Source: Synechococcales cyanobacterium GL140_1_metabinner_5_sub | GTDB lineage: Bacteria > Cyanobacteriota > Cyanobacteriia > Cyanobacteriales > Chamaesiphonaceae | NCBI GenBank assembly: GCA_025359065.1 | Contig: JANYHM010000115.1 | Span: 1 to 64,000 of the forward strand | Length of the DNA: 64,000 nucleotides | Reading direction: 5' to 3' | Shown: positions 1 to 64,000 of the stretch, one piece after another | Layout: every line of letters starts with the position of its first letter | Position numbering within the stretch: position 1 is the stretch's first letter | The notes under the pieces: generated by a model | Told to the model about the DNA's origin: nothing | What the model saw: only the letters and a program-made list of their open reading frames with translations | Databases searched by the model: none | Position numbers and translations under genes: made by a program

Positions 1-121
1 GAGAAGTAATCCACGAGTAGTCAAGAAAGCTCGATCTAAATTTCCTTCAAAGAAGCGCATACACAGGGGATCTGGCAGTAAAATCAAACCATATGTATTC
101 TCAGTTATTAATACTGCTTAA

Positions 122-262
122 GAATTAACCGAACCGTATTGGGGCGGTTCTTGGATCTATTATCCGCGTAATTGCCGTTCTGCGACTCGCTACAACTTTA
201 CCCCCGGCTACCGTAACGACATTATCGGTTTTCGAGTTGTGGGTGAGATTCCGAGGACTTAG
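122..262 (+). pseudogene. C-terminal remnant of a formylglycine-generating-enzyme (FGE-sulfatase) domain protein
   Basis: The frame ending at the TAG at 260-262 reads GGSW, then PRNCRSATRY and IGFRVVGEI. This is the typical last 35-45 residues of the FGE-sulfatase/SUMF1 fold (RGGSW...R..CRSA.R...P..R....GFRVV). An in-frame TAA at 119-121 lies directly upstream, and no start or other part of the domain can be seen in the bases back to position 1. In cyanobacteria such domains usually sit at the end of kinase, caspase-like or NACHT proteins. The rest is either lost or lies left of the window in another frame. I infer a decayed gene end. Confidence 0.65.
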
Positions 263-466
263 TATTACTTTACTCTCTTACGCTTTAGCCCTTTTCTCTG
301 TATTTTTTACCCTCTATATTCTCGCCGTAGGCGATCAATTTTTATTTTTACCAACTCACCCATGGTCTGTATAGAGCCTATCAAGCGATCGATTGCTATA
401 ATTAGAGGCAATTCAATGTTTCTATTGCTTCGGTGAAGCCACATTGCGCAGTACCCCAAACAAAAA

Positions 467-592
467 ATGGTTATGACTCGTCAAGAAATCGAACATCAAA
501 TTCTGACCCTCTCACTTGCAGACAAAGCAGAGATCATTCAAAATCTCACTAAAACCCTCAGTACAAGTGACAAAGGAATTACCAAACCATGA
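467..592 (+). CDS. Small antitoxin-like protein, possibly a truncated DUF433 N-terminus (41 aa)
   Basis: The frame runs from ATG 467 (a second in-frame ATG at 473 gives 39 residues) to TGA 590-592. Its stop overlaps the next gene's start as ATGA. The protein contains MTRQEIEHQILTLSLADKAE and ends ...SDKGITKP. Helical leaders of this kind precede the core of DUF433 antitoxin-like proteins, whose core normally begins near GI.KTPGV.GG. Here the stop falls exactly where that core would start. It is therefore either a genuine tiny partner of the following gene or a truncated DUF433 gene. The translational overlap favours expression. Confidence 0.5.
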   Translation: MVMTRQEIEHQILTLSLADKAEIIQNLTKTLSTSDKGITKP

Positions 593-990
593 ACACCATT
601 ACACTTCAGCTATCTTCCGAACTAGAACAGCAGCTCCTTTCTGCTGCAACAGAGCAAGGAATCGAACCAGACTTATACATTCTCAACACCCTGCAAGAAC
701 GCTTTCAAACCCATCATTCAGCTTCAACCACCGAAGCCGAACTCATCCAGCAAATCAACATTGGCCTCTCTCAGTCAGAGTGGGAACAGTACCATACTCT
801 GATTGCCAAGCGTCAAGCTGAAACACTAACTCCCAACGAACATCAACAGCTAATTGCCACCAGCGATCACCTAGAAAAACTAAATGTTCAAAGAGTGCAA
901 GCTCTAATTAAACTAGCAGATCTACGCCACCAACCATTACCAAAAGTCATGGCATCTTTAGGCATAAATCCTAACTTGTTTTCAAGTTAA
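589..990 (+). CDS. Conserved hypothetical protein, possible toxin-antitoxin-type partner (133 aa)
   Basis: This soluble protein has no signal peptide or membrane segment. It opens with a short beta-strand-like stretch (MNTITLQLSSELEQQLLSAA) that resembles the N-terminus of ribbon-helix-helix antitoxins. The rest is helical, with Gln/Glu-rich helices (residues 45-90) and LADLRHQPLPKVMASLGI near the C-terminus. The ATG overlaps the stop of the 41-residue gene by four bases, so the two are probably translationally coupled. The end overlaps the convergent Uma2 gene by four bases. Paired small genes like this beside Uma2 genes are common in cyanobacteria, but I do not recognise the function. Confidence 0.6.
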   Translation: MNTITLQLSSELEQQLLSAATEQGIEPDLYILNTLQERFQTHHSASTTEAELIQQINIGLSQSEWEQYHTLIAKRQAETLTPNEHQQLIATSDHLEKLNVQRVQALIKLADLRHQPLPKVMASLGINPNLFSS

Positions 991-1553
991 AAATTAATCC
1001 CTCGGTATACTCGATCGATCTCAAAAGTTAAATTAATACTCTCCAATTCAACTGTATCACCAGCAACATAGCTAGTCATTTCCCATTTGCTGCGCTCGTT
1101 CTTGTGAAAAACCTCCATAGCAACTTCTTCAGAACTAACCAAGACATAATCCATCAGACTCATTGATCGCTGATAGAGCTTGAACTTTTTGCCCCTATCA
1201 TATGCCTCAGTGCTCGGAGACAAAACTTCGACGATCAGACGAGGGTAAGCAACAAATTGCGGTGTATCTCGATCGCGTAAATCACAGGTGACACTAGCAT
1301 CTGGGTAAACATATTTTTCAGCTTCTTGAATCTTCACCCTAACATCTGAATTAAACACCGCACAATCGCCATCACCCAGATGATTATCGATTAAAGAAAC
1401 CAGCCGCACACCAATGCGCCCATGATTTTGAGTCCCGGCACTCATTGCATACACCTCACCATCGAAATACTCATGCTTAGCTTCCTGGCGTTCTTCCCAG
1501 GCAAAGTATTCTTCCGGAGTAAACTTGGGTAAATGCTCTTGTGCAACAACCAC
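987..1553 (-). CDS. Uma2 family (DUF820) restriction-endonuclease-fold protein
   Basis: This 188-residue protein has the Uma2/DUF820 layout. The N-terminal helix motif is FTPEEYFAWEE. A dyad DGEVYAMSAGTQNHGRI follows, then the PD-(D/E)XK-like core. Visible core residues are D85 in YPDASV, E109 in RLIVEVLSPST and K122/K123 in DRGKKFKLYQ. Members occur in tens of copies in many cyanobacterial genomes; nuclease activity is predicted from the fold, and the biological role is unsettled. The gene is monocistronic, convergent with the small-protein pair, and full length. Confidence 0.9.
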   Translation of the reverse strand: MVVAQEHLPKFTPEEYFAWEERQEAKHEYFDGEVYAMSAGTQNHGRIGVRLVSLIDNHLGDGDCAVFNSDVRVKIQEAEKYVYPDASVTCDLRDRDTPQFVAYPRLIVEVLSPSTEAYDRGKKFKLYQRSMSLMDYVLVSSEEVAMEVFHKNERSKWEMTSYVAGDTVELESINLTFEIDRVYRGINF

Positions 1554-1608
1554 AACATTAACCTCTGATGAAAATAAGTAAAATCATACCACACTCAAAA
1601 ATAGTTTA

Positions 1609-1639
1609 GTTAGTGGCAGAGTGCCGCTCTGCCACTAAC
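1609..1639. repeat. Perfect 13-bp inverted repeat with 5-nt loop; candidate terminator of the RTX gene
   Basis: The arms GTTAGTGGCAGAG and CTCTGCCACTAAC flank TGCCG. The hairpin lies 57 bases beyond the stop of the RTX gene and 55 bases upstream of the Uma2 start. On the minus strand it is followed by an AT-rich stretch containing TATTTTTG rather than an immediate T-run. It could act as a weak terminator or be one copy of a dispersed palindromic repeat. Confidence 0.6.
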
Positions 1640-1696
1640 TTCAAAATGGGAGAAGGAATAGGGCGATTGCAATATTTTTTCTCCCCTCTCCATCAT

Positions 1697-4600
1697 TTAG
1701 AATCGATCGGACACAGTAAAGTCCGCAGCAGTCAACGCCGGGTTGCCAGTTACCTTCGCAAAAGCCGCCCCTTCACCCAAACCTGCATCGGTACCATTGG
1801 TGTTGTAGAACAACGTCCCAGTAGCCTGACTGTAGACAATCTGGGCTGCATTAATGGCTGCGGCTGCATCATCGGCCACCGAGGCAAAGTTAGCAGTACC
1901 TAAAGCAACTGTATTATTCGAGAAAGGTAGAGCATTAAAGGTGACAGCATACAACTCGATTTTGTCTTGTCCAGACGTGAAATCGGTAATAGTATCAACG
2001 CCCATTTTGGCATCGACAAATGATCGGAAATCGAAACCGAATGCAAAGATATCTTTACCATCCCCACCGGTCAGAACGTCATCACCAGTAAAGCCAAGGA
2101 GCCGATCGTCTCCTGAGCCACCGAGAATCTGATCATCTCCCTCATTGCCGTAAATAGTATCGTTACCAGCCCCACCATCGATCGAGTCATTCCCGGCTTC
2201 GCCGTAAATAAAATCGTTACCAGCATCACCAAACAAAGTATCAGCACCACTACCACCGGCCAAGTTGTCATTGCCCTCACCGGCAGCAATCGAGTCATTG
2301 CCGTTACCACTAAATAGCTGGTCATCACCAAGACCACCAAACAACTGATCATCGCCATCGCTGCCATACAAGAAGTCATTGCCAGCACCACCGGTTACAG
2401 TGTCATTGCCGCCTCCGCCGTCGAGAGTGTCATTACCGCCCCCCGCAGTGATTTGGTCGTTACCCAAGCCACCAAAGATACTGCGGTTATCATTGCCAGA
2501 TGTCGTGATCACATCGTTACCAGCGCCACTGGTAAAGTTGCGAATCGCTTCAATGCCAGTAATGCTATTCACACCCTGTAAAACCAAGCCAGTGAAATTA
2601 ACTGCATCCAAATTCAGATTCAAATTATTGGTGGTTTCGGCAGCAGCAGCGCCATCTAGAGTATCATCGCCAGCGCCACCATCGATCGAGTTATTACCCC
2701 AATCAATCCGGCCACTAACACTGTCAAAGATAAAGGTGCCGATCGAAATCGAATCATTACCAGCACCACCATTTAGGGTGTTGTTCCCCGCACCGACGGT
2801 GAGTTTGTCATTGCCATCGCCACCTAAAAGGCCATTGCTACCGGCAAAATCGCTCAGCACATCATCACCGGCACCACCAATTAAGGTGTCATTCCCCTCG
2901 TTGCCATCGAGAGTATCTTTACCAGCTCCGCCATCTAAGCTGTCATTGCCAGCTTCTCCAAACAGATTATCGTCACCATTGCCACCCAAGAGCGTATCTA
3001 AGCTACCACCACCATATAAGAAGTCGTTGCCTTCGCCACCGCTCAACTGGTCATTACTATCGTTACCAAATAATAAATCATCGCCAGCTCCGCCATCTAA
3101 AATGTCATCGCCAGCATTGCCATATAGAGTATCGAGTCCTTCACCACCAACGATTTGGTCATTGCCGTCTTCGCCAAAAACAATATCATTACCAACACCG
3201 GCATCAATAGTATCAGTGCCGCTACCGCCCGAAATATCATCGTTGCCAGCGCCGCCAGTCACTAGGTCACTGCCATCGCCGCTGAAGAGCTTATCGTTAC
3301 CGTCGCCGCCATCTAATTGGTCATTGCCGGTTTCGCCAAACAAGGTGTCGTTGCCAGCACCGCCATTGACAGTATCATTGCCATCATCAGCGGCCAGATA
3401 ATCGTTGCCAATACCACCAGTGATTTTGTCATCACCTTTGCCACTGTTGACGCTGCGATCGAGCTTACTAGTAGCTGTAATTACATCATTGCCGCTGCCG
3501 GTGGTGAGGTTTTGGATCTGCTCCACATTTTTAATAGAGTCAACGTTACGAATGTTCAGACCAGTGAAATTAGCGTTATCTAAATCTAGTAGCACTGCCG
3601 AAATAGTTGCAGACAGGTTAGCATCGCGTAAAACATCGATGCCATCACCCCCGTCGATCGAGTTAATGCCCTCAAAAATCTGGAAGGTATCATCACCAGC
3701 ACCACCATTCAGCACATTGTTGCCACCGCCAGCATCCATGGTATCGTTGCCATCGCCACCATTAATGGTGTCATTGCCGTTACCACCAAAGATCGAGTCG
3801 TTGCCAGCATCGCCGTTTAACAGGTTGTCACCCGTTTCATCATAAATGTTGTCATCGCCTGCACCACCACTGATGGAATCATTGCCAGCGCTGCCAAACA
3901 GCCGATCAGCACCGTCGCCACCACTGATGGAGTCATTGCCATCTTCACCATAAATAGTGTCATCACCGGCATCGCCTTGCAGCAGATCTACACCGCTGCC
4001 GCCAGCAATGTAGTCGTTGCCCAGACCACCTGCTACAGAATCATTGTCATTACCACTGAGTAAAACATCGTTACCAGCGCCACCGAGCAGTGTATCATCG
4101 CCCCGCTCTCCATAGATCAGGTCATCACCGCCATTCCCAGTTAAAGTATCATTACCATCGTCACCAGCCAAGGTATCATTGCCATCTCCAGCAGTGATTT
4201 GGTCAGCGCCAGCGCCGCTGTTGATCGATCGATTAATTTTGCTGTTGACTGTAATGACATCATTTCCGCTGCCGGTGCGCACATCTTGAATTGCTTCGAT
4301 GTTAGCGATCGACTGGATGCCTTTAGCAGTAATTTGGGTTGAGTTTACATTGTCCAAATCGATGTTCAATGCGGTGGTACCTGCACCCAGATCGGCAAAG
4401 GCCAAAGTATCGCGGCCATCACCACCATCTACCACGTTGTTACCAGAGCTATCGGCGTTAATCAGGTCATCACCAGCACCGCCTCTGATGGTATTGTCAC
4501 CCAGGTTGCCATAAAGAGTATCGTTACCAGCTCCACCGTCAAGCTGATCGTTACCGTCTTCGCCAAAGATAGTATCTGCATCATCGCCACCGTTGAGAGT

Positions 4601-6799
4601 ATCATTACCAGATCCGCCACTCAGCAAGTCTTTACCGGCATTCCCTTCGATCAAATCGTTGCCATCAACACCATTTAAGGTATCATCACCAGCACCACCA
4701 GCTACTTGGTCATCTCCTTGGCCTGCATCGATAAAATCGTTGCCACCTCCACCAGCTATGGTATCCTGACCTTCGGCACCAAAAATACTGTCATTGCCAT
4801 CACCACCGGTTGCGCGATCTTTTCCTTTACCCAAGGCGATCGAGTGGTCAATTTTGCGGGCTGCCGTGACAACATCGTTACCGTCAGTGCCAGTAAAGTT
4901 ACGGATTCCTTCAACGTTGGTAATATTCGCTGCTCCAGGTACACCCAAGCCCACAAAGTTTGCATTATCTAAATCTAATGTAACTCCAGTGGCGATACCG
5001 GCAGGATTATCTCTAAATAAATTGATATCTTCAATAATGTCAAACCCTTCACCACCATCGACTGCACCGGTCGCGGTCGGGATGTAACGGAAAACATCAT
5101 CTCCTGCACCTCCATTTAGGGTATCAGTACCATTGGCACTTAGAAACGTATCGTTACCATCGCCACCATTGAGTAGGTTGTTTCCTAAGCCACCATCTAA
5201 AAGGTCGTTTCCAGCACCGCCATTAATTGTGTCATTGAAATCACCTGAATTAAAGTTTCCAAAGAAAGAATCGCCATATAATGAGTCATCACCAGCACCG
5301 CCATCGATGAGATCGTTGCCATAGTCACCGCTAATGGAGTCATTGCCATCACTCCCGCGAATTATGTCATTGCCAAATCCGCCGAAGATTGAGTCATTGC
5401 CGGCACCGCCATTGATCGTATCGATACCGTTACCACCACTAATGGTATCGTCACCAGCACCGCTAGTGATTCGATCAGTGCCATTGCCATTAATAGAAAT
5501 ATTATGCTTTTGATTACTGCTAGCAGTGATGACTTGATTGGTGTCACCAGAACACGAGAAATCTTGAATTTTTTCAATGCTGGTGATTGATTGTACTCCC
5601 AACAAATCTTTAATAACAGCCAAGTCGAGATTATCTAGATCGATTGTGACCGCTGTATTAGAACGACTAATTAGTCGCTCTAATACATCTATGCCATCAC
5701 CACCATCAATTACTGCTTTGTTCCTATCACCAGAGTCATTGTATAGGATCGTGTCATCGCCTACTCCACCATTGATAGTGGAACTGCCAAAATCAATCAA
5801 TAGATCATTGCCAGCGCCCCCAATCAAAACATCTTCACCCACTCCGCCTTCTAGGGTGTCGTTACCAGCTCCCCCAGAAAGTGAATCATTACCTTCATTG
5901 CCAACGATATTGTGATCGATAATATTGTTGATATCACCACTTGCAAAAATTGTGTCATTGCCCGAGCCGCCGAAAAAGGTTTGGATGCCTTCCACATTCT
6001 GAATTGTGGCAATTTCACGGATATTCAGCTTGCTAAAATCTACATTGTCTAGGTCAATATTAATAGGTGTATTGGAATTTGCTGTAATTTGGAAAACACT
6101 GACACTGTTAATAATATCGAAACCACTGCCTCCGTCGATCGTGTTTTTGCCACCAATAAATTGATTGATCTGAAATATGTCATTGCCACTACCACCATTT
6201 AGGGTGTTATTTCCAGATCCACCATTCAGAGTATCCTTACCACTACCACCAGTAAGGTTATCATCGCCATTTCCGCCATCGATAAAATGCCCAATGCCGT
6301 TATTACCAGAGGCTGTCACGGTATCATTACCGTTATCACCAGTGAAGTCTTTGATAGTCTCGACACTTTGAATAGATTTAATGCCAACATTGGATAAGTC
6401 TAAAGTGGTAAAATCAACATTATCTAGATCGATCAAGACTGGTTTATCGGATAAGAAAGACGCTCTAAAACCTTCAAGTTGATCAGATCCTTGACCACCA
6501 TCAATTACCACACCTCCACCAAACCCAATTAATCGGAAGATATCGTCGCCTAATCCTCCATTCAGAGTGGTATCACTAAAGAAATTATTAGCGATTAGCA
6601 CATCATTGCCAGCATCCCCATTAACTAAATCACTACCACCATTAGTAGTAATCTGATCATTGCCCTCACCACTATTGAGAGTATCGCTAAAAAAACCACC
6701 ATTGATTGTATCGTTGCCTTGTAGACCGTCGATAGTATTGCTGGCATTGAAATCGCCATTCAAAAGATCATTTCCTGCGGTACCAGTAATGTTAGCCAT
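1697..6799 (-). CDS. Giant RTX calcium-binding repeat protein, probably secreted by a type I system (1700 aa)
   Basis: Almost the whole protein is made of GGxGxDxLx-type nonapeptides (for example GGAGNDTLNGG, GGSGNDTL). These fold into Ca2+-binding parallel beta-rolls. It starts MANITGTAGNDLLNGD, the usual cyanobacterial RTX start with no Sec signal peptide. The last ~100 residues leave the repeat: a DTITDFTSGQDKIEL motif, an Ala-rich segment and a terminal TAADFTVSDRF, the kind of C-terminal region used by type I (ABC/TolC) export. The repeats are interrupted seven times by a ~57-residue non-RTX module (separate entry). No catalytic domain such as lipase, protease or peroxidase is visible, so a structural S-layer or adhesin-like role is more likely than a toxin. 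No exporter gene lies nearby. Confidence 0.9.
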   Translation of the reverse strand: MANITGTAGNDLLNGDFNASNTIDGLQGNDTINGGFFSDTLNSGEGNDQITTNGGSDLVNGDAGNDVLIANNFFSDTTLNGGLGDDIFRLIGFGGGVVIDGGQGSDQLEGFRASFLSDKPVLIDLDNVDFTTLDLSNVGIKSIQSVETIKDFTGDNGNDTVTASGNNGIGHFIDGGNGDDNLTGGSGKDTLNGGSGNNTLNGGSGNDIFQINQFIGGKNTIDGGSGFDIINSVSVFQITANSNTPINIDLDNVDFSKLNIREIATIQNVEGIQTFFGGSGNDTIFASGDINNIIDHNIVGNEGNDSLSGGAGNDTLEGGVGEDVLIGGAGNDLLIDFGSSTINGGVGDDTILYNDSGDRNKAVIDGGDGIDVLERLISRSNTAVTIDLDNLDLAVIKDLLGVQSITSIEKIQDFSCSGDTNQVITASSNQKHNISINGNGTDRITSGAGDDTISGGNGIDTINGGAGNDSIFGGFGNDIIRGSDGNDSISGDYGNDLIDGGAGDDSLYGDSFFGNFNSGDFNDTINGGAGNDLLDGGLGNNLLNGGDGNDTFLSANGTDTLNGGAGDDVFRYIPTATGAVDGGEGFDIIEDINLFRDNPAGIATGVTLDLDNANFVGLGVPGAANITNVEGIRNFTGTDGNDVVTAARKIDHSIALGKGKDRATGGDGNDSIFGAEGQDTIAGGGGNDFIDAGQGDDQVAGGAGDDTLNGVDGNDLIEGNAGKDLLSGGSGNDTLNGGDDADTIFGEDGNDQLDGGAGNDTLYGNLGDNTIRGGAGDDLINADSSGNNVVDGGDGRDTLAFADLGAGTTALNIDLDNVNSTQITAKGIQSIANIEAIQDVRTGSGNDVITVNSKINRSINSGAGADQITAGDGNDTLAGDDGNDTLTGNGGDDLIYGERGDDTLLGGAGNDVLLSGNDNDSVAGGLGNDYIAGGSGVDLLQGDAGDDTIYGEDGNDSISGGDGADRLFGSAGNDSISGGAGDDNIYDETGDNLLNGDAGNDSIFGGNGNDTINGGDGNDTMDAGGGNNVLNGGAGDDTFQIFEGINSIDGGDGIDVLRDANLSATISAVLLDLDNANFTGLNIRNVDSIKNVEQIQNLTTGSGNDVITATSKLDRSVNSGKGDDKITGGIGNDYLAADDGNDTVNGGAGNDTLFGETGNDQLDGGDGNDKLFSGDGSDLVTGGAGNDDISGGSGTDTIDAGVGNDIVFGEDGNDQIVGGEGLDTLYGNAGDDILDGGAGDDLLFGNDSNDQLSGGEGNDFLYGGGSLDTLLGGNGDDNLFGEAGNDSLDGGAGKDTLDGNEGNDTLIGGAGDDVLSDFAGSNGLLGGDGNDKLTVGAGNNTLNGGAGNDSISIGTFIFDSVSGRIDWGNNSIDGGAGDDTLDGAAAAETTNNLNLNLDAVNFTGLVLQGVNSITGIEAIRNFTSGAGNDVITTSGNDNRSIFGGLGNDQITAGGGNDTLDGGGGNDTVTGGAGNDFLYGSDGDDQLFGGLGDDQLFSGNGNDSIAAGEGNDNLAGGSGADTLFGDAGNDFIYGEAGNDSIDGGAGNDTIYGNEGDDQILGGSGDDRLLGFTGDDVLTGGDGKDIFAFGFDFRSFVDAKMGVDTITDFTSGQDKIELYAVTFNALPFSNNTVALGTANFASVADDAAAAINAAQIVYSQATGTLFYNTNGTDAGLGEGAAFAKVTGNPALTAADFTVSDRF
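2485..6450 (-). repeat. Seven copies of a ~57-residue spacer module inside the RTX protein
   Basis: Each module reads roughly (I/L)(D/N)LDNxxFxxL, then a 5-10 residue variable turn, SIxNVExIxxF, GSGNDVITA, and a short basic or His-containing segment such as KIDHSI or KLDRSV. It then passes back into GKGxD repeats. The LDLDN-type signatures are encoded near 6430, 6055, 5640, 4970, 4360, 3585 and 2620. The spacing widens toward the C-terminus: about 375, 415, 670, 610, 775 and 965 bases. The modules divide the beta-roll into segments. Confidence 0.8.
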
Positions 6800-7191
6800 T
6801 GGATTTTATTTAATAGGTAAGTGAAAAACAGCACCTTAAAATTGCTTAAGATACCTGGGATATAAAGCTTTTGATGCAGCAGGTTTACTGGTGTATTAAA
6901 AGTTTTGGACATTTATTTTTGATTTTTCGACACTTCTTGACCACCAGAAAAGTTTCCGTGATCAGAGTCACTGGCAGCACCCAAATCAATGGAATAATAG
7001 CATTTTTGCCCCAAAATAATCTATTGAGAATAGTGTAGAGTCAGCAATATGTCTCATTTTTAGCCGCACAGAAATTTGAAGTTGCTGGCTGAGATGAGCC
7101 ATAAGGCTTATTTTGGTTAATACAATGTAGCTGTTGAAGTATGTCTACTGGCAAGTAAAATGTGGAGATCTAGTCCGCATCAAATTTTCCA
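6800..7191. other. Divergent intergenic region between the RTX gene and the GT39 gene
   Basis: These 392 bases are AT-rich and contain no credible reading frame. They must hold the promoters of both divergent genes. Apart from the candidate promoter listed at 7134-7161 I see no operator, hairpin or repeat that I can support. Confidence 0.5.
7134..7161 (+). promoter_or_regulatory. Candidate sigma-70-type promoter for the GT39 gene
   Basis: TTGAAG at 7134-7139 and TAAAAT at 7156-7161 are separated by 16 bases. Transcription would begin near 7168, about 24 bases before the ATG at 7192. The match is by eye only, and such hexamers are common in AT-rich DNA. Confidence 0.3.
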
Positions 7192-8835
7192 ATGCTCAAT
7201 CCTGTTATTTGGCTCCAGACTCAGCATCATCGCTGGATTGCCAGTATTTTGCTGGCTGGTCTCAGCGTCCGGTTAATTATTGCTATCTTTCTGCCGATCG
7301 GCTTCGATGAAGCCTATTACTATGTTTATACCCTGCATCCAAGCTGGAGCTACTTTGACCACCCTCTGTTAGTCTTCTTCACTGCTGGCTTTGGAACTTG
7401 GCTGACTGGCGCGGTGAATCCCTTTACCTTGCGTCTGGGTACGCTGTTGGTTTTTACCGGCGCTTTGATTTTTTTATACAAAACTGCGGAACGTTTGTTC
7501 GATCGTCAAGTTGCCCTCATTACCCTTGGCCTAGCCTCCCTAATGCCCATTTTGACGGTGGCTTTTGGTTCTTTAGCTCAGCCCGATGCGCCTCAGATCT
7601 TTTTTTGGATGGCGACTCTTTGGTTAGCGGCGATCGAGTTTTTTCCTAATACCCCTTATAAACCCACCTATCGGGTAGCACTAATTGGTTTGTTGGTGGG
7701 CTTGACCTGTTTAGCTAAGTATCATGGGTTCTTACTGGGGACTTGTCTGATTGGCTTTTGTTTGAGTAGCCCCAATCATCGCAGAGTATTGACTTCTCCT
7801 TGGGTGTTGTTAGCCAGTTTAGTATTTGCCCTGACTATTTCGCCGATTTTGTATTGGAACTCTGAGCATAGTTGGGCTTCGATCGTTTTTCAATCTAAGC
7901 GGGCTGTTCCCAATGCTAGCTATAACTGGGAAACTTTTTTTCTGACTTTTTTAGTCCACATGGTATATGTTTTTCCTTTGATCGGCTTTCCTTTGATTTG
8001 GTCGATGGGGCAGAATATTCGTTCCCAGTTTCAGCAGCAAGAAGATCCTCGCAAAGGTCAAAAACTTTTAGTGCTATGGCTATCGGCTCCAATTATTGTA
8101 GCCTTTGCGATTATTGCTGGCTATCAGCAAGTGTTGCCAAGCTGGCCGATGGCGGGATATATGACCGCTAGCATTTTGTTGGCCGAGCGATCGCTGGGCT
8201 GGTTTAGTCATCATCCCCGCCGTTTTTGGAATTGGTTGATTGTTACGGCGGTGTTGATTCATCTTATTTTTGTGATCGCTTTGTCGCACTTGACTTTAGG
8301 TACTGCTCAAAAACCCAGTAATAATTCGATCGGCGGGGGCTTTTTGACTTTTGAGGCCGATAATTCGGTGCAGTTGATTGATGTAGGCCAGTTACAGCGA
8401 AAACTGAAAAATAATCCAGCAGTTATGCAGGCTATTGATCATGCTGATTTTATTTTTATCAATCGTTATTTTCCCAGTGGTCAGTTGGCAATGGCACTAC
8501 ACTCCATTACAAAAAAACCCATAACTTGTTTTGATGAAGATTTACGAGGTTTTGCATATTGGTCCACTGCGGAGGAATGGGTGGGCAAAAATGCGGTGTA
8601 TATTGGCTCGGAAACTTTTGGGGTGAATGAAGACGTGGTGAAGCCTAAGGGCTTTGTTTCTACAAAACCGTCAGTGACTTATGAGCCGTTTGAAAGCTAT
8701 TTTTTAAGCATCAAAAAAGTTGCCACTGTTCCTCTGCTTAGAGGTGGGGTAGTAACTCAAACCTGGCAGGTCTATGAGACCGACCAAATGTTGAAGCCAT
8801 ACCCTCGTCCCTATGGGTTAGATGTTGGTAAATAG
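7192..8835 (+). CDS. GT39/ArnT-like polyisoprenyl-phosphate-dependent membrane glycosyltransferase
   Basis: This 547-residue polytopic protein has the first-loop acidic motif of GT-C glycosyltransferases, GFDEAYYYVY (D39, E40), after the first membrane helix. HPSWSYFDHPLL follows, a hallmark of the PMT/ArnT family (PMT_2). About ten to eleven hydrophobic helices fill residues 15-370. The C-terminal third (from about 380) is a soluble, probably periplasmic domain. The family transfers a sugar from a lipid-phosphate carrier to lipid or protein on the outer face of the plasma membrane. The acceptor cannot be told from sequence. No Shine-Dalgarno sequence is obvious before the ATG. It converges with the following gene with a 5-base gap. 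Confidence 0.85.
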   Translation: MLNPVIWLQTQHHRWIASILLAGLSVRLIIAIFLPIGFDEAYYYVYTLHPSWSYFDHPLLVFFTAGFGTWLTGAVNPFTLRLGTLLVFTGALIFLYKTAERLFDRQVALITLGLASLMPILTVAFGSLAQPDAPQIFFWMATLWLAAIEFFPNTPYKPTYRVALIGLLVGLTCLAKYHGFLLGTCLIGFCLSSPNHRRVLTSPWVLLASLVFALTISPILYWNSEHSWASIVFQSKRAVPNASYNWETFFLTFLVHMVYVFPLIGFPLIWSMGQNIRSQFQQQEDPRKGQKLLVLWLSAPIIVAFAIIAGYQQVLPSWPMAGYMTASILLAERSLGWFSHHPRRFWNWLIVTAVLIHLIFVIALSHLTLGTAQKPSNNSIGGGFLTFEADNSVQLIDVGQLQRKLKNNPAVMQAIDHADFIFINRYFPSGQLAMALHSITKKPITCFDEDLRGFAYWSTAEEWVGKNAVYIGSETFGVNEDVVKPKGFVSTKPSVTYEPFESYFLSIKKVATVPLLRGGVVTQTWQVYETDQMLKPYPRPYGLDVGK

Positions 8836-8840
8836 TCAGA

Positions 8841-10070
8841 TTATTGATGACCGACTGCTTTGATCGCTTCTTCTATCGCCAATGCCACATGAGTCCAATG
8901 GGTGCCGCCTTGGCAGAATGCCACATAGGGTTCTCGCAAAGGGCCATCGGCAGAGAACTCGGAGGTGCTGCCGTCGATAAAGGTGCCGCCGGCCATTACC
9001 AATTCATCTTCGTATCCCGGCATGGGGGCAGGGATAGGATCGAGATAGGAGCCGATCGGGGAATATTTTTGAATAGTGCGGCAAAAGGCCAATAGTTTTT
9101 CGGGGGAGCCAAAGCGAATACCTTGGATGACATCGCGGCGGGGGGCAAAGGGAGCTGGGTTGACGGGATATCCTAGTTTTTCAAACACATAAGCAGTCAG
9201 ATGATTGCCCTTTTTGGCCTCACCGACCATCTGGGGTGCTAAAAACAACCCTTGGAACAACAGCCTATTTTGATCGTAAGTGGCACCGCCAGAGCTGCCT
9301 ATGCCCGGTGCGGTGAGGCGACAGGCGGCGGCTTCTACTAAATCTGCACGACCGGCGACATAGCCGCCGCTGGTGACGATCGTTCCCCCCGGATTTTTGA
9401 TTAGGGAGCCTGCAATTAAATCGGCACCGACAGCGGGCGGCTCCCGATTTTCGATGAACTCGCCGTAGCAGTTGTCTACGAAGCAGACGGTGTGGGGGTT
9501 TTGGGCTTTGACTAATTTGACGATGCGGCCAATGTCATCGATCGACAAAGATGACCTCCAAGCATAGCCACAAGAACGCTGAATCAGCACCAGCTTGGTT
9601 TCTGGCCGAATCGCAGTAGCCAGTGCGTCCCAATCGATCTGTAAATCTTCAGCTAGGGGCAGCTCTCGATAACTCACCCCAAAATCTTTTAGGGAACCCT
9701 GGTTTTCGCCTCTGGAGCCAATTACTTCTTCTAAAGTGTCATAAGGTGCCCCGGCTACTGCCAACATTTCATCGCCCGGTCGCAGAACTCCAAACAAAGC
9801 GCAGGCGATCGCATGAGTGCCAGAAACAAACTGCACCCGCACAGCGGCAGCTTCGGCTCCCATTAAATCTGCAAACACCTTATCCATGGTCTCACGGCCT
9901 AGATCGTCGTGCCCATAACCGCTGACGCTGCTGAAGTGATGTACGCCCACCCGGTGATCGCGGTAAGTTTGTAAAACTCGATGCAGATTTTCCTTGACTT
10001 CATTATCAATACCGACAAAAATTTGTAATAAGGCATTTTGTGCCTCGCGAATAAGATCTGAGCTGTTCAT
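8841..10070 (-). CDS. Methionine gamma-lyase family PLP enzyme (aluminium-resistance-protein-like)
   Basis: This fold-type I PLP enzyme belongs to the family annotated as methionine gamma-lyase/aluminium resistance protein (PF06838). With the start at 10070 the protein has 409 residues. The motifs are HHFSSVSGYGHDD, QFVSGTHAIACALFG, VDNCYGEF (Asp of the PLP site) and SLIKNPGGTIVTSGGY, with K225 as the likely Schiff-base lysine. A longer reading frame extends to 10256, but it would overlap the divergent desaturase start and adds non-homologous sequence. MNSSDLIREAQNAL fits the family N-terminus. The true substrate of the family is not firmly established; cystathionine/methionine-type C-S lyase chemistry is inferred. 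Confidence 0.85.
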   Translation of the reverse strand: MNSSDLIREAQNALLQIFVGIDNEVKENLHRVLQTYRDHRVGVHHFSSVSGYGHDDLGRETMDKVFADLMGAEAAAVRVQFVSGTHAIACALFGVLRPGDEMLAVAGAPYDTLEEVIGSRGENQGSLKDFGVSYRELPLAEDLQIDWDALATAIRPETKLVLIQRSCGYAWRSSLSIDDIGRIVKLVKAQNPHTVCFVDNCYGEFIENREPPAVGADLIAGSLIKNPGGTIVTSGGYVAGRADLVEAAACRLTAPGIGSSGGATYDQNRLLFQGLFLAPQMVGEAKKGNHLTAYVFEKLGYPVNPAPFAPRRDVIQGIRFGSPEKLLAFCRTIQKYSPIGSYLDPIPAPMPGYEDELVMAGGTFIDGSTSEFSADGPLREPYVAFCQGGTHWTHVALAIEEAIKAVGHQ

Positions 10071-10142
10071 GCCGTGACAAGGTGAAGTGCAGATGTTATT
10101 TTCGCGCAATTGTGACCACCATTTGAAATTCAGGATGACGGA

Positions 10143-10955
10143 ATGACTGTTGCTGCATCGAAGAAGCTCGCCCTTGACTGGGGTGTAATTGGTTTCATGT
10201 CTATTATTCACGTGGGGGCGATGTTGGCATTTTTGCCGCAGTTCTTTAGTTGGCAAGGGGTAGGGACTGCACTGTTCTTACATTGGATCAGCGGTGGCTT
10301 AGGAATTACGCTCTGTTGGCATCGGATGCTTTCACACAAGAGCTTTCAAACTCCCAAGTGGCTAGAATACTTTTTGGCTTTTTGCGGTACGTTGGCGATG
10401 CAGGGCGGTATTATTTGGTGGGTAGGGATGCACCGTCATCACCATTTACATTCCGATGAAGATGTTGATCATCATGATTCTAAAAAGGGCTTCTGGTGGA
10501 GCCACATGCAGTGGATGCTTCATGAAGTACCTGCGGAAAAAGATGTTGATAAATTTACTAAAGATATGGTCAACGATAAGTTTTACCAGTTTTTAGACAA
10601 GTACTTTTTACCGGTGCAAATTGCTTTAGGCGTAGCTTTGTATTTTATTGGTGGTTGGCCGATCGTCTTTTGGGGAATCTTTGCTCGCTTGGTGTTGGTG
10701 TATCACTGCACTTGGCTGGTGAACAGCGCAACTCACAAGTTTGGCTATCGCACCTATGAAACTAAAGATAATTCCACTAATTGCTGGTGGGTTGCGGTAA
10801 CTACTTATGGTGAAGGTTGGCACAATAATCACCATGCTTACCAATATTCAGCGCGTCATGGCATGAAATGGTGGGAGTTTGATATTACTTGGATAACAAT
10901 TAGATTGCTGCAATTTCTGCGTTTGGCTAGCAATGTGAAGCTTGTTCAAGAATAG
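10143..10955 (+). CDS. desC: Acyl-lipid (delta-9 type) fatty acid desaturase
   Basis: This 270-residue integral membrane di-iron desaturase has all three histidine boxes: H60RMLSH65, H97RHHH101 and H227NNHH231. Two pairs of hydrophobic helices (about 15-50 and 155-195) surround them. Length and box spacing match cyanobacterial DesC enzymes, which put the first double bond into C16/C18 chains of membrane glycerolipids with ferredoxin as electron donor. DesA/DesB-type N-terminal extensions are absent. Cold-responsive expression is usual for the family, but no regulatory site is visible here. It is transcribed divergently from the PLP-enzyme gene and followed by a strong terminator. Confidence 0.88.
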   Translation: MTVAASKKLALDWGVIGFMSIIHVGAMLAFLPQFFSWQGVGTALFLHWISGGLGITLCWHRMLSHKSFQTPKWLEYFLAFCGTLAMQGGIIWWVGMHRHHHLHSDEDVDHHDSKKGFWWSHMQWMLHEVPAEKDVDKFTKDMVNDKFYQFLDKYFLPVQIALGVALYFIGGWPIVFWGIFARLVLVYHCTWLVNSATHKFGYRTYETKDNSTNCWWVAVTTYGEGWHNNHHAYQYSARHGMKWWEFDITWITIRLLQFLRLASNVKLVQE

Positions 10956-10969
10956 TTTTACTAATACTT

Positions 10970-11008
10970 AAAAAGCTAGTGAAAGTTAACTTTCACTAGC
11001 TTTTTTTT
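10970..11008. terminator. Intrinsic bidirectional terminator (36-bp perfect palindrome with T-tract)
   Basis: A perfect palindrome centred on GTTAAC has arms AAAAAGCTAGTGAAAGTT and its complement. It runs into eight T residues on the plus strand and five A-complement bases on the minus side. It sits between the stop of desC and the stop of the convergent gatD-like gene, so it should terminate both. Confidence 0.85.
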
Positions 11009-11026
11009 GGAGAATAATGTCTGTAG

Positions 11027-11824
11027 CTAATCTTTAACTCCCAATCGATCAAGCATCGTAGCTCTTGCCCGATCGGCCAAAGAATCATCTAGCTTGCTCA
11101 ACTGAATATCTTCGCCATACTTGTTTTTAATGGCGGTCTTGATCATCCAATCGGCAATAAACGGATTTTTAGGAATCAATGGCCCATGAGAATAAGTGGC
11201 GATCGCGTTGTGATAAAAGGCACCCTCAGTTTTATCTTCGGCATTATTGCCAAAACCTTTAATCACTGTACCCAGTGCCTCGGCTTGTTCGCCTAAGAAA
11301 GTACGACCACCGTGATTCTCAAAGCCCACAATAATTGGCTTTTGGCCACCCAGCATTTCGGTTAGCTCCTGCGCCAACCGTTTGGCCGTAACTTCAAAAA
11401 CTACGTTGCCAATACAGCGTGGTGCATCAATACCAGGATGTTTACTGACCAAATCAATAATTCCCATGCCATCAATGCGTTCTCCTTGCCCTGGCTCATA
11501 ATATTTACCCAGCAACTGAGGTGAGCCGCAGGTAAACACTCCCGGCGCACCGGCATCTAGCTTGCGACGAATGGCTTCGGTCTTCGCGCCCGCCAAATCG
11601 CGCATGACAATTTCTTGCTGACGGTCTTGGGCACCGCCTCCAGCAATGATATCAACTTGATCTAAGACATCTGGTGGGGTGCTTTGATCGTAAGGCACTA
11701 CTTCGATCGCAATGCCCCGCCACTGAGCGCGTTGTTGAAGGGCAATCACATTGCCCCGATCGCCATAAGTACTCATAAGTTGAGGGTATAGCCAGCCGAT
11801 TTTTAACGAATGTTGAGTAGACAT
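11027..11824 (-). CDS. gatD: Lipid II isoglutaminyl synthase, glutamine amidotransferase subunit
   Basis: This 265-residue class I glutamine amidotransferase is of the CobB/CobQ-like type. GVFTCGSPQLLG supplies the nucleophile C99 and ATYSHGPLIPKNP the catalytic H213. The N-terminal LYPQLMSTYGDRGN and IAGGGAQDRQQ are characteristic of GatD. GatD releases ammonia from glutamine and hands it to MurT, which amidates D-glutamate in the lipid II stem peptide. The gene lies 5 bases after murT, so the two subunits are co-transcribed and presumably made together. Family knowledge comes mainly from Gram-positive bacteria; the same reaction in cyanobacteria is inferred. Confidence 0.85.
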   Translation of the reverse strand: MSTQHSLKIGWLYPQLMSTYGDRGNVIALQQRAQWRGIAIEVVPYDQSTPPDVLDQVDIIAGGGAQDRQQEIVMRDLAGAKTEAIRRKLDAGAPGVFTCGSPQLLGKYYEPGQGERIDGMGIIDLVSKHPGIDAPRCIGNVVFEVTAKRLAQELTEMLGGQKPIIVGFENHGGRTFLGEQAEALGTVIKGFGNNAEDKTEGAFYHNAIATYSHGPLIPKNPFIADWMIKTAIKNKYGEDIQLSKLDDSLADRARATMLDRLGVKD

Positions 11825-11829
11825 AATAA

Positions 11830-13191
11830 CTATAAAATTTTGCGTCCAGTGAGAATTTCGCGTACTTCTAGCATCGCCGAGTAGGTTGGGACAATGTGCA
11901 GGGTTTCGGTGGCTGGTGATAGTTCCAGTGCCTTAGCTAAAGCCTTGGCTGTATCTGGTTCCACCACTAATTGGCAGCCTCCACCCACTTGTTCTTTGCT
12001 GTACTCTAGGCGCAGTGCCATATCGTAGACTCGATCGCCGCTGACTACAATAATGCCGCCTTGGTTCACAAATTTTTCGGTGTCAACATCCCAAATCCAA
12101 GAAACATCGGTGCCATCGGGAGTTCGATCATTCAAAATCATCAGTGTTACTGAGCCACCGCCAGCTTTTTTTACTTGATTGACGGCGCGGATGGTTTCGT
12201 TCATGCCCACCGGATTTTTGGTGAGTAGAATGCGGACTTTTTTGCCTTGATAGACCAGTTCTTCTGCCCGCCCAAAGGCTGCTTGGAAGTTATTGATCAC
12301 ATCCAGCATTTTCTCGGTGCTGACTCCGATCGACTGTGCCGTAGTAATTGCTGCGAGAGTGTTGTATTTGTTGTAGACCCCAATCAAAACCTGTGGCCAT
12401 TTAGCACTATCGATCGATAAAGGCTGCTTGGTAAAATCGCACTTAGGACAGTCAAAATCTCCTTGGTGAGAAAGATACACGCCTTTGTAAGTCAGCGCTG
12501 TGCCACAGCTTGGACAGTGGATTGAATCAACGGCATGGGGAATTTCGTCTAAGTATAAATCTGGTTCGCTCAGCCCAAAATACTTAATTTGTTTGGGGAT
12601 TTCGGCATGTACTAGCTGCTGTCCCAAATGAGTTAGAGCCGGATCATCGCCGTTAGAGATTAGAGTAGTGCCTGCGGGTAAGGCGGCAATAGTTTTTGCC
12701 CATTTATAGACAATGGTATCTACCTCTCCGTAGCGATCGAGCTGATCCCGAAACAGGTTGAGGGTCATAATAAACTTGGGTTTCAGCTCTGGCAACACCA
12801 AGGGGATCACGTTTTCATCGACTTCTAGAATACCGAAGTCTGCTTTTAAGGTGCCGGTAAGACTGGTGCGATCAAGCAAGGTAGTGATCAAACCATTTAC
12901 TAAATTGGCTCCAGCTTCGTTGTGTACCACCGTCCAGCCATCTTTCTCTAGCATGGCTCGTAAGAGCAGCGAGGTAGTGGTTTTACCGTTGGTGCCTGCT
13001 ACCACAATCACCCCATGCTTGATTTGCTGGGAGAGCAAGCTCAAAATACGGGGATGCAAATTTTTGGCAATGGTTCCAGGCAGCACGCTTGCCGCCCCTA
13101 ACTTTAAGGTGCGAATGCTGGTGGTGATTGCCTTGGCGGCAAATACTGCTGCCCCTAACCGGACTCGATCGATCAGACTGATGTTGGCCAT
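11830..13191 (-). CDS. murT: Lipid II isoglutaminyl synthase, Mur-ligase-like subunit
   Basis: This 453-residue protein is of the Mur ligase fold. The ATP loop is GTNGKTTT (residues 66-73), followed by NEAGANLVNG and FRDQLDRYGEVD of the central domain. A four-cysteine zinc ribbon (C226, C229, C248, C251; CPSC...CPKC) is diagnostic of MurT. The C-terminal half carries NPVGMNE and LNDRTPDGTDVSWIWDVD, typical of the DUF1727 domain that docks GatD. It activates the D-Glu carboxylate with ATP for amidation by GatD-derived ammonia. It is the first gene of the murT-gatD operon. Confidence 0.88.
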   Translation of the reverse strand: MANISLIDRVRLGAAVFAAKAITTSIRTLKLGAASVLPGTIAKNLHPRILSLLSQQIKHGVIVVAGTNGKTTTSLLLRAMLEKDGWTVVHNEAGANLVNGLITTLLDRTSLTGTLKADFGILEVDENVIPLVLPELKPKFIMTLNLFRDQLDRYGEVDTIVYKWAKTIAALPAGTTLISNGDDPALTHLGQQLVHAEIPKQIKYFGLSEPDLYLDEIPHAVDSIHCPSCGTALTYKGVYLSHQGDFDCPKCDFTKQPLSIDSAKWPQVLIGVYNKYNTLAAITTAQSIGVSTEKMLDVINNFQAAFGRAEELVYQGKKVRILLTKNPVGMNETIRAVNQVKKAGGGSVTLMILNDRTPDGTDVSWIWDVDTEKFVNQGGIIVVSGDRVYDMALRLEYSKEQVGGGCQLVVEPDTAKALAKALELSPATETLHIVPTYSAMLEVREILTGRKIL

Positions 13192-13276
13192 GCACCCTCA
13201 AAAAAACTACCCGCTTCCGGGTCAAATATTATATCCTAGCTGCGTTACCCCACAGTAAGTCTAATCGATAATTTTT

Positions 13277-13299
13277 ACAGATGATCAAAAATCATCTGT
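13277..13299. repeat. Short inverted repeat between cyAbrB and murT
   Basis: ACAGATGAT and ATCATCTGT form a 9-bp stem with a 5-nt loop. It starts 11 bases beyond the cyAbrB stop on the minus strand. No T-run follows on that strand, so it is a weak terminator candidate or an mRNA-stabilising hairpin. Confidence 0.4.
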
Positions 13300-13310
13300 G
13301 TAGGTCTTTC

Positions 13311-13745
13311 TTAATCTTCAGTATCTTTGGAGATTGCTTTTAGATGAATGTGCTTATAGCCAAGCTTTATTTCAAACTCGTCGCCAGGAGAGAGGTTTAA
13401 TGCTCTAGTATAGGCCGACCCGATTAGAATTTGACCGTTTTGGTGGACTGTTGCGCGGTAGCTGGCTTCACGTCCTCTCCCATCAACGCTAGATTTTTCA
13501 TCTACATTAATTCCTTTGGACTGTAGTACAGCATCGTAAAATTTTGTAAGGTTTACCTTGACGTTACCGCTTTTATCTACTGAGTAATATCCACAGCCTT
13601 TGGCAGTTTCACTTTTCGATAAACTAGAAAGTTCTTTGATCTTTGCCTTTAAGGCTTTCCCTGTCAAAGGAACAACTTTTTCTGTGGGGGCTTCTGCCTT
13701 GGCTTTTTGTGCTTTTTGTTTTGCTGGAGCTGCTATTCTGGCCAT
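13311..13745 (-). CDS. Cyanobacterial AbrB-like transcriptional regulator (cyAbrB)
   Basis: This 144-residue regulator of the cyAbrB family is near-universal in cyanobacteria. After a basic Ala/Lys-rich N-terminal tail (residues 1-25) come PLTGKALKAKIKELSSLSK and AKGCGYYSV, both family signatures. The C-terminal AbrB-type DNA-binding domain follows: GRGREASYRATVHQNGQILI and SPGDEFEIKLGYKHIHL. In model cyanobacteria cyAbrB proteins bind many promoters and tune carbon/nitrogen balance, hydrogenase, nitrogen-uptake and toxin genes. Which of the two usual paralogues (cyAbrB1 or cyAbrB2) this is cannot be decided here. The gene has its own upstream region. Confidence 0.88.
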   Translation of the reverse strand: MARIAAPAKQKAQKAKAEAPTEKVVPLTGKALKAKIKELSSLSKSETAKGCGYYSVDKSGNVKVNLTKFYDAVLQSKGINVDEKSSVDGRGREASYRATVHQNGQILIGSAYTRALNLSPGDEFEIKLGYKHIHLKAISKDTED

Positions 13746-14165
13746 TTTCTTGTGCTAAAAATATTTCTAGCTTTAATTATATGCTGTTGATGGCTTGATT
13801 TTAAACACTGATATTAATTTTTTTTTAAATCTCCAGATCAATTTCTTTCTGTCCCATAGGTTGGGGATAATTGCCCTAAGTATTTTTGTTTGGTCGGGTA
13901 AGGATGCTAGAAGGGCAATAATCAATATTCGTCTGTCAGTGCTTCTTTCGGGCTTTGTGTGCAGATATTAGAAAAACGAGATCTGAGGCTTTTCTATCAC
14001 AATTAACAGATTAACCGAAACAAACTCCCCGTTGTGTACTGGAAGATTAATAATTTGTTACCATTGGTTTGCTGGTGTTTCTAAGTAATTGCCTTGATCT
14101 AGTAAATGGGTGGTAAGTCAGTCTGTGATCGCCTAAAGTAATAGAGCACCAGAAAAGATTTCATC
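13746..14165. other. Divergent intergenic region (cyAbrB / PSII S4 gene), with one long-range inverted repeat
   Basis: These 420 bases have no reading frame that I support. ATTGCCCT (13870-13877) can pair with AGGGCAAT (13912-13919) across a ~34-base loop. This could be the base of a structured 5'-UTR or small RNA, but nothing matches a known cyanobacterial RNA family that I can recognise. Promoters for both neighbours must lie here. Confidence 0.4.
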
Positions 14166-14945
14166 ATGCTGCCTAGAGAAGACCTCTTAAAATTAGCCGA
14201 AAACCGCGATACTGTAGCCCGGGCGATCGATCTGGCCGAGAGCGCCATCAAGACCTGGGAAATGACTGTAACTGATTTTCTGTCGCCACCAGAACTAGCT
14301 GAAATTATTGGTATTTTTAGTCGTTTGACCGAAGTTCAACTTTTTTCTTGGGGTGGCTATCCTCAGGCAGAACGGCAGCGTATCGGTATTTGCCGATCGG
14401 AGTTGGCTTTAGACGAAACTGCGGTGCCGCTGATAGCGGTGCAGATTGCAGGTAACTTTTTGTTTGACTCAGCTACTCATCGAGACTTTTTGGGATCGAT
14501 GTTGGGGGCAGGGATTGTGCGAGAAAAAACGGGTGATTTAATTGTGTCTGGCGATCAGGGCGCTCAGGCGATTATTGTGCCGGAGCTATTGGATTATTTG
14601 ACAGCGGCTTTGACTCAGGTGCGATCAGTGCCGGTAAAAGTGAAGCCGATTGAGTTTAGTGAGTTGCGAATTCGGGAGCCAAAGAAAAAGGAGATGGTCA
14701 CTACTGAGGCTTCGCTGCGGTTGGATGCGATCGCCTCGGCGGGTTTTGGCATGTCTCGGAGCAAGATGGTGGATTTAGTGAGCGGAGGTGATGTGCGGGT
14801 GAATTGGAAAGATGTCAGTCAGCCGTCGTTTCAGCTTAAGGCTGGAGATTTAGTGGCAATTCGGGGTAAGGGTCGTTTGGAAGTTGGTGAAGTAGCGATT
14901 ACCAAAAAAGAACGCTATCGGATTAATTTGACTCGCTATGTCTAG
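14166..14945 (+). CDS. Photosystem II S4-domain protein (YlmH-like RNA-binding protein)
   Basis: This 259-residue protein has the layout of the cyanobacterial/plastid 'photosystem II S4 domain protein' family. An N-terminal YlmH-type domain contains FLSPPELAEI and SWGGYPQAERQRIG. A central part contains FLGSMLGAGIVREKTGDLIV. A C-terminal S4 RNA-binding module spans about residues 180-240 (LRLDAIASAGFGMSRSKM, then GDVRVNW, then GDLVAIRGKGRL). Homologues affect photosystem II or ribosome-associated processes; the exact RNA target is unknown. The TAG stop lies about 120 bases before glgP. Confidence 0.88.
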   Translation: MLPREDLLKLAENRDTVARAIDLAESAIKTWEMTVTDFLSPPELAEIIGIFSRLTEVQLFSWGGYPQAERQRIGICRSELALDETAVPLIAVQIAGNFLFDSATHRDFLGSMLGAGIVREKTGDLIVSGDQGAQAIIVPELLDYLTAALTQVRSVPVKVKPIEFSELRIREPKKKEMVTTEASLRLDAIASAGFGMSRSKMVDLVSGGDVRVNWKDVSQPSFQLKAGDLVAIRGKGRLEVGEVAITKKERYRINLTRYV

Positions 14946-15064
14946 TGAAAGTAGAAATTAGTGATATGGCTTTGTGCTGTGCTTTAATTAATAAAAAATG
15001 GTTTTTTGCGGTGATCTCAGGCAGAATAGTGCCGAGAGGATGTTCAATCAGTAGAGTAGCCACC

Positions 15065-17629
15065 ATGCAGCCAATCCGCACCTTCAACGTATCACCATCG
15101 CTACCATCCAATCTAGCGCCCCTGCGAAAATTAGCCTACAACCTTTACTGGGACTGGAACATCGAGATTAAAGATCTCTTCCGTCGCCTTGATCGAGACC
15201 TTTGGGAAACTACTCGACACAACCCAGTTGCCACGATCGCCCAGGTTAGCCAAACCCGCCTGCAAGAAGTAGCCGACGACGACGGCTTCTTGGCACACAT
15301 GGATCGCGCTACCGCTGCCCTCACCAACTACCAACAAAGCCGTGACTGGTACAAAAAGCACCATGGCAACGTCAGCCCTGAAGCTAAACCCTGCTTTGCC
15401 TACTTTTGCGCCGAATTCGGCCTTGTAGACTGTTTACCCATCTACTCTGGCGGTCTTGGAGTATTGGCCGGAGACCACCTCAAATCCGCCAGTGACCTGG
15501 GGATTCCCTTGGTGGGAGTCGGCCTGCTCTACCAGCAGGGCTACTTCGCCCAATACTTAGGAGCCGATGGCTGGCAGCAAGAGCGCTACCCCCTTAACGA
15601 CTTTTACAACATGCCCTTGGAGCTAGAGCGCAAGCCCGATGGCACAGAGCTACGCATTGCCGTTGAATACCCCAACCGCTTGGTTTATGCCCGAGTTTGG
15701 CGGGTGCAAGTAGGCACCGTGCCCTTATTTTTACTCGATACCAACATTGAACCCAACAGCCCCTACGACCAAGACATCACCGATGCCTTGTATGGCGGCG
15801 ACTTAGACACCCGTATTCACCAAGAAATCATGCTGGGGATCGGTGGTTTTCGGGCCTTGCAAGCTCTGGGTTATGCTCCCACCGTCTACCACATGAACGA
15901 AGGCCACTCTGGCTTCTTGATTTTGGAACGACTACAGGTGTTGATGCAGCAAGAAAAACTCACCTTAGCTGAAGCCAGACAAGTGGCGATGTCTAGCCAA
16001 ATTTTTACTACTCATACCCCTGTGAGTGCTGGATTTGACCTGTTTCCACCCGACAAAGCCATGTACTATGTTGGTCACTACGCTAGCTCCTACGGTTTGG
16101 GCAGAGAAGAATTTTTAGGACTGGGTCGAGAGAACACTGGTGACTTGGAATCGCCCTTTAGCATGGCCGCCTTAGCCATGAAAAACGCTAGCTTTGTGAA
16201 CGGGGTCGCCCAGCTCCATGGAGCTGTTTCCCGCGAAATGTTCCAAAATATGTGGCCAGACGTGCCCTTGTCAGAAATCCCGATTACGGCGATTACCAAC
16301 GGCGTTCATGCTCGGAGCTGCGTAGCCAAAAGCAACCAAGAACTGTTCGATCGATACCTAGGCGATGATTGGGCTGAAAAGCCCGCTGATGATCACCTAT
16401 GGCAAAAAGTCCAAACGATCCCTGACGAAGAACTGTGGCGTAACCACGAACACTGTCGATCGGAGATGGTGGTGTTTGCTCGCGATCGGATCATTAGTCA
16501 TCTGAAAGAACGGGGAGCTACTGGTGCTGAAATGCAGCACGTGCAGAATTCCCTTGACCCTGGAGTATTCACCATCGGCTTTGCCCGTCGGTTTGCTACC
16601 TACAAACGCGCCACCTTGTTCTTACGAGACTTGGATCGGATCAAGAAGCTATTGACTGGCAACAAAGATCGCCGGGTACAGTTCGTGATTGCTGGCAAGG
16701 CTCACCCCAAAGATATCCCTGGCAAAGAACTAATCCGAGATATTGTACAGTTCACTCGCTCTGAAGGGATGAATTCCGTGATCTTCGTTCCCGATTACGA
16801 CATTTACGTATCGCGCTTGATGGTTTCGGGCTGTGATATTTGGTTAAATACTCCTCGTCGGCCTCGGGAAGCTTCCGGCACCAGCGGTATGAAAGCCTCT
16901 ATGAACGGTCTACCGAACGTTAGCATCTTAGATGGCTGGTGGGATGAAGCCGACTATGTGAGAACTGGGTGGCCGATCGGGCATGGCGAAATGTACGACG
17001 ACGAAACCTACCAAGACAATGTGGAAGCCAATGCTTTCTACGACCTGTTAGAAAAAGAAGTCGTTCCCATGTTCTATGATCGGGACATCGAAGGAATTCC
17101 CCGCCGCTGGGTGGCCAAAATGAAAGACTCCATTTGTCTGAATGCACCGCGCTTTAACACCGCCCGGATGCTGAGAGACTACGCGGATCAAGGCTATGTC
17201 CCAGCCCATCAATGCCAGGCGATTATGGTGGGCAATAGCTACCAAAATGGTAAGGACTTGGCACATTGGAAGGCGCAGATCTTTGAAAACTGGTATGACA
17301 TCAAGATCAAAAATGTTGATGCTGCGGTTTCAGAGCAGTTGGGTGTAAACCAGTCGATCGAAGTGAAAGCCAATCTTCACTTAGGCCAACTACAGCCCAG
17401 AGATGTACGAGTAGAGGTTTATCAGGGTTCGATCGACAGTCATGATGGCAAAATCATGAATGCCAAGACCGTGGTGATGCACAGCAACGAAACCACTAAT
17501 GGTGAAACTGTTTACACTTGCACTATTAGCTATGAGGCTAGTGGTTTGCAAGGTTTCTCGGTAAGAGTATTACCAAATCACCCACATTTGAGTAATCCCC
17601 ATGAGCTGGGTCTGATTCATTGGGCTTAG
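15065..17629 (+). CDS. glgP: Alpha-glucan (glycogen) phosphorylase
   Basis: This is a GT35 phosphorylase that releases glucose-1-phosphate from glycogen, using PLP as cofactor. The protein starting at ATG 15065 has 854 residues, the usual length of the short DUF3417-containing subfamily. Its N-terminus PLRKLAYNLYWDWN fits DUF3417. Other motifs are AYFCAEFGL, YSGGLGVLAGDHLKSASDLG, TTHTPVSAGFD and GFARRFATYKRA. The PLP-binding segment EASGTSGMKASMNG carries the Schiff-base lysine near residue 610. An in-frame extension to 14945 would touch the preceding gene's stop and adds unrelated sequence, so I reject it. With the glucokinase at 23019 it covers entry of stored glucan into metabolism. A terminator follows. 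Confidence 0.92.
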   Translation: MQPIRTFNVSPSLPSNLAPLRKLAYNLYWDWNIEIKDLFRRLDRDLWETTRHNPVATIAQVSQTRLQEVADDDGFLAHMDRATAALTNYQQSRDWYKKHHGNVSPEAKPCFAYFCAEFGLVDCLPIYSGGLGVLAGDHLKSASDLGIPLVGVGLLYQQGYFAQYLGADGWQQERYPLNDFYNMPLELERKPDGTELRIAVEYPNRLVYARVWRVQVGTVPLFLLDTNIEPNSPYDQDITDALYGGDLDTRIHQEIMLGIGGFRALQALGYAPTVYHMNEGHSGFLILERLQVLMQQEKLTLAEARQVAMSSQIFTTHTPVSAGFDLFPPDKAMYYVGHYASSYGLGREEFLGLGRENTGDLESPFSMAALAMKNASFVNGVAQLHGAVSREMFQNMWPDVPLSEIPITAITNGVHARSCVAKSNQELFDRYLGDDWAEKPADDHLWQKVQTIPDEELWRNHEHCRSEMVVFARDRIISHLKERGATGAEMQHVQNSLDPGVFTIGFARRFATYKRATLFLRDLDRIKKLLTGNKDRRVQFVIAGKAHPKDIPGKELIRDIVQFTRSEGMNSVIFVPDYDIYVSRLMVSGCDIWLNTPRRPREASGTSGMKASMNGLPNVSILDGWWDEADYVRTGWPIGHGEMYDDETYQDNVEANAFYDLLEKEVVPMFYDRDIEGIPRRWVAKMKDSICLNAPRFNTARMLRDYADQGYVPAHQCQAIMVGNSYQNGKDLAHWKAQIFENWYDIKIKNVDAAVSEQLGVNQSIEVKANLHLGQLQPRDVRVEVYQGSIDSHDGKIMNAKTVVMHSNETTNGETVYTCTISYEASGLQGFSVRVLPNHPHLSNPHELGLIHWA

Positions 17630-17660
17630 GCTGGGTTGAACTCTAAGATCAATCGCCGAA

Positions 17661-17704
17661 AACTCCTTCACTACAATTTCATTGTGTAGTGAAGGAGTTT
17701 TTTT
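17661..17704 (+). terminator. Intrinsic terminator after glgP
   Basis: AACTCCTTCACTACAAT pairs with ATTGTGTAGTGAAGGAGTT (one two-base bulge) around TTC and is followed by a run of Ts. It also lies just beyond the stop of the convergent glycosyltransferase gene at 17713 and may serve both. Confidence 0.85.
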
Positions 17705-17712
17705 CTACACAA

Positions 17713-18933
17713 CTACTTCCAAGTACGTCTAATTGCTTCTAAATCATCAATAGCTATCATAATTTCTTGTACATAATCATCGACCGTCCATTGATTAGCT
17801 CTGATTAAGCCCCTATCTATCAACTTTTGACGGAGGCCAGCATCTTCAAGCAAAGATTTGATCGCTCCCGCGATTTCCTCTGGCTGTTTAGGATCAACTA
17901 ATAAAGCTGCATTACCAAGTTGTTCATTGGCACCTGACACAGCAGCAGCAATCACCGGACAGCCTAAAGACATTGCTTCTAATGGGGGTAAATTATCGGG
18001 GCCAAAAAAAGATGTAAAGCTCAAGGCAAAAGCATTTTGATAGAGGTCTGGCATATCGCATTGAGGCACAAAACCCAAAAAATGCACCTGATTGGATAAG
18101 CCTAGCTCTTGCACCATTTCTTTTACATAGGATTCATTACCTTGATTAGAACCAACCAAAACCAATGGAAACTCTAAGTCGTGCTGTTCTTTTAAGCATT
18201 TGACTGCCAACAGTAAACCAACGTGATTCTTATGTGGCCAAAATTGAGCCGGATAAAATAAATATTGTTTTGGAATACTGTATTTAGTCAAAACATCACA
18301 GGTCAGAGTAGGATTGCTTATAAACCGAGGAGTAAAAAAGGGAATAACTTTAATCCTATCTTTGGGAACCTGATAAAAATTTTCTATTTCTGCTTTGCCA
18401 ACCTCCGTTCCTGTAATGACTACGGTAGCTCTCCGCAAAACTTTTGCATAATATTTTTCTCTGCTCTCCCATTGTCCAGATAAACTTGTTTCAGGAAAAT
18501 ATGGCTGTAGCCTATGCTGTAAATCCCATACGGGTATAATATAGGGATATTCAAATGTCGGACAGTTAGCAGGTACTAAAGATAAAATCACATCAATTTG
18601 ATTTTTCTTTAATGATTTTAATAAGTATCTTTTCTGCCACCATGGCTTAATTGCAGATAAAACTACTTGTAGACCAAGTTTGACTAATACTGTTTTGACG
18701 GCATCTAACAAAGCTGTTTTTATTTCGTCACTCCAAAAGATTTTGGAATCTATTGGCTTCGATTTTGAAGTAGGTGGATTGGTAAATGCAACTCCTTTGT
18801 TATTATAATAAATAAAAGTATGCTTGTTTTCATGGCTTGATCGTGATATGGCATCAATCAACTGGCTCTCAAATGTATAGCCTCCTCCTACTCGTGGAAC
18901 TTGATTACTGCTGATTAATAAAGCTATTCTCAT
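17713..18933 (-). CDS. Glycosyltransferase family 1/4 (GT-B), surface polysaccharide
   Basis: This 406-residue GT-B fold enzyme opens with MRIALLISSNQVPRVGGGYT, the glycine-rich N-terminal nucleotide-sugar loop. The C-terminal Rossmann domain has LFYPAQFWPHKNH, VHFLGFVPQCDMPDLYQNA and the acceptor/nucleotide motif LPPLEAMSLGCPVIAAAVSGANEQLGNAALL (E at the ExxxxxxxE region). It is the last gene of a four-gene minus-strand operon, one base after the methyltransferase. Together these genes suggest synthesis of an amino- and methyl-decorated glycan. The sugar donor is not identifiable. Its Lys/Asn/Ile-rich composition and AT-rich codons differ from neighbours such as glgP. Confidence 0.85.
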   Translation of the reverse strand: MRIALLISSNQVPRVGGGYTFESQLIDAISRSSHENKHTFIYYNNKGVAFTNPPTSKSKPIDSKIFWSDEIKTALLDAVKTVLVKLGLQVVLSAIKPWWQKRYLLKSLKKNQIDVILSLVPANCPTFEYPYIIPVWDLQHRLQPYFPETSLSGQWESREKYYAKVLRRATVVITGTEVGKAEIENFYQVPKDRIKVIPFFTPRFISNPTLTCDVLTKYSIPKQYLFYPAQFWPHKNHVGLLLAVKCLKEQHDLEFPLVLVGSNQGNESYVKEMVQELGLSNQVHFLGFVPQCDMPDLYQNAFALSFTSFFGPDNLPPLEAMSLGCPVIAAAVSGANEQLGNAALLVDPKQPEEIAGAIKSLLEDAGLRQKLIDRGLIRANQWTVDDYVQEIMIAIDDLEAIRRTWK

Positions 18934-18934
18934 T

Positions 18935-19702
18935 TTAATTCATGATTACAAAGTAAACGCCCCATGTATTAAGACTTGGCTCTTGATCGCTCATCCATTC
19001 TTTGCAATCTACGACTTTTAAATCAAACTTTTGAGCTAAAAATTCAATTTCTGACCTAAAAATATAACGCATTTGATGAGTTTCTTTCAGTTGTTTAGAT
19101 TTTTTCCCCTGTTTGTCTTCAATAAAAAAAAGATAATTGACATCCACTATATTCTCATTGGGAAATAATGCTGGCTCAGCAATACGCGTTATTTTGATTT
19201 GCTCATTTTCTACTCGTTTGATTTTGACAGTTGGTTGCTTATTTAAAACAGCCGGACCATACCAAACATCAAATACAAATATGCCCCCAGGGTTTAAATG
19301 TTCTTTTACGGTTGCAAAGGTATCCAGCAAATTTTTGTTTTCAATTTGATAACTTACAACATGGAAAAGTGACAGTATAGCGTCAAATTTTTGGTTTAAT
19401 CTAACTTGTTGAACATCACCTTCTGTAAAATTTAGTCTGCGTGCGATTTCTGGGGGGATTTGCAAAAGGTTTGCCTCGGCCTGTTGGAGCATTTTAATGC
19501 TTCGATCAACACCATGCACCTGATAGCCTTTCTCGCTAAGTAACGTAGCATGTTTACCTGTGCCACAGCCTAACTCTAGCAGTTGATGAGCGTTGGGCGC
19601 ATAAATTGATAGTATTTTCTGAATAAATTTTACTTCGCTATGATAATCTTTGTCTTGGTAAAGCAGTTCATAATAATCAGCATAATCAGCAAAAACATTC
19701 AT
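18935..19702 (-). CDS. Class I SAM-dependent methyltransferase
   Basis: This 255-residue Rossmann-fold methyltransferase has motif I LLELGCGTGKHATLL, motif II VHGVDRSIKML, EGDVQQVRLNQKFDAILSLF around motif IV, and NPGGIFVFDVW. It resembles sugar- and small-molecule N/O-methyltransferases found in capsule and O-antigen loci. Its stop lies one base before the glycosyltransferase start, indicating one transcript. By context it probably methylates the amino or hydroxyl group of the sugar made by the upstream aminotransferase; that is inference. AT-rich codon use matches the rest of this operon. Confidence 0.85.
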   Translation of the reverse strand: MNVFADYADYYELLYQDKDYHSEVKFIQKILSIYAPNAHQLLELGCGTGKHATLLSEKGYQVHGVDRSIKMLQQAEANLLQIPPEIARRLNFTEGDVQQVRLNQKFDAILSLFHVVSYQIENKNLLDTFATVKEHLNPGGIFVFDVWYGPAVLNKQPTVKIKRVENEQIKITRIAEPALFPNENIVDVNYLFFIEDKQGKKSKQLKETHQMRYIFRSEIEFLAQKFDLKVVDCKEWMSDQEPSLNTWGVYFVIMN

Positions 19703-19793
19703 AGTTATTATTTTCTTAACTTGAGATACGATCTGGATATTAAGTAATTACTATCATCACTTATGAGTAATGGAATTATTGCGATCTTTCTAT

Positions 19794-20912
19794 TCATGAA
19801 TTTAAAGCCTCTCTTAGTATAGCCGCAACTTTTTTAATCTGCTCTTCTGTTAGTGCTAAGCCGCTTGGAATATAAAACCCCCGACGGGATATTTTTTCGG
19901 CAACAGGATATGATTCTTTGTTAAATAGCCCCATCTTTTGAAAAATTGGCTGCTCATGCATTGGCCAGAAAAAAGGTCGAGAGCCAATATTGTTGTTTTT
20001 TAAATACATCATTATGTCTGACACGCTTAGAGATACTTCATCTTTGAGAACCAATCCAAATACCCAATAAATATTATTGGCATATGTGGTTTTTACTAAA
20101 GGTAGCTGTAAACTAGAAATATCAGAAAGTAGCTCTGTGTATTTTTCTCCCATAGTACGTTTGCGAATGACAAACTCATCAATTCTCTCTAACTGCGCAA
20201 CACCAAGAGCCGCTTGCAAATTTGTCATCCGAAAATTCCAACCTAATTCTTCATGCACAAAGCGTTTTTGTGGCTGAAAGCACAAGTTACGCAGAGAACG
20301 ACAGCGATCTGCTATTTCTGCATTGTCCGTCACCAACATCCCACCCTCACCAGTGGTGATATGCTTATTTGGATAGAAGCTAAATGTACTAATGTCACCG
20401 AAACTCCCACAGGGATGTCCTTTGTATGTTTGACCATGCATTTCGGCGGCATCTTCAATTATTTTCAATTTATGCTTATAAGCAATAGCCAGCAAAGGTT
20501 CTAAATCTACTGGTAGTCCGTAGATATGAACAATCATAATTGCTTTTGTTTTAGACGTGATTTTCCCCTCAATTTGGCTAACATCCATATTCCATGTAAT
20601 GGGATCACAATCTATAACAACTGGCTTTGCTCCAGACCTCACGATGGCAGCAGCACAAGAAATGATAGTAAATGTCGATAGAATCACCTCATCTCCTGGG
20701 CCAATTTTTAAGGCAGCGATCGCCACATCAAGTGCGGCAGAGCCACTGCTAACAGCGATACCATATTTTCGGTCTACCTTGTTAGCAAATTGTCCTTCAA
20801 ATTGATTAACGAATGCTCCTTCCGAAGAAATCCAACCTGTCTCGATACATTCGAGAAGATATTTTTTTTCATTGCCATCTAACAAAGGTTCATTGACAGG
20901 AATATAATTCAT
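19794..20912 (-). CDS. DegT/DnrJ/EryC1/StrS sugar aminotransferase (perosamine-synthase-like)
   Basis: This PLP-dependent nucleotide-sugar aminotransferase has 372 residues. The start at 20912 (MNYIPVNEPLLDGNEKKYL) is chosen because its ATG overlaps the cupin stop as ATGA; a start four codons upstream is possible. Motifs are ECIETGWISSEG, AVSSGSAALDVAIAAL, EDAAEMHGQTYKG and SFYPNKHITTGEGGML, with the PLP lysine in NKH. The N-terminus and TGWISSEG are close to GDP-perosamine synthases, which aminate a 4-keto-6-deoxy sugar at C4. Perosamine is a reasonable guess, but other 4-amino or 3-amino sugars cannot be excluded. Confidence 0.85.
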   Translation of the reverse strand: MNYIPVNEPLLDGNEKKYLLECIETGWISSEGAFVNQFEGQFANKVDRKYGIAVSSGSAALDVAIAALKIGPGDEVILSTFTIISCAAAIVRSGAKPVVIDCDPITWNMDVSQIEGKITSKTKAIMIVHIYGLPVDLEPLLAIAYKHKLKIIEDAAEMHGQTYKGHPCGSFGDISTFSFYPNKHITTGEGGMLVTDNAEIADRCRSLRNLCFQPQKRFVHEELGWNFRMTNLQAALGVAQLERIDEFVIRKRTMGEKYTELLSDISSLQLPLVKTTYANNIYWVFGLVLKDEVSLSVSDIMMYLKNNNIGSRPFFWPMHEQPIFQKMGLFNKESYPVAEKISRRGFYIPSGLALTEEQIKKVAAILREALNS

Positions 20913-21352
20913 ATTTCGCTGCATCCATTTACTTTTGTCAGATCGGTGTTTATTCCAATGAATCTAGTTCTTTCCTGCTCACCAAGATATGGACCCTGCT
21001 TAACTTCTATCATTTCAATATCCTCAAGGATTTCAAAACCATGTCCACCATCCACCAAAAAAATAACATCACCAGATTCCACTATGCAGCTTTCTAAGTA
21101 TTCTTGCTGGTTATTATAAAAGTCTACTCGCAACTTACCTTTTTTAATAAATAGTACTTCCTGAGTACGGTTTACTTCGCGGGTGATGGAATTATGAATA
21201 TGAGGTTGAATAATTTTTCCGGTTGAGTGACTAATATAAGCCAATTGTTGTGGGAAGTCATGCGGAGTGATAAAAGTAATTCCAGGTTGGTGAAACCGAG
21301 AAGAAATAATAAATGCGATGGATTTATCATAATAATTAATTTGCTTGATCAT
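20909..21352 (-). CDS. Cupin-fold protein of the surface-sugar operon
   Basis: This 147-residue single-domain cupin contains IIQPHIHNSITREV (metal-type His residues), QEVLFIKKGKLRVDFYN and VESGDVIFLVDGGHGFEI. This is the two-motif beta-barrel pattern seen in small cupins of O-antigen loci. The start at 21352 (MIKQINYYD) is preferred over an upstream ATG because the additional 13 residues look unstructured. It overlaps the aminotransferase start by four bases, so it is the first gene of the operon. It could be a sugar isomerase or epimerase-like enzyme or only a binding protein; no catalytic assignment is made. Confidence 0.7.
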   Translation of the reverse strand: MIKQINYYDKSIAFIISSRFHQPGITFITPHDFPQQLAYISHSTGKIIQPHIHNSITREVNRTQEVLFIKKGKLRVDFYNNQQEYLESCIVESGDVIFLVDGGHGFEILEDIEMIEVKQGPYLGEQERTRFIGINTDLTKVNGCSEI

Positions 21353-21765
21353 AACTATGTACGAATAAGGTTTTGCGCAACTCTTGTTCAAAACCCTAGC
21401 ATGATTGAAAATGAAAGTTGTGAAGTGTGATACTTAACATGAAACCTTTTAAAACAACCGTTATCTTTAACCAACTTTGCTAGATCAAGACTTTATAAAA
21501 GTATTTATTACCATATCAGAAAGAGGTTAAGAATAAATTATGTCATGTCCAAGTTTTTTAAGGCCAGTGACGCAGAGCGTTTTCTCCGTGCAATTTCTTT
21601 ATCTGAATTTATCCCTCTAAACCCGTTTTAGTCATTCAGTTCACTTTTTTGCCAGCACATTGAAATTCAAAGCATATTAGCTGATGCTGAAGTCAATTTT
21701 TAATATACCTCTTGATTTTCGGGGCAATTAGTTTGAGAATCAGTATTGAGAGAAAGTAATCAGGT
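21353..21765. other. Divergent intergenic region, no supported gene
   Basis: These ~410 AT-rich bases lie between the surface-sugar operon and the next plus-strand gene. Two tiny frames near 21540-21640 (24-28 codons) have no recognisable protein character. Promoters for both directions are expected, but no convincing -35/-10 pair stands out. Confidence 0.4.
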
Positions 21766-22296
21766 ATGACAAGATTCCCTGTTAACGGCTCTCACGGAGA
21801 TAGCTCTCCCACCTGTTTGACAAGTTGTGCTAAAGGTATCCATGAGGTGTTGTTGAAAGAAGATCGAACCAAACGCAACCGTAACCGATCGAAGCGGCGA
21901 CAGATCCTTTGTCCGTTGCACGGTTGTCAGATGGATAGTGTCAGTGCTAAGCATTCCATCTTTGGCGATCGAGTAGAGCATTTGCAGCAGGCCGGGTTTG
22001 ATCGAGGTCTGGCGAACCTGCTTATGGATGAACACACCACCATTTCTATTCCTGGAGAATGGCTAGAAAAATTTTGGTGCTTGGAGTGTGACCAATCTGA
22101 GTGGTATCGGGTTAAACGCTATCACAGGCCAGGTGGCGGGGGTGCAGCCCAGTATTTTGTGGAGATAGCAGCTCAAGAGTTATGGCAAAGAGTAGCCGGA
22201 GTACATGACCCCATGGGCAATCCATCAGTAGGCGAATTTACTCGTAAACAGGCTAAGGCCAAAGGAATGGTGCGAGATTTTAAATTTATTATGTAA
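21766..22296 (+). CDS. Conserved cyanobacterial hypothetical protein with paired Cys motifs
   Basis: This 176-residue soluble protein has a basic segment (KRNRNRSKRRQI, residues ~38-48). Then comes CPLHGCQMDSVSAKHSIFGD and, after a helical stretch and IPGEWLEKFW, CLECDQSEWYRV. The CPxHGC...CxxC pairs suggest one zinc site bringing the two segments together. The C-terminus (TRKQAKAKGMVRDFKFIM) is short and basic. I recall similar uncharacterised proteins from other cyanobacteria but know no function. A basic patch plus a zinc ribbon would suit nucleic-acid binding; that is inference. Confidence 0.7.
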   Translation: MTRFPVNGSHGDSSPTCLTSCAKGIHEVLLKEDRTKRNRNRSKRRQILCPLHGCQMDSVSAKHSIFGDRVEHLQQAGFDRGLANLLMDEHTTISIPGEWLEKFWCLECDQSEWYRVKRYHRPGGGGAAQYFVEIAAQELWQRVAGVHDPMGNPSVGEFTRKQAKAKGMVRDFKFIM

Positions 22297-22368
22297 AGTC
22301 GTTAATTTAAGCTTGTGTTGTGCAGGATTCTAGCCGTACCATAGATCTGTTCAGTACCGCGCAGCTTC

Positions 22369-23022
22369 ATGACTATCACACCTGCATCAGTTAGTGCATT
22401 GCTATCTTCCGAAAGCCATGGCGATCGCATTAGAGGAGTCAATCAACTCCGAGAATTAGATAAATCGGTTGCCTATGAATTAGTCCAAGCACCCATTCAA
22501 GACAAAAATACCCGCGTGCGCTATGCGGCGGTGAGCTTGATGGATACTATTGGAGACGTAGACTTAGTCAAGAGTCTGGCCATTTTGCGGAGCTGCCTGC
22601 AAGATGCTGAGTACGATGTGAAAGCCGCAGCCGCTGATGCTTTGGGTGGTTTGAAGTTAACGGAATCTTTGCCAGAGCTGATTCTTCTCTATCACGAAAC
22701 CGAAGAATGGTTGCTGAAGTTGAGTATCGTAGCTGCTTTGGGTTCCATGCAAGATCAGCGAGCCATGTCACTGTTTGCGGAAGCTTTGGAATCTGACGTA
22801 GAGCTGATTAGAATGACTACTGTGCAGGCGATCGGAGATATGAGTGACCCCACAGGTGTAGACTTATTGGCAAAAGTAGTCGCCGAACCGGATACCCAAA
22901 TTCGTTTTCGGGTAGCGGAAGCTTTGGGTAAAATTGGTGGTGCGCAAGCCCAAGAACTACTCAAACAACTGGCCAATGATGCTGATCCTCAAGTAGCTGA
23001 GCAAGCTAAAGCGTTTTTATGA
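22369..23022 (+). CDS. nblB: HEAT-repeat protein, NblB-like phycobilisome degradation protein
   Basis: This 217-residue all-helical protein is made of about six HEAT/PBS-lyase-type repeats, for example VRYAAVSLMDTIGD, VKAAAADALGGL, LKLSIVAALGSM, IRMTTVQAIGDM and FRVAEALGKIGG. Length and repeat pattern match NblB, which is needed for phycobilisome breakdown on nutrient starvation. The repeats resemble those of the CpcE/CpcF phycobilin lyases, and a lyase-like paralogue cannot be excluded. The ATG of glucokinase overlaps the stop as ATGA, so the two genes are translationally coupled. Confidence 0.75.
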   Translation: MTITPASVSALLSSESHGDRIRGVNQLRELDKSVAYELVQAPIQDKNTRVRYAAVSLMDTIGDVDLVKSLAILRSCLQDAEYDVKAAAADALGGLKLTESLPELILLYHETEEWLLKLSIVAALGSMQDQRAMSLFAEALESDVELIRMTTVQAIGDMSDPTGVDLLAKVVAEPDTQIRFRVAEALGKIGGAQAQELLKQLANDADPQVAEQAKAFL

Positions 23023-24080
23023 AATTATTATTAGCTGGGGATATTGGTGGTACTAGCACTCGTCTGCGTCTTGCCCCGATCGAAGATTGGCGCAGTCATC
23101 AGTGGGAACGCACCTATGCCAGTCAAGATTTCCCAGATCTTTTGCCGGTGGTGCAGAAGTTTTTGACAGAGTTGAATGTCTCTGGTGAAGTGGTTGCAGC
23201 TTGTTTTGCGGTGGCTGGCCCGGTGGTGGATGGTGTGGCCAAGCTGCAAAATTTGGCTTGGCAATTAGAGACCGATCAATTGATCAAAATTCTGAATATT
23301 CCCAACCTGAAGCTAATTAACGATTTTGCCGCAGTGGGCTATGGTTTGGCTCATTTGCGCTCGGATGAGCTGCATGTGCTGCAAGCTGGCGAAGTGGTGA
23401 CTGATGCTCCCCAAGCAGTTATTGGGGCGGGGACTGGGTTGGGTCAGGGATACTTAATTCCAGCCTGTGGCAAATATGAGGTGTTGGCCAGCGAAGGCGG
23501 GCACAGTGACTTTGCGGCGCGAACTCCTTTGGAGTTTGAATTGGTGGAATATTTGATGGAACGAGACGATTTAGATCATGTTTCCTACGATCGGTTGGTT
23601 TCTGGGCGGGGCATTGTGAACATGTATCGGTTTTTGCGAGATCGTCCCTCCGTCGAAGCCTCTCCATTGGCTGATATCTCTGAAATTGCCGAGGCTGTGA
23701 AGCAGTGGGAGAAGACTACGGTGTCCGATCGGGCACATCTAACTGATCCAGCAGTCTTGATTGCTAAAGCGGCTCAAGCTGGCACCAGTGCCCTAGCGCG
23801 GGCAACAATGCAGATGTTTGTTAGTGCCTATGGTGCGGAAGCTGGAAATTTGGCTTTGAAGTTTTTGCCTCGGGGTGGCCTATACATTGCTGGTGGTATT
23901 GCAGCCAAAAACTTATCGTTGTTGACTGACGGAACTTTTATGGCAGCCTTTGGTCAAAAGGGTCGGATGCGTAGCTTAGTGGCACAGATTCCGGTTTCGG
24001 TAGTGCTAAATTCTCAGGTGGGTCTGATTGGTGCGGCAGCACAGTCACTGGCCATGCTAGAGAAGGATTCAGCTACATGA
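23019..24080 (+). CDS. glk: Glucokinase
   Basis: This 353-residue enzyme is of the Glk (PF02685) type. The phosphate-binding loop is GDIGGTSTRLRL (residues 8-19). LINDFAAVGYGLAHL carries the catalytic Asp (D102). IGAGTGLGQGYL and ASEGGHSDFAAR are the glucose/ATP-binding segments, and YIAGGIAAKNL is near the C-terminus. It phosphorylates free glucose with ATP in the cytoplasm. It overlaps the nblB-like gene by four bases. Together with glgP it points to active turnover of glycogen or glucose in the dark or under starvation. Confidence 0.92.
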   Translation: MKLLLAGDIGGTSTRLRLAPIEDWRSHQWERTYASQDFPDLLPVVQKFLTELNVSGEVVAACFAVAGPVVDGVAKLQNLAWQLETDQLIKILNIPNLKLINDFAAVGYGLAHLRSDELHVLQAGEVVTDAPQAVIGAGTGLGQGYLIPACGKYEVLASEGGHSDFAARTPLEFELVEYLMERDDLDHVSYDRLVSGRGIVNMYRFLRDRPSVEASPLADISEIAEAVKQWEKTTVSDRAHLTDPAVLIAKAAQAGTSALARATMQMFVSAYGAEAGNLALKFLPRGGLYIAGGIAAKNLSLLTDGTFMAAFGQKGRMRSLVAQIPVSVVLNSQVGLIGAAAQSLAMLEKDSAT

Positions 24081-24146
24081 CTGATGGGGTATAGAGCGCC
24101 ATCTTCTTATGATTTAGAAGAGCTATTTTTGATCGGCATTTTTTCT

Positions 24147-25073
24147 ATGAACCCTAAAATACCAAAGGTGACAGTGGGCTTGGCCTTCTACAATCCGGGA
24201 GCAGATTTTGAGCTAGCCATTAAATCAGTGTTCGCTCAAACTTTTACCGATTGGGAATTTATTTTAGTAGATGATGGTTCTAACGATGGTTCTTTAGAAT
24301 TTGCCCAAAGCATTGATGATCCGCGTGTCCGAGTCATTAGCGATGGCAAAAATGTCGGCGCTAGCATTCGGATGAACGAAGTGATTGCTGCTGCTCAAAC
24401 GCCTTATTTGATTAGGATGGATGCCGATGATGTTCTGCATCCCCAGCGGGTGGAAATTCAGTATGCGGAGTTGCTGAAGCACGGAAACGAGGCGATCGTG
24501 GGTACTGCGACCTATTCGATCGACACTCAAACTCAGGTAATTGGCTTTACTCCTAGCAAACAATTTCAAGCCTTTGGCTACGCTGCTCGTCATGACTTGG
24601 TACAGCCCACAGTGGCTGCCTCGATCGAGTGGTTTCTTAAACATCCGTACTCCAACGACTGGGTTTATCGCCGCTGCGAAGATGCCGAGCTGTGGTGTAG
24701 GGCTTCTGTAAATAGCAAATACATCAACATGGAAATGCCTTTAGTATATTATCGAGAAGTCGGTAATTATTCCTTGAAAAAGCAGATGGCTACGTATCTT
24801 GGCCTGTTTAATATTATTTACGATCATCATTTTCAGCAGCCTTGGCGGTTCAGCTTGCTGATGGGCAAAGAACTCTTTAGACTGTTTATCATTAGCACTT
24901 TAACAGCCCTCGGCAAAAGTGACTGGTTTGTTTCTCGCCGCTATCGTCCTTTAACTTCAGCTCAAATGCTCCATGCTGAGGCCGGTTTGGCAACTGTGCG
25001 CAGTCAAGTTTTGCCGCTGAGTACCAGGAAAATCGCTGTAAGCGTTCAAGAAAGCAGTAATTTACAGCAGTAG
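24147..25073 (+). CDS. Glycosyltransferase family 2 (GT-A)
   Basis: This 308-residue GT2 enzyme has the sugar-nucleotide motif VDDGSNDGS, the metal-binding MDADDVLHPQR (DxD) and a downstream WCRASVNSKYI region that resembles the ED/QxxRW area. The start at 24147 (MNPKIPKVTVGLAFYNPG) places the first beta-strand at the family-typical position. An in-frame upstream start at 24084 would add about 21 residues with no counterpart. It is the first of three genes (GT2, serine-acetyltransferase-like, GT4) that look like an exopolysaccharide group. No membrane anchor is evident. Confidence 0.85.
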   Translation: MNPKIPKVTVGLAFYNPGADFELAIKSVFAQTFTDWEFILVDDGSNDGSLEFAQSIDDPRVRVISDGKNVGASIRMNEVIAAAQTPYLIRMDADDVLHPQRVEIQYAELLKHGNEAIVGTATYSIDTQTQVIGFTPSKQFQAFGYAARHDLVQPTVAASIEWFLKHPYSNDWVYRRCEDAELWCRASVNSKYINMEMPLVYYREVGNYSLKKQMATYLGLFNIIYDHHFQQPWRFSLLMGKELFRLFIISTLTALGKSDWFVSRRYRPLTSAQMLHAEAGLATVRSQVLPLSTRKIAVSVQESSNLQQ

Positions 25074-25124
25074 CCGATCTTCCCTTGCCGGTTTCGTATC
25101 TGTTGCACTATCTCAGAGAATCTT

Positions 25125-25745
25125 ATGTTCGATGCTACTTCTAATCCCTCTCGGCTGCTCTGGCCAAGTCGTAATCCCATTCAGATTTGGCGCTGTTTAC
25201 GGCATTTGCTAGCTGCGGATTATCAACAAAACCGGGTGCGGGTGCAAGAGACTGGGGGCGGCAGCAATCGCAACTTGAAGGGGTTAACGATCGTCACTTG
25301 TTTTCGGATTGCCCAGGCTGCAACCCACTTGGGCAGTATTCCGGTAATAGGTATTTTACCAAAGCTATTGATTGTTTTACCCCATCGCATATTTTTTGAA
25401 TTTTTATTGGGCATCGAAATTCCACCTCGGGCGCAGATCCAAGGTGGTTTGGTGATTTTTCACGGTCAGGGAATTGTGATTCATGATAAAGCGCGGATTG
25501 GCCGAAATTGTATGTTGCGGCATGGCATTACTATTGGCACTAGTCTGAGCAAAGTGCGGACAGATAATAATCCTTGTGTGCCGACGATTGGCGATAATTG
25601 CAATATTGGTGCTGGGGCAATTATTATTGGTGATATTGCGATCGGCGATGATGTTAGCATTGGCGCTGGTACGGTAGTGACCAAGAGCGTACCTGCTGGT
25701 GGCGTGATGGTCGGTAGTCCGGCTCGATTAATCGAACCTGCTTAA
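25125..25745 (+). CDS. Serine acetyltransferase-like hexapeptide-repeat acetyltransferase
   Basis: This 206-residue protein has a left-handed beta-helix formed by hexapeptide repeats (from about residue 105: IPPRAQIQGGLVIFHGQG, IVIHDKARIGRNC, IGDNCNIGAGAIIIGDIAIG, VSIGAGTVVTKSVPAGG). It ends with GSPARLIEPA. The C-terminal half is CysE-like, but the N-terminal part is short and lacks the full CysE hexamerisation domain. It is sandwiched between two glycosyltransferases, so I infer acetylation of an exopolysaccharide building block rather than cysteine synthesis. The acetyl donor is acetyl-CoA by family. Confidence 0.8.
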   Translation: MFDATSNPSRLLWPSRNPIQIWRCLRHLLAADYQQNRVRVQETGGGSNRNLKGLTIVTCFRIAQAATHLGSIPVIGILPKLLIVLPHRIFFEFLLGIEIPPRAQIQGGLVIFHGQGIVIHDKARIGRNCMLRHGITIGTSLSKVRTDNNPCVPTIGDNCNIGAGAIIIGDIAIGDDVSIGAGTVVTKSVPAGGVMVGSPARLIEPA

Positions 25746-25792
25746 AATTCCAAGCTTTTATTAAGTATTTATAAAACTATATTCTTAAAACT

Positions 25793-26935
25793 ATGTCGCC
25801 CATTAAAATTGCTCAGATCATTGAATCTACTGGGGGTGGTTCCGGTCGGCATGTAGTGGATGTTTTGGGGGCTTTGGCGAAAGATCCGCGTTTTGAGGTG
25901 CATTTAATTCATTCATTGGATCGCATTGAAGATCGCTATCGCTTGGGAGTCGAGAAATTAGCTGGTCAGATCAAAATCCACGAAGTTTCTATGGTGCGCC
26001 AAGTTAAGCCGCTGCTAGACTGGCGGGGAATGTGGGCGATTCATCGGTATTTGCGTCAACAAGGACCATTTCAAGCGGTGCATTTACACAGTGCCAAGGC
26101 CGGGGCGATCGGTGCGGTAGCGGCCAGATTACTTGGTACTTTTCGGGTGGTATTTACGCCTCATGCTTTTTATTCTATGGGGTTGAGTGGACGGAAGCAA
26201 AAAGTTTATCAGGTGGTGGAAAAAATTTGTGGTCTGGTATGTCATAAATTAGTTGCAGTATCTGGTGAAGAAAGTAGTTATATGCTGCAACATGGTTTGA
26301 TTGCCAAATCTAAGCTACAAATTATTCCCAATGCGATCGAATCAATAGATTTGGCTACTTGGCAAGCCAGGGGGCAGCGGATGCGAGCAGAGTTGGGGAT
26401 TGCCGAAACTACCAGAGTAATTGGGAGCATTGGTCGTCTGACTCCTCAGAAAAATCCGTTGATGTTTGTGGAGATGGTGGCGCGACGTAGCCAGCGGTAT
26501 GGTGCGGCTGAAGAGTGCTATGTGATGGTGGGTGATGGAGTGCTAGAGCCGGAGGTGCTGGCGGCTTTGGAGCATTATCAAATTCGCGATCGGGTGTTGT
26601 TTTTGGGTTTTCGATCGGATGTGGATGATCTGTTGGCGGCGCTGGATGTTTTTGTGTTGAATTCACTATATGAGGGAATGCCCTATATTATTTTGGAGGC
26701 GATGGCTCATGCCCTGCCAATCGTTTCGACTAACGTAGAGGGGGTCTTAGATCCTTTGCGAGATGGCGGGTTGTTGGTGCCGATTGGTGACGTGGGGGCT
26801 TTGGATGCTGCTTTAGATCAATTGGTGGATCCTCAGCGGCGGCAAGAGATGGGGATGGCTAATCGTCAGCGTTTAGAAAAGAATTATTCGATCGAGGTGA
26901 TGATGCAGTCTTTAATTAATTTATATTTGAATTAG
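25793..26935 (+). CDS. Glycosyltransferase family 4 (GT-B)
   Basis: This 380-residue GT4 enzyme opens with IAQIIESTGGGSGRHVVDVL, the acceptor-side glycine loop. VHLHSAKAGAIGAVAARL and FTPHAFYSMGLSG follow. The donor domain has GSIGRLTPQKNP, RVLFLGFRSDVDDLLAALD and the NSLYEGMPYIILEAMAHALPIVST nucleotide-sugar motif (E and E of EX7E). It follows the acetyltransferase by 47 bases and closes the exopolysaccharide group. The donor sugar cannot be read from sequence. Confidence 0.88.
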   Translation: MSPIKIAQIIESTGGGSGRHVVDVLGALAKDPRFEVHLIHSLDRIEDRYRLGVEKLAGQIKIHEVSMVRQVKPLLDWRGMWAIHRYLRQQGPFQAVHLHSAKAGAIGAVAARLLGTFRVVFTPHAFYSMGLSGRKQKVYQVVEKICGLVCHKLVAVSGEESSYMLQHGLIAKSKLQIIPNAIESIDLATWQARGQRMRAELGIAETTRVIGSIGRLTPQKNPLMFVEMVARRSQRYGAAEECYVMVGDGVLEPEVLAALEHYQIRDRVLFLGFRSDVDDLLAALDVFVLNSLYEGMPYIILEAMAHALPIVSTNVEGVLDPLRDGGLLVPIGDVGALDAALDQLVDPQRRQEMGMANRQRLEKNYSIEVMMQSLINLYLN

Positions 26936-27010
26936 GAGTTGTTGGGAAAATAATTGCAGAGCGGTAATCGACTAAAATGATAGCAGCTTCTATTCATCCA
27001 GCATCTGCTT

Positions 27011-29455
27011 ATGATCATCAGTAACTATTGGCGTATTGCTTTGCTCTGGATAATAGGGATCTATTGGGCTTGGTGTAACTTGTCTTTTGCTCAGCCCGCT
27101 ATTCAGAAAGTACCCCATGATTCAGCAGTTGTCACGGCTCAAAATCTATCAGTTGCTACCAATACTAACGATAACTATCATGTTAATGGTGAATGGAGCG
27201 GTAGGCTTATTTTGCCAACTCCAGAACAGATTGCTAAATCTAACTTAGCCGACTGGGTGTGGTTAGAAGTTCAACATGCCCCAAATAAATATTCGCAGCT
27301 CATCGGTCAGACTATCCCTCTGACTTGGCAGCCAGCATCTACCATTGCTAACGATATCCGCCAAATAGCGATCGATGTCAATTTTACTCCAGAGATATTA
27401 GCCAGTCAGGAAAATGGCACGATCTATCCCCAGCGGTTAAATGGTCGATCGCGCGTGGGGAGTCTTCAGTCATTAGCTGGTGCTAGGGATAATGATGATG
27501 TACTGGTGAAACTGGCGGGAGTAACGATGGGTCAAGAGAATATAGTGATGATTGATCAAGAGCCAAACCAAATTACCGGCAACCTACGGGGACTAGTAAA
27601 AATATTGGGTGTCGATCACACTATTTTAGCAGATTTGCCAATTGCTTGCCCTGGTGAGAAACCTTGCTCTAGTGAATATTTTTTGGCTCAACACTACAAT
27701 CAGCAATCTCGACAGTTTACTGGAGAAATTGCCACTATTCGGATTCCCCAAGCACTGGCGCGCCCCTTTGGTTTGTTTCCTAGTGCAATTAGAGATTTAG
27801 CAAAATCACCGGCTGGCAGTCAGGGTTGGTATATTTATGGAGACTTTCCTGCCGATTCTCCGTTTTTTAAGGTGGAGTCTATTCAGCCTCGTTCACTATT
27901 ATTAATTACCCCAGCACGAGAATCAGAGCGAGAAATCACTAACGCTGATGATCGGTTGAACTACTTCAATCAGCAACATTGGCAAAATATTTCTCAGCGA
28001 CAAGGACAACTAGAACGGGTCGGGTTTGCTCCTCACCAGACTCTTAAACTAGGCGATAAGGCGCTGGTAATTCATACTTTTGGTGGTATTGGTGGTAGAA
28101 CCGCCGATATTCCTGGAGTTTGGCAAACAGTGACCGGTCACTTTGCCTATGGATCGGCAACTGTGGTGCAGGATGATCTTGCCCAGGAATTACGGTGGGA
28201 TATTAACTACAACCAAATCTATGCCCATAACTCTGATGGAATTGTGGCGGGCAAACAAGACTGGGCTACCTATATGGGCAATTTGCAGCGGGGTTGGCTG
28301 GGGACTCGTCCGGTGGCAGATTTGCTGATTACTTATCTACCGGTAACTGAGGACTATGATTTTGGTGGTGTCAAAATTTCGCCGCTTACTGAGTTGCAGC
28401 AGCAGCTACATCTCTTTGCTGCTCGTTATCGTACCGGCGATGGCACTGGTGTTGCCAGTGTAAATCCGGGTAGCTCTTGTGTGCAAGATGCTAATCAGGC
28501 TCTGTATACTACCATTCGACGATTGACAGATCAAATACGTTCTCAACCCCAGATTCAAACTTGGCTGACAGCGCATCCCCAAGATCCACAAGCTCAGCGA
28601 TTTCAAAAACTCCAGGCTTTATCGACAGAGCTACAGCAAAACCTGGCTCCGCTGGGGATTGTGCGATCGGATTGGCAGCAGAATGCCGCTAAATTAGTCG
28701 GTATCAATCAAAATCCATCTTTTCAGATCAGCAGCAATCCTTTGGTTGGTTTGATGAGTTGGCGGACGATGCTGCCCCGTGGGGCTCAAGATGGTATGGG
28801 GAAAATGTTTAATCGCTTAGGTGCTGGGATGTGGTTTTTGAATACTTATCAGGTGGGCGGGGTGAATCCAGACATTGTGCCGGTTGCCCCCACTATTCTA
28901 TTCGGACAAATTGAGATTCTTGCTAAAGTAGTGCTGAGAGTTTGGTCTGGTATAACAACTTTCCCTAAAAGTATGGGCTGGCTGTCTACGTTAGGGCTAC
29001 TGCTAGCCTATGGGGTCATTGCCCTGGGACTTGGTTGGAAAACTAGGTTCTTACGGTTCGATAACCAATTCAAAGGCTCTCGACTACATGAAACTCTTTT
29101 TGTGGGAAAGCTATTTTTCTTGCCCGCATTGGTTGAGGAGCTTCTATTTCGGCTGCTGCTGATTCCCCATCCGATCGAAACCGCTGTATCTATAGATATT
29201 GTAAAGTGGTTGCTAATTTCTTTAGGTGTCTTTATTATCTATCATCCCCTGAATGCTTTGACCCTTTATCCTGCGGGCAAACCGACCTTTTGGGATTGGC
29301 GATTTTTGACCTTGACCAGTTTGTTGGGGGCAGTGTGTTCGATCGCCTACTATACTACTGGCTCAATTTGGCCACCTGTAATCATTCATTGGATTATAGT
29401 TGTTGGTTGGGTCAAGGTTTTTGGTGGAAAATCGTTGCTAGTTGGCCGACAATAG
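27011..29455 (+). CDS. Large membrane protein with C-terminal CPBP (Abi-type glutamic protease-like) domain
   Basis: This 814-residue protein opens with a Sec-type N-terminal hydrophobic segment (ALLWIIGIYWAWCNLSFAQP). About 600 residues of soluble, presumably lumenal or periplasmic sequence of unknown fold follow, with two Cys pairs (ACPGEKPCSS and SSCVQDAN). The last ~170 residues form several membrane helices of CPBP type. VEELLFRLLLIPHP supplies the EExxxR motif (E709, E710, R714), IIYHPLNAL supplies H745, and IIHWIIVVGW supplies H793. The Asn/Asp usually four residues after the last His is replaced by Val. CPBP domains are intramembrane glutamic proteases or maturation/immunity proteins. 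The long N-terminal extension appears cyanobacterial; its role is unknown. Confidence 0.75.
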   Translation: MIISNYWRIALLWIIGIYWAWCNLSFAQPAIQKVPHDSAVVTAQNLSVATNTNDNYHVNGEWSGRLILPTPEQIAKSNLADWVWLEVQHAPNKYSQLIGQTIPLTWQPASTIANDIRQIAIDVNFTPEILASQENGTIYPQRLNGRSRVGSLQSLAGARDNDDVLVKLAGVTMGQENIVMIDQEPNQITGNLRGLVKILGVDHTILADLPIACPGEKPCSSEYFLAQHYNQQSRQFTGEIATIRIPQALARPFGLFPSAIRDLAKSPAGSQGWYIYGDFPADSPFFKVESIQPRSLLLITPARESEREITNADDRLNYFNQQHWQNISQRQGQLERVGFAPHQTLKLGDKALVIHTFGGIGGRTADIPGVWQTVTGHFAYGSATVVQDDLAQELRWDINYNQIYAHNSDGIVAGKQDWATYMGNLQRGWLGTRPVADLLITYLPVTEDYDFGGVKISPLTELQQQLHLFAARYRTGDGTGVASVNPGSSCVQDANQALYTTIRRLTDQIRSQPQIQTWLTAHPQDPQAQRFQKLQALSTELQQNLAPLGIVRSDWQQNAAKLVGINQNPSFQISSNPLVGLMSWRTMLPRGAQDGMGKMFNRLGAGMWFLNTYQVGGVNPDIVPVAPTILFGQIEILAKVVLRVWSGITTFPKSMGWLSTLGLLLAYGVIALGLGWKTRFLRFDNQFKGSRLHETLFVGKLFFLPALVEELLFRLLLIPHPIETAVSIDIVKWLLISLGVFIIYHPLNALTLYPAGKPTFWDWRFLTLTSLLGAVCSIAYYTTGSIWPPVIIHWIIVVGWVKVFGGKSLLVGRQ

Positions 29456-29478
29456 ACAATGAAAAACCGTCTATTGTC
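29448..29478 (+). repeat. 10-bp inverted repeat spanning the CPBP gene's stop codon
   Basis: GACAATAGAC pairs with GTCTATTGTC across an 11-base loop. The TAG stop lies inside the left arm. No T-run follows, so it is a poor intrinsic terminator. It may protect the mRNA 3' end or be a factor-dependent termination site. Confidence 0.45.
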
Positions 29479-29651
29479 AACCTTCAATTGTGGAAAAGAA
29501 ACTTAACAATCTAGGCTGAATTCTTGTGTAATTGTTGAGTAATAATATTTTCTGTTAGATTCATCCTCACAGCTCAGGGAATGTCCGATACAATGGCAAG
29601 ATCACTGGGGAACTGTATGAATCAGCGTCAACGAAGGAGTATGTCGTAACC

Positions 29652-31136
29652 ATGGGAAAACCAACCGGCTTTATAGAATATTTGCGCGAGGTGCCATCAG
29701 ATTTGTCGCCGATCGACCGCGTTCAAAATTGGGATGAGTTTCATCTGCCCCTGCCCGAAGATAAGCTGCGAAACCAGGGCGCGCGCTGTATGGACTGCGG
29801 TACCCCGTTTTGTCACAGTGGCACTCTGATTAGCAATATGGCTAGTGGCTGCCCGATTAATAATTTGATACCAGAATGGAATGATTTGATTTACCGGGGT
29901 TTGTGGCGGGATGCGCTCGATCGGCTGCACAAAACCAATAATTTTCCGGAGTTCACCGGGCGGGTATGCCCTGCTCCTTGTGAAGGCTCTTGCGTGCTGG
30001 GTATTCATAATCCCCCAGTAACTATTAAGAATATTGAGCACGCCATTGTAGATAAAGGCTGGGAAGAAGGTTGGATTGTGCCAGAACCTCCAGAGAAACG
30101 CACCGGTAAGAAAGTTGCGGTGGTTGGCTCGGGGCCGGCGGGTCTTTGTGCGGCGGCGCAGCTTAATAAGGCTGGCCACTGGGTGACGGTGTTAGAAAGA
30201 GCCGATCGACCTGGTGGGTTGCTGATGTATGGCATTCCTAACATGAAGTTAGAAAAAGAAGATGTGGTGCTGCGGCGGCTGCAAATTCTGGAAGCTGAAG
30301 GTGTGACCTTTAAGTGCAATGTAGAAGTCGGTAAAGATTTGGCTACGGCTGACTTGTTGAAAGATTTTGATGCAGTGGTGCTCTGTACTGGTGCTACTAA
30401 GCCTCGAGATCTACCGATCGAAGGCAGAGAATTAAAAGGCATTCATTTTGCGATGGATTTTTTGACTGCCAACACCAAGAATGTGTTGGATCCGCAGCAT
30501 AGTCCAGAGTATATTTCGGCAGTTGGAAAAAATGTAGTGATTATTGGTGGTGGCGATACTGGCACAGACTGTGTAGGTACTTCTATTCGTCATGGCTGTA
30601 CCAGTGTGACTCAGCTAGAAATCATGCCTAGCCCACCTCTAACCCGCGCTGCCGATAATCCTTGGCCAGAATGGCCGAAGGTCTACAAGATGGATTATGG
30701 TCAAGAGGAAGCAGCGGCAAAGTTTGGCGCTGACCCTCGGGCTTACTTGACCACTGCCACCAAGTTTGAGGGTGATAATCAGGGTAATGTCACGGCCATT
30801 CATATTGTGGATGTGAAATGGGAGAAAAATGAGCAGGGACAGTTTGGTTTACAGCACGTTCCGGGCACTGCTCGGGTGCTACCAGCTCAGTTGATCTTGC
30901 TGGCTATGGGCTTTTTGGGGCCAGAGCAACCACTCTTAGATTCTTTGGGTGTGGAACGGGATGGTCGCAGTAACGTCAAAGCTGATTATAGCAAGTACAA
31001 TACTAGTATTCCTGGAGTATTCGCGGCAGGCGATTGTCGTCGTGGCCAGAGTTTGGTGGTTTGGGCTTTCAATGAAGGTCGAGGCGCTGCTCGGGAATGT
31101 GATTTGTATTTAATGGGCAGTACTGATTTGCCCTAG
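29652..31136 (+). CDS. gltD: Glutamate synthase small subunit / FAD-NAD(P)H oxidoreductase
   Basis: This 494-residue protein is the beta-subunit type of glutamate synthase. The N-terminal cysteine cluster for Fe-S centres is C46MDCGTPFC54, with C67 and C106/C110/C114. The first dinucleotide site is [17 protein letters not shown] (FAD), followed by [17 protein letters not shown]. The second nucleotide site is [13 protein letters not shown], and the FAD closing motif is [18 protein letters not shown]. It passes electrons from NAD(P)H to the large subunit for conversion of 2-oxoglutarate and glutamine to two glutamates. No gltB is present in the window; cyanobacterial gltB and gltD are often unlinked. 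The AAGGAG about 11 bases upstream of the ATG is a good ribosome-binding site. Confidence 0.92.
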
Positions 31137-31219
31137 GTAATCGTGGTGTTGCTGACCGATTAAATTATTGGTTGCAAAGTATTAGTTAACGCAGAAATTA
31201 CACAACAGAGGTCATTAAA

Positions 31220-31429
31220 ATGGAAAACTCTCCCCAAGCTGCTTACGACAACTTAAAGTTGTTGGAAAAGACCGATGTGACAAACAGCGCGATTTATCGG
31301 GAGCTGGCGCAAGATGTTTTGGCTGACCCAGAGGTTAGTTTGACCTGGAGAGAAGCGATCGCCGATCGGCTGAGTCAGGCTAATCATTCGTTAACTACTA
31401 AATCGATGACTGACGAAGATAGCTATTAA
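31220..31429 (+). CDS. Small acidic hypothetical protein (69 aa)
   Basis: This short soluble protein starts MENSPQAAYDNLKLLEKTDV and ends KSMTDEDSY, with a helical middle (YRELAQDVLADPEV). AGAGGT precedes the ATG, and a strong intrinsic terminator follows eight bases after the stop, both signs of a real gene. It lies 83 bases after gltD on the same strand and may share its transcript. It does not resemble the glutamine-synthetase-inactivating factors IF7/IF17. Function unknown. Confidence 0.7.
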   Translation: MENSPQAAYDNLKLLEKTDVTNSAIYRELAQDVLADPEVSLTWREAIADRLSQANHSLTTKSMTDEDSY

Positions 31430-31437
31430 TTACAGAG

Positions 31438-31476
31438 GGAAGTGCGATTTATTGAAGAAGTCGCACTTCCTTTTTT
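31438..31476 (+). terminator. Intrinsic terminator after the 69-aa gene
   Basis: GGAAGTGCGA and TCGCACTTCC form a 10-bp stem with a 13-base loop, directly followed by six Ts. It closes the gltD transcription unit and marks the left edge of the AT-rich accessory segment. Confidence 0.88.
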
Positions 31477-31721
31477 GGGGAGTGTTTAGATCTACAACGA
31501 ACGAGAATTTTAGTTATCCTGTAGAACCCATTTGGGTCTTTTTTAAAGTATAGTGTACCAAAAATGCCATATTAAAGCAGTTTGACAGACAAAGAGTAGG
31601 AAATAATCAAGACTATCAATGCTAAAAGGTTGTAATAAACAATAGACTTGTTGGTTAAGAAAAGCGATTTCGGTGAGAGAGGTTTTATTAAATCTAGAAT
31701 AAAAGTATAGGAATTTATTTC

Positions 31722-31877
31722 ATGGATTTCAATATAATTGAATTAGCGAAGTTTTCTACTGTGGTGATGCTAATGCTTTCATGCTCGCTAGCAACACCTT
31801 CATTTTACAAAAATCAGCTCAACTGCGCATATCCTATTTCCTTAATACTAATAACATGTTGTCATGATGGTAGATAA
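31722..31877 (+). CDS. Small hydrophobic open reading frame of unknown function (51 aa)
   Basis: The frame runs from ATG 31722 to TAA 31875-31877. It encodes a hydrophobic N-terminal stretch (STVVMLMLSCSLATPSF) and a second one (YPISLILITCC). It overlaps the start of the 195-residue membrane protein by 14 bases. VVMLMLSC resembles a lipoprotein-type signal but lacks a clean lipobox. Composition is very AT-rich. It could be an authentic small membrane protein coupled to the next gene, or the remnant 5' part of a longer gene. I recognise no family. Confidence 0.4.
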   Translation: MDFNIIELAKFSTVVMLMLSCSLATPSFYKNQLNCAYPISLILITCCHDGR

Positions 31878-32451
31878 ATCGGATCTCTTTTTAGATGTAT
31901 TCTTGGGGCTTTTAGAGTTTATAGTATTAGTTGTTTTCTTCAAAGAAACCAAGAATTATTTGATGTTTCAGATCAGCTATTATTATTACTTGATGGCAGC
32001 TCCTTTCTTTTGGATAGGAAGTTTCATTGAAATCCTTTTCTCTCCAGAAACAAGCTGTATTTCACCTCTGGACGACATTCCACTAAATGACCCTAAGATC
32101 ACTGCTAATAGATATTCTCAGATATCAGACCTATTTGAATTACTACTTTTATCTTTGCCAAACATACTGCCAATTGTATTAGAATTGACAGTTGGAGCAA
32201 TATTAATAATAATTAAGTATGCAATAATTAAGAGAATTTCTATAGATGACTTGTACTTGATACACTACATGCCGTTGATTATTAGTATCATACCTTTATA
32301 TATCACGAAATTATATAGCTATATACCGATAGAGGCGGAAAAATATATATATGATCCTTACAATTTCATAGGAGTCATATTAAATACCTTATTCTTAATA
32401 GCTGGCGGTTTATTAGGTTTAAGTACATTGCAATGGTTGGTTGTGAGGTGA
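31864..32451 (+). CDS. AT-rich multi-spanning membrane protein of unknown family (195 aa)
   Basis: Four to five hydrophobic helices are visible: residues about 8-25 (FLGLLEFIVLVVFF), 35-55 (SYYYYLMAAPFFWIGSFIEILF), 90-115 (LPIVLELTVGAILIIIKYAII), 130-145 (MPLIISIIPLYI) and 170-190 (VILNTLFLIAGGLLGL). No charged catalytic motif stands out. The codon use (ATA, TTA, AAT) is far more AT-biased than that of gltD or radA, suggesting recent transfer. It lies between the gltD terminator and the convergent telomere-resolvase-like gene. Function unknown. Confidence 0.6.
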   Translation: MMVDKSDLFLDVFLGLLEFIVLVVFFKETKNYLMFQISYYYYLMAAPFFWIGSFIEILFSPETSCISPLDDIPLNDPKITANRYSQISDLFELLLLSLPNILPIVLELTVGAILIIIKYAIIKRISIDDLYLIHYMPLIISIIPLYITKLYSYIPIEAEKYIYDPYNFIGVILNTLFLIAGGLLGLSTLQWLVVR

Positions 32452-32817
32452 AAATGCTCGGGATAGCATCAACTCAAATCTGAAGCGCAAAATTCTGAGC
32501 GGTTGGCAATTTAGCCTAAATAACAGATACTGTAGGGGGCATTGCTGATTTTTAGTATGAACTAAAGGTACCAATAATGTCAGGTCAGTCTTTGACTTAT
32601 ACCTTCATACTCTGATTCAGCAACGTCAACAGTTTTTACTTATGGCCTTCAAGATTATTATTGCAATATGCTGGTCTGTATTGATTCGCCGCATTGAGGT
32701 AATTATTGACTGATGATCATATTATTCACAATTGAGGTATTGCTATGTTGCAAGTAGCTAAGCAGTTATTGTGCAGTCTCATCGCTTTTACTACTAAAAT
32801 TTTGGCCAGCCCTTAGA
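32452..32817. other. Convergent intergenic region downstream of the telomere-resolvase-like gene
   Basis: These 366 AT-rich bases hold several very short frames, one of which is 32745-32816 (23 codons, preceded by TTGAGGTATT). None is recognisable as a protein. A 24-base stretch at 32467-32490 recurs with three mismatches at 48847-48870. No clear terminator is seen for either converging gene. Confidence 0.4.
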
Positions 32818-34641
32818 TTAATCTTGATTTCGGTACTGTCGCATATAATCTAAGATCATGTCGAGTTTTTTGGATTGGTGACGGGGCTGGATGTCGTATT
32901 TAGCATGATGTCGATCGATCATTTCAGCCTGTTCCTCCAGCACCAATTTAATCGCAGGCATATTGCAGCCGGTGACTTTAAGCAACAAAGTTTGAGAAAT
33001 AGCAAACTTTTGGTCGTTTTGATGGTTCCAGAGCACAATGGCATCGATCGCTGCCAAAATTTTAGTAGCTGCCGGTTTACGGCGTTCTGTCCTAGATTTT
33101 ACAGGTGATTCTGTAGGCGATACAGAGATTTTGGGAGATTGTGCTGTCATCATAGATTTTGCTCTAGGTGGTTGCAAAATATTCATCAGTTGTTCAATTC
33201 TTTGCTGATAGCCGAGATTAGCTTGGTATAAAGTAGCTACTTCTTCTTCTAGTTCGGCAATATGACTATGGGCAGCAGCTAATTCTTGGGTCAATTGTGC
33301 TGACGTACTCTGGACAGCAGTAACCGGTGGCTGAGAAGTATTGCTGTTTAGATGTTGCCATAAGCGACTGACCTCTTGTTGCAGGGCAGTGAACTGCTGT
33401 GGATCAATGGCCGGGGTGTTGGGTTGCGAAGACTCATGGGAATCGGCAGGGGTATTACTCACTTTTTTTGCGGCTTTACTAACTGGTTTTTGGGCTGTTG
33501 GATTAGTCAGCAACTCTAGCTGCACTGGCGTAGCATCTAGATCTGCATAATTATCACTCATGTTCGGCATAGATTTTCCTAACTTGATGCCCTTAGCACC
33601 CAAATGCTGACCGTTACTATCTATCAAATAGTAATGAAAATAATGTTGCGTAGCCGAAGAATTAGCTCGCTTTAGCTCATCGGCAGAAATCACATGTCCT
33701 AATCTTTCTTGCACAAAGCGGGAGATAGCCCGATCGGGTGGACAAAAAAAGTGAGTACAAATTTCGCCGTAAACTCCTCGCAAATTATGTATAGTCACTG
33801 CCGATTCGCTGGGTAGAATGGGCACAACGCCAGTATCACCAAAGTTCCGAATAACCGATCGCTTCACAGAATCTGCCAGGCTGCGGTTAATTTCGATCGC
33901 CGAAAAATCTGCCAGGGCGGCGATGCGAGGATGCTGACGAAAACGCTCCATGGCATCAAGGACGATTGCTGCCGGTAACAAACATGGAGTTAAATAACTA
34001 TCGGCTTTAGACCGTTTTTTAAGTTGACCAGCAAAGCTGATCCAGTATAGATCACTCGTAGCTGTCATCGTGCCTTTGGCGACGACTTCCGAAAATCTTC
34101 TGCCAGTAGTGGCCGCAATACCCACGGCCAAATCAAAGGGATCCGCAGCAGTCAGTAAACCTGCTGCGATGGCCAGAAATATATCAGGGTTAACCGGTTG
34201 CAGATTGTCTTGCTTTAAATTATTTCGTTCGGCAGAGATGCCTGCAAACTGGCTATAAGTGGCACTGTCGTATTTTAGATAGTCCAAGGCAAAGTGATTG
34301 ATCGCCTGTTCGACTTCACCGCTGTTGCGTTTGCTGTAAGTATATTCTCGACTAGTATTTTTGGTAAGGGGCAACAGGCCGTCATCTACGGCAGCTTGGA
34401 TAGCTTTGCGGTACATGGGCAGATAGACTTTGCCGATCGTGGCCTGAGGATAGCCTTCTTCTAACAGCGCAATTTCGGCGGTGCAGAGTTCTTGGATCTT
34501 GGCTTTATTTTTGGTGATGGCTAGCCGATCGATGAATTCTACAATCAGTTCAGCTAAGTCGGTTTTGGTTAAGCGGGTACGTTCGCTAGCAGCAATGCGC
34601 TGGCGATATTGATCAATAATTAACTGTCTAGATAAGGTCAC
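32818..34641 (-). CDS. Telomere resolvase (protelomerase)-like tyrosine recombinase
   Basis: In this 607-residue protein, residues ~150-340 match the catalytic core of hairpin-telomere resolvases (ResT/TelK type) better than that of XerC/integrases. LAVGIAATTGRRFSEVV (R181/R182) is followed by the beta-hairpin WISFAGQLKKRS (K208/K209). H285NLRGVYGEI supplies R288, then comes ERLGH316, and a C-terminal TQHYFHYY gives Y334 as the probable nucleophile. In phage TelK the corresponding stretches read SGRRMIE, NFSGQAKKRS, SRAIYARI, EILGH and TQLHY (from memory). The N-terminal 145 residues are helical. After the core come a Ser/Thr/Pro-rich linker, a coiled coil (~415-485) and a conserved-looking C-terminal domain (KILAAIDAIVLWNHQNDQKF). 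The start is GTG; no in-frame ATG lies upstream. Telomere resolvases cut and rejoin inverted-repeat sites into hairpins; that activity here is inferred. Confidence 0.8.
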   Translation of the reverse strand: MTLSRQLIIDQYRQRIAASERTRLTKTDLAELIVEFIDRLAITKNKAKIQELCTAEIALLEEGYPQATIGKVYLPMYRKAIQAAVDDGLLPLTKNTSREYTYSKRNSGEVEQAINHFALDYLKYDSATYSQFAGISAERNNLKQDNLQPVNPDIFLAIAAGLLTAADPFDLAVGIAATTGRRFSEVVAKGTMTATSDLYWISFAGQLKKRSKADSYLTPCLLPAAIVLDAMERFRQHPRIAALADFSAIEINRSLADSVKRSVIRNFGDTGVVPILPSESAVTIHNLRGVYGEICTHFFCPPDRAISRFVQERLGHVISADELKRANSSATQHYFHYYLIDSNGQHLGAKGIKLGKSMPNMSDNYADLDATPVQLELLTNPTAQKPVSKAAKKVSNTPADSHESSQPNTPAIDPQQFTALQQEVSRLWQHLNSNTSQPPVTAVQSTSAQLTQELAAAHSHIAELEEEVATLYQANLGYQQRIEQLMNILQPPRAKSMMTAQSPKISVSPTESPVKSRTERRKPAATKILAAIDAIVLWNHQNDQKFAISQTLLLKVTGCNMPAIKLVLEEQAEMIDRHHAKYDIQPRHQSKKLDMILDYMRQYRNQD

Positions 34642-34737
34642 AAGTGTATGGTTAAAGCTATATAGATTTTTTTGATCATACTTGAGGACTGGAGCATCTG
34701 GGGAATTGAGGATACATAGGACTCCGCAGCAGCCAGA

Positions 34738-35073
34738 CTATTCTATTAATTCTGAAGGCAAACTAAACGCTCCATCGGCTCCCGGTTCCAAGTCGATCGA
34801 TCTCACCACTGCCTCCACGTTCAAAGCCCCATAAATGTGCGGAAATAAATTATCTCCTTCATACTTAATCTCTGGCTGTACCAAACTCTGATCAATCACC
34901 AAAACCACCAGATCCTGCTGACCCAGGAAAAATCGATTCGCTGAATTTACTACCTGCTCTAGCGTTGAGCAATGAATAAAACCTTCGGAATTCAATGTGT
35001 TCCCCCGATAGGCTCCCAACTCCTTAGCCGCCGCCCATTCTGCTCGCTGCGTAATGTGCAAAATCGTCTTCAT
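34738..35073 (-). CDS. DUF952 family protein
   Basis: This 111-residue protein has the DUF952 signatures: LHITQRAEWAAAKELGAYRG, SEGFIHCSTLEQV, LVVLVIDQSLVQPEIKYEG and FPHIYGALNVEAVVR. The fold resembles ADP-ribosyltransferase-like small domains, but no activity is established. It stands alone, about 95 bases upstream (minus-strand sense) of the telomere-resolvase-like gene and in the same direction. Confidence 0.85.
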   Translation of the reverse strand: MKTILHITQRAEWAAAKELGAYRGNTLNSEGFIHCSTLEQVVNSANRFFLGQQDLVVLVIDQSLVQPEIKYEGDNLFPHIYGALNVEAVVRSIDLEPGADGAFSLPSELIE

Positions 35074-35230
35074 AGAATCACTTATATTAAATGCCCACTC
35101 ATTATTCTCTGTTTCGGCAACAGCAAATGACCAGAATAGTTACGCTTCTTAACTATTTGTACACAACAAATCATGCTTCGATCAAACCAAACGGGTAAAA
35201 TCGAGAGATACCCCAGAGCAAACCAGAGCC

Positions 35231-35869
35231 ATGACCCTGAACTTATACTTATTGCGCCACGGCGAAACCACCTACAGTCGCACAGGTGCCCACTGTGGCT
35301 GGATTGATCCCGATCTGACCCCCGAAGGATTACAAATGGCCGAATCTTTTGCTAGCGTCTATAAAAATGTGCAGTGGAACGCCGTTTACAGTAGCCCCAT
35401 GAAGCGCGCTCTGGCTACCGCCGAACCCATTTGCAAAATGCTGCATATTCAGCCAGAGGTAAGAATTGGACTCAAAGAAATTCACTATGGCGAATGGGAA
35501 GGCCAAACCCTAGCCACCGTATTAGAAAAGTATCCCGAAAACTATCAGCGCTGGAAAAGTGAACCGGCCTGGAATGCACCAGCAGGCGGCGAAACGGGCT
35601 TACAAGTAGCCAACCGCGCCTTGGGTGTAGTAGCCGAAATTACCCAAAGTTACCCTAGCGGTGACGTGCTGATCGTGGCGCACAAAGCCACCATTCGAAT
35701 TATTCTTTGTAACCTGCTGGGCATCGAACAAGGACGCTATCGTGATCGGCTAGATATCCCGGCTTGCTCTGTGAGCGTAGTCGCTATGGGTAAGGGCGGT
35801 CCGATGTTGAAATCCCTAGGCGATCGATACCACCTGGACGAAAGCCTTCGCAATCTCCCTGGCACTTAG
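35231..35869 (+). CDS. Histidine phosphatase family protein (phosphoglycerate-mutase-like)
   Basis: This 212-residue branch-1 histidine phosphatase has the phospho-histidine motif LLRHGETTYSRTGAHCGW (H10), YSSPMKRALATAEPIC (second Arg), EIHYGEWEGQTLATVLEKYP and the second catalytic His in VLIVAHKATIRIILC. The family includes 2,3-bisphosphoglycerate-independent sugar-phosphate phosphatases (such as CobC and GpmB types). Nothing here distinguishes a mutase from a phosphatase, though the length and GEWEG motif favour a phosphatase. A palindromic repeat follows the stop. Confidence 0.85.
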   Translation: MTLNLYLLRHGETTYSRTGAHCGWIDPDLTPEGLQMAESFASVYKNVQWNAVYSSPMKRALATAEPICKMLHIQPEVRIGLKEIHYGEWEGQTLATVLEKYPENYQRWKSEPAWNAPAGGETGLQVANRALGVVAEITQSYPSGDVLIVAHKATIRIILCNLLGIEQGRYRDRLDIPACSVSVVAMGKGGPMLKSLGDRYHLDESLRNLPGT

Positions 35870-35873
35870 TTAA

Positions 35874-35908
35874 ATACTGTAGTGTGGGTACTGCCCACCC
35901 TACGGTAT
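35874..35908. repeat. Palindromic GTAG(G/T)GTGGGCACTGCCCAC-type repeat, copy 1
   Basis: GTAGTGTGGG and its near-complement CCCACCCTAC flank TACTG, extended by ATAC/GTAT arms. It resembles the second copy at 61823-61851 and a repeat common in cyanobacterial intergenic regions. It lies between the stops of two convergent reading frames and could terminate both. Confidence 0.7.
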
Positions 35909-36183
35909 TATTTGCGATCGGTTCTTTGGATCATCCACCAGCGATAGACGATCGAACCACCCGCAGCCACCATACCTAGTATGAATGGAGTGCCGATCGC
36001 ATTTACTCCGCCCAGTAAAGCACTTACTGCTCCAGCGGTAATAATTAATTTGGTAATTGGTTCTTTGTCGTAAAAAGACTTCACTGATAGCAGCTTGGTA
36101 AAGGGGGCATGGTAAACATTATTAACATACCCAAAAGCCGTTAGCGCAAACCGAGCAGCGTCAAAAGACCAGAACCGGTAAAT
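35908..36183 (-). CDS. Unannotated reading frame lacking an ATG, behind hli (up to 91 aa)
   Basis: The frame between the in-frame TGA at 36187-36189 and the TAA at 35908-35910 encodes protein-like sequence: YRFWSFDAARFALTAFGYV, then YHAPFTKLLSVKSFYDKEP, then two hydrophobic helices (LIITAGAVSALLGGVNAIG and PFILGMVAAGGSIVYRWW) and a basic tail. No ATG occurs before the last helix. Possible starts are ATT 36183, inside the hli coding region, or GTG 36084 (58 residues). It overlaps hli by up to 43 bases in the -1 frame. It could use a rare start, translational coupling or frameshifting, or be a 5'-decayed gene. I do not recognise the family. Confidence 0.5.
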   Translation of the reverse strand: MYRFWSFDAARFALTAFGYVNNVYHAPFTKLLSVKSFYDKEPITKLIITAGAVSALLGGVNAIGTPFILGMVAAGGSIVYRWWMIQRTDRK

Positions 36184-36311
36184 ACTTCAAGTACTAGCAG
36201 TGAAGCGAAACCAATCATCGCTGCACGGCCATTCAATGTTTCGGTCGCACGGCTAAATCCAAACTTTGGCTGAGAAATTTGGGGTAAGGTTTTAGGCTGA
36301 GGAATATTCAT
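36141..36311 (-). CDS. hli: High-light-inducible protein (Hli/Scp, one-helix CAB-like)
   Basis: This 56-residue protein was found by translating the minus strand by hand. It has a proline-rich N-terminus, then RATETLNGRAAMIGFASLLV. The ExxNxR chlorophyll-binding motif (E24, N27, R29) starts the single thylakoid-spanning helix, which ends LEVFTGSGLLTLLGLR. Hli proteins bind chlorophyll and carotenoid, quench excess energy and help photosystem II repair under strong light. The start at 36311 is the only ATG that fits. It is divergent from nothing nearby and lies upstream of raf1 on the opposite side of a ~58-base gap. Confidence 0.88.
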   Translation of the reverse strand: MNIPQPKTLPQISQPKFGFSRATETLNGRAAMIGFASLLVLEVFTGSGLLTLLGLR

Positions 36312-36369
36312 GGCTTCGGTCGCAATATTTACATTTTGTGACTATCCTACCATCTCCCCAGATGCCAGA

Positions 36370-37431
36370 CTATTCTTCGATCTGCCACAGGTCATGTTGA
36401 TCGCCAGTGGCCAGCATCCGCTTGGGTCGCAGTACCAAAACCAGTTGACCAATAATTGGCTCAGTGGGAGCAGTGGAAAAGTAATCAATTACCAGTTCAC
36501 CTGCTCGATCGATCATGAAATATTTAAAATCATTCCATTCGGTGATGCCTCGATCGATGAGCATTAGCAGCTCTTCGTCTACATCGGCATCTTTGATTAG
36601 CTCTTGATTGGTCTGAAATACGACTATTGGATCGATCGCCGAAATCACCATTTGCCAACCAGGTAAACCCACCCAGCGTTTCCAATCGGTATTCACCAGG
36701 CTAAAAGCGCCCACTGCTGTCGCCCGAGGAATCGCGGCTACATCGGCAGTTTTTAATGGTAATTTACCAGCCACGGGTAAAAACCGAGGTAGTTCTTCAT
36801 CGCTTTCTAGGCGATACAAAGGCAGCTTCGGATTAGCACGCTCAGGTTGGTTCAAGCTGCTCAAGAGCTTCTCGATTTGTTGACGAGCGCTGTTGCTGTG
36901 AGCAAACAGCAAGCCCCGCGCCACCAAGCGGGTCTTCTCCATCAAATCATGCTGTTGGCTGGCATAGCGCCAATATTGATAGGCCACTGCATCGCCGGGA
37001 TGAGCGGTAAAACCGCTAGGTAACTGACGTAAATCTGCGTAGTCCTTAGTGGCCTTGGCTACTTCCTTAGCATTTTCGGAATTGAGACTGCGATCGACCA
37101 AAAAATCTGCCACTGCCGCCCGATCTTTTTTACTCAAGATCCGCAGCTCATACAGGCTATCGCTGCCCACTCGGGTAAAGTGAGTGGTTGTAGCTGGCTG
37201 TACGCCAATTTCTTCCATGCTGGCAAAAACTTGAGCAGCCACCATTAATTGATTTTGATGGATTGGCTCAAAGCCGCTAGCCTCAAAAATTTGCTGTTGA
37301 TTGTAACCAGTCTTTTGTAACTGTTGACAGTCTTGACCCCATTGCACCCAAGTCCCCTCTTTCCGGCGGAGACGGAGCAAGACAACTTCAGGATCAAATT
37401 CGGTAGCTGGAGTAGAGGTAGTATCGTTCAC
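36370..37431 (-). CDS. raf1: Rubisco accumulation factor 1
   Basis: This 353-residue protein has the Raf1 layout. The N-terminal alpha domain contains LLRLRRKEGTWVQWGQDCQ, LQKTGYNQQQIFEASGFEP and FQ/SMEEIG-type helices. VGSDSLYELRILSKKDRAAVADF leads to a flexible linker. The C-terminal beta-sandwich dimerisation domain contains LPLYRLESDEELPRFLPVAGKLP and VLVLRPKRM. Raf1 clamps folded RbcL dimers after GroEL release and guides L8 core assembly. It lies 50 bases downstream of mraY on the same strand. Confidence 0.9.
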   Translation of the reverse strand: MNDTTSTPATEFDPEVVLLRLRRKEGTWVQWGQDCQQLQKTGYNQQQIFEASGFEPIHQNQLMVAAQVFASMEEIGVQPATTTHFTRVGSDSLYELRILSKKDRAAVADFLVDRSLNSENAKEVAKATKDYADLRQLPSGFTAHPGDAVAYQYWRYASQQHDLMEKTRLVARGLLFAHSNSARQQIEKLLSSLNQPERANPKLPLYRLESDEELPRFLPVAGKLPLKTADVAAIPRATAVGAFSLVNTDWKRWVGLPGWQMVISAIDPIVVFQTNQELIKDADVDEELLMLIDRGITEWNDFKYFMIDRAGELVIDYFSTAPTEPIIGQLVLVLRPKRMLATGDQHDLWQIEE

Positions 37432-37480
37432 AGGATGTTGTGCAGCTATTGCAGATTAAGTTCACGAAACATTGGAGCAG

Positions 37481-38578
37481 CTAGTTCATTGGGTGGCTCC
37501 ACCACGCGAGCACCGCCAAAATCAGATTAATTAAGTAGAAGGTTCCAACGACCTGGGTTTCTTTCCAGCCGCCAAGTTCTAAATGGTGATGAAAAGGAGC
37601 CATCCGAAACAGTCGTTTGCCTTTGCCATCAGCGTCTTTAGTAGCTTTGTAGTAGCTGACTTGGGCAATTACCGACAGAGCTTCGATAAAGAAAATACCG
37701 CTAATTATGAACAGTGCCCATAAATTATTGGTGATAATGCCCACCGCACCTAGAGCGCCACCTAGGGCTAAGGAACCAGTATCGCCCATAAAGACGCTGG
37801 CTTTGTTACGATTGTGTACCAAAAAGCCCAGATAAGCGCCGCTCAGACAAACGCAAAAAATCGCAATCTGGGGGAATTTCACACCGGTCACTGCTGCCAT
37901 CGTCAACAGGGCGATCGATCCAGTGCCACCAGCAAGACCATCCACACCATCAGTCAAGTTGGTAGCGTTACTTTCTGCTAACAGCACAAATATGGCCAGC
38001 CCCCAAAAAAACAGACCAAAAGGCAAAACACCAAAAGGCAAGACTACTGAGGTAATACTAGCTGTCTTGGTCAAGTAAGCCCATAGGCAAAACAGGCCAG
38101 CCGCGCCCATTTGCAAGCCTAGCTTGCCCTTAGGAGACAAACCTTCGTTTTTACGGTTGCTTAAGCTCTTCCAATCATCGACTCCTCCGATTGCCAGATA
38201 GCTAGCTGTCATTAAAGACAAAGCTATTACATCCATGTTAAAACGTGACCAAACAATGGCAATCAACAGACCCGTGGGCACTACGAACACGCCACCCATA
38301 GTGGGTGTGCCAGCTTTTTTTAAGTGGGCTTGAGGTCCATCTTCCCGGATAAATTGCCCCATTTTAAGTTGACCGAGCTTGGGTACAGCTACAAACCCGA
38401 TCGCGGCAACCGCCGCCACAGTAATGACAAAAGGGAAGGTCAGAGCAATTTCTAGTCGAAGATGGTTCCTAAACCAGTAATCCAAAAAGACAGTGGCAGC
38501 CATGAGTGTGGCAGCAATGGCACATAGTAGCTGGGAGCCAGTGGGGCTAAAGCTGCTAGCAGAGGCTTTCTCGTTCAT
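37481..38578 (-). CDS. mraY: Phospho-N-acetylmuramoyl-pentapeptide-transferase
   Basis: This 365-residue polytopic enzyme of peptidoglycan synthesis transfers phospho-MurNAc-pentapeptide from UDP to undecaprenyl phosphate, giving lipid I. Hallmarks are KKAGTPTMGGV, GGVDDWKSLSNRKNEGLSPK (DD motif), ESNATNLTDGVDGLAGG and APFHHHLELGGWKETQVV. About ten transmembrane helices are apparent. It stands without the usual mur/fts cluster, as is common in cyanobacteria. Confidence 0.95.
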   Translation of the reverse strand: MNEKASASSFSPTGSQLLCAIAATLMAATVFLDYWFRNHLRLEIALTFPFVITVAAVAAIGFVAVPKLGQLKMGQFIREDGPQAHLKKAGTPTMGGVFVVPTGLLIAIVWSRFNMDVIALSLMTASYLAIGGVDDWKSLSNRKNEGLSPKGKLGLQMGAAGLFCLWAYLTKTASITSVVLPFGVLPFGLFFWGLAIFVLLAESNATNLTDGVDGLAGGTGSIALLTMAAVTGVKFPQIAIFCVCLSGAYLGFLVHNRNKASVFMGDTGSLALGGALGAVGIITNNLWALFIISGIFFIEALSVIAQVSYYKATKDADGKGKRLFRMAPFHHHLELGGWKETQVVGTFYLINLILAVLAWWSHPMN

Positions 38579-38685
38579 AACTGAGTAAAAAGTGGATGTG
38601 GTGGCGCTAGAAATTTAGACGTTTAGAGATGCTGAGAAATCTGAATCCCTCTCGCCGATCGGGAGAGAGGAATCATCTAAACTAT

Positions 38686-38943
38686 TTAATCTTCGTCATC
38701 ATTGCTGTTGTTGCTGTCATCATCATCGTTGGCGGTATTGTCATAGTCACCTTCCATGAGATCGTCGGCAAAGTTATCCGGCGGAAATTCTGGCTGGGTA
38801 GTATCCCGATCATCTCGATCGATCAAGCGACCTTGTTCTTCGAGCCAGTCTAGAATAGATGTTTGTCTTCTGACCGGAATAACCGGAGCAGGCTGGTAGC
38901 GGGGACGCTCTGTTAGAGCAGGGTTATTGAATGGTTCGGACAT
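38686..38943 (-). CDS. DUF3134 family protein (cyanobacterial)
   Basis: This 85-residue protein starts MSEPFNNPALTERPRYQPAP and continues VIPVRRQTSILDWLEEQGRL, the conserved DUF3134 core. An unusually acidic tail of Asp/Asn residues follows (last ~20 residues, such as NDDDDSNNSNDDED). The start at 38943 is used. An in-frame extension to 39114 would run back into tRNA-Leu on the other strand and has no family match. Function unknown; the family is restricted to cyanobacteria as far as I know. Confidence 0.85.
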   Translation of the reverse strand: MSEPFNNPALTERPRYQPAPVIPVRRQTSILDWLEEQGRLIDRDDRDTTQPEFPPDNFADDLMEGDYDNTANDDDDSNNSNDDED

Positions 38944-39106
38944 GATTCGACATCTCCCAGAGTTGGCCGGTATCAAGTTTAGCACTAGGTTTACTTTAAG
39001 TGTATTGATTGAGCAGCCCTGCCGAGGTATTTTCGTGGAGATTTGTGAAGCATTGCTAAAATTGGCTGGGCAATCCGCCAGTTTGTATGATAGGTTAGTA
39101 GCATCT

Positions 39107-39186
39107 GCGGACATGGCGGAATGGTAGACGCGCTAGTCTTAGGAACTAGTACCTAGTGTGTGGGAGTTCGAGTCTCCCTGTCCGCA
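39107..39186 (+). tRNA. tRNA-Leu (UAG anticodon)
   Basis: This is an 80-base class II tRNA. The acceptor arms are GCGGACA (39107-39113) and TGTCCGC (39179-39185) with discriminator A. The D-arm region is TGGCGGAATGGTAGACGC, the anticodon stem-loop CTAGT-CTTAGGA-ACTAG carries TAG, the variable arm is long, and the T-loop is GTTCGAGTC. The 3' CCA is not encoded. Confidence 0.95.
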
Positions 39187-39268
39187 TAATCGATTGAGAT
39201 ACTCGGCTTTAACTAGAACTTGTTAGAGCTAAGTCTTATAAACAGTTTGAAAGGATAAGGTCAAGATT

Positions 39269-39499
39269 TTGAACGTGCGCGGTCGTAAAGTACGCATAGC
39301 CAGAAATACTATGTCTTATACCGGGCGCAGCTCCAAGCCGCGCATGTCTCGGAGACGTGCCTTGCCGGCTCATTTTTTGGCACCGGATGATAGCATGAGT
39401 GAAACAGCGCATTCTAGCGTGTATCCGGGTTTGGTAGACGAATTTGAGAATGACCAAGAAAATGAAGATCTACCAGAGATTGCTTATTTCTGGGATTAA
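39269..39499 (+). CDS. Hypothetical protein with basic N-half and acidic C-half, TTG start (76 aa)
   Basis: The frame starts at TTG 39269 behind AAGGATAAGG and ends five bases before pyrD. The N-terminal half is strongly basic (VRGRKVRIARNT, SSKPRMSRRRALPAHFLAP) and the C-terminal half acidic (DEFENDQENEDLPEIAYFWD). The first in-frame ATG is only at codon 15, which would remove part of the basic region. Codon choice looks genuine. Position suggests co-transcription with pyrD. I recognise no family; the basic tail could contact RNA or ribosomes (inference). Confidence 0.5.
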   Translation: MNVRGRKVRIARNTMSYTGRSSKPRMSRRRALPAHFLAPDDSMSETAHSSVYPGLVDEFENDQENEDLPEIAYFWD

Positions 39500-39504
39500 G
39501 ACCT

Positions 39505-40671
39505 TTGGACATTTATCAGCTTGCTTTGCGACCATTACTTTTTAATATTCTTAAGGCCGATCCGGAACAGGTGCATCGATCTGCCTTAGATTATTTGGCA
39601 ACTCTCGATCACAGTAAAACTTTTGGTTCAGATATTTTAAAAGCGAGCTGGCGACAGTGGTTTTGTCTTGAAGATCCTCGGTTGGAGCAAACTCTATGGG
39701 GCAAGCATTTTCTGAACCCGATCGGTCTAGCCGCAGGTTTCGATAAAGATGGAGTCGCCCCTGGTATTTGGCCAACTTTGGGCTTTGGCTTTTCGGAGTT
39801 AGGCACCGTAACTTATCACCCTCAGCCAGGTAATGATAAACCTCGGTTGTTTCGGCTTCCAGACGACTTGGCGGCCTTGAATAGAATGGGTTTCAATAAT
39901 CTGGGTAGTGAAGCGATGGCTGCTAGGTTAACTGATCGATTCTTTTGCAGAGACGCTTCGCCTAGCTCCTACCCCCTCGGCATAAATCTAGGCAAATCCA
40001 AAGTTACTGACGAAGCCAATGCTGCCGCTGACTATGCGGGTAGTTTTCAGCGGCTACAGAACTGCGGTGACTATTTTGTGGTGAATGTTAGCTCCCCCAA
40101 TACGCCGGGACTGCGCAATTTGCAGGCGGTAGACATGCTGGCTAAAATCGTGACTGCCATGCAGGAAATAAATAGATCGCGTCCTATTCTAGTTAAAATT
40201 GCTCCAGATTTGGCATGGGAAGATATTGCCGCCGTAGTAGAACTATCGCAGAATATGGAGTTGGCAGGAATTATCGCTACTAATACTACGATTGATAAAG
40301 CTTCATTAAATACCAAAATTCTCAAAGAAACCAGTAATTTATTGATCGATGAAGCTGGAGGAATTAGCGGTGCGCCTTTGCGCGATCGATCCACTGCGGT
40401 AATTCGCTATATTTACCAAACCAGCCAAGGACAACTACCAATCATCGGTGTAGGCGGAGTCTTTACCGCCGATGATGCCTGGGATAAAATTACCGCTGGC
40501 GCTAGCCTAGTGCAACTATATACTGGCTGGACTTACCAGGGCCCTTGGACAGTTCTTAGAATTCTGCAAGGATTATTGAACAAGTTAGAAGCCCATGGTT
40601 TAGAAAATATCGGGCAGGCGGTTGGATACGCCGAAAAAAATCTTGGCGTTCGGGCAGCTTCCACCTTGTGA
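39505..40671 (+). CDS. pyrD: Dihydroorotate dehydrogenase (quinone), class 2
   Basis: This 388-residue membrane-associated flavoenzyme of pyrimidine synthesis oxidises dihydroorotate to orotate with a quinone acceptor. The N-terminal helical extension (LLFNILKADPEQVHRSALDY) typical of class 2 precedes the barrel. Within the barrel are NPIGLAAGFDKDG, FGFSELGTVTYHPQPGN, FVVNVSSPNTPGLR (catalytic Ser), ILVKIAPDL, IIATNTTID, GGISGAPLRDRS and IIGVGGVFTADDAWDKI. The start codon is TTG at 39505. It probably shares a transcript with the small gene before it. Confidence 0.93.
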   Translation: MDIYQLALRPLLFNILKADPEQVHRSALDYLATLDHSKTFGSDILKASWRQWFCLEDPRLEQTLWGKHFLNPIGLAAGFDKDGVAPGIWPTLGFGFSELGTVTYHPQPGNDKPRLFRLPDDLAALNRMGFNNLGSEAMAARLTDRFFCRDASPSSYPLGINLGKSKVTDEANAAADYAGSFQRLQNCGDYFVVNVSSPNTPGLRNLQAVDMLAKIVTAMQEINRSRPILVKIAPDLAWEDIAAVVELSQNMELAGIIATNTTIDKASLNTKILKETSNLLIDEAGGISGAPLRDRSTAVIRYIYQTSQGQLPIIGVGGVFTADDAWDKITAGASLVQLYTGWTYQGPWTVLRILQGLLNKLEAHGLENIGQAVGYAEKNLGVRAASTL

Positions 40672-40727
40672 AATCGAACCTAAATAGTCGATGATAATAC
40701 ATTGACTCCTTTACCGCCGCTGCTGCC

Positions 40728-42356
40728 ATGACCGACGCAATTCTCCAGAACCTGAACACCGTCGGTAAATATAGCCAACAGCGCCCCATCTTGGCGGCGA
40801 TCGACATTGGCACTAACTCCCTGCACATGGTGATAGTCGAAATCAAACCAGAACTCCCCGCCTTCAGCGTCATCGCCCGGGAAAAAGACACCGTGCGCCT
40901 CGGCGATCGAGACCCCAATACCGGCAACTTAAATGCCGCAATCATGGAAAAAGCGATCGCCGCCCTTGGTCGCTATCAAACCATCGCTACCAGCCTTGGT
41001 GCCCAAGAAGTAATTGCTGTTGCCACCAGCGCCACCCGCGAAGCCCCCAATGGCCACGAATTTATTGACATGATTGATCGAGCTTTGGGGCTTAAAGTAG
41101 ATTTAATTTCGGGGGTAGAAGAAGCCCGCCGCATTTACTTGGGAGTGCTGTCGGGATTGGAGTTTGATAATATTCCGCGCATTTCGATTGACATTGGTGG
41201 CGGCTCTACCGAAATGATTTTGGGTGACAGTGAAGAACCTCGTACTCTCAGTAGCACTAAGATTGGTGCAGTCCGACTCACCAGTGAACTTGTGACCACC
41301 GATCCGATTAGCGACAAAGAATTCACCTATCTGCAAGCCTATATTTGTGGTCAGTTAGAACGATCGATCGAAGAAATTAAAGCTAACTTAAAACCCGGTG
41401 AACTACCGCAGATGGTGGGGACTTCGGGCACGATCGAAACTGCCTGTACGATTATTGGTCGCGAAAAAGCCGGGGTGTTACCCAGTCGTCTTCATGGTTT
41501 TCAGCTTCAGCGTAAAGATGTAGAACAATTAGTGCAAAAAATGCGGCGGCTCAGTTTGGTCGAACGTAGTCAAGTTCCTGGCCTGTCTGAACGCCGTGCC
41601 GAAATTATTCTGCCGGGACTGTTGATTTTGTTGGAGGCAATGAATGCTCTTCAGATGGAGAGTTTACTGCTTTGTGAGCGTAGCTTGCGTGAGGGAGTAA
41701 TTGTCGATTGGATGTTATCTCATGGTTTAGTCGAAGACCGTCTGCGCTATCAAAGTTCAATTAAAGAGCGCAGCACGCTCAAAATTGCTGATAAATATGG
41801 GGTAGATATTCGCCATGGTCAAAAGGTGGCGGAGTTGGCAGTAGAAATCTTTAACTATATGCAAACCGAAAATCTCCATAGTCATGCCCCAGATGCTCGT
41901 CGCTATTTATGGAGTGCGGCTATTTTGCATAACAGTGGGCATTTTGTCAGTCACACGTCACATCACAAGCATTCTTATTATTTAATTCGCTACGGTGAAT
42001 TGTTAGGATACAACGAATTAGAAATTGAAATTATTGCTAATTTGGCTCGTTATCACCGTAAAACCATGCCTAAGAAAAAGCATGAAGACTATCAAAGTTT
42101 ATCCCGCGAAAACAAGCTGCTGGTGTGTCAGTTAGGGTCAATTTTACGGGTGGCAATTGCGCTCGATCGACGGACGATCGGAGCTGTCCAAGAAATTAAA
42201 TGTGATTTCCAATCTGCTACAGGCACATTCAATCTTCAGCTATCGCCCACCACTGCACATGATGATTGTCATCTAGAACTATGGAGCTTAGATTTCAAAA
42301 AATCTTGGTTTGAGCAAGAATTCAACATGAAGTTAATGGCTCAAGTTGTAGGTTAG
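40728..42356 (+). CDS. ppx: Exopolyphosphatase / Ppx-GppA family phosphatase with HD-like C-terminal domain
   Basis: This 542-residue protein of the actin-like ATPase superfamily has phosphate-1 motif AAIDIGTNSLHMVIVEI, AVATSATREAPNG, ISIDIGGGSTEMILGD (phosphate-2) and GTSGTIETAC. The C-terminal ~200 residues are helical and HD-type (ILHNSGHFVSHTSHHKHSYY and IANLARYHRKTMPKKKHED). It degrades polyphosphate from chain ends, or guanosine pentaphosphate in the GppA branch; length and domain layout favour Ppx. The PPK2 gene at the right edge is a possible metabolic partner. Confidence 0.9.
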   Translation: MTDAILQNLNTVGKYSQQRPILAAIDIGTNSLHMVIVEIKPELPAFSVIAREKDTVRLGDRDPNTGNLNAAIMEKAIAALGRYQTIATSLGAQEVIAVATSATREAPNGHEFIDMIDRALGLKVDLISGVEEARRIYLGVLSGLEFDNIPRISIDIGGGSTEMILGDSEEPRTLSSTKIGAVRLTSELVTTDPISDKEFTYLQAYICGQLERSIEEIKANLKPGELPQMVGTSGTIETACTIIGREKAGVLPSRLHGFQLQRKDVEQLVQKMRRLSLVERSQVPGLSERRAEIILPGLLILLEAMNALQMESLLLCERSLREGVIVDWMLSHGLVEDRLRYQSSIKERSTLKIADKYGVDIRHGQKVAELAVEIFNYMQTENLHSHAPDARRYLWSAAILHNSGHFVSHTSHHKHSYYLIRYGELLGYNELEIEIIANLARYHRKTMPKKKHEDYQSLSRENKLLVCQLGSILRVAIALDRRTIGAVQEIKCDFQSATGTFNLQLSPTTAHDDCHLELWSLDFKKSWFEQEFNMKLMAQVVG

Positions 42357-42397
42357 CCGGTTCGCTTGCATTAGAGCTGATCAACGCAAAATCAATC

Positions 42398-42967
42398 TTA
42401 TTTCCCGGCATTTTTTCTCATACTGCTTAGCTCTTCCTCTGCTTCCCAGCGCAAAAACTGCGCATCCAAAGGATCACTGGCATCTAAGCGAGTTTTTTGG
42501 TCGCCTAGGGGAGTTGCTGGAGCTTGCCAAGCCGCGTTGCTGCTAGTGGCAGCCTGCACTTCTGCGGCCTTTAGCGCCAACTCCTGACGGCGTAGCTTAA
42601 TATCTTCTAACAGCTTAGTGCCCTGAGCCGTGCGGTCTTTGACCCCCTGCATTTTGCCCCAAAGCTGATTGCCTTGACGCAGCAAAGAATCTACCCGTTC
42701 TTGAGCCGCCGTCGCCAAATCTTGCTTACCCGCTGCTTCGGCCTTACCGACCCGCTCATGCCAGCTCTTAATTTCTTGAGCTGTCGTTAACACTTCAGAT
42801 TGAATTTGCTTTTCCTGCTGCCGCAAATCTAGCAGCAAATTTACCGTATCCGATTCCTGCTGCTGTAACTGCTCTTCCATCACCTGAATTTGCAGATGTG
42901 GATTCTTACTCATGAAGTCGTCTAGCTGGGTTTCTAGAAACCGCTTCATGTCATCAAATAGTCCCAT
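42398..42967 (-). CDS. TIGR04376 family coiled-coil protein (PspA/IM30-like)
   Basis: This 189-residue, almost entirely helical protein starts MGLFDDMKRFLETQLDDFM. Long Gln/Glu-rich coiled-coil helices follow (VMEEQLQQQESDTVNLLLDL, QEIKSWHERVGKAEAAGKQD, RVDSLLRQGNQLWGKMQGVK). The MGLF.D start and helix pattern recall PspA/Vipp1, but the protein is shorter; it matches the cyanobacterial TIGR04376 family as I recall it. Likely membrane-associated scaffold; function unproven. It lies 12 bases after the membrane-anchored protein gene, so the two are co-transcribed. Confidence 0.75.
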   Translation of the reverse strand: MGLFDDMKRFLETQLDDFMSKNPHLQIQVMEEQLQQQESDTVNLLLDLRQQEKQIQSEVLTTAQEIKSWHERVGKAEAAGKQDLATAAQERVDSLLRQGNQLWGKMQGVKDRTAQGTKLLEDIKLRRQELALKAAEVQAATSSNAAWQAPATPLGDQKTRLDASDPLDAQFLRWEAEEELSSMRKNAGK

Positions 42968-42979
42968 ATTGGCTGCCTG

Positions 42980-43723
42980 TTAAAAACTTTGACCTACTTT
43001 TAAGCTGCGAATCTCACCGTTATCTCGCTTGATAATCACCTCATTATCTACTGGATTGATCACCGTAGTTAGTGCCCAGCCAGTATTCCCAATCTTGTCA
43101 CCGCCCTTAAGCTGTTGCAGCTTGCCCTCGATCGAGAACTCTGCCATCAGCGGGCTACCTTGAATCACCCTAGCCAAACTGGCACCGGTGGCTGCGGAAG
43201 GAGCAGTGGGCAGAGCCGCAGCAGCCGGTGGATTTGGGATGGAAATTTGACCGCCGGTAGCTTTGCCTTCTACTTTGCTGATGCCCCGGCGGAGATAATC
43301 GGCAAACTGTACATCACCATTGGCTGCCGAATTTAATGAAGGCATATTAGGTAAAGTCACTTTACCCTGACGAGCCAAGAACCATAAACCGCCGCCGACG
43401 GCGATCGACACCAAACCTAGACCAAATATCACCGTGCGCCAAGTATTCTTCTGAGGAGTTGGCGGTAAAGTAACGTCTATAGAAGCCGGAGTGGGGTTTT
43501 CGCCATGTACCCGAATATCTGGGGGTAATTGAGGATAAGTGGAAGTGGTCTTGACTGTTGGGGCTTTACTAGCAGACAAAGCAGCTTTTCGCTCCTGATC
43601 ATCCCCACTGAGCAGTCCTTCAATATCTGAAAACAGCTCATCCATCACCCGATCGGCGTGGTTGCTTACAACTTTAGAAATACTTTTGGGGCTGTCGGTG
43701 GAGTCTACGGAGTTGGAAGACAT
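42980..43723 (-). CDS. Single-pass membrane protein with periplasmic beta-domain, unknown function
   Basis: This is a 247-residue protein. Residues 1-90 are a hydrophilic cytoplasmic part containing HADRVMDELFSDIEGLLSGD. One transmembrane helix (TVIFGLGLVSIAVGGGLWFL, ~92-112) follows, then a Pro/Ala-rich linker and a C-terminal small beta-domain (FSIEGKLQQLKGGDKIGNTG, then NEVIIKRDNGEIRSLKVGQSF). The C-terminal pattern resembles PilP/GspC-like periplasmic domains seen in cyanobacterial hypothetical proteins. It is first in a two-gene unit with the TIGR04376 coiled-coil protein, suggesting a joint envelope role (inference). Confidence 0.65.
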   Translation of the reverse strand: MSSNSVDSTDSPKSISKVVSNHADRVMDELFSDIEGLLSGDDQERKAALSASKAPTVKTTSTYPQLPPDIRVHGENPTPASIDVTLPPTPQKNTWRTVIFGLGLVSIAVGGGLWFLARQGKVTLPNMPSLNSAANGDVQFADYLRRGISKVEGKATGGQISIPNPPAAAALPTAPSAATGASLARVIQGSPLMAEFSIEGKLQQLKGGDKIGNTGWALTTVINPVDNEVIIKRDNGEIRSLKVGQSF

Positions 43724-43873
43724 AACAAATTAATTCCTTGCAAATACATCCTGGCGATCTTCTACAAATGTTAGCGGAGATTCGATCGATCCGGTCAATC
43801 TAATTTAGCGAAATTGCCGACTTGCTTTTCTATTCGTTAGCTCGAAACAGCCAAAACCTACTGTAGAAAATGA

Positions 43874-45571
43874 TTAAGGCAATAGCGTATCGAGTTTGCG
43901 CAAGACTAAAAACTTTACCAAATATCCTAAGCTAATCATGCCGCCCAAGGCACCTAGGGCAAAACACAGATAAGACCAGCCGACGGCGATCACTGGCCAA
44001 AATACCGCTCCAGACACAATCAAGGCTAACCCCAGTAAGGCGGACACCATACTTTTTATTGCGGTGATCTGGCGTTTTCGTCGTTTTAAATAAGCTGCAT
44101 TGGGGTCAAGACTCACAGCATTCATTGGCTCTGAGTATTCCATCATGCTGGTCTGGCTAGAGATCTGCTGGCTATTTCTTTGACCAAAAGAGCCACGCAC
44201 GAATTTTACCAATTGTTGTCCTGCTCGTCGCATAATCGTCCCGCGCTCGGCGATCGCCACTCGGCGCACAAAAGGCTGAGCCGACTGCAACAGGTTATAA
44301 GCAGGGTCTAATGTGCGGGCAATGCCATCCAATGTCGAAAGTGCCTTCAGTATTGCCGTCATTTCTGGTGGAAGTCGAAAAGGCTGCTGGCTGTACATTG
44401 CACCTACTTCTGCCCGAATCAGCTCAAACTCTTGTAAATCTACTGGGCGCTCGGTAAACCGCTCTAACAAAAACCCAATTACTCTGCGTACTGGTCGCAT
44501 GTCGGCTACTTCGACTAATAATCCGATCGACTCCAATCCTGATAAAACCCCATTGAGGTCTTTGCGTAAAACTGCCAAAAAGGTATCCACCATTTGGGTG
44601 CGAGCATTTCCGGGCAGCTCGCTCATCATGCCAAAGTCGTAAACGGCCAACCGACCATCGGGAGTAATGGCCATATTGCCGGGATGGGGATCGCCTTGAA
44701 AAAAGCCATCGATCATCAACTGCTGAAGATAGCAGCATATACCAATTTGATTGATTCTTTTGGGGTCAAAGCCTTGGGCTTCTAGCTCAGCTCTGCGATC
44801 AATTTTAATACCGGGTAGATAAGACATGGTCAAAACTTTGGTAGCAGTGAATCTCCAATAAATTTTGGGTACTACCACATCTCTTTGGCTCCGAAAGTTA
44901 TGGCGAAACCGATCGGCATTTTGGCCTTCTCGCACATAGTCGATTTCTTGAAACAGCAGGTTAAAAAAATCTTGATAAATCGCTGTCAAACCATAGGTTT
45001 TAGTCCAGGGAAAGCGCTGGTCGCAAAAGTTGACGATCTGCTGCAAAATCTCGAAATCTAGCCGCAAGATTTCTGCTAAACCAGGCCGCTGCACTTTTAC
45101 TACCACCATTTCGCCGCTGTGCAGGCGAGCACGGTGGACTTGACCTAAACTGGCGGCGGCGATCGGCTTGGGTTCAAATTCGCAGTAGATGCTGCCCAAA
45201 GACTGCCCTAGCTGCTGCTCGATGATGGCGATCGCTATGCTGGTCGGAAAACTTGGTACCTGATCTTGCAGTTGTGCCAAGGCTTCCACATAGGGCGCAG
45301 GTAACAGATCAACTCTGGTAGAAAGGGTCTGGCCAATTTTGATAAAAGTTGGTCCCAGGCGAATTAGAGTATTGGTTAACTTGCGAGCTTGGCGCTGCTG
45401 CTGCTGGGGCTTGTTTTTATTAAGCAAAAAATCTGCCGAAATCGCTAGTAAAACGTTGCCCAATGCGTGCAAAATTTGGGCACGGCGTTGGATGGGCTTG
45501 ATCCGTCGAGGCTGTTGTTTTTTATCGCTGGCAATCCGCCGCACCGAGTTATCAACTTGAGGGTCTATCAT
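43874..45571 (-). CDS. ABC1/AarF/UbiB-type atypical kinase
   Basis: This 565-residue member of the UbiB (ABC1/ADCK) family has the KxGQ motif LGPTFIKIGQTLSTR, the ALAQLQDQVPSFPT region, the Ala-rich loop replacement AAASLGQVHRARL, the lysine strand VVVKVQRPG, GDPHPGNMAITPDG and VYDFGMMSELPG. Two C-terminal transmembrane helices anchor it (~505-550). Family members support quinone or isoprenoid-lipid metabolism, and several cyanobacterial and plastid relatives act in thylakoid/plastoglobule lipid homeostasis. The start overlaps the stop of the histidine kinase gene by one base (TGATG), so expression is coupled. Confidence 0.88.
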   Translation of the reverse strand: MIDPQVDNSVRRIASDKKQQPRRIKPIQRRAQILHALGNVLLAISADFLLNKNKPQQQQRQARKLTNTLIRLGPTFIKIGQTLSTRVDLLPAPYVEALAQLQDQVPSFPTSIAIAIIEQQLGQSLGSIYCEFEPKPIAAASLGQVHRARLHSGEMVVVKVQRPGLAEILRLDFEILQQIVNFCDQRFPWTKTYGLTAIYQDFFNLLFQEIDYVREGQNADRFRHNFRSQRDVVVPKIYWRFTATKVLTMSYLPGIKIDRRAELEAQGFDPKRINQIGICCYLQQLMIDGFFQGDPHPGNMAITPDGRLAVYDFGMMSELPGNARTQMVDTFLAVLRKDLNGVLSGLESIGLLVEVADMRPVRRVIGFLLERFTERPVDLQEFELIRAEVGAMYSQQPFRLPPEMTAILKALSTLDGIARTLDPAYNLLQSAQPFVRRVAIAERGTIMRRAGQQLVKFVRGSFGQRNSQQISSQTSMMEYSEPMNAVSLDPNAAYLKRRKRQITAIKSMVSALLGLALIVSGAVFWPVIAVGWSYLCFALGALGGMISLGYLVKFLVLRKLDTLLP

Positions 45572-46827
45572 CAGCCCTCCTCTAGGGGAAATGAAACCTG
45601 AAAGGAGGTGCTAGCCAATGGCTCTGCACCGCTGCTAGTAACCGAGACTTCTCCTTGTAAATGTTGAACCAAAGATTTTACTAAGGCCAAGCCTAATCCG
45701 GTACCAGGCACAGCTTGTTGGGTCACATCTTTGCCCCGCCGAAATTTTTGGAAGATGTGGGGTATATCAGCGGCATGGATTAGCTTTCCTTGGTCGCTGA
45801 CGGTAATAACAACACTGCCAGATTTTAATTCGGCATTGAACTCCACTGTGGTGTTTGGATGAGCATATTTGCCCGCATTGGTCAGCAGCTCCTGCAAAAC
45901 TCGGGTCAGACTCTCGCCGTCGCTGTACCATTGACAACTGGCTGGCAGCGAGACTTGCAGTTGCAGATTTTTGGTTGCCCAGGTTTGGCGGAAGTTAGCT
46001 AAAATCGGTTGGAGCAAGCTTTCTAAAATAATTAGCTGGCGGTCTTCTTTTGCATCGCTCTGTTTGGTTTCTAATTGCTGGATGGTTAATAAGTCATTGA
46101 TTAAATTAATTTCTTGGGCACACTGCTGCTGCAAAATATCTAGGTAACGAGTCTGGCGATCGAGGTCAATTCCTGGCTGTCTCAGCATCTTAATAGCCAA
46201 AGACATACTGGTAAGAGGGGTGCGCAGTTCGTGACTAATGGTACTGATAAATTCATCTTTCAGCCGGTTGGCTTCGTCGAGCTGCTCTACCCGACGGCGA
46301 CCAGCGGCTTGGAGTTTGGTGAGTAAGCCCTGGCTGCTCTGGAGTTGGGCGGTACGCTCATCAGCGAGGGTTTGGGCTTGACGGAGGGTTTGTTCGGCGG
46401 TGTGGACTTCTTGTTTTAAGGCATGTTGACGGAGACCGATCGCCACCACCGAGGTCACATCATTTAAGCTAGCATCGGCTGGCCAAGGTTCAGGACGCAA
46501 TAGTACCAGGTAGCCATTGGTAAATTCGGCGCGCAGTTCTCCCTGATAGCCATTAATCGTTTGAGGGGGCGTTTGAGAGGGGACTTGCCAGGTTTGGCCA
46601 GATGGCTCGGGTAGATTTGCATCGCTGCTGTACCAAGTGAGTTGCAGACCATCCCAAATTCCACAGGCGGTGGCATCCCAAAACTCGGCCATGCTCCGGG
46701 CGATCGACTGGGGGCTAGCGCCTTGTTCGATCGCCGTCAGCAGATGCTGTATAAGTTGGAAGGTAGAATTAAGGTCGGCCACTAAATAATTGGATTTGTG
46801 AAAATTTGCGCTTGCCTGTCCATCCAT
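45571..46827 (-). CDS. Sensor histidine kinase (GAF-like N-terminal domain)
   Basis: This is a soluble 418-residue kinase. Residues 20-135 form a GAF-like sensor domain (IEQGASPQSIARSMAEFWDA, then YLVLLRPEPWPADA, VVAIGLRQHALKQ). A coiled coil (~140-185) leads to the HisKA dimerisation helix FISTISHELRTPLTSM with H199. The HATPase_c domain has LLTNAGKYAHPN (N box), VSDQGKLI (G1), FRRGKDVTQ (F box) and GTGLGLALVKSL (G2). No transmembrane segment is present, so the signal is cytoplasmic. No response regulator lies beside it. It is translationally coupled to the UbiB-type kinase downstream, an unusual pairing. Confidence 0.88.
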   Translation of the reverse strand: MDGQASANFHKSNYLVADLNSTFQLIQHLLTAIEQGASPQSIARSMAEFWDATACGIWDGLQLTWYSSDANLPEPSGQTWQVPSQTPPQTINGYQGELRAEFTNGYLVLLRPEPWPADASLNDVTSVVAIGLRQHALKQEVHTAEQTLRQAQTLADERTAQLQSSQGLLTKLQAAGRRRVEQLDEANRLKDEFISTISHELRTPLTSMSLAIKMLRQPGIDLDRQTRYLDILQQQCAQEINLINDLLTIQQLETKQSDAKEDRQLIILESLLQPILANFRQTWATKNLQLQVSLPASCQWYSDGESLTRVLQELLTNAGKYAHPNTTVEFNAELKSGSVVITVSDQGKLIHAADIPHIFQKFRRGKDVTQQAVPGTGLGLALVKSLVQHLQGEVSVTSSGAEPLASTSFQVSFPLEEG

Positions 46828-46902
46828 TATCCCCGCTTGGGGGTAGTAGATCGCCCTATAGGTTCAAAAATAGTCTAAGATTTGCAAAAAGGAGATCGCC
46901 TG

Positions 46903-47247
46903 ATGTTACTCAAATCCACTACCCGCCACATTCACATCTACACTGCTGAGGTTATTGACAACGAACTGCAACCCAGCGACCAGGTGCTGACTCTCGATAT
47001 TGACCCAGACAACGAGCTAACTTGGGATGATGATGCTCTGCAAAGAGTCTATCGCCGCTTCGATGATTTGGTAGAAGAATATGCTGGTCGGGACTTAATT
47101 GAATACAATTTGCGCAAAATTGGTTCTGATCTAGAACACTTTGTGCGGGAGCTATTGCAATCTGGTGAGATCGGCTATAATCTCAACAGTAGAGTTTTGA
47201 ATTATAGTATGGGTTTACCACAGGTGGCGGATCCGTCTGCCAAGTAA
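46903..47247 (+). CDS. ndhM: NAD(P)H-quinone oxidoreductase subunit M
   Basis: This 114-residue hydrophilic subunit of the cyanobacterial NDH-1 complex is specific to the oxygenic phototroph enzyme. It starts MLLKSTTRHIHIYTAEVIDN and continues DNELTWDDDALQRVYRRFDD and GRDLIEYNLRKIGSDLEHFV, which match NdhM. AAGGAG lies about eight bases before ATG 46903. An in-frame start seven codons upstream overlaps this ribosome-binding site and is less likely. NdhM sits at the ferredoxin-docking side of the complex, which drives cyclic electron flow and respiration. Confidence 0.92.
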   Translation: MLLKSTTRHIHIYTAEVIDNELQPSDQVLTLDIDPDNELTWDDDALQRVYRRFDDLVEEYAGRDLIEYNLRKIGSDLEHFVRELLQSGEIGYNLNSRVLNYSMGLPQVADPSAK

Positions 47248-47344
47248 TGGCTGATTCCAGACTTGCTTCACACCTCTATCATCTCGTTTACTCAACTTTA
47301 TATCTCCTGCTTCCCCATAAGCCAGCATTTTCAGAGGTTGGTGG

Positions 47345-47365
47345 GGTACTTTTTTTGAAAGTACC
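47345..47365. repeat. Inverted repeat downstream of trxA
   Basis: GGTACTTT and AAAGTACC form an 8-bp stem with a 5-base loop in the gap between the convergent ndhM and trxA genes. It has no adjacent T-run on either strand. It may be a weak bidirectional terminator. Confidence 0.4.
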
Positions 47366-47388
47366 TGAAGCTAGGAGATATTGTCTTT

Positions 47389-47709
47389 TTACAAGAATTT
47401 TTCTAAAGTGGCGGTGTACTCTGTGTAAGGCTTTGCACCGACGACTTTTTCTACCAGCTCACCCTGCTTAAATATCATGACTGCGGGAATGCTTTTGACT
47501 TCAAAGCGTCTGGCGATCGGCTTGTTAACGTCTACATCTAGTTTAAAAACTTTCGCCCGATCAGCGTAGTCTTCTGCTAGCTCGTCCATCATTGGTGCCA
47601 CTAACTTACATGGGCCACACCAAGTAGCTGTGCAATCGACCACGAACAAAGGCTCTGCGGCCAATAGTGCATCCAGCTCGGCTTCGTCCTGAATAAAAGT
47701 AGCGGTCAT
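47389..47709 (-). CDS. trxA: Thioredoxin
   Basis: This 106-residue classical thioredoxin has the active site ATWCGPCKLVAPMMDE (C31, C34), the cis-Pro loop SIPAVMIFKQGE and a C-terminal helix YTATLEKFL. Asp26 of the buried acid site is replaced in position by the D of VVDCTATW. It reduces disulfides of target enzymes using electrons from thioredoxin reductases. A GGGAGAAAG ribosome-binding site precedes the ATG. The active site and length place it with m/y-type small thioredoxins; which one cannot be said. Confidence 0.92.
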   Translation of the reverse strand: MTATFIQDEAELDALLAAEPLFVVDCTATWCGPCKLVAPMMDELAEDYADRAKVFKLDVDVNKPIARRFEVKSIPAVMIFKQGELVEKVVGAKPYTEYTATLEKFL

Positions 47710-47802
47710 AGGTCTTTCTCCCGTCAGAGCAATTAATAGATATCACAGACTAGCACGAAATTAGTGCTCTGTAAAAATAACTACTCGTTCCAAAATCGAC
47801 AC

Positions 47803-48786
47803 TTAGACAACTAGTTCAGCCTGAAGATGTTGCAGTAACCCAAACAGTTCATCGTCGCTGAGCAGAGCGCTAGCGCGTTTGTTGTATAGCGACACCATAT
47901 ACTCTCTTCCTCGTTCCTTTGACCAACCTAGGCGCTTTAACTCCATGTTAATCATTGGAATCATATCAGTTACACTCAGGGGTGGCTCTGCGATCGGCAC
48001 TATAGTTTCATCTGAGGAAGTCCCTGTTAAAGGAGTGTCGTTGTCAGTCACTGCTGGCAAAGGATCTGGGGTAGCTGTAGCTTTCTTTGTTCGATTACTT
48101 TTTGCAACCGGCGCTTCTGGGATAGTTTCTATTGATTGCTCTGGTGAGGTTGCAGAAATTTCTGGTGGTGCTGAATCTGTGGCAACCTGGCCATTCGTCG
48201 TAGTCAGAATATTAATTTCTGCATCAGGTTCAGGCAAACTGGGTTCGGCATCGAACTTCATTGGCTGTTCCGAAATTCCGCTGGCAGCTACCTGAATTCT
48301 GATTGGTTCTGCGACTGGTACGACAGGAACCAGTGGGAGAGCTGTTTCTTCACTGATGATTGGTGATTCGGCGGTTGCGACGAGATTTATGACTGGCTCG
48401 ATCAAGCTGCCACCATTTGTCAATGGCTCACTAGCCGTAGCAACTTCTGGCTGTTCGACAGAATTAGTCAACCTGACGGGTAAATCGGGTAAGGGCGTAA
48501 CTATCAAATTCACTGTTTCATGAGCGGGCTGCTGTAAACCTTGGATGCCTAAAATTGTTAAGGCTCTTTCCATGGCGCGATTTTCGGCCAGCATCAAGTT
48601 AGCATCTGCCGCCAAGGTACTTACTAACACAGTGCTTTCCGCTAGAACTGATACTTTGACCACATACTGGTCGCCGTGAATTTGCACCAAATCACTAATA
48701 ATGCTGCCTTGGGGGTATTGCTGCCGAAATCGATCGCCAAGGGCGCTGACAAAATTATCGAACATAGGTTTAAGCTCACTCGTCAA
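47803..48786 (-). CDS. Conserved cyanobacterial hypothetical protein with two small domains and a disordered linker
   Basis: This is a 327-residue protein. The N-terminal ~90 residues form an alpha/beta domain (FVSALGDRFRQQYPQGSIIS, then YVVKVSVLAESTVLVSTLAA, then AENRAMERALTILGI). About 170 residues of Pro/Ala/Glu/Thr-rich low-complexity linker follow. A short helical C-terminal domain (IPMINMELKRLGWSKERGRE, then SLYNKRASALLSDDELFGLL) ends it. The C-terminal type is widespread in cyanobacteria and resembles a protein- or DNA-binding helical module. The N-terminal 'DRAMERALTILG' pattern recalls proteins that prepare sequences for recombination or repair, but I cannot assign a function. It lies divergently from radA. 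Confidence 0.6.
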   Translation of the reverse strand: MTSELKPMFDNFVSALGDRFRQQYPQGSIISDLVQIHGDQYVVKVSVLAESTVLVSTLAADANLMLAENRAMERALTILGIQGLQQPAHETVNLIVTPLPDLPVRLTNSVEQPEVATASEPLTNGGSLIEPVINLVATAESPIISEETALPLVPVVPVAEPIRIQVAASGISEQPMKFDAEPSLPEPDAEINILTTTNGQVATDSAPPEISATSPEQSIETIPEAPVAKSNRTKKATATPDPLPAVTDNDTPLTGTSSDETIVPIAEPPLSVTDMIPMINMELKRLGWSKERGREYMVSLYNKRASALLSDDELFGLLQHLQAELVV

Positions 48787-48877
48787 TTATCATAGTACAA
48801 GATTATCATTGTTTTGTCATTTCTGCTAGTATGTTTCTGGCAGCTCCATCAATTCACATCTGAAGTGCAATCCCCTC

Positions 48878-50281
48878 ATGGCCAAACAACCCCGATCGAT
48901 CTATGTCTGCAACGAATGTGGAGGCGAATCTAGTCAATGGTTTGGCAAATGTTCGGCCTGCGGCACTTTCAACTCTATGGTGGAACAACTGCCCATTACT
49001 ACTAAGGCCGCTAGCGGTCGGATTGTCAGTAGAGCCACCGTTCAAACCAACCAAGCCGCTCCTCAATCTCGTGCTGCCGTCACGTTACCAGAAATTAGTG
49101 ATAGTGAAGAGCAGCGCTGGAGTTCTGGCTACGGAGAGTTCGATCGAGTTTTAGGCGGCGGTATTGTCCCCGGATCGCTGGTTCTCATTGGTGGTGATCC
49201 GGGAATTGGGAAGTCTACGCTGCTGTTACAAACCGCCAATGAATTAGCCAAACATTATCGAGTGTTGTACGTGTGTGGGGAAGAATCGGGGAAACAAATT
49301 AAGCTGCGGGCGGGCAGACTGGGAGTGAATTGTCAGAGTCCTAATCTGTACATTTTGGCGGAAACCGATATGGATGATGTGGTGCAAGAAATTACGTCTT
49401 TGAAACCCCATGTGGCAATTATTGATAGTATTCAGACCGTGTATTTGCCCAGTTTGGCCTCGGCGGCAGGTTCGGTGGCGCAGGTGCGTGAATGTACGGC
49501 TTCGCTGATGCAGATTGCAAAGCGTCAGGATACCAGCATGTTTTTGGTGGGTCATGTGACCAAAGAAGGGGCGATCGCTGGCCCCAAGGTATTGGAGCAT
49601 CTGGTGGATACGGTGCTGTATTTTGAGGGCGATCGCTTTGCGGTGCATCGGTTGCTGCGATCGGTGAAAAATCGTTTTGGTGCCACCCATGAATTGGGCG
49701 TATTTGAGATGGTCGATAAGGGTTTGGTGGAAGTCACTAATCCTTCTCAGCTATTTCTAGGAAATATTGATGATCAGTCACCGGGAACTGCGATCGTGGT
49801 GGCTTGTGAAGGCACTCGTCCGCTGGTGGTGGAACTACAGGCGTTGGTGAGTCCCACAAGCTATCCTTCACCTCGGCGGGCGGGTACGGGCATAGATTAC
49901 AACCGCTTGGTGCAAATTTTAGCGGTGCTAGAAAAAAGGGTAGGAATTCCGCTTTCTAAGTTGGATGCCTATTTGTCGGTGGCCGGAGGCTTGAATGTCA
50001 ATGAGCCTGCGGTGGATTTGGGGATGGCGATCGCGATTGTAGCTAGCTTTCGAGACCGCACGGTGGCACCTCATACGGTGGCAATTGGGGAGGTGGGTTT
50101 AGGTGGCCAGATTCGATCGGTTTCGCAGTTAGAGTTAAGGCTCAAGGAGGCGGTGAAGCTGGGGTTTAAGCGGGCGATCGTGCCCAAAAGTCAGTCTCTA
50201 CCGACGATTCCTGGTTTGGAATTAGTGCCGGTAGCAAAGTTGTTAGATGCAATTATCGCAGCGCTACCTGCTGACAGTTAA
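48878..50281 (+). CDS. radA: DNA repair protein RadA (Sms)
   Basis: This 467-residue RecA-like ATPase has an N-terminal zinc finger (C11, C14, C25, C28 in CNECGGESSQWFGKCSACG). Walker A is GGDPGIGKSTLLLQ, Walker B is VAIIDSIQTVYLP, and the RadA-specific motif is SVKNRFGATHELGVFEM. The C-terminal Lon-like domain has PSPRRAGTGIDYNRLVQILA and LNVNEPAVDLGMAIAI. RadA promotes branch migration of recombination intermediates. Several HIP1 octamers fall in the gene. Confidence 0.95.
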   Translation: MAKQPRSIYVCNECGGESSQWFGKCSACGTFNSMVEQLPITTKAASGRIVSRATVQTNQAAPQSRAAVTLPEISDSEEQRWSSGYGEFDRVLGGGIVPGSLVLIGGDPGIGKSTLLLQTANELAKHYRVLYVCGEESGKQIKLRAGRLGVNCQSPNLYILAETDMDDVVQEITSLKPHVAIIDSIQTVYLPSLASAAGSVAQVRECTASLMQIAKRQDTSMFLVGHVTKEGAIAGPKVLEHLVDTVLYFEGDRFAVHRLLRSVKNRFGATHELGVFEMVDKGLVEVTNPSQLFLGNIDDQSPGTAIVVACEGTRPLVVELQALVSPTSYPSPRRAGTGIDYNRLVQILAVLEKRVGIPLSKLDAYLSVAGGLNVNEPAVDLGMAIAIVASFRDRTVAPHTVAIGEVGLGGQIRSVSQLELRLKEAVKLGFKRAIVPKSQSLPTIPGLELVPVAKLLDAIIAALPADS

Positions 50282-50315
50282 TACAAAATAGCCACACTAA
50301 TATTACAGCAAATAA

Positions 50316-50615
50316 TCAGTTAGCGTTGTCAGTCAACCAAGCCTCTAAATCTGTCCGATCGCTTAGGGTAAACAGAGCAGTTCCCAAGGTTTCTAAGCGA
50401 TCGATCGGCAACCCAGCAATCTGCTGAGCCACAGCATCGGGCATTGCGCCAAATCGAAAGTTGATCAGTGTTAACAGCATCTTGGTTTCGCCTTCGGCTT
50501 GACCTTCAGCCTTGCTTTCGGCTTTGGCATCTCGGTAAACACGGGTTTCTTCTAGTGGCGTTCCTAACATGGCGTTGACCTCATCACGAGTGATTTGAGA
50601 AAACATGCTGACCAA
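50316..50615 (-). pseudogene. C-terminal remnant of an Rpn/PD-(D/E)XK transposase-like protein
   Basis: The 99-residue frame starts MVSMFSQITRDEVNAMLGTP, continues LEETRVYRDAKAESKAEGQAEG and LLTLINFRFGAMP, and ends AWLTDNAN. In cyanobacterial Rpn-family (recombination-promoting nuclease / DUF4351-type) proteins this segment is the C-terminal third. It follows a ~170-residue nuclease domain that is missing here, because the frame starts just beside the photolyase gene. It may still be expressed as a short protein, but I call it a truncated remnant. Rpn genes are multicopy and mobile, which fits decay. Confidence 0.65.
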
Positions 50616-50655
50616 TTAGACAGTTAGAATTGTGGGATTAGAGGCATACTTTTCA

Positions 50656-52107
50656 ATGAACATCATGTGGTTTCGCCGTGACTTGAGACTGGCAGATAAC
50701 GAGAGTTTAAGCCGAGCATCTGGCAACAATGCCGAAGTCCTACCTTGTTTAGTAGTTGATCCCTGGTTGTTTGAGTGGCGAGAAATTAGCCCCGCACGAC
50801 TGAGATTTTGGTTTGACTCGGTGCAAGATCTTGAGCGACAGCTCAGAACCAAAGGTAGTCGGCTGATCCTATTATCGGGTCAATCGGCTAAAGAAATTTG
50901 CTCTTTGAGTAAGCAGCTTCTGACAGAAGGACACAAGCCCCAGCTATTTTTCAATCGAGATATGCAGGAGGAAAGCGATCGACAGCGTGATGCTCAAGTA
51001 ATCCAATTCTGCCAAGAAACTAAAATTCCCTGTAAAGTTGGCTTGAGCAATTTCCTTCAGACCGTTCATCGCTGGGATGACTGGTACAAAGAATATTATG
51101 ACTATGTGCATCAGCCAGTGCATGAAATCCCAGCATTTATCAATACTCCTGAAATCAGCGATCTGCCAGAGATAACGATCGAAGAACTTGCCGCTAAATA
51201 TGGTCATTATTGGAGTGCTCCCAAAGTATATTTTCCTGGTGGCGAAAGCGCCGCTACCGAAGTGATGCAGTCTTTTTTGGTCGATCGATTTCCCGGCTAT
51301 CATTGGAAAATATCTCGCCCATGGCTTACTCAACAAGGTGCAACTTCTCACCTTTCACCTCATTTTGCCTGGGGGACAATTTCGATCAGAACAGTTTATC
51401 AACAGGCTGAAACCAGAGCGAAGCAATTCGCCCCCGAATCTAAACAGGCTTTCTCGCTCAAAGCCTTTCGTCTAAGACTACGCTGGCAATGTAGTTTTAC
51501 CCAAAGATTTTATCTGACTCCTGAAATCGCTTACCAAAATCGCTTTCGAGAGTTCAATGAATGGTATCAAGATGCTCCGCTTAGTGAGGAGCAACAGCAG
51601 TTATTTCAAGCATGGCAAGATGGTGAAACTGGCTTTCCGTTGATTGATGCTAGTATGCGCCAGCTCAAAAGCATGGGGTGGATGAACTTTCGGATGAGAG
51701 CCATGTGTGCGACTTTTTTAACGATTAACTGTGGTATTTCTTGGCACCATGGCGCGTTGCATTTTATGCAACATTTAGTGGATGGAGATTTAGCGATCGA
51801 TCACTGGCAATGGCAAATGCAGGCAGGCATCACTAACCCTTTAAGCGAAACCTTCCGGATTTATAATCCTGCTAAAAACTTGGCTGAGAAAGATCCTGAG
51901 CTAGAGTTTGTCAGATTTTGGGTGCCGGAATTGCGCGGGTATAGTTTAGAAGAAATCACCCAAGGGGTGCATTTGAGTGAAGCTTTTTACCCAGAGCCGA
52001 TCGTTGATTTACAGCAAACTCGTAAAGTTAATGGCAAAGTGGTAGCAGATCTTCGCAAGCAAGTCCGAGAGAGATTAGAGAGAACGAAAGATCTATCTAT
52101 TTCTTAG
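50656..52107 (+). CDS. phr: Deoxyribodipyrimidine photolyase (cryptochrome/photolyase family)
   Basis: This 483-residue flavoprotein starts [20 protein letters not shown] at ATG 50656; an in-frame upstream start at 50632 adds eight residues not found in the family. The N-terminal antenna domain contains [11 protein letters not shown] and [16 protein letters not shown]. The FAD-binding C-terminal domain has [54 protein letters not shown] and [20 protein letters not shown]. It repairs pyrimidine dimers with blue light. The region after WQWQ differs slightly from the common SGTGTDA motif, so a cryptochrome-like subclass is possible. It ends overlapping carA by 11 bases, tail to tail. Confidence 0.88.
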
Positions 52108-53224
52108 CTTGGCGCATCTCATCGACAAATCGACCAAACAAATAATCAGCATCATGAGGGCCCGGGCTAGCTTCGGGGTGATACTGCACCGAGAAAAAAG
52201 GTAGCTTGGTGTGACGTAGACCGGCGACTGTGCGATCGTTCAGGTTTAAGTGTGTGACCTCCACATCAGCCTGCAAAGATTCTGGTGTAATGGCAAAGCC
52301 GTGATTTTGGCTAGTGATTTCTACTGGTTGCTGTGCCAATCCGGCGGGCTGATTCAAACCTCGGTGGCCAAATTTTAGCTTAAAGGTTTCGGCACCCAAG
52401 GCTAATCCCAAAATTTGGTGTCCCATGCAGATGCCAAAGATTGGCTTCTGGGCGTTTAGTAATTCCTTGGTTGTCGCAATTCCCTCGATAACAGCCGCTG
52501 GATCGCCGGGGCCGTTGGAAAGAAATATGCCATCGGGTTGGTAGCTGAGAATTTCTGCGGCGCTGGTGTTGGCAGGCACTACTTTTACTTGGCAGCCATG
52601 GCTGGCCAGACGATGGAGAATATTGCGCTTAATACCAAAATCGATCGCCACCACTTTAAAGGTTTCGGTAGATGGGGTCTGAAACTCCCACATTTCGGCG
52701 CTGGGAGTTGACCAGTCATAGGATTTTTTGGTGCTCACCGCTTTTACTAAATTTAGGCCATTCATATCGGGAGCGTTGCGTACCTTGGCTAGCAGCTCCG
52801 CTGGATCGAGAATTTCGTTGGAGATAGCGCCGTTGATCGCACCGATAGAACGGAGTTTCCGAGTCAGTGCCCGAGTATCGATCCCATAGATGCCGGGGAT
52901 GCCGTGCTGCTCTAAATAAGCCGGCAAAGATTGGGTCGATCGCCAGTTGCTGGGGCGGTGACAAATATTGCGGGCAATCACCCCCTGAATTTGAGGCCGA
53001 TCGGATTCTTCATCAGCAGAGTTTACGCCGGTATTGCCCAGTTCAGGATAAGTAAACGTGACGATCTGGCCATGGTAGCTAGGATCGGTCAATACTTCTT
53101 GGTAGCCCGTCATGCCGGTGTTAAAGACTACTTCACCTAATGTGGTACCTGCGGCACCAAAAGACCAACCGCGATAGGTGGTGCCATCGGCCAAGACTAA
53201 CAGAGCCGGTTTTGCAACAGACAT
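52097..53224 (-). CDS. carA: Carbamoyl-phosphate synthase small subunit
   Basis: This 375-residue glutaminase subunit supplies ammonia to CarB for arginine and pyrimidine synthesis. The N-terminal domain has [20 protein letters not shown] and [20 protein letters not shown]. The class I amidotransferase domain has [11 protein letters not shown], the nucleophile in [26 protein letters not shown] and the catalytic His/Glu in [20 protein letters not shown]. Length is normal. carB is not in the window. Confidence 0.95.
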
Positions 53225-53362
53225 AATCTTCTCTATCCAAGTAAAAGCGTTATTAATATCTCACACAACTGGTTGTGTCTGCACAAATCAGCTATCCTTG
53301 TTTTACGTTGATCGATCGAGCTGATCTCTGCAACGGCGCTGATTTTGAAACTATCCCTTGTC

Positions 53363-55156
53363 CTAACCAGCCGCTGGCTTGGGCACATGGGTTGATCGAA
53401 CAGACAATTCTTTCAACTGCTGATCCGAAACCTGCGAAGGAGCATCGGTCAACACACATTTAGCTTGCTGAGTCTTCGGAAAGGCAATGACATCTCGAAT
53501 CGAATTTTCACCTACGAGCAGCATTACTAGCCGATCGAGGCCAAAGGCGATCCCACCATGTGGCGGAGTGCCATATTCAAAGGCTTCTAACAAAAAGCCA
53601 AATTTACTTTGAGCTTCTTCGTCACTGAGTCCGATTGCCTTAAATACCTGCTCCTGAAGCTCCCGCTGGAAGATCCGCACGCTGCCGCCACCAAGTTCGG
53701 TGCCGTTCAGCACCATATCGTAGGCTTGAGCGCGAGCTGTGGGCAGATCAGCCACATCCTCTGGTTTGGGAGCGGTGAAAGGATGGTGTAGGGCTTCTAG
53801 GCGATTTTCGTCGGCATTCCACTCAAACATGGGGAAGTCTGTGACCCACAGCAGATTCATCTGATTTTCATCAATCATTCCTAACTCTTTGCCAATTACT
53901 TGGCGCAGTCGATCGAGGGTTTTGTTTACCATCGCCGCATCCCCAGCTCCAAAGAGCAGCAGATCGCCGTTCTTGGCTCCGGTCATTTCCATTAGCTTTG
54001 CTTTGCTTTCGGGAGTCAAGCTGTCTTTAATCGCGCCGATCGTCTCCAAATCGCCATCTACAAACCGAATATAGGCTAAGCCCTTGGCTCCCATATCGCT
54101 GGCTTCTTTAAACAGGTTGCCACCGGGCTTAATGCGTACATTGGAGATAGTTTCGTTGCCGCCCGGAATTGGCAGTACCTTAACGATGCCACCAGCGGCG
54201 ATCGCGCCAGAAAATACTTTAAAACCAGAATCCTTAAAGATTTCGGATAAATCTACTAGCTCCAGACCAAAACGGGTATCGGGCTTATCGCAACCATAGC
54301 GATCTATGGCATCTTTATAGGTAATCTGGGGCAATGGCAGCGCCAAATCTACGCCTTTGATTTCTTTAAAAACATGAGAAATCAATCTTTCGTTTAAAGC
54401 CATGATTTGGTCTTGAGTCATAAAACTCATTTCCATGTCGAGCTGAGTGAATTCGGGCTGCCGATCGGCGCGTAAGTCCTCATCTCTAAAACAGCGCGCT
54501 ACTTGGTAGTAGCGATCGAACCCAGACACCATTAACATCTGCTTAAATAACTGGGGTGATTGGGGCAAGGCAAACCACTCGCCCGGATTCACCCGGCTGG
54601 GCAAGACAAAATCTCGCGCTCCTTCCGGGGTGGATTTGGTCAATATAGGAGTCTCGATTTCCATGAAGCCTTCTTGGTCTTCTAGAAAGCGACGCACGGC
54701 TTTGACTACTTGGTGACGGATTTGTAAGTTGTGGCTCATGCGCTCCCGGCGTAAATCTAAGTAGCGATAGCGCAGGCGTAATTCTTCGCGCACTGTTTCG
54801 TTTTCGCTGGCCGAGACTTGGAAAGGAAGCTGTTTCTGGACTTTGCTGAGGATCTCGATTTCTTCGGCGTAAACTTCAATATCGCCTGTGGCAATGCGAT
54901 CGTTGAAAGATTCGGCTGGTCTTTGGCTGACTTTGCCGGTAATGCGCAATACATATTCGCTGCGTAAGCCTTCGGCAAGATGATAGGAGTTGGGGGTGCG
55001 CTCTGGTTCGCTAACAATCTGCACTGAACCCGATCGATCGCGAATGTGCAGAAATATCACGCCGCCCAAATCGCGTCGTCTATCTACCCAACCACAGAGG
55101 GTGACGGTTTCGCCGATGTTTTTGTTGGAGAGGTGGCCGCAGTATTGGGTACGCAT
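53363..55156 (-). CDS. aspS: Aspartyl-tRNA synthetase
   Basis: This is a 597-residue class IIb synthetase of bacterial type. The N-terminal OB-fold anticodon-binding domain has [20 protein letters not shown]. Motif 1 is [17 protein letters not shown], and the flipping-loop/motif 2 region is [20 protein letters not shown] followed by [24 protein letters not shown] insert lies around residues 290-420, and motif 3 is [15 protein letters not shown]. Whether it is discriminating or non-discriminating cannot be settled here. No gene precedes it within 90 bases. Confidence 0.95.
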
Positions 55157-55253
55157 ATCTTTCAGGCAGATGGGGTATGAATTTTAGCCTTACCATTATG
55201 TCTTATTTGGGTCGATTCAGTTATTCTTGAATAGCCCACCTCAATCAGAAACT

Positions 55254-55514
55254 ATGAGTAGACATACCCCTTACAACATCCAATTACAGGTTTCGCGGAT
55301 GTTTCAAGATGGACAGGCCATGTTTGCCAGCATTAAAGTCCAAGATTGGCTCAAAGAGCGCAGCGAAGATCCGGCAGACTACAGCATTACTTTCAACAAA
55401 AAACCTGCACCAGTCGGTTCCCGCGAAGTGCAGACAGTAGAAATTGTTCTAAAACGCAAAGATGGGGAGCCAGTGGCCGATTGGTTACTGTCACAGTTAG
55501 CCGGTGAAGGCTAA
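55254..55514 (+). CDS. Small conserved hypothetical protein (86 aa)
   Basis: This soluble alpha/beta protein contains YNIQLQVSRMFQDGQAMFAS, VQDWLKERSEDPADYSI and VQTVEIVLKRKDGEPVADWL. I use ATG 55254; a TTG at 55227 would add nine residues. The pattern of two beta-hairpins with a helix is compact and conserved-looking, with no cofactor motif. It is divergent from aspS. Function unknown. Confidence 0.6.
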   Translation: MSRHTPYNIQLQVSRMFQDGQAMFASIKVQDWLKERSEDPADYSITFNKKPAPVGSREVQTVEIVLKRKDGEPVADWLLSQLAGEG

Positions 55515-55635
55515 GTAAAGTCTAGTTCCAGTTCTATAGCGACCAGTAAAATTAAGGTTACTGTCATCTAGCGATTCTGATCAGTAGACACTTCATTAAC
55601 TCTTCGACCAATAGACAGAGTTTCGGCTCGCTAAG

Positions 55636-57186
55636 TTAGAGACGAATAACAGTAATCTGATGTCCTGCTGCGGTACCAGCTAACTCTGTAGCTATGCGAT
55701 CCTCCAATGCTGGGGCATTCTGACGACGATCGAAGATCACCAACCAGCCGCTGCTTTGGCTTAGCCGATTTAAGTAGCCCTCTAACTGCGGCAATCCTTT
55801 GGTCAGTGGATCGGCCTTGCCCGTGCGCCAGACCTTGAGTTCAATACCCAATATCACAGCACCATAGCGAAGACAAAGATCCATGCGATCGTGACCAATG
55901 GCATACTCCCGGCTCAAGGTACCACCGCCGTTCACTACTCGGTGCAGAAAGGCCATCATCACTAAATGTGGAGCAATTTCTGGATAGGAAGCACTCTTAA
56001 GCAAGGCTTCGCCGTGCTGTAGCCAAAAATCCATAAAAGTGTGGAGGAGCCGATCGACATCCAGCTCTCCATCACTAGTCAACCAGCTTGGTGAAATCTG
56101 CGGTAGCCCAGCCATGGGCGTGACTGCCAGCACCCGAGGCAATACTTCCCGGTAAATAGGATTGGCGATAGTTAGCCCTCCTAGGGGATCCATACGACAA
56201 AGACCCAAGTCTTGAACAAACTGAATATCTTCATTGGAAACATAACCTAACTCTAGCCCTGCCAACATGGGTTCTACAATAGCCTTCACTCGCTGCTCTT
56301 GCAAACGTTCAGCCAAACTATCAAGATGAGTATCTTGACGACGAATTAGGGTTTCTTTTGCCTTTTCCACCATGACTGGCGTGATGGCTACTGCTGGATC
56401 TGGGGCAATTTCTTCTGTTAATTCCTGTGCTAAGGCATTGACCAACCAAGGTTGGCCTTGGGTCAGGTCAAAGGCCAACTGCGTGGCTTCGGGTAAAAAT
56501 AACTGACCAGTATCATCAGTATGTTGTTGATATAACTCAGCAACCTCAGATTCATTAAAATTTCTGAGGGTTAGCGATCGGGCTTTGATATTGAAAGGGC
56601 TAGCGGTATGTAGCCTCTCTCTGCCGCCAGCGGACACTTTGTAGTCACGTACATCACGCATTCCGACTAAGCCCAGAGAGGCTGGAAAGTATGCGGGTCG
56701 GTCCGGGAAGCCATCGCGCAGTTGCCGGAGTACTGAAATTAATAGCTGGTTCTCTAAGGAGTCGATTTCGTCGATGAAGAGGGCGATCGGTCGGGGGGAT
56801 GCCTCCGCCCATTGAGTAAGAAAACGCTGAATTTTGTTACCTGCTGCATTCCCTCTCAAAGCTGGAGGATGTAATTCTGTTGGCAGTCGGCGGGTTAATG
56901 CTCGTTGCCAGGAGTCTAAAATAGCTTCCTCGGCCATGGCGATGTTGTCACTGAAGGGAGATCCAACTTCCACAGAAACCATGGCTGCGGTGTAGTCGCC
57001 GCTGGCGGTGAGCTGCTGGGCGAGGTTGAGCATGGTGGTGGTTTTGCCTACTTGGCGCGGGGCGTGGATTACGAAGTAGCTTTCATCTTTAATGAGGCTG
57101 TGTAATTCTGGCAACCGTGTTGCGGGCGCTAGCATGTAGTGTTTTCCACTGCGGCAGGGGCCAGCGGTATTGAACCGGCGAGTCAT
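55636..57186 (-). CDS. AAA-type ATPase with C-terminal PD-(D/E)XK nuclease-like domain
   Basis: In this 516-residue protein, residues 1-300 form an AAA-like domain: P-loop HAPRQVGKTTTMLNLAQQL, Walker B PIALFIDEIDSLENQLLISV, sensor GLVGMRDVRDYKVSAGG and TQGQPWLVNALAQEL. A winged-helix-like middle follows (IEPMLAGLELGYVSNEDIQF). The C-terminal part resembles the PD-(D/E)XK_9/DUF1703 type: GHDRMDLCLRYGAVILGIELKVW (D and ExK), then LPQLEGYLNRL and WLVIFDRR. Proteins with this order are widespread and multicopy; a role in DNA handling or mobile-element control is often proposed but unproven. It is monocistronic. Confidence 0.8.
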   Translation of the reverse strand: MTRRFNTAGPCRSGKHYMLAPATRLPELHSLIKDESYFVIHAPRQVGKTTTMLNLAQQLTASGDYTAAMVSVEVGSPFSDNIAMAEEAILDSWQRALTRRLPTELHPPALRGNAAGNKIQRFLTQWAEASPRPIALFIDEIDSLENQLLISVLRQLRDGFPDRPAYFPASLGLVGMRDVRDYKVSAGGRERLHTASPFNIKARSLTLRNFNESEVAELYQQHTDDTGQLFLPEATQLAFDLTQGQPWLVNALAQELTEEIAPDPAVAITPVMVEKAKETLIRRQDTHLDSLAERLQEQRVKAIVEPMLAGLELGYVSNEDIQFVQDLGLCRMDPLGGLTIANPIYREVLPRVLAVTPMAGLPQISPSWLTSDGELDVDRLLHTFMDFWLQHGEALLKSASYPEIAPHLVMMAFLHRVVNGGGTLSREYAIGHDRMDLCLRYGAVILGIELKVWRTGKADPLTKGLPQLEGYLNRLSQSSGWLVIFDRRQNAPALEDRIATELAGTAAGHQITVIRL

Positions 57187-57366
57187 GGGTCTGAGGGGCT
57201 AGGGTATCTTTGATGTTAACGCAAAATTCTAATGGTAAAAACTTAGCAATATCAAAATCGGTGTGTACCGTTGGCTCATTTTGTGATATCGCTGCCCATT
57301 ATGGCTTTTAAATCGTTATCCAATCACTGCCTGATGCGGCTTATCGAGAATGGTGCAAGATCTGAG

Positions 57367-59499
57367 CTAAGTTTGATAGATTTGCCACATTTGTTCATAG
57401 GCTTTTTCCATCTCTAAAGTGAAATCATGGGCATTCCATAGTGGAGATGTCCAGCGGGCGGCCAAGAGTTTGGTCGATACTTGTTGGCGTAGGTTCTGAT
57501 CTTTGCCCAGCTTCACTCCCCACTCAATATATCCAGCGATCGAATCCCCAATACCTTCGGTAATACCGGCACAGGTCATAAAAGCATAGCTGTTTCTAGC
57601 AGCGAACTGTTTACCAATGGTAGTAACCATTGGAATTCCTAGCCATAAGGTTTCTAATGTAGTCGTTGCGCCGTTGTAGGGAAAAGTATCTAATACCACG
57701 TCAGCAATCTGTAAATTGGCGCGATGGGTCTCTTCGTTGGGGTCTTCGTCCAAGAAACGAATTCTTGACCATTCCAAGCCAGCCTCTGCTGCCAAAGAGC
57801 GATATAGACGCAGAGCAGTATCTTCATCCATGCGGGTTTTGACTAACAAATAGCTATTGGGTACTTGTTGCACTATTTGCATTTGCGCCAAAATATTGGT
57901 GGCATTTAGCTTGTAGCCTTTTTGGGCACTGAAATAAATCACTGCATCTGATGGGATGTTTAGGCTCGATCGAGATATCGTAGCTATGCCGACTTCAAAA
58001 CCATCTACTGCTAAGTAGGTTTGAGGCAAGCGCCAGATTTTTTCGCTGTAATATGATTGTGCATCGGCTGGTAAGACTTGTGGATCAGCAATATAGTAAT
58101 CAATTTCGGCACAGCCAGAAGCATCCCAACCCAACCAAGTTACTTGTACTGGGGCAGCTCTGCGCGCCATAACTTCATAGGTAATGCTAGAAGTAATGCT
58201 ATCGACATCTATTAAAATATCTATTTGATCTTGACGAATCAAGGCAGCGATTTCGGCAGAATCGTTGTTGAGATAATAGTTAGCAGTAGATTTACTGGCA
58301 AACCACTGAGCATTGAAAACATTGCGTTCGGGAGTATTTACGTTATAGGTAAAAATCTCGAATTTCTCTTGATTATGATACTGCCACAGCCAGCGACTTA
58401 ACCAACCAACTGAATGAGAACGAAGAGTTCCGCCAATATAGCCAATCCTTAAAATCCCAGGCTTCTTTTGGTGTTTAGGTTCTGCTGGACACGGGGGAGG
58501 TGAACCTGCTTCTACTTTCAAGCAAGCTTGATATAATTGGCCAGCACGATTTTGATAGTCATGGTTTTCGGCGGGTGAATCTTGCAGATAAGGGAAAAAG
58601 CCGGTCGTGCTAATGATCGATTTACAGTTCTCTAAATTCATTTCTGGGGGAGGATCCTGCAAAATCTGATCTACCAAGCTGCGATAGGCGGGCATGATAG
58701 CTGCCACTTGCTCAAAATCGCTGGCTTCGAGCAAAGCCCTTGTCCATAAATAATAGCCGCGCACTTTTTCTAGATTGGTAACACAGCCTTTGTAATATCT
58801 TTGAGCCATTTTGGCGCTATCTGCATAGCGATTTACTCGCGGATATGTAACAGAGAGAAAGTGCATTAAGCTTAAATGCTGGGGAAACAGCTCTAGGCAA
58901 TATTCAGCAACGGAAATGCCTGGATCTGTCAAGAATGGAAAGCCTGGACCAAAAGCCCTTACCAGCATTGTACTCAGGAGTTCGTCTGCTCGATCGCTAT
59001 ACTGCAAACAATTTAAAACCTGGGAGATATTTTTAGTACAGATCACCCCCAGCATTTTACTAAAAGCTGCTGCTAACAGGAGCTGATTAATCTCCTCTTC
59101 TTCAGCAATAGCCTCAGCTAGTTGCCATTCCAAAATTTGTTCGGGATGTAGTTGGGTACAGCAATCTGTCAGCAACACTAGCTGTAAAATATTTTCTAGG
59201 CAAGTACTATTAAGTTGCTGAAAGTACTCTCTTAATATCAATGCCCCTCGATAGTTGCGTAGCTCAGTCTGTTGTTGAGCCGCAATCAGCAAAGTGTTTC
59301 CTAGGTCGGCAGCTAACTGGGCGGCGGTTTCTTCGTCAGCCGCATTGGCCAAAGGTGTAAACCAAGTGGCATCAGCTTCTGCCAAATTATTATTTAGAGC
59401 ATAAGAAATTCCTAGCCACCAATAGTTGCTAGCCAAATCGCTCTTGGCGATCGCGGCTTTGTAACGAGAAATCTGTTTGGAGATAGATGGGGCAATCAT
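57367..59499 (-). CDS. SPINDLY-type O-linked N-acetylglucosaminyltransferase family protein (GT41)
   Basis: In this 710-residue protein the N-terminal ~340 residues are helical and TPR-like but degenerate. The catalytic GT41 domain follows: GYIGGTLRSHSVGWLSRWLW, YNVNTPERN, QDQIDILIDVDSITSSITYE, RRAAPVQVTWLGWDASG, IDYYIADPQVLPADAQSYYS, RIRFLDEDPNEETHRANLQI and DVVLDTFPYNGATTTLETLW. GT41 enzymes transfer GlcNAc or fucose to Ser/Thr of proteins. Cyanobacterial members are numerous, and some act on surface proteins or pilins. The gene stands alone; the target is unknown. The usual HxxDLSDHP-like His motif is modified (RSHSVGWLS), which is common in bacterial relatives. Confidence 0.85.
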   Translation of the reverse strand: MIAPSISKQISRYKAAIAKSDLASNYWWLGISYALNNNLAEADATWFTPLANAADEETAAQLAADLGNTLLIAAQQQTELRNYRGALILREYFQQLNSTCLENILQLVLLTDCCTQLHPEQILEWQLAEAIAEEEEINQLLLAAAFSKMLGVICTKNISQVLNCLQYSDRADELLSTMLVRAFGPGFPFLTDPGISVAEYCLELFPQHLSLMHFLSVTYPRVNRYADSAKMAQRYYKGCVTNLEKVRGYYLWTRALLEASDFEQVAAIMPAYRSLVDQILQDPPPEMNLENCKSIISTTGFFPYLQDSPAENHDYQNRAGQLYQACLKVEAGSPPPCPAEPKHQKKPGILRIGYIGGTLRSHSVGWLSRWLWQYHNQEKFEIFTYNVNTPERNVFNAQWFASKSTANYYLNNDSAEIAALIRQDQIDILIDVDSITSSITYEVMARRAAPVQVTWLGWDASGCAEIDYYIADPQVLPADAQSYYSEKIWRLPQTYLAVDGFEVGIATISRSSLNIPSDAVIYFSAQKGYKLNATNILAQMQIVQQVPNSYLLVKTRMDEDTALRLYRSLAAEAGLEWSRIRFLDEDPNEETHRANLQIADVVLDTFPYNGATTTLETLWLGIPMVTTIGKQFAARNSYAFMTCAGITEGIGDSIAGYIEWGVKLGKDQNLRQQVSTKLLAARWTSPLWNAHDFTLEMEKAYEQMWQIYQT

Positions 59500-59846
59500 G
59501 ATCTGAGCTAGAGCGGCTGTGATGTTATGGTACCCGCCTGCTTGATCGGTGAATATGTAGAAAATACGGAGCTGTACGAAATAAAATAAAATGGCAACAG
59601 TAAATATACTGACAGCTCAATGATTATTAAGATTGATTAAAAATTGCTGAGACAGCTCTTGATTATGATAGCTGATTTAACCAATTGCGATGGTACAGAC
59701 TGAGTTTCAGCAGATTTCCTCACAAGTTCCTCAACTTTTTACTCTAGCGTATAGAGATATTCCCGATAGATTGCGCTCCAGACTAGATAAATAATCACCA
59801 GCTTATTTGAGGTGCAATCATTTCAACAAGCAGGAGCAATGTGTTG
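59500..59846. other. Intergenic region with one possible 34-codon frame
   Basis: These ~350 AT-rich bases lie between the GT41 gene and a small plus-strand gene. ATG 59690 to TAA 59792-59794 encodes MVQTEFQQISSQVPQLFTLA plus RDIPDRLRSRL, which looks protein-like but has no ribosome-binding site that I can see. AGGAG at 59832-59836 serves the following gene. No other element is supported. Confidence 0.35.
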
Positions 59847-60131
59847 ATGTTAAAACTTACTGAAATGAATGTTGATGACCTAAATAAGCTGAAGCAGTTG
59901 CGAATGGAGCGTCTTATTGGCATATTTTCTTCGAGCTTGCCATTTTGCCTCATTCAGATTGATGATGAGAACGTTTTATCTATTCACTGTCATCATGCTG
60001 GAGTTATGAATGGGCTAATCAGCGAACTAGAAGATCTATGTTACTATGCCTGTCTGATTGCTGGTGTGAAATTTATTTCATTGCATTCGCTTCAGAGAGA
60101 AATCTTACGTGTTGATGCTTTTATACTGTAA
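59847..60131 (+). CDS. Small hypothetical protein (94 aa)
   Basis: This compact protein contains MNVDDLNKLKQLRMERLIG, FSSSLPFCLIQIDDENVLSI and CHHAGVMNGLISELEDLCYY, and ends LQREILRVDAFIL. CAGGAGCAAT precedes the start. GTG 59841, TTG 59844 and ATG 59847 are all possible starts within two codons of each other, and ATG is chosen. It lies about 110 bases upstream of the first FAD oxidoreductase on the same strand and may be co-transcribed. No family recognised; the alternation of strands and helices suggests a small alpha/beta fold. Confidence 0.55.
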   Translation: MLKLTEMNVDDLNKLKQLRMERLIGIFSSSLPFCLIQIDDENVLSIHCHHAGVMNGLISELEDLCYYACLIAGVKFISLHSLQREILRVDAFIL

Positions 60132-60241
60132 GCAAAATATATTTAGAGAGCGGCAAGCTACTTAGGAGTAATGTTTCTAATGATTACTGCCTTTAAACAT
60201 CTGGATATTTGAGAAATTATAAATTGTTGAGTAACAAAGCC

Positions 60242-61774
60242 ATGAAAACAGATTATTTAATAGTAGGAAGTGGTTTGTCGGCCTTGGTTTTTGGGGCGTT
60301 AATGGCCAAGGCTGGTAAAAAGGTGCAAATGTTAGAAGCTCATGAGCATCCGGGTGGATTTGGTCATAGTTTTACTATGGCCAAAAAATACACTTTTAAT
60401 GCACAGCTTCACTATGTCTGGGATTGTGGTGAGGGAGATACGGTTGATCGGGTACTAAAAAAACTCCAGCTCGATCAAGAGGTGACTTTCGATCGCTACG
60501 ATCCTAATGGTTTCGACCACATGCGAATGCCCAACTATGCCATCGATATTCCTAGTGATAATACCGAATTGGTAAAGCGTCTGGTGACTTTGTTTCCCCA
60601 AGATTCTCATCAAATACAGCAATTTGTAGCTGAGATTCAAAAGGTGCGTGCAGGACTGCGATATTTATCACCACCGGTGCAACCCTTAGAACTTTTGCGC
60701 CATATCGGCGAAGTGTGTTGTGCAATACAATACTTAAATAGTACCTTACAGGATGTCTTCGACAAGTTTAAAATTCCCCAAGCTGCTCAAACTTTGTTGG
60801 CATTACAATGGCCAGATTTTCTGCTGCCGCCTGCTCAGTTGTCTTTTTATGCTTGGCTAATTTTGTTTTCTGGCTACCAGGCTGGAGCTTTTTATCCCAC
60901 CAAGCATTTTGAACAGGTAATTGATGCTTTGGTGCAAATCATTACAGATAATCATGGTCAGGTACTGCTGAATCATGAAGTCACCGATTTCTTGTTGGTA
61001 GATACTACGGTTACTGGGGTGCAGGCGATCGATTTACTCACCAATGAATCTCAGCAGTATATGGCTGACACAGTTATTTGCAATATCGATCCCAAAAAAG
61101 CGGCTGGAATGATTGGGCTAGAAAAATTCTCTCGGACTGTACAGAAGAAGCTCGATTATGACTATTCGCCTTCTAATTTTATGGCTTACTGTGTAGTACA
61201 GGGCATTAATCTTAAAGATTATGGTTTTGGTAAATGGAATACTTTCCATACTGGCGATCAAGATCTCAATGTGGCCTTCGATCGCATGTACACCGATCAG
61301 GACTATAGTAACCCTAGTTTTGCTATTACCACGCCTAGTTTATTGACCACTTATGGCGGTGATTGTCCGACCGACTGTCAGATTATTGAGTTTTTGACTG
61401 TGGCTAACTACGGATATTTTAAAACTCTTAAACATTGTGATCCCAAGGCTTACCGCCAGAAAAAGGAGGAAATTTTGGAATCCATTTTAGATGTGGTGGA
61501 GCGGGAATATATCCCGAATTTGCGAGAGCACTTGGTTTTCAAGATTTCTGGTAGCCCCACGACTAACGAAGATTTTTGTAATTGTCCAGAGGGAAACTCT
61601 TATGGCTCTAGTTTGACACCAAAAAATATGGGAATCGATCGACTTAATCATCAAACTTCGTTAAATAATTTCTACTTCTGCAACGCTTCCTCTGGTTATC
61701 CCGGCTTTGCCCCAACTTTCTGGACAGGAGCTTTGTTATACCAAAGACTATCAGGAGATCTGATTCTTGCTTAG
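60242..61774 (+). CDS. FAD-dependent oxidoreductase of the CrtISO/phytoene-desaturase-like family
   Basis: This is a 510-residue flavoprotein. The N-terminal dinucleotide fold is DYLIVGSGLSALVFGALMAK, with the third Gly replaced by Ala, followed by MLEAHEHPGGFGHSFTMAKK. Central FAD/substrate parts include VTGVQAIDLLTNESQQYMAD and TVICNIDPKKAAGMIG. The C-terminal FAD motif YFCNASSGYPGFAPTFWTGA is in the position used by carotenoid isomerases and desaturases. The start at 60242 fits the family; an upstream frame to 60209 does not. It is probably an isoprenoid- or fatty-acyl-acting isomerase, desaturase or saturase. The true CrtH cannot be distinguished from its paralogues. A second FAD oxidoreductase follows. 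Confidence 0.8.
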   Translation: MKTDYLIVGSGLSALVFGALMAKAGKKVQMLEAHEHPGGFGHSFTMAKKYTFNAQLHYVWDCGEGDTVDRVLKKLQLDQEVTFDRYDPNGFDHMRMPNYAIDIPSDNTELVKRLVTLFPQDSHQIQQFVAEIQKVRAGLRYLSPPVQPLELLRHIGEVCCAIQYLNSTLQDVFDKFKIPQAAQTLLALQWPDFLLPPAQLSFYAWLILFSGYQAGAFYPTKHFEQVIDALVQIITDNHGQVLLNHEVTDFLLVDTTVTGVQAIDLLTNESQQYMADTVICNIDPKKAAGMIGLEKFSRTVQKKLDYDYSPSNFMAYCVVQGINLKDYGFGKWNTFHTGDQDLNVAFDRMYTDQDYSNPSFAITTPSLLTTYGGDCPTDCQIIEFLTVANYGYFKTLKHCDPKAYRQKKEEILESILDVVEREYIPNLREHLVFKISGSPTTNEDFCNCPEGNSYGSSLTPKNMGIDRLNHQTSLNNFYFCNASSGYPGFAPTFWTGALLYQRLSGDLILA

Positions 61775-61822
61775 AGTGAATTCTCCGATCTATACATGAA
61801 CCTATTGTCGTACACAACCATA

Positions 61823-61851
61823 TTGTAGGGTGGGCACTGCCCACTCTACAA
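61823..61851. repeat. Palindromic GTAGGGTGGGCACTGCCCAC-type repeat, copy 2
   Basis: TTGTAGGGTGGGC and GCCCACTCTACAA flank ACT (one G-T mismatch). It is closely related to the copy at 35874-35908. It lies between the two FAD oxidoreductase genes, just upstream of the second gene's ribosome-binding site, and could attenuate or process the transcript. Confidence 0.7.
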
Positions 61852-61877
61852 CTACATCAGATGTTAGGGGGGTGATT

Positions 61878-63143
61878 ATGAAGATTGCAATTATCGGTGG
61901 TGGTGCTAGTGGAATGGTGACAGCTTATTTGTTAGATCAGCAAGGTCATCAGGTGACGGTGTTTGAGCGTGAAACATCTTTGGGTGGTCATATTCGCACT
62001 CTAAATCAAAATGTCCAGCCTAATAAATTCAACTGTAAGTTAACTTTAGAAAATGGGGTGCTGGAATTCCCTACTACTTTTCATAACTTTATGGCTTTAA
62101 TGGCTGAGCTAGGAGTGGAACTAGAGCCGGTGAATGTGGGTTCGGCACTGTTCATGAAAAATGGTAGTCATTATCTTTCTAAGGTGGCGATCGAACGTAA
62201 TTTTACGGGTTTAAATAAATTCTTAGAGTATGCTCAACTCCATTTACTATATTTGCGTTCGGCCAGTTTATTGCTTGCTGCCAGAACCTGGCGTATATTA
62301 GATTTTCGCAATCAGTCTATGGCCGAACACTTTAAAGATCCGGCTACTCGGAATACCTGGATGAAATTGTTTGCGATGTATAGTTATTCTATTCCTTATC
62401 CGTTGATTGATGACTGCCCAGCAGAACTGGTAATTCCTACTTTGCGGGATGATGTTTTTGTAGACTGGGTTAGGATTAAAGGCGGAGTGTATTCATATAT
62501 CCAAAAAATCCTCGATCGATTCCATGGCCAGGTTTTGACTGGAGTAGAAGTACTGGCTATTCGTCGTAATAAATTAGGGGCAACGGTAAAATTAGTTGGT
62601 GGTCATTCGCAGGAATTTAATAAGGTAGTGTTTGCGACACCTCCTGACCAAGTACTCAAACTATTGGCCGATCCGCATTTGGCAGAAGTACGCAGATTTG
62701 GGGCATGGCGTGGTAACTATGTGCAAACATTACTACACAAAGACACCAATATATATGAGCCTTACCATATTCAGAAAGGCTCAGAGTTTGATTTTTTTGA
62801 AACTGATGTTCTTCATGGAGAATGGGGGTATAATGCCAACCTCAATCAGCTTTGTGGCATCTCGTCACCAGTGCAGTACAACCTGGCTTTTAATTTAGAA
62901 AGCTTGATTAGGCCAGAGCAGATCCTGCATATTCAACAGCATCACACGCCCCTATATACCGTAGATGCTTTTCGCTATCGTCCAGAGGTAATCGCGACTA
63001 ATGGTGATTACCATACTTATCATGTAGGTGCTTATTTGGGTGATGGTTTACATGAAGGTGCAATTACTTCAGCTATTCGGGTAGCTGACTCGATCGCCAA
63101 TTACCAAAAGATCTCTAAACTTGTCTATGCCAATATTGGTTGA
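61878..63143 (+). CDS. FAD-dependent amine-oxidase-like oxidoreductase
   Basis: This is a 421-residue flavoprotein. The N-terminal FAD site is MKIAIIGGGASGMVTAYLLD followed by VTVFERETSLGGHIRTL. The substrate region includes LEFPTTFHNFMALMAELGVE, and VVFATPPDQVLKLLADP is the usual amine-oxidase/NAD(P)-binding_8 strand-turn. The C-terminal motif YHTYHVGAYLGDGLHEGAIT closes the FAD site. The family includes CFA-linked and squalene- or carotenoid-associated oxidoreductases; the substrate is unknown. The start at 61878 has GGGGGGTGATT before it. An in-frame extension to 61830 runs into the palindromic repeat and is rejected. Confidence 0.82.
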   Translation: MKIAIIGGGASGMVTAYLLDQQGHQVTVFERETSLGGHIRTLNQNVQPNKFNCKLTLENGVLEFPTTFHNFMALMAELGVELEPVNVGSALFMKNGSHYLSKVAIERNFTGLNKFLEYAQLHLLYLRSASLLLAARTWRILDFRNQSMAEHFKDPATRNTWMKLFAMYSYSIPYPLIDDCPAELVIPTLRDDVFVDWVRIKGGVYSYIQKILDRFHGQVLTGVEVLAIRRNKLGATVKLVGGHSQEFNKVVFATPPDQVLKLLADPHLAEVRRFGAWRGNYVQTLLHKDTNIYEPYHIQKGSEFDFFETDVLHGEWGYNANLNQLCGISSPVQYNLAFNLESLIRPEQILHIQQHHTPLYTVDAFRYRPEVIATNGDYHTYHVGAYLGDGLHEGAITSAIRVADSIANYQKISKLVYANIG

Positions 63144-63148
63144 TTCGT

Positions 63149-64000
63149 TCAGTTGCTTTCTGCTTGTAATAAAACTTTGGCTTCTTGTAACAAAGTTTGA
63201 TGTTCTTTGCTCACAATGGGATATTGTAAATTCAAGTCTTTAAGGCGTTTATTAATGATTTCGGCCACAACTAAATGGGTATACCACTTATGATCGGCAG
63301 GAATAATATACCAAGGAGCATTTTCAGTGCTGGTATGGTTGAAAACCTCCTCATAGGTGGTTTGGTAGTCTGGCCAAAATTGACGCTCTGTAATATCACT
63401 GAGCGCAAATTTCCAGTTTTTTTCGGGTGTGTCAATTCTTTTTAAAAAACGTTTTTTCTGCTCTGCTTTAGAGACATTCAAGAAAAACTTCAAAACTACA
63501 ATGCCATTATTCGTTAAATATTTCTCGAACTGATTAATCTCGGCAAAACGCTGCTGCCAGAGCTTTTCTCCTTTGGGTAAAATTGGTAACTGTTGTTTGG
63601 CCAAAATTTCGGGATGGACACGGGCGATTAAGACTTCTTCATAATATGATCGATTAAAAATTCCAATGCGTCCCCGCTCTGGCAAACAACGAGAATAGCG
63701 CCAAAAGTAGTCATGATCAAGATCTTCTTCGCTCGGTGTTTTGAAATTATAGACTTGGCAACCTTGCGGATTCACCCCAGACATCACTTGTCTAATAGTA
63801 CTATCTTTGCCAGCGGCATCCATAGCTTGAAAAATAATTAATACCCCATAAGTATTTTGGGCATAGAGGACATTTTGTAGCTTAGATAGAGTATTGATCT
63901 CGTCTTGTAACTTAATGACGGCTTTTTCTTTATTCAATTCATTGGATGTTAGTGTCGGATCATAGTCTTTTGACAATGAGATTTTTTTGCTTATTGGCAC
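63149..64000 (-). CDS. ppk2: Polyphosphate kinase 2 family protein (partial, 5' end at window edge)
   Basis: This PPK2 domain transfers phosphate between polyphosphate and nucleotides. Walker A is IIFQAMDAAGKDSTIRQVM, then GVNPQGCQVYNFKTPSEEDL, lid-region DYFWRYSRCLPERGRIGIFN, Walker B NRSYYEEVLIARVHPEIL and KFFLNVSKAEQKKRFLKRID. The C-terminal AENAPWYIIPADHKWYTHLV type motif is also present (here STENAPWYIIPADHKWY). The visible part has 283 residues, nearly full length. The first codon in the window is GTG, and the true start may lie just outside. Class I (NDP-forming) is the likeliest subgroup. It converges with the FAD oxidoreductase with a 5-base gap. Confidence 0.9.
   Translation of the reverse strand: MPISKKISLSKDYDPTLTSNELNKEKAVIKLQDEINTLSKLQNVLYAQNTYGVLIIFQAMDAAGKDSTIRQVMSGVNPQGCQVYNFKTPSEEDLDHDYFWRYSRCLPERGRIGIFNRSYYEEVLIARVHPEILAKQQLPILPKGEKLWQQRFAEINQFEKYLTNNGIVVLKFFLNVSKAEQKKRFLKRIDTPEKNWKFALSDITERQFWPDYQTTYEEVFNHTSTENAPWYIIPADHKWYTHLVVAEIINKRLKDLNLQYPIVSKEHQTLLQEAKVLLQAESN

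Follow-up and report, generated by a model that had tools for sequence, protein, structure and literature searches.

Why does the chromosome of a cyanobacterium carry a gene for what looks like a hairpin-telomere resolvase, and on what would such an enzyme act? Most of what is known of hairpin telomeres comes from Borrelia, Agrobacterium and a small number of phages. An earlier note on the 64,000-nucleotide stretch of DNA analysed here (the window) had described a 607-residue protein resembling the ResT/TelK-type resolvases, and had proposed that either cyanobacteria hold hairpin-ended replicons or the fold has been reused for another strand-transfer job. The open reading frame and every motif quoted from it are present (Table 1), and the gene is single-copy in the 3.92-Mb, 121-contig draft genome.

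Table 1. Position of the resolvase gene, of the regions of its product and of the segment common to both species of the genus
Feature	Position in the window	Strand	Basis or remark
Telomere resolvase (protelomerase) gene	32818..34641	-	607 aa, GTG start; Pfam, PDB sequence and structure matches
ResT/TelK catalytic domain (residues 146-337)	33631..34206	-	Pfam match, invariance, structure
Catalytic-domain residues R182, K208, H285-x-x-R288, H316, Y334	within 33631..34206	-	
Predicted N-terminal helical DNA-clamp region, TelA-like (residues 1-145)	34207..34641	-	Structural alignment of the model to TelA
Variable linker and coiled coil (residues 346-525)	33067..33606	-	
C-terminal helical domain (residues 515-607)	32821..33099	-	Putatively HTH-like; pLDDT 85.6
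Unit common to the window genome and congener G395	32662..34705	-	Resolvase gene with about 156 bp 3' and 64 bp 5'

A profile search against the ResT-TelK catalytic domain (PF16684) returned a match over the full length of the model (E 3.7e-46; 157 bits, with the cut-off at 27), while ordinary phage-integrase families were absent from the Pfam hits of the protein down to E 1. The protein also matches the NCBIfam TelA model, with a score under the equivalog cut-off, and in a sequence search of the PDB TelA came first (E 5e-7) and TelK was found at E 0.012. The AlphaFold2 model of residues 1–372, computed from a 15-sequence input (pLDDT 83), matched the structures of TelA (Z 24.5 over 279 residues), TelK (Z 20.1) and the ResT catalytic domain (Z 15.2) ahead of all others. 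The best non-resolvase structure was XerA at Z 10.4, with all Xer and phage integrases at or below this value; Foldseek likewise ranked resolvases ahead of non-resolvases (E 1e-13 versus 8e-3), and the VIA-align superposition on TelA spanned model residues 25–349. An ordinary tyrosine recombinase of the Xer or phage-integrase kind, merely resembling resolvases, would have the catalytic fold common to both groups and could account for the H-x-x-R motif, but this reading is extremely improbable: it is refuted by the Pfam result and by the Foldseek and structure rankings, in which TelA, TelK and ResT outrank every Xer/Int structure with a clear gap in Z, and the relatives of the window protein are linked to hairpin ends (see below). 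A best match to Xer or phage integrases, which the earlier note had named as counting against its reading, was looked for, and resolvases were found in its place. Judged by its sequence and predicted fold, the window protein is almost certainly a hairpin-telomere resolvase.

In an alignment of 15 sequences R181, R182, K208, R288 and H316 are invariant and Y334 is nearly so; the active-site positions are conserved in a broader family set as well. Of the two lysines put forward earlier, K208 and K209, the first is invariant and aligned to a TelA lysine and was retained, and the second was dropped. The H-x-x-R motif can no longer be regarded as a special departure from the K-x-x-R of TelK, since this position varies between H, K, Q and R across the family. 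After subtraction of the 20-residue tag of the crystal construct (an offset worked out from the PDB alignment), R182 pairs with TelA R255, which coordinates the scissile phosphate (PMC3558466). Compared with TelA and TelK, the window protein has a longer loop between H316 and Y334, which is poorly modelled, with pLDDT below 50 at residues 317–319 and 322–328. The linker, coiled coil and distinct C-terminal domain noticed earlier beyond the catalytic core were also recovered. The last 93 residues are modelled with confidence as a helical domain, for which a structure search of the PDB gave no significant match; modules related to it are separate proteins on resolvase-bearing cyanobacterial plasmid contigs, and our guess is that the domain may bind DNA.

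In an even sample of the phylum, PF16684 was matched in 15 of 386 genomes, mostly on plasmid-size contigs, and the relatives encoded by cyanobacterial plasmids bear the NCBI name 'protelomerase family protein'. The closest whole-length relatives outside the genus lie on two Phormidesmis priestleyi contigs (ULC007 and BC1401), which join the window gene in the tree with support of 100/99; S. elongatus-like and other weak PF16684 hits, in whose alignment the motif set is absent, were left out of this tree. No relative was found in the IMG/VR viral contigs searched, and phage records contained no close one (best identity about 23%–27%). The gene is also missing from the sister genus, including a genome assembled in three contigs.

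Where an assembly continues past a closed hairpin, it contains its own mirror image. Such mirror images, palindromes at a terminus and inverted terminal repeats were fixed as the criteria for a hairpin footprint, and one or more of them were observed in 16 of 30 cyanobacterial records or contigs with a resolvase, versus none of 120 contigs of the window genome (Fisher p 1e-13). Because the latter are mostly chromosomal and many of them have one real tip only, four sibling plasmids without a previously reported resolvase served as a second control. Three of the four have neither inverted ends nor a resolvase; the fourth, AP018304.1 (Fischerella sp. NIES-4106 plasmid6), filed as circular, has perfect inverted ends of 2,213 bp and an open reading frame, not annotated in the record, that matches the resolvase profile (E 2e-16). 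Inverted ends of 2.9 kb and 1.5 kb were seen in two of its siblings (L228 and L037, respectively), and all three are probably hairpin-ended linear plasmids that have been misfiled.

The footprints take several forms. Plasmid pGLO7428.02 of Gloeocapsa PCC 7428, filed as linear, has the 36-bp palindrome TACATTGTTATATTGGAATTCCAATATAACAATGTA at both tips and identical inverted terminal repeats of 1,340 bp, and the core of this palindrome, with arms of at least 188 bp, recurs in a Gloeocapsopsis dulcis plasmid filed as circular. In Phormidesmis BC1401 a perfect palindrome with 8,741-bp arms is centred 584 bp from the resolvase start, and in Phormidesmis ULC007 mirrored arms of 4,116 bp flank a scaffold gap. 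Oculatella LEGE 06141 has a terminal 42-bp palindrome about 460 bp from its resolvase gene, Stenomitos ULC18 has arms of 574 bp, and other resolvase-bearing plasmids have inverted ends of 0.16 to 2.9 kb. Most of the 44-kb record of Nostoc sp. C052 pC052_H (NZ_CP040280.1) mirrors itself: it has two resolvase genes in mirrored positions and one common 82-bp palindrome at the centres 14179 and 38103. The record probably arose when one or more linear plasmids, each about 22 kb long, were read across their hairpins. Hairpin-closed Nostoc plasmids were described by Gagunashvili and Andresson, and the pC052_H half-site AAATTAACAGAC fits the end AAATTAACRGAC published for them on read evidence (PMC5987646). 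Reads also support hairpins on Nostoc pNPM8-10 (PMC5987646), which all carry the family of the window resolvase. The earlier proposal that cyanobacteria hold hairpin-ended replicons is therefore true for the resolvase family, on the strength of these published plasmids (PMC5987646) and of the footprints on many resolvase-bearing replicons.

Two further records deserve mention. In L047 (G027:C1), a 4.68-Mb single contig and apparent chromosome, a near-perfect palindrome of 6,159 bp (6922–13080) contains two mirrored resolvase genes and would be explained either by contig joining across a hairpin or by integration of a dimer. L045 (G078:C59) has 38-bp palindromes at both tips, centred on TCATGA, which are the six overhang bases of the TelA crystal substrate (PMC3558466).

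The window gene itself lies on a 143.5-kb contig among gltD, mraY, pyrD and tRNA-Leu, with a DUF952 gene and a phosphatase/mutase-family gene as further neighbours. The resolvase of the congener (G395, the only one in the collections; a MAG with 84% amino-acid identity) is also on a chromosomal contig, next to genes for an antiporter, a trypsin-like protease, RNase J and dapA. The two species thus have the gene at different chromosomal places, each neighbour set being dispersed in the other genome, and their homology at the locus is limited to 2,044 bp (the gene with 156 and 64 bp of flanks), ending on both sides. The phage structural, replication or partition genes by which a telomere (N15-like) prophage was to be recognised do not adjoin the resolvase in the window or in the congener, and no other plasmid or phage gene was recognised next to it in either species. 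At window 32538–32626, 36 bp from the edge of the common unit, lies a MITE-like repeat of about 89 bp that is predicted to fold strongly and is found in at least five places in the window genome. A 195-aa membrane-protein-like open reading frame without a family match (window 31859–32465) is present a second time, with 91% identity, at G000:C30:3835-4441.

Between the two species the resolvase has a dS of 0.76, within the range of five host genes (0.51–1.29), which fits vertical descent within the genus and not recent transfer. The dN/dS of 0.13 overall, and of about 0.06 in the catalytic domain, argues for function. The N-terminal region is 92% identical to that of the congener, and the linker with the coiled coil evolves faster (66% identical, dN/dS about 0.2). 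The reading frame is intact in both species; a TAA in the congener gene, considered as a possible defect, is its normal stop codon. These data bear on the view that the gene is a leftover of an integrated or decayed linear plasmid, functionless today. The isolation of the gene, the break of synteny on either side and the repeats nearby are what such a remnant would leave, yet both reading frames are intact, no further plasmid or phage gene adjoins the resolvase, and the constraint on the catalytic domain at a dS near 0.7 is a strong counter-argument, so that we hold this view to be very unlikely.

No terminal palindrome or inverted terminal repeat was present at about 190 of the 242 contig tips of the window genome. 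A telomere-like palindrome was likewise missing from the 1.64 Mb that were sampled of its 3.92 Mb; the Gloeocapsa-type telomere core, searched with up to three mismatches, is absent from both genomes of the genus. Among perfect palindromes without a loop, the 1.64-Mb sample contains a single one whose arms reach 16 bp; it is 36 bp long (window 10970–11005) and was considered as a resolution site. It is placed between convergent gene ends and has A/T runs like the other terminators of the genome, and neither the congener nor three further genomes of the family have it. It was therefore assigned to a bidirectional terminator and rejected as a telomere site. The shortest contig, of 2,032 bp, suggests that the window genome is a binned metagenome assembly. 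Such assemblies easily lose small plasmids, and the missing telomere is therefore weak evidence.

These results can be set against the notion that the main chromosome of the genus is linear with hairpin ends and maintained by its own resolvase. This notion predicts a chromosomal and vertically kept resolvase, as seen, but the examined tips bear no hairpin footprint and the sister genus lacks the gene, and we regard it as highly improbable. Taken more broadly, as a linear main chromosome with hairpin telomeres or a chromosomal resolvase co-opted for a chromosomal palindrome, the idea is still decidedly unlikely; if true, a photosynthetic bacterium would have a hairpin-telomere system of its own that is inherited vertically.

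The main alternative is a domesticated resolvase, which has kept the fold and performs another DNA job on the chromosome; it might, for example, anneal single strands, process forks or hairpins, or act as a site-specific recombinase at a chromosomal site. The position of the gene among housekeeping genes in two species, the purifying selection and the lack of a telomere in the host sample would suit such a role, and ResT and TelA do anneal single-stranded DNA besides resolving telomeres (PMC7861564). Nevertheless, the protein retains all of its catalytic residues, and few of its parts are as constrained as the catalytic domain, which fits strand cleavage and not annealing alone, and no chromosomal target site was seen; we consider domestication unlikely.

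The explanation that we favour, and hold to be fairly probable, is that the gene encodes a functional telomere resolvase that reached the chromosome from a lineage of hairpin plasmids and acts in trans on a linear replicon. The gene would have come from cyanobacterial linear plasmids before the split of the two known species of the genus and would have been retained on the chromosome under purifying selection. Its substrate would most likely be a hairpin-ended linear plasmid or chromid that is missing from the draft genome or unrecognisable in it. By analogy to the TelA/TelK mechanism, a resolvase dimer would bind the perfect palindrome that arises when a hairpin-ended replicon is replicated, Y334 would attack the scissile phosphates with the assistance of R182, K208, R288 and H316, and the strands, each folded back and rejoined, would give two closed hairpins. 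Both the catalytic activity of the window copy and the presence of its substrate in the host are thus what we infer. The trans-acting arrangement, which we take as the most likely one, has a precedent in Agrobacterium biovar 1, where a resolvase encoded on the circular chromosome acts on a separate linear replicon (PMC13293297).

The resolvase family, its presence in cyanobacteria and the hairpin plasmids of Nostoc are already known. Hairpin telomeres in cyanobacteria have been mentioned without detail (PMC3558466), and the paper on the cyanobacterial hairpin plasmids (PMC5987646) does not name the resolvase, nor does the term 'telomer' occur in it. Our literature search found no paper on a chromosomal cyanobacterial resolvase, and we did not find a description of a chromosomal copy under selection or of the breadth of the telomere footprints. 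The gathered evidence indicates that hairpin telomeres recur on plasmids across cyanobacteria; the records of several replicons with hairpin footprints give a circular topology, and in several cases the telomere sequence itself can now be taken directly from the record. The chromosomal resolvase of the two species poses the question of whether the host relies on a linear replicon or the enzyme has acquired a new job.

Among the known systems, the resolvases of cyanobacterial plasmids (Phormidesmis, Gloeocapsa PCC 7428 pGLO7428.02, Gloeocapsopsis dulcis and Gloeothece PCC 7822) have the domain order and catalytic residues of the window protein. The nearer of them outside the genus belong to the same tree clade and are 36%–64% identical to it over the first 370 or so residues, while the Nostoc pNPM8-10 clade is more distant. 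These relatives reside mostly on plasmid-size records, many of which have terminal palindromes or inverted repeats, whereas the contig of the window gene is chromosomal and has no telomere close to the gene. The TelK and TelN proteins of telomere phages resemble the window protein in fold (as judged for TelK) and motif order, but the window gene is not surrounded by phage genes. ResT of Borrelia has the catalytic domain fold and PF16684 in common with it and serves known linear chromosomes and plasmids, whereas the substrate of the window protein is a proposed one. TelA of Agrobacterium is the closest solved structure; the window protein differs in its extra coiled coil and C-terminal domain and in having no known cognate linear chromid, and it resembles TelA in its genomic setting, as TelA of biovar 1 is also chromosome-encoded (PMC13293297).
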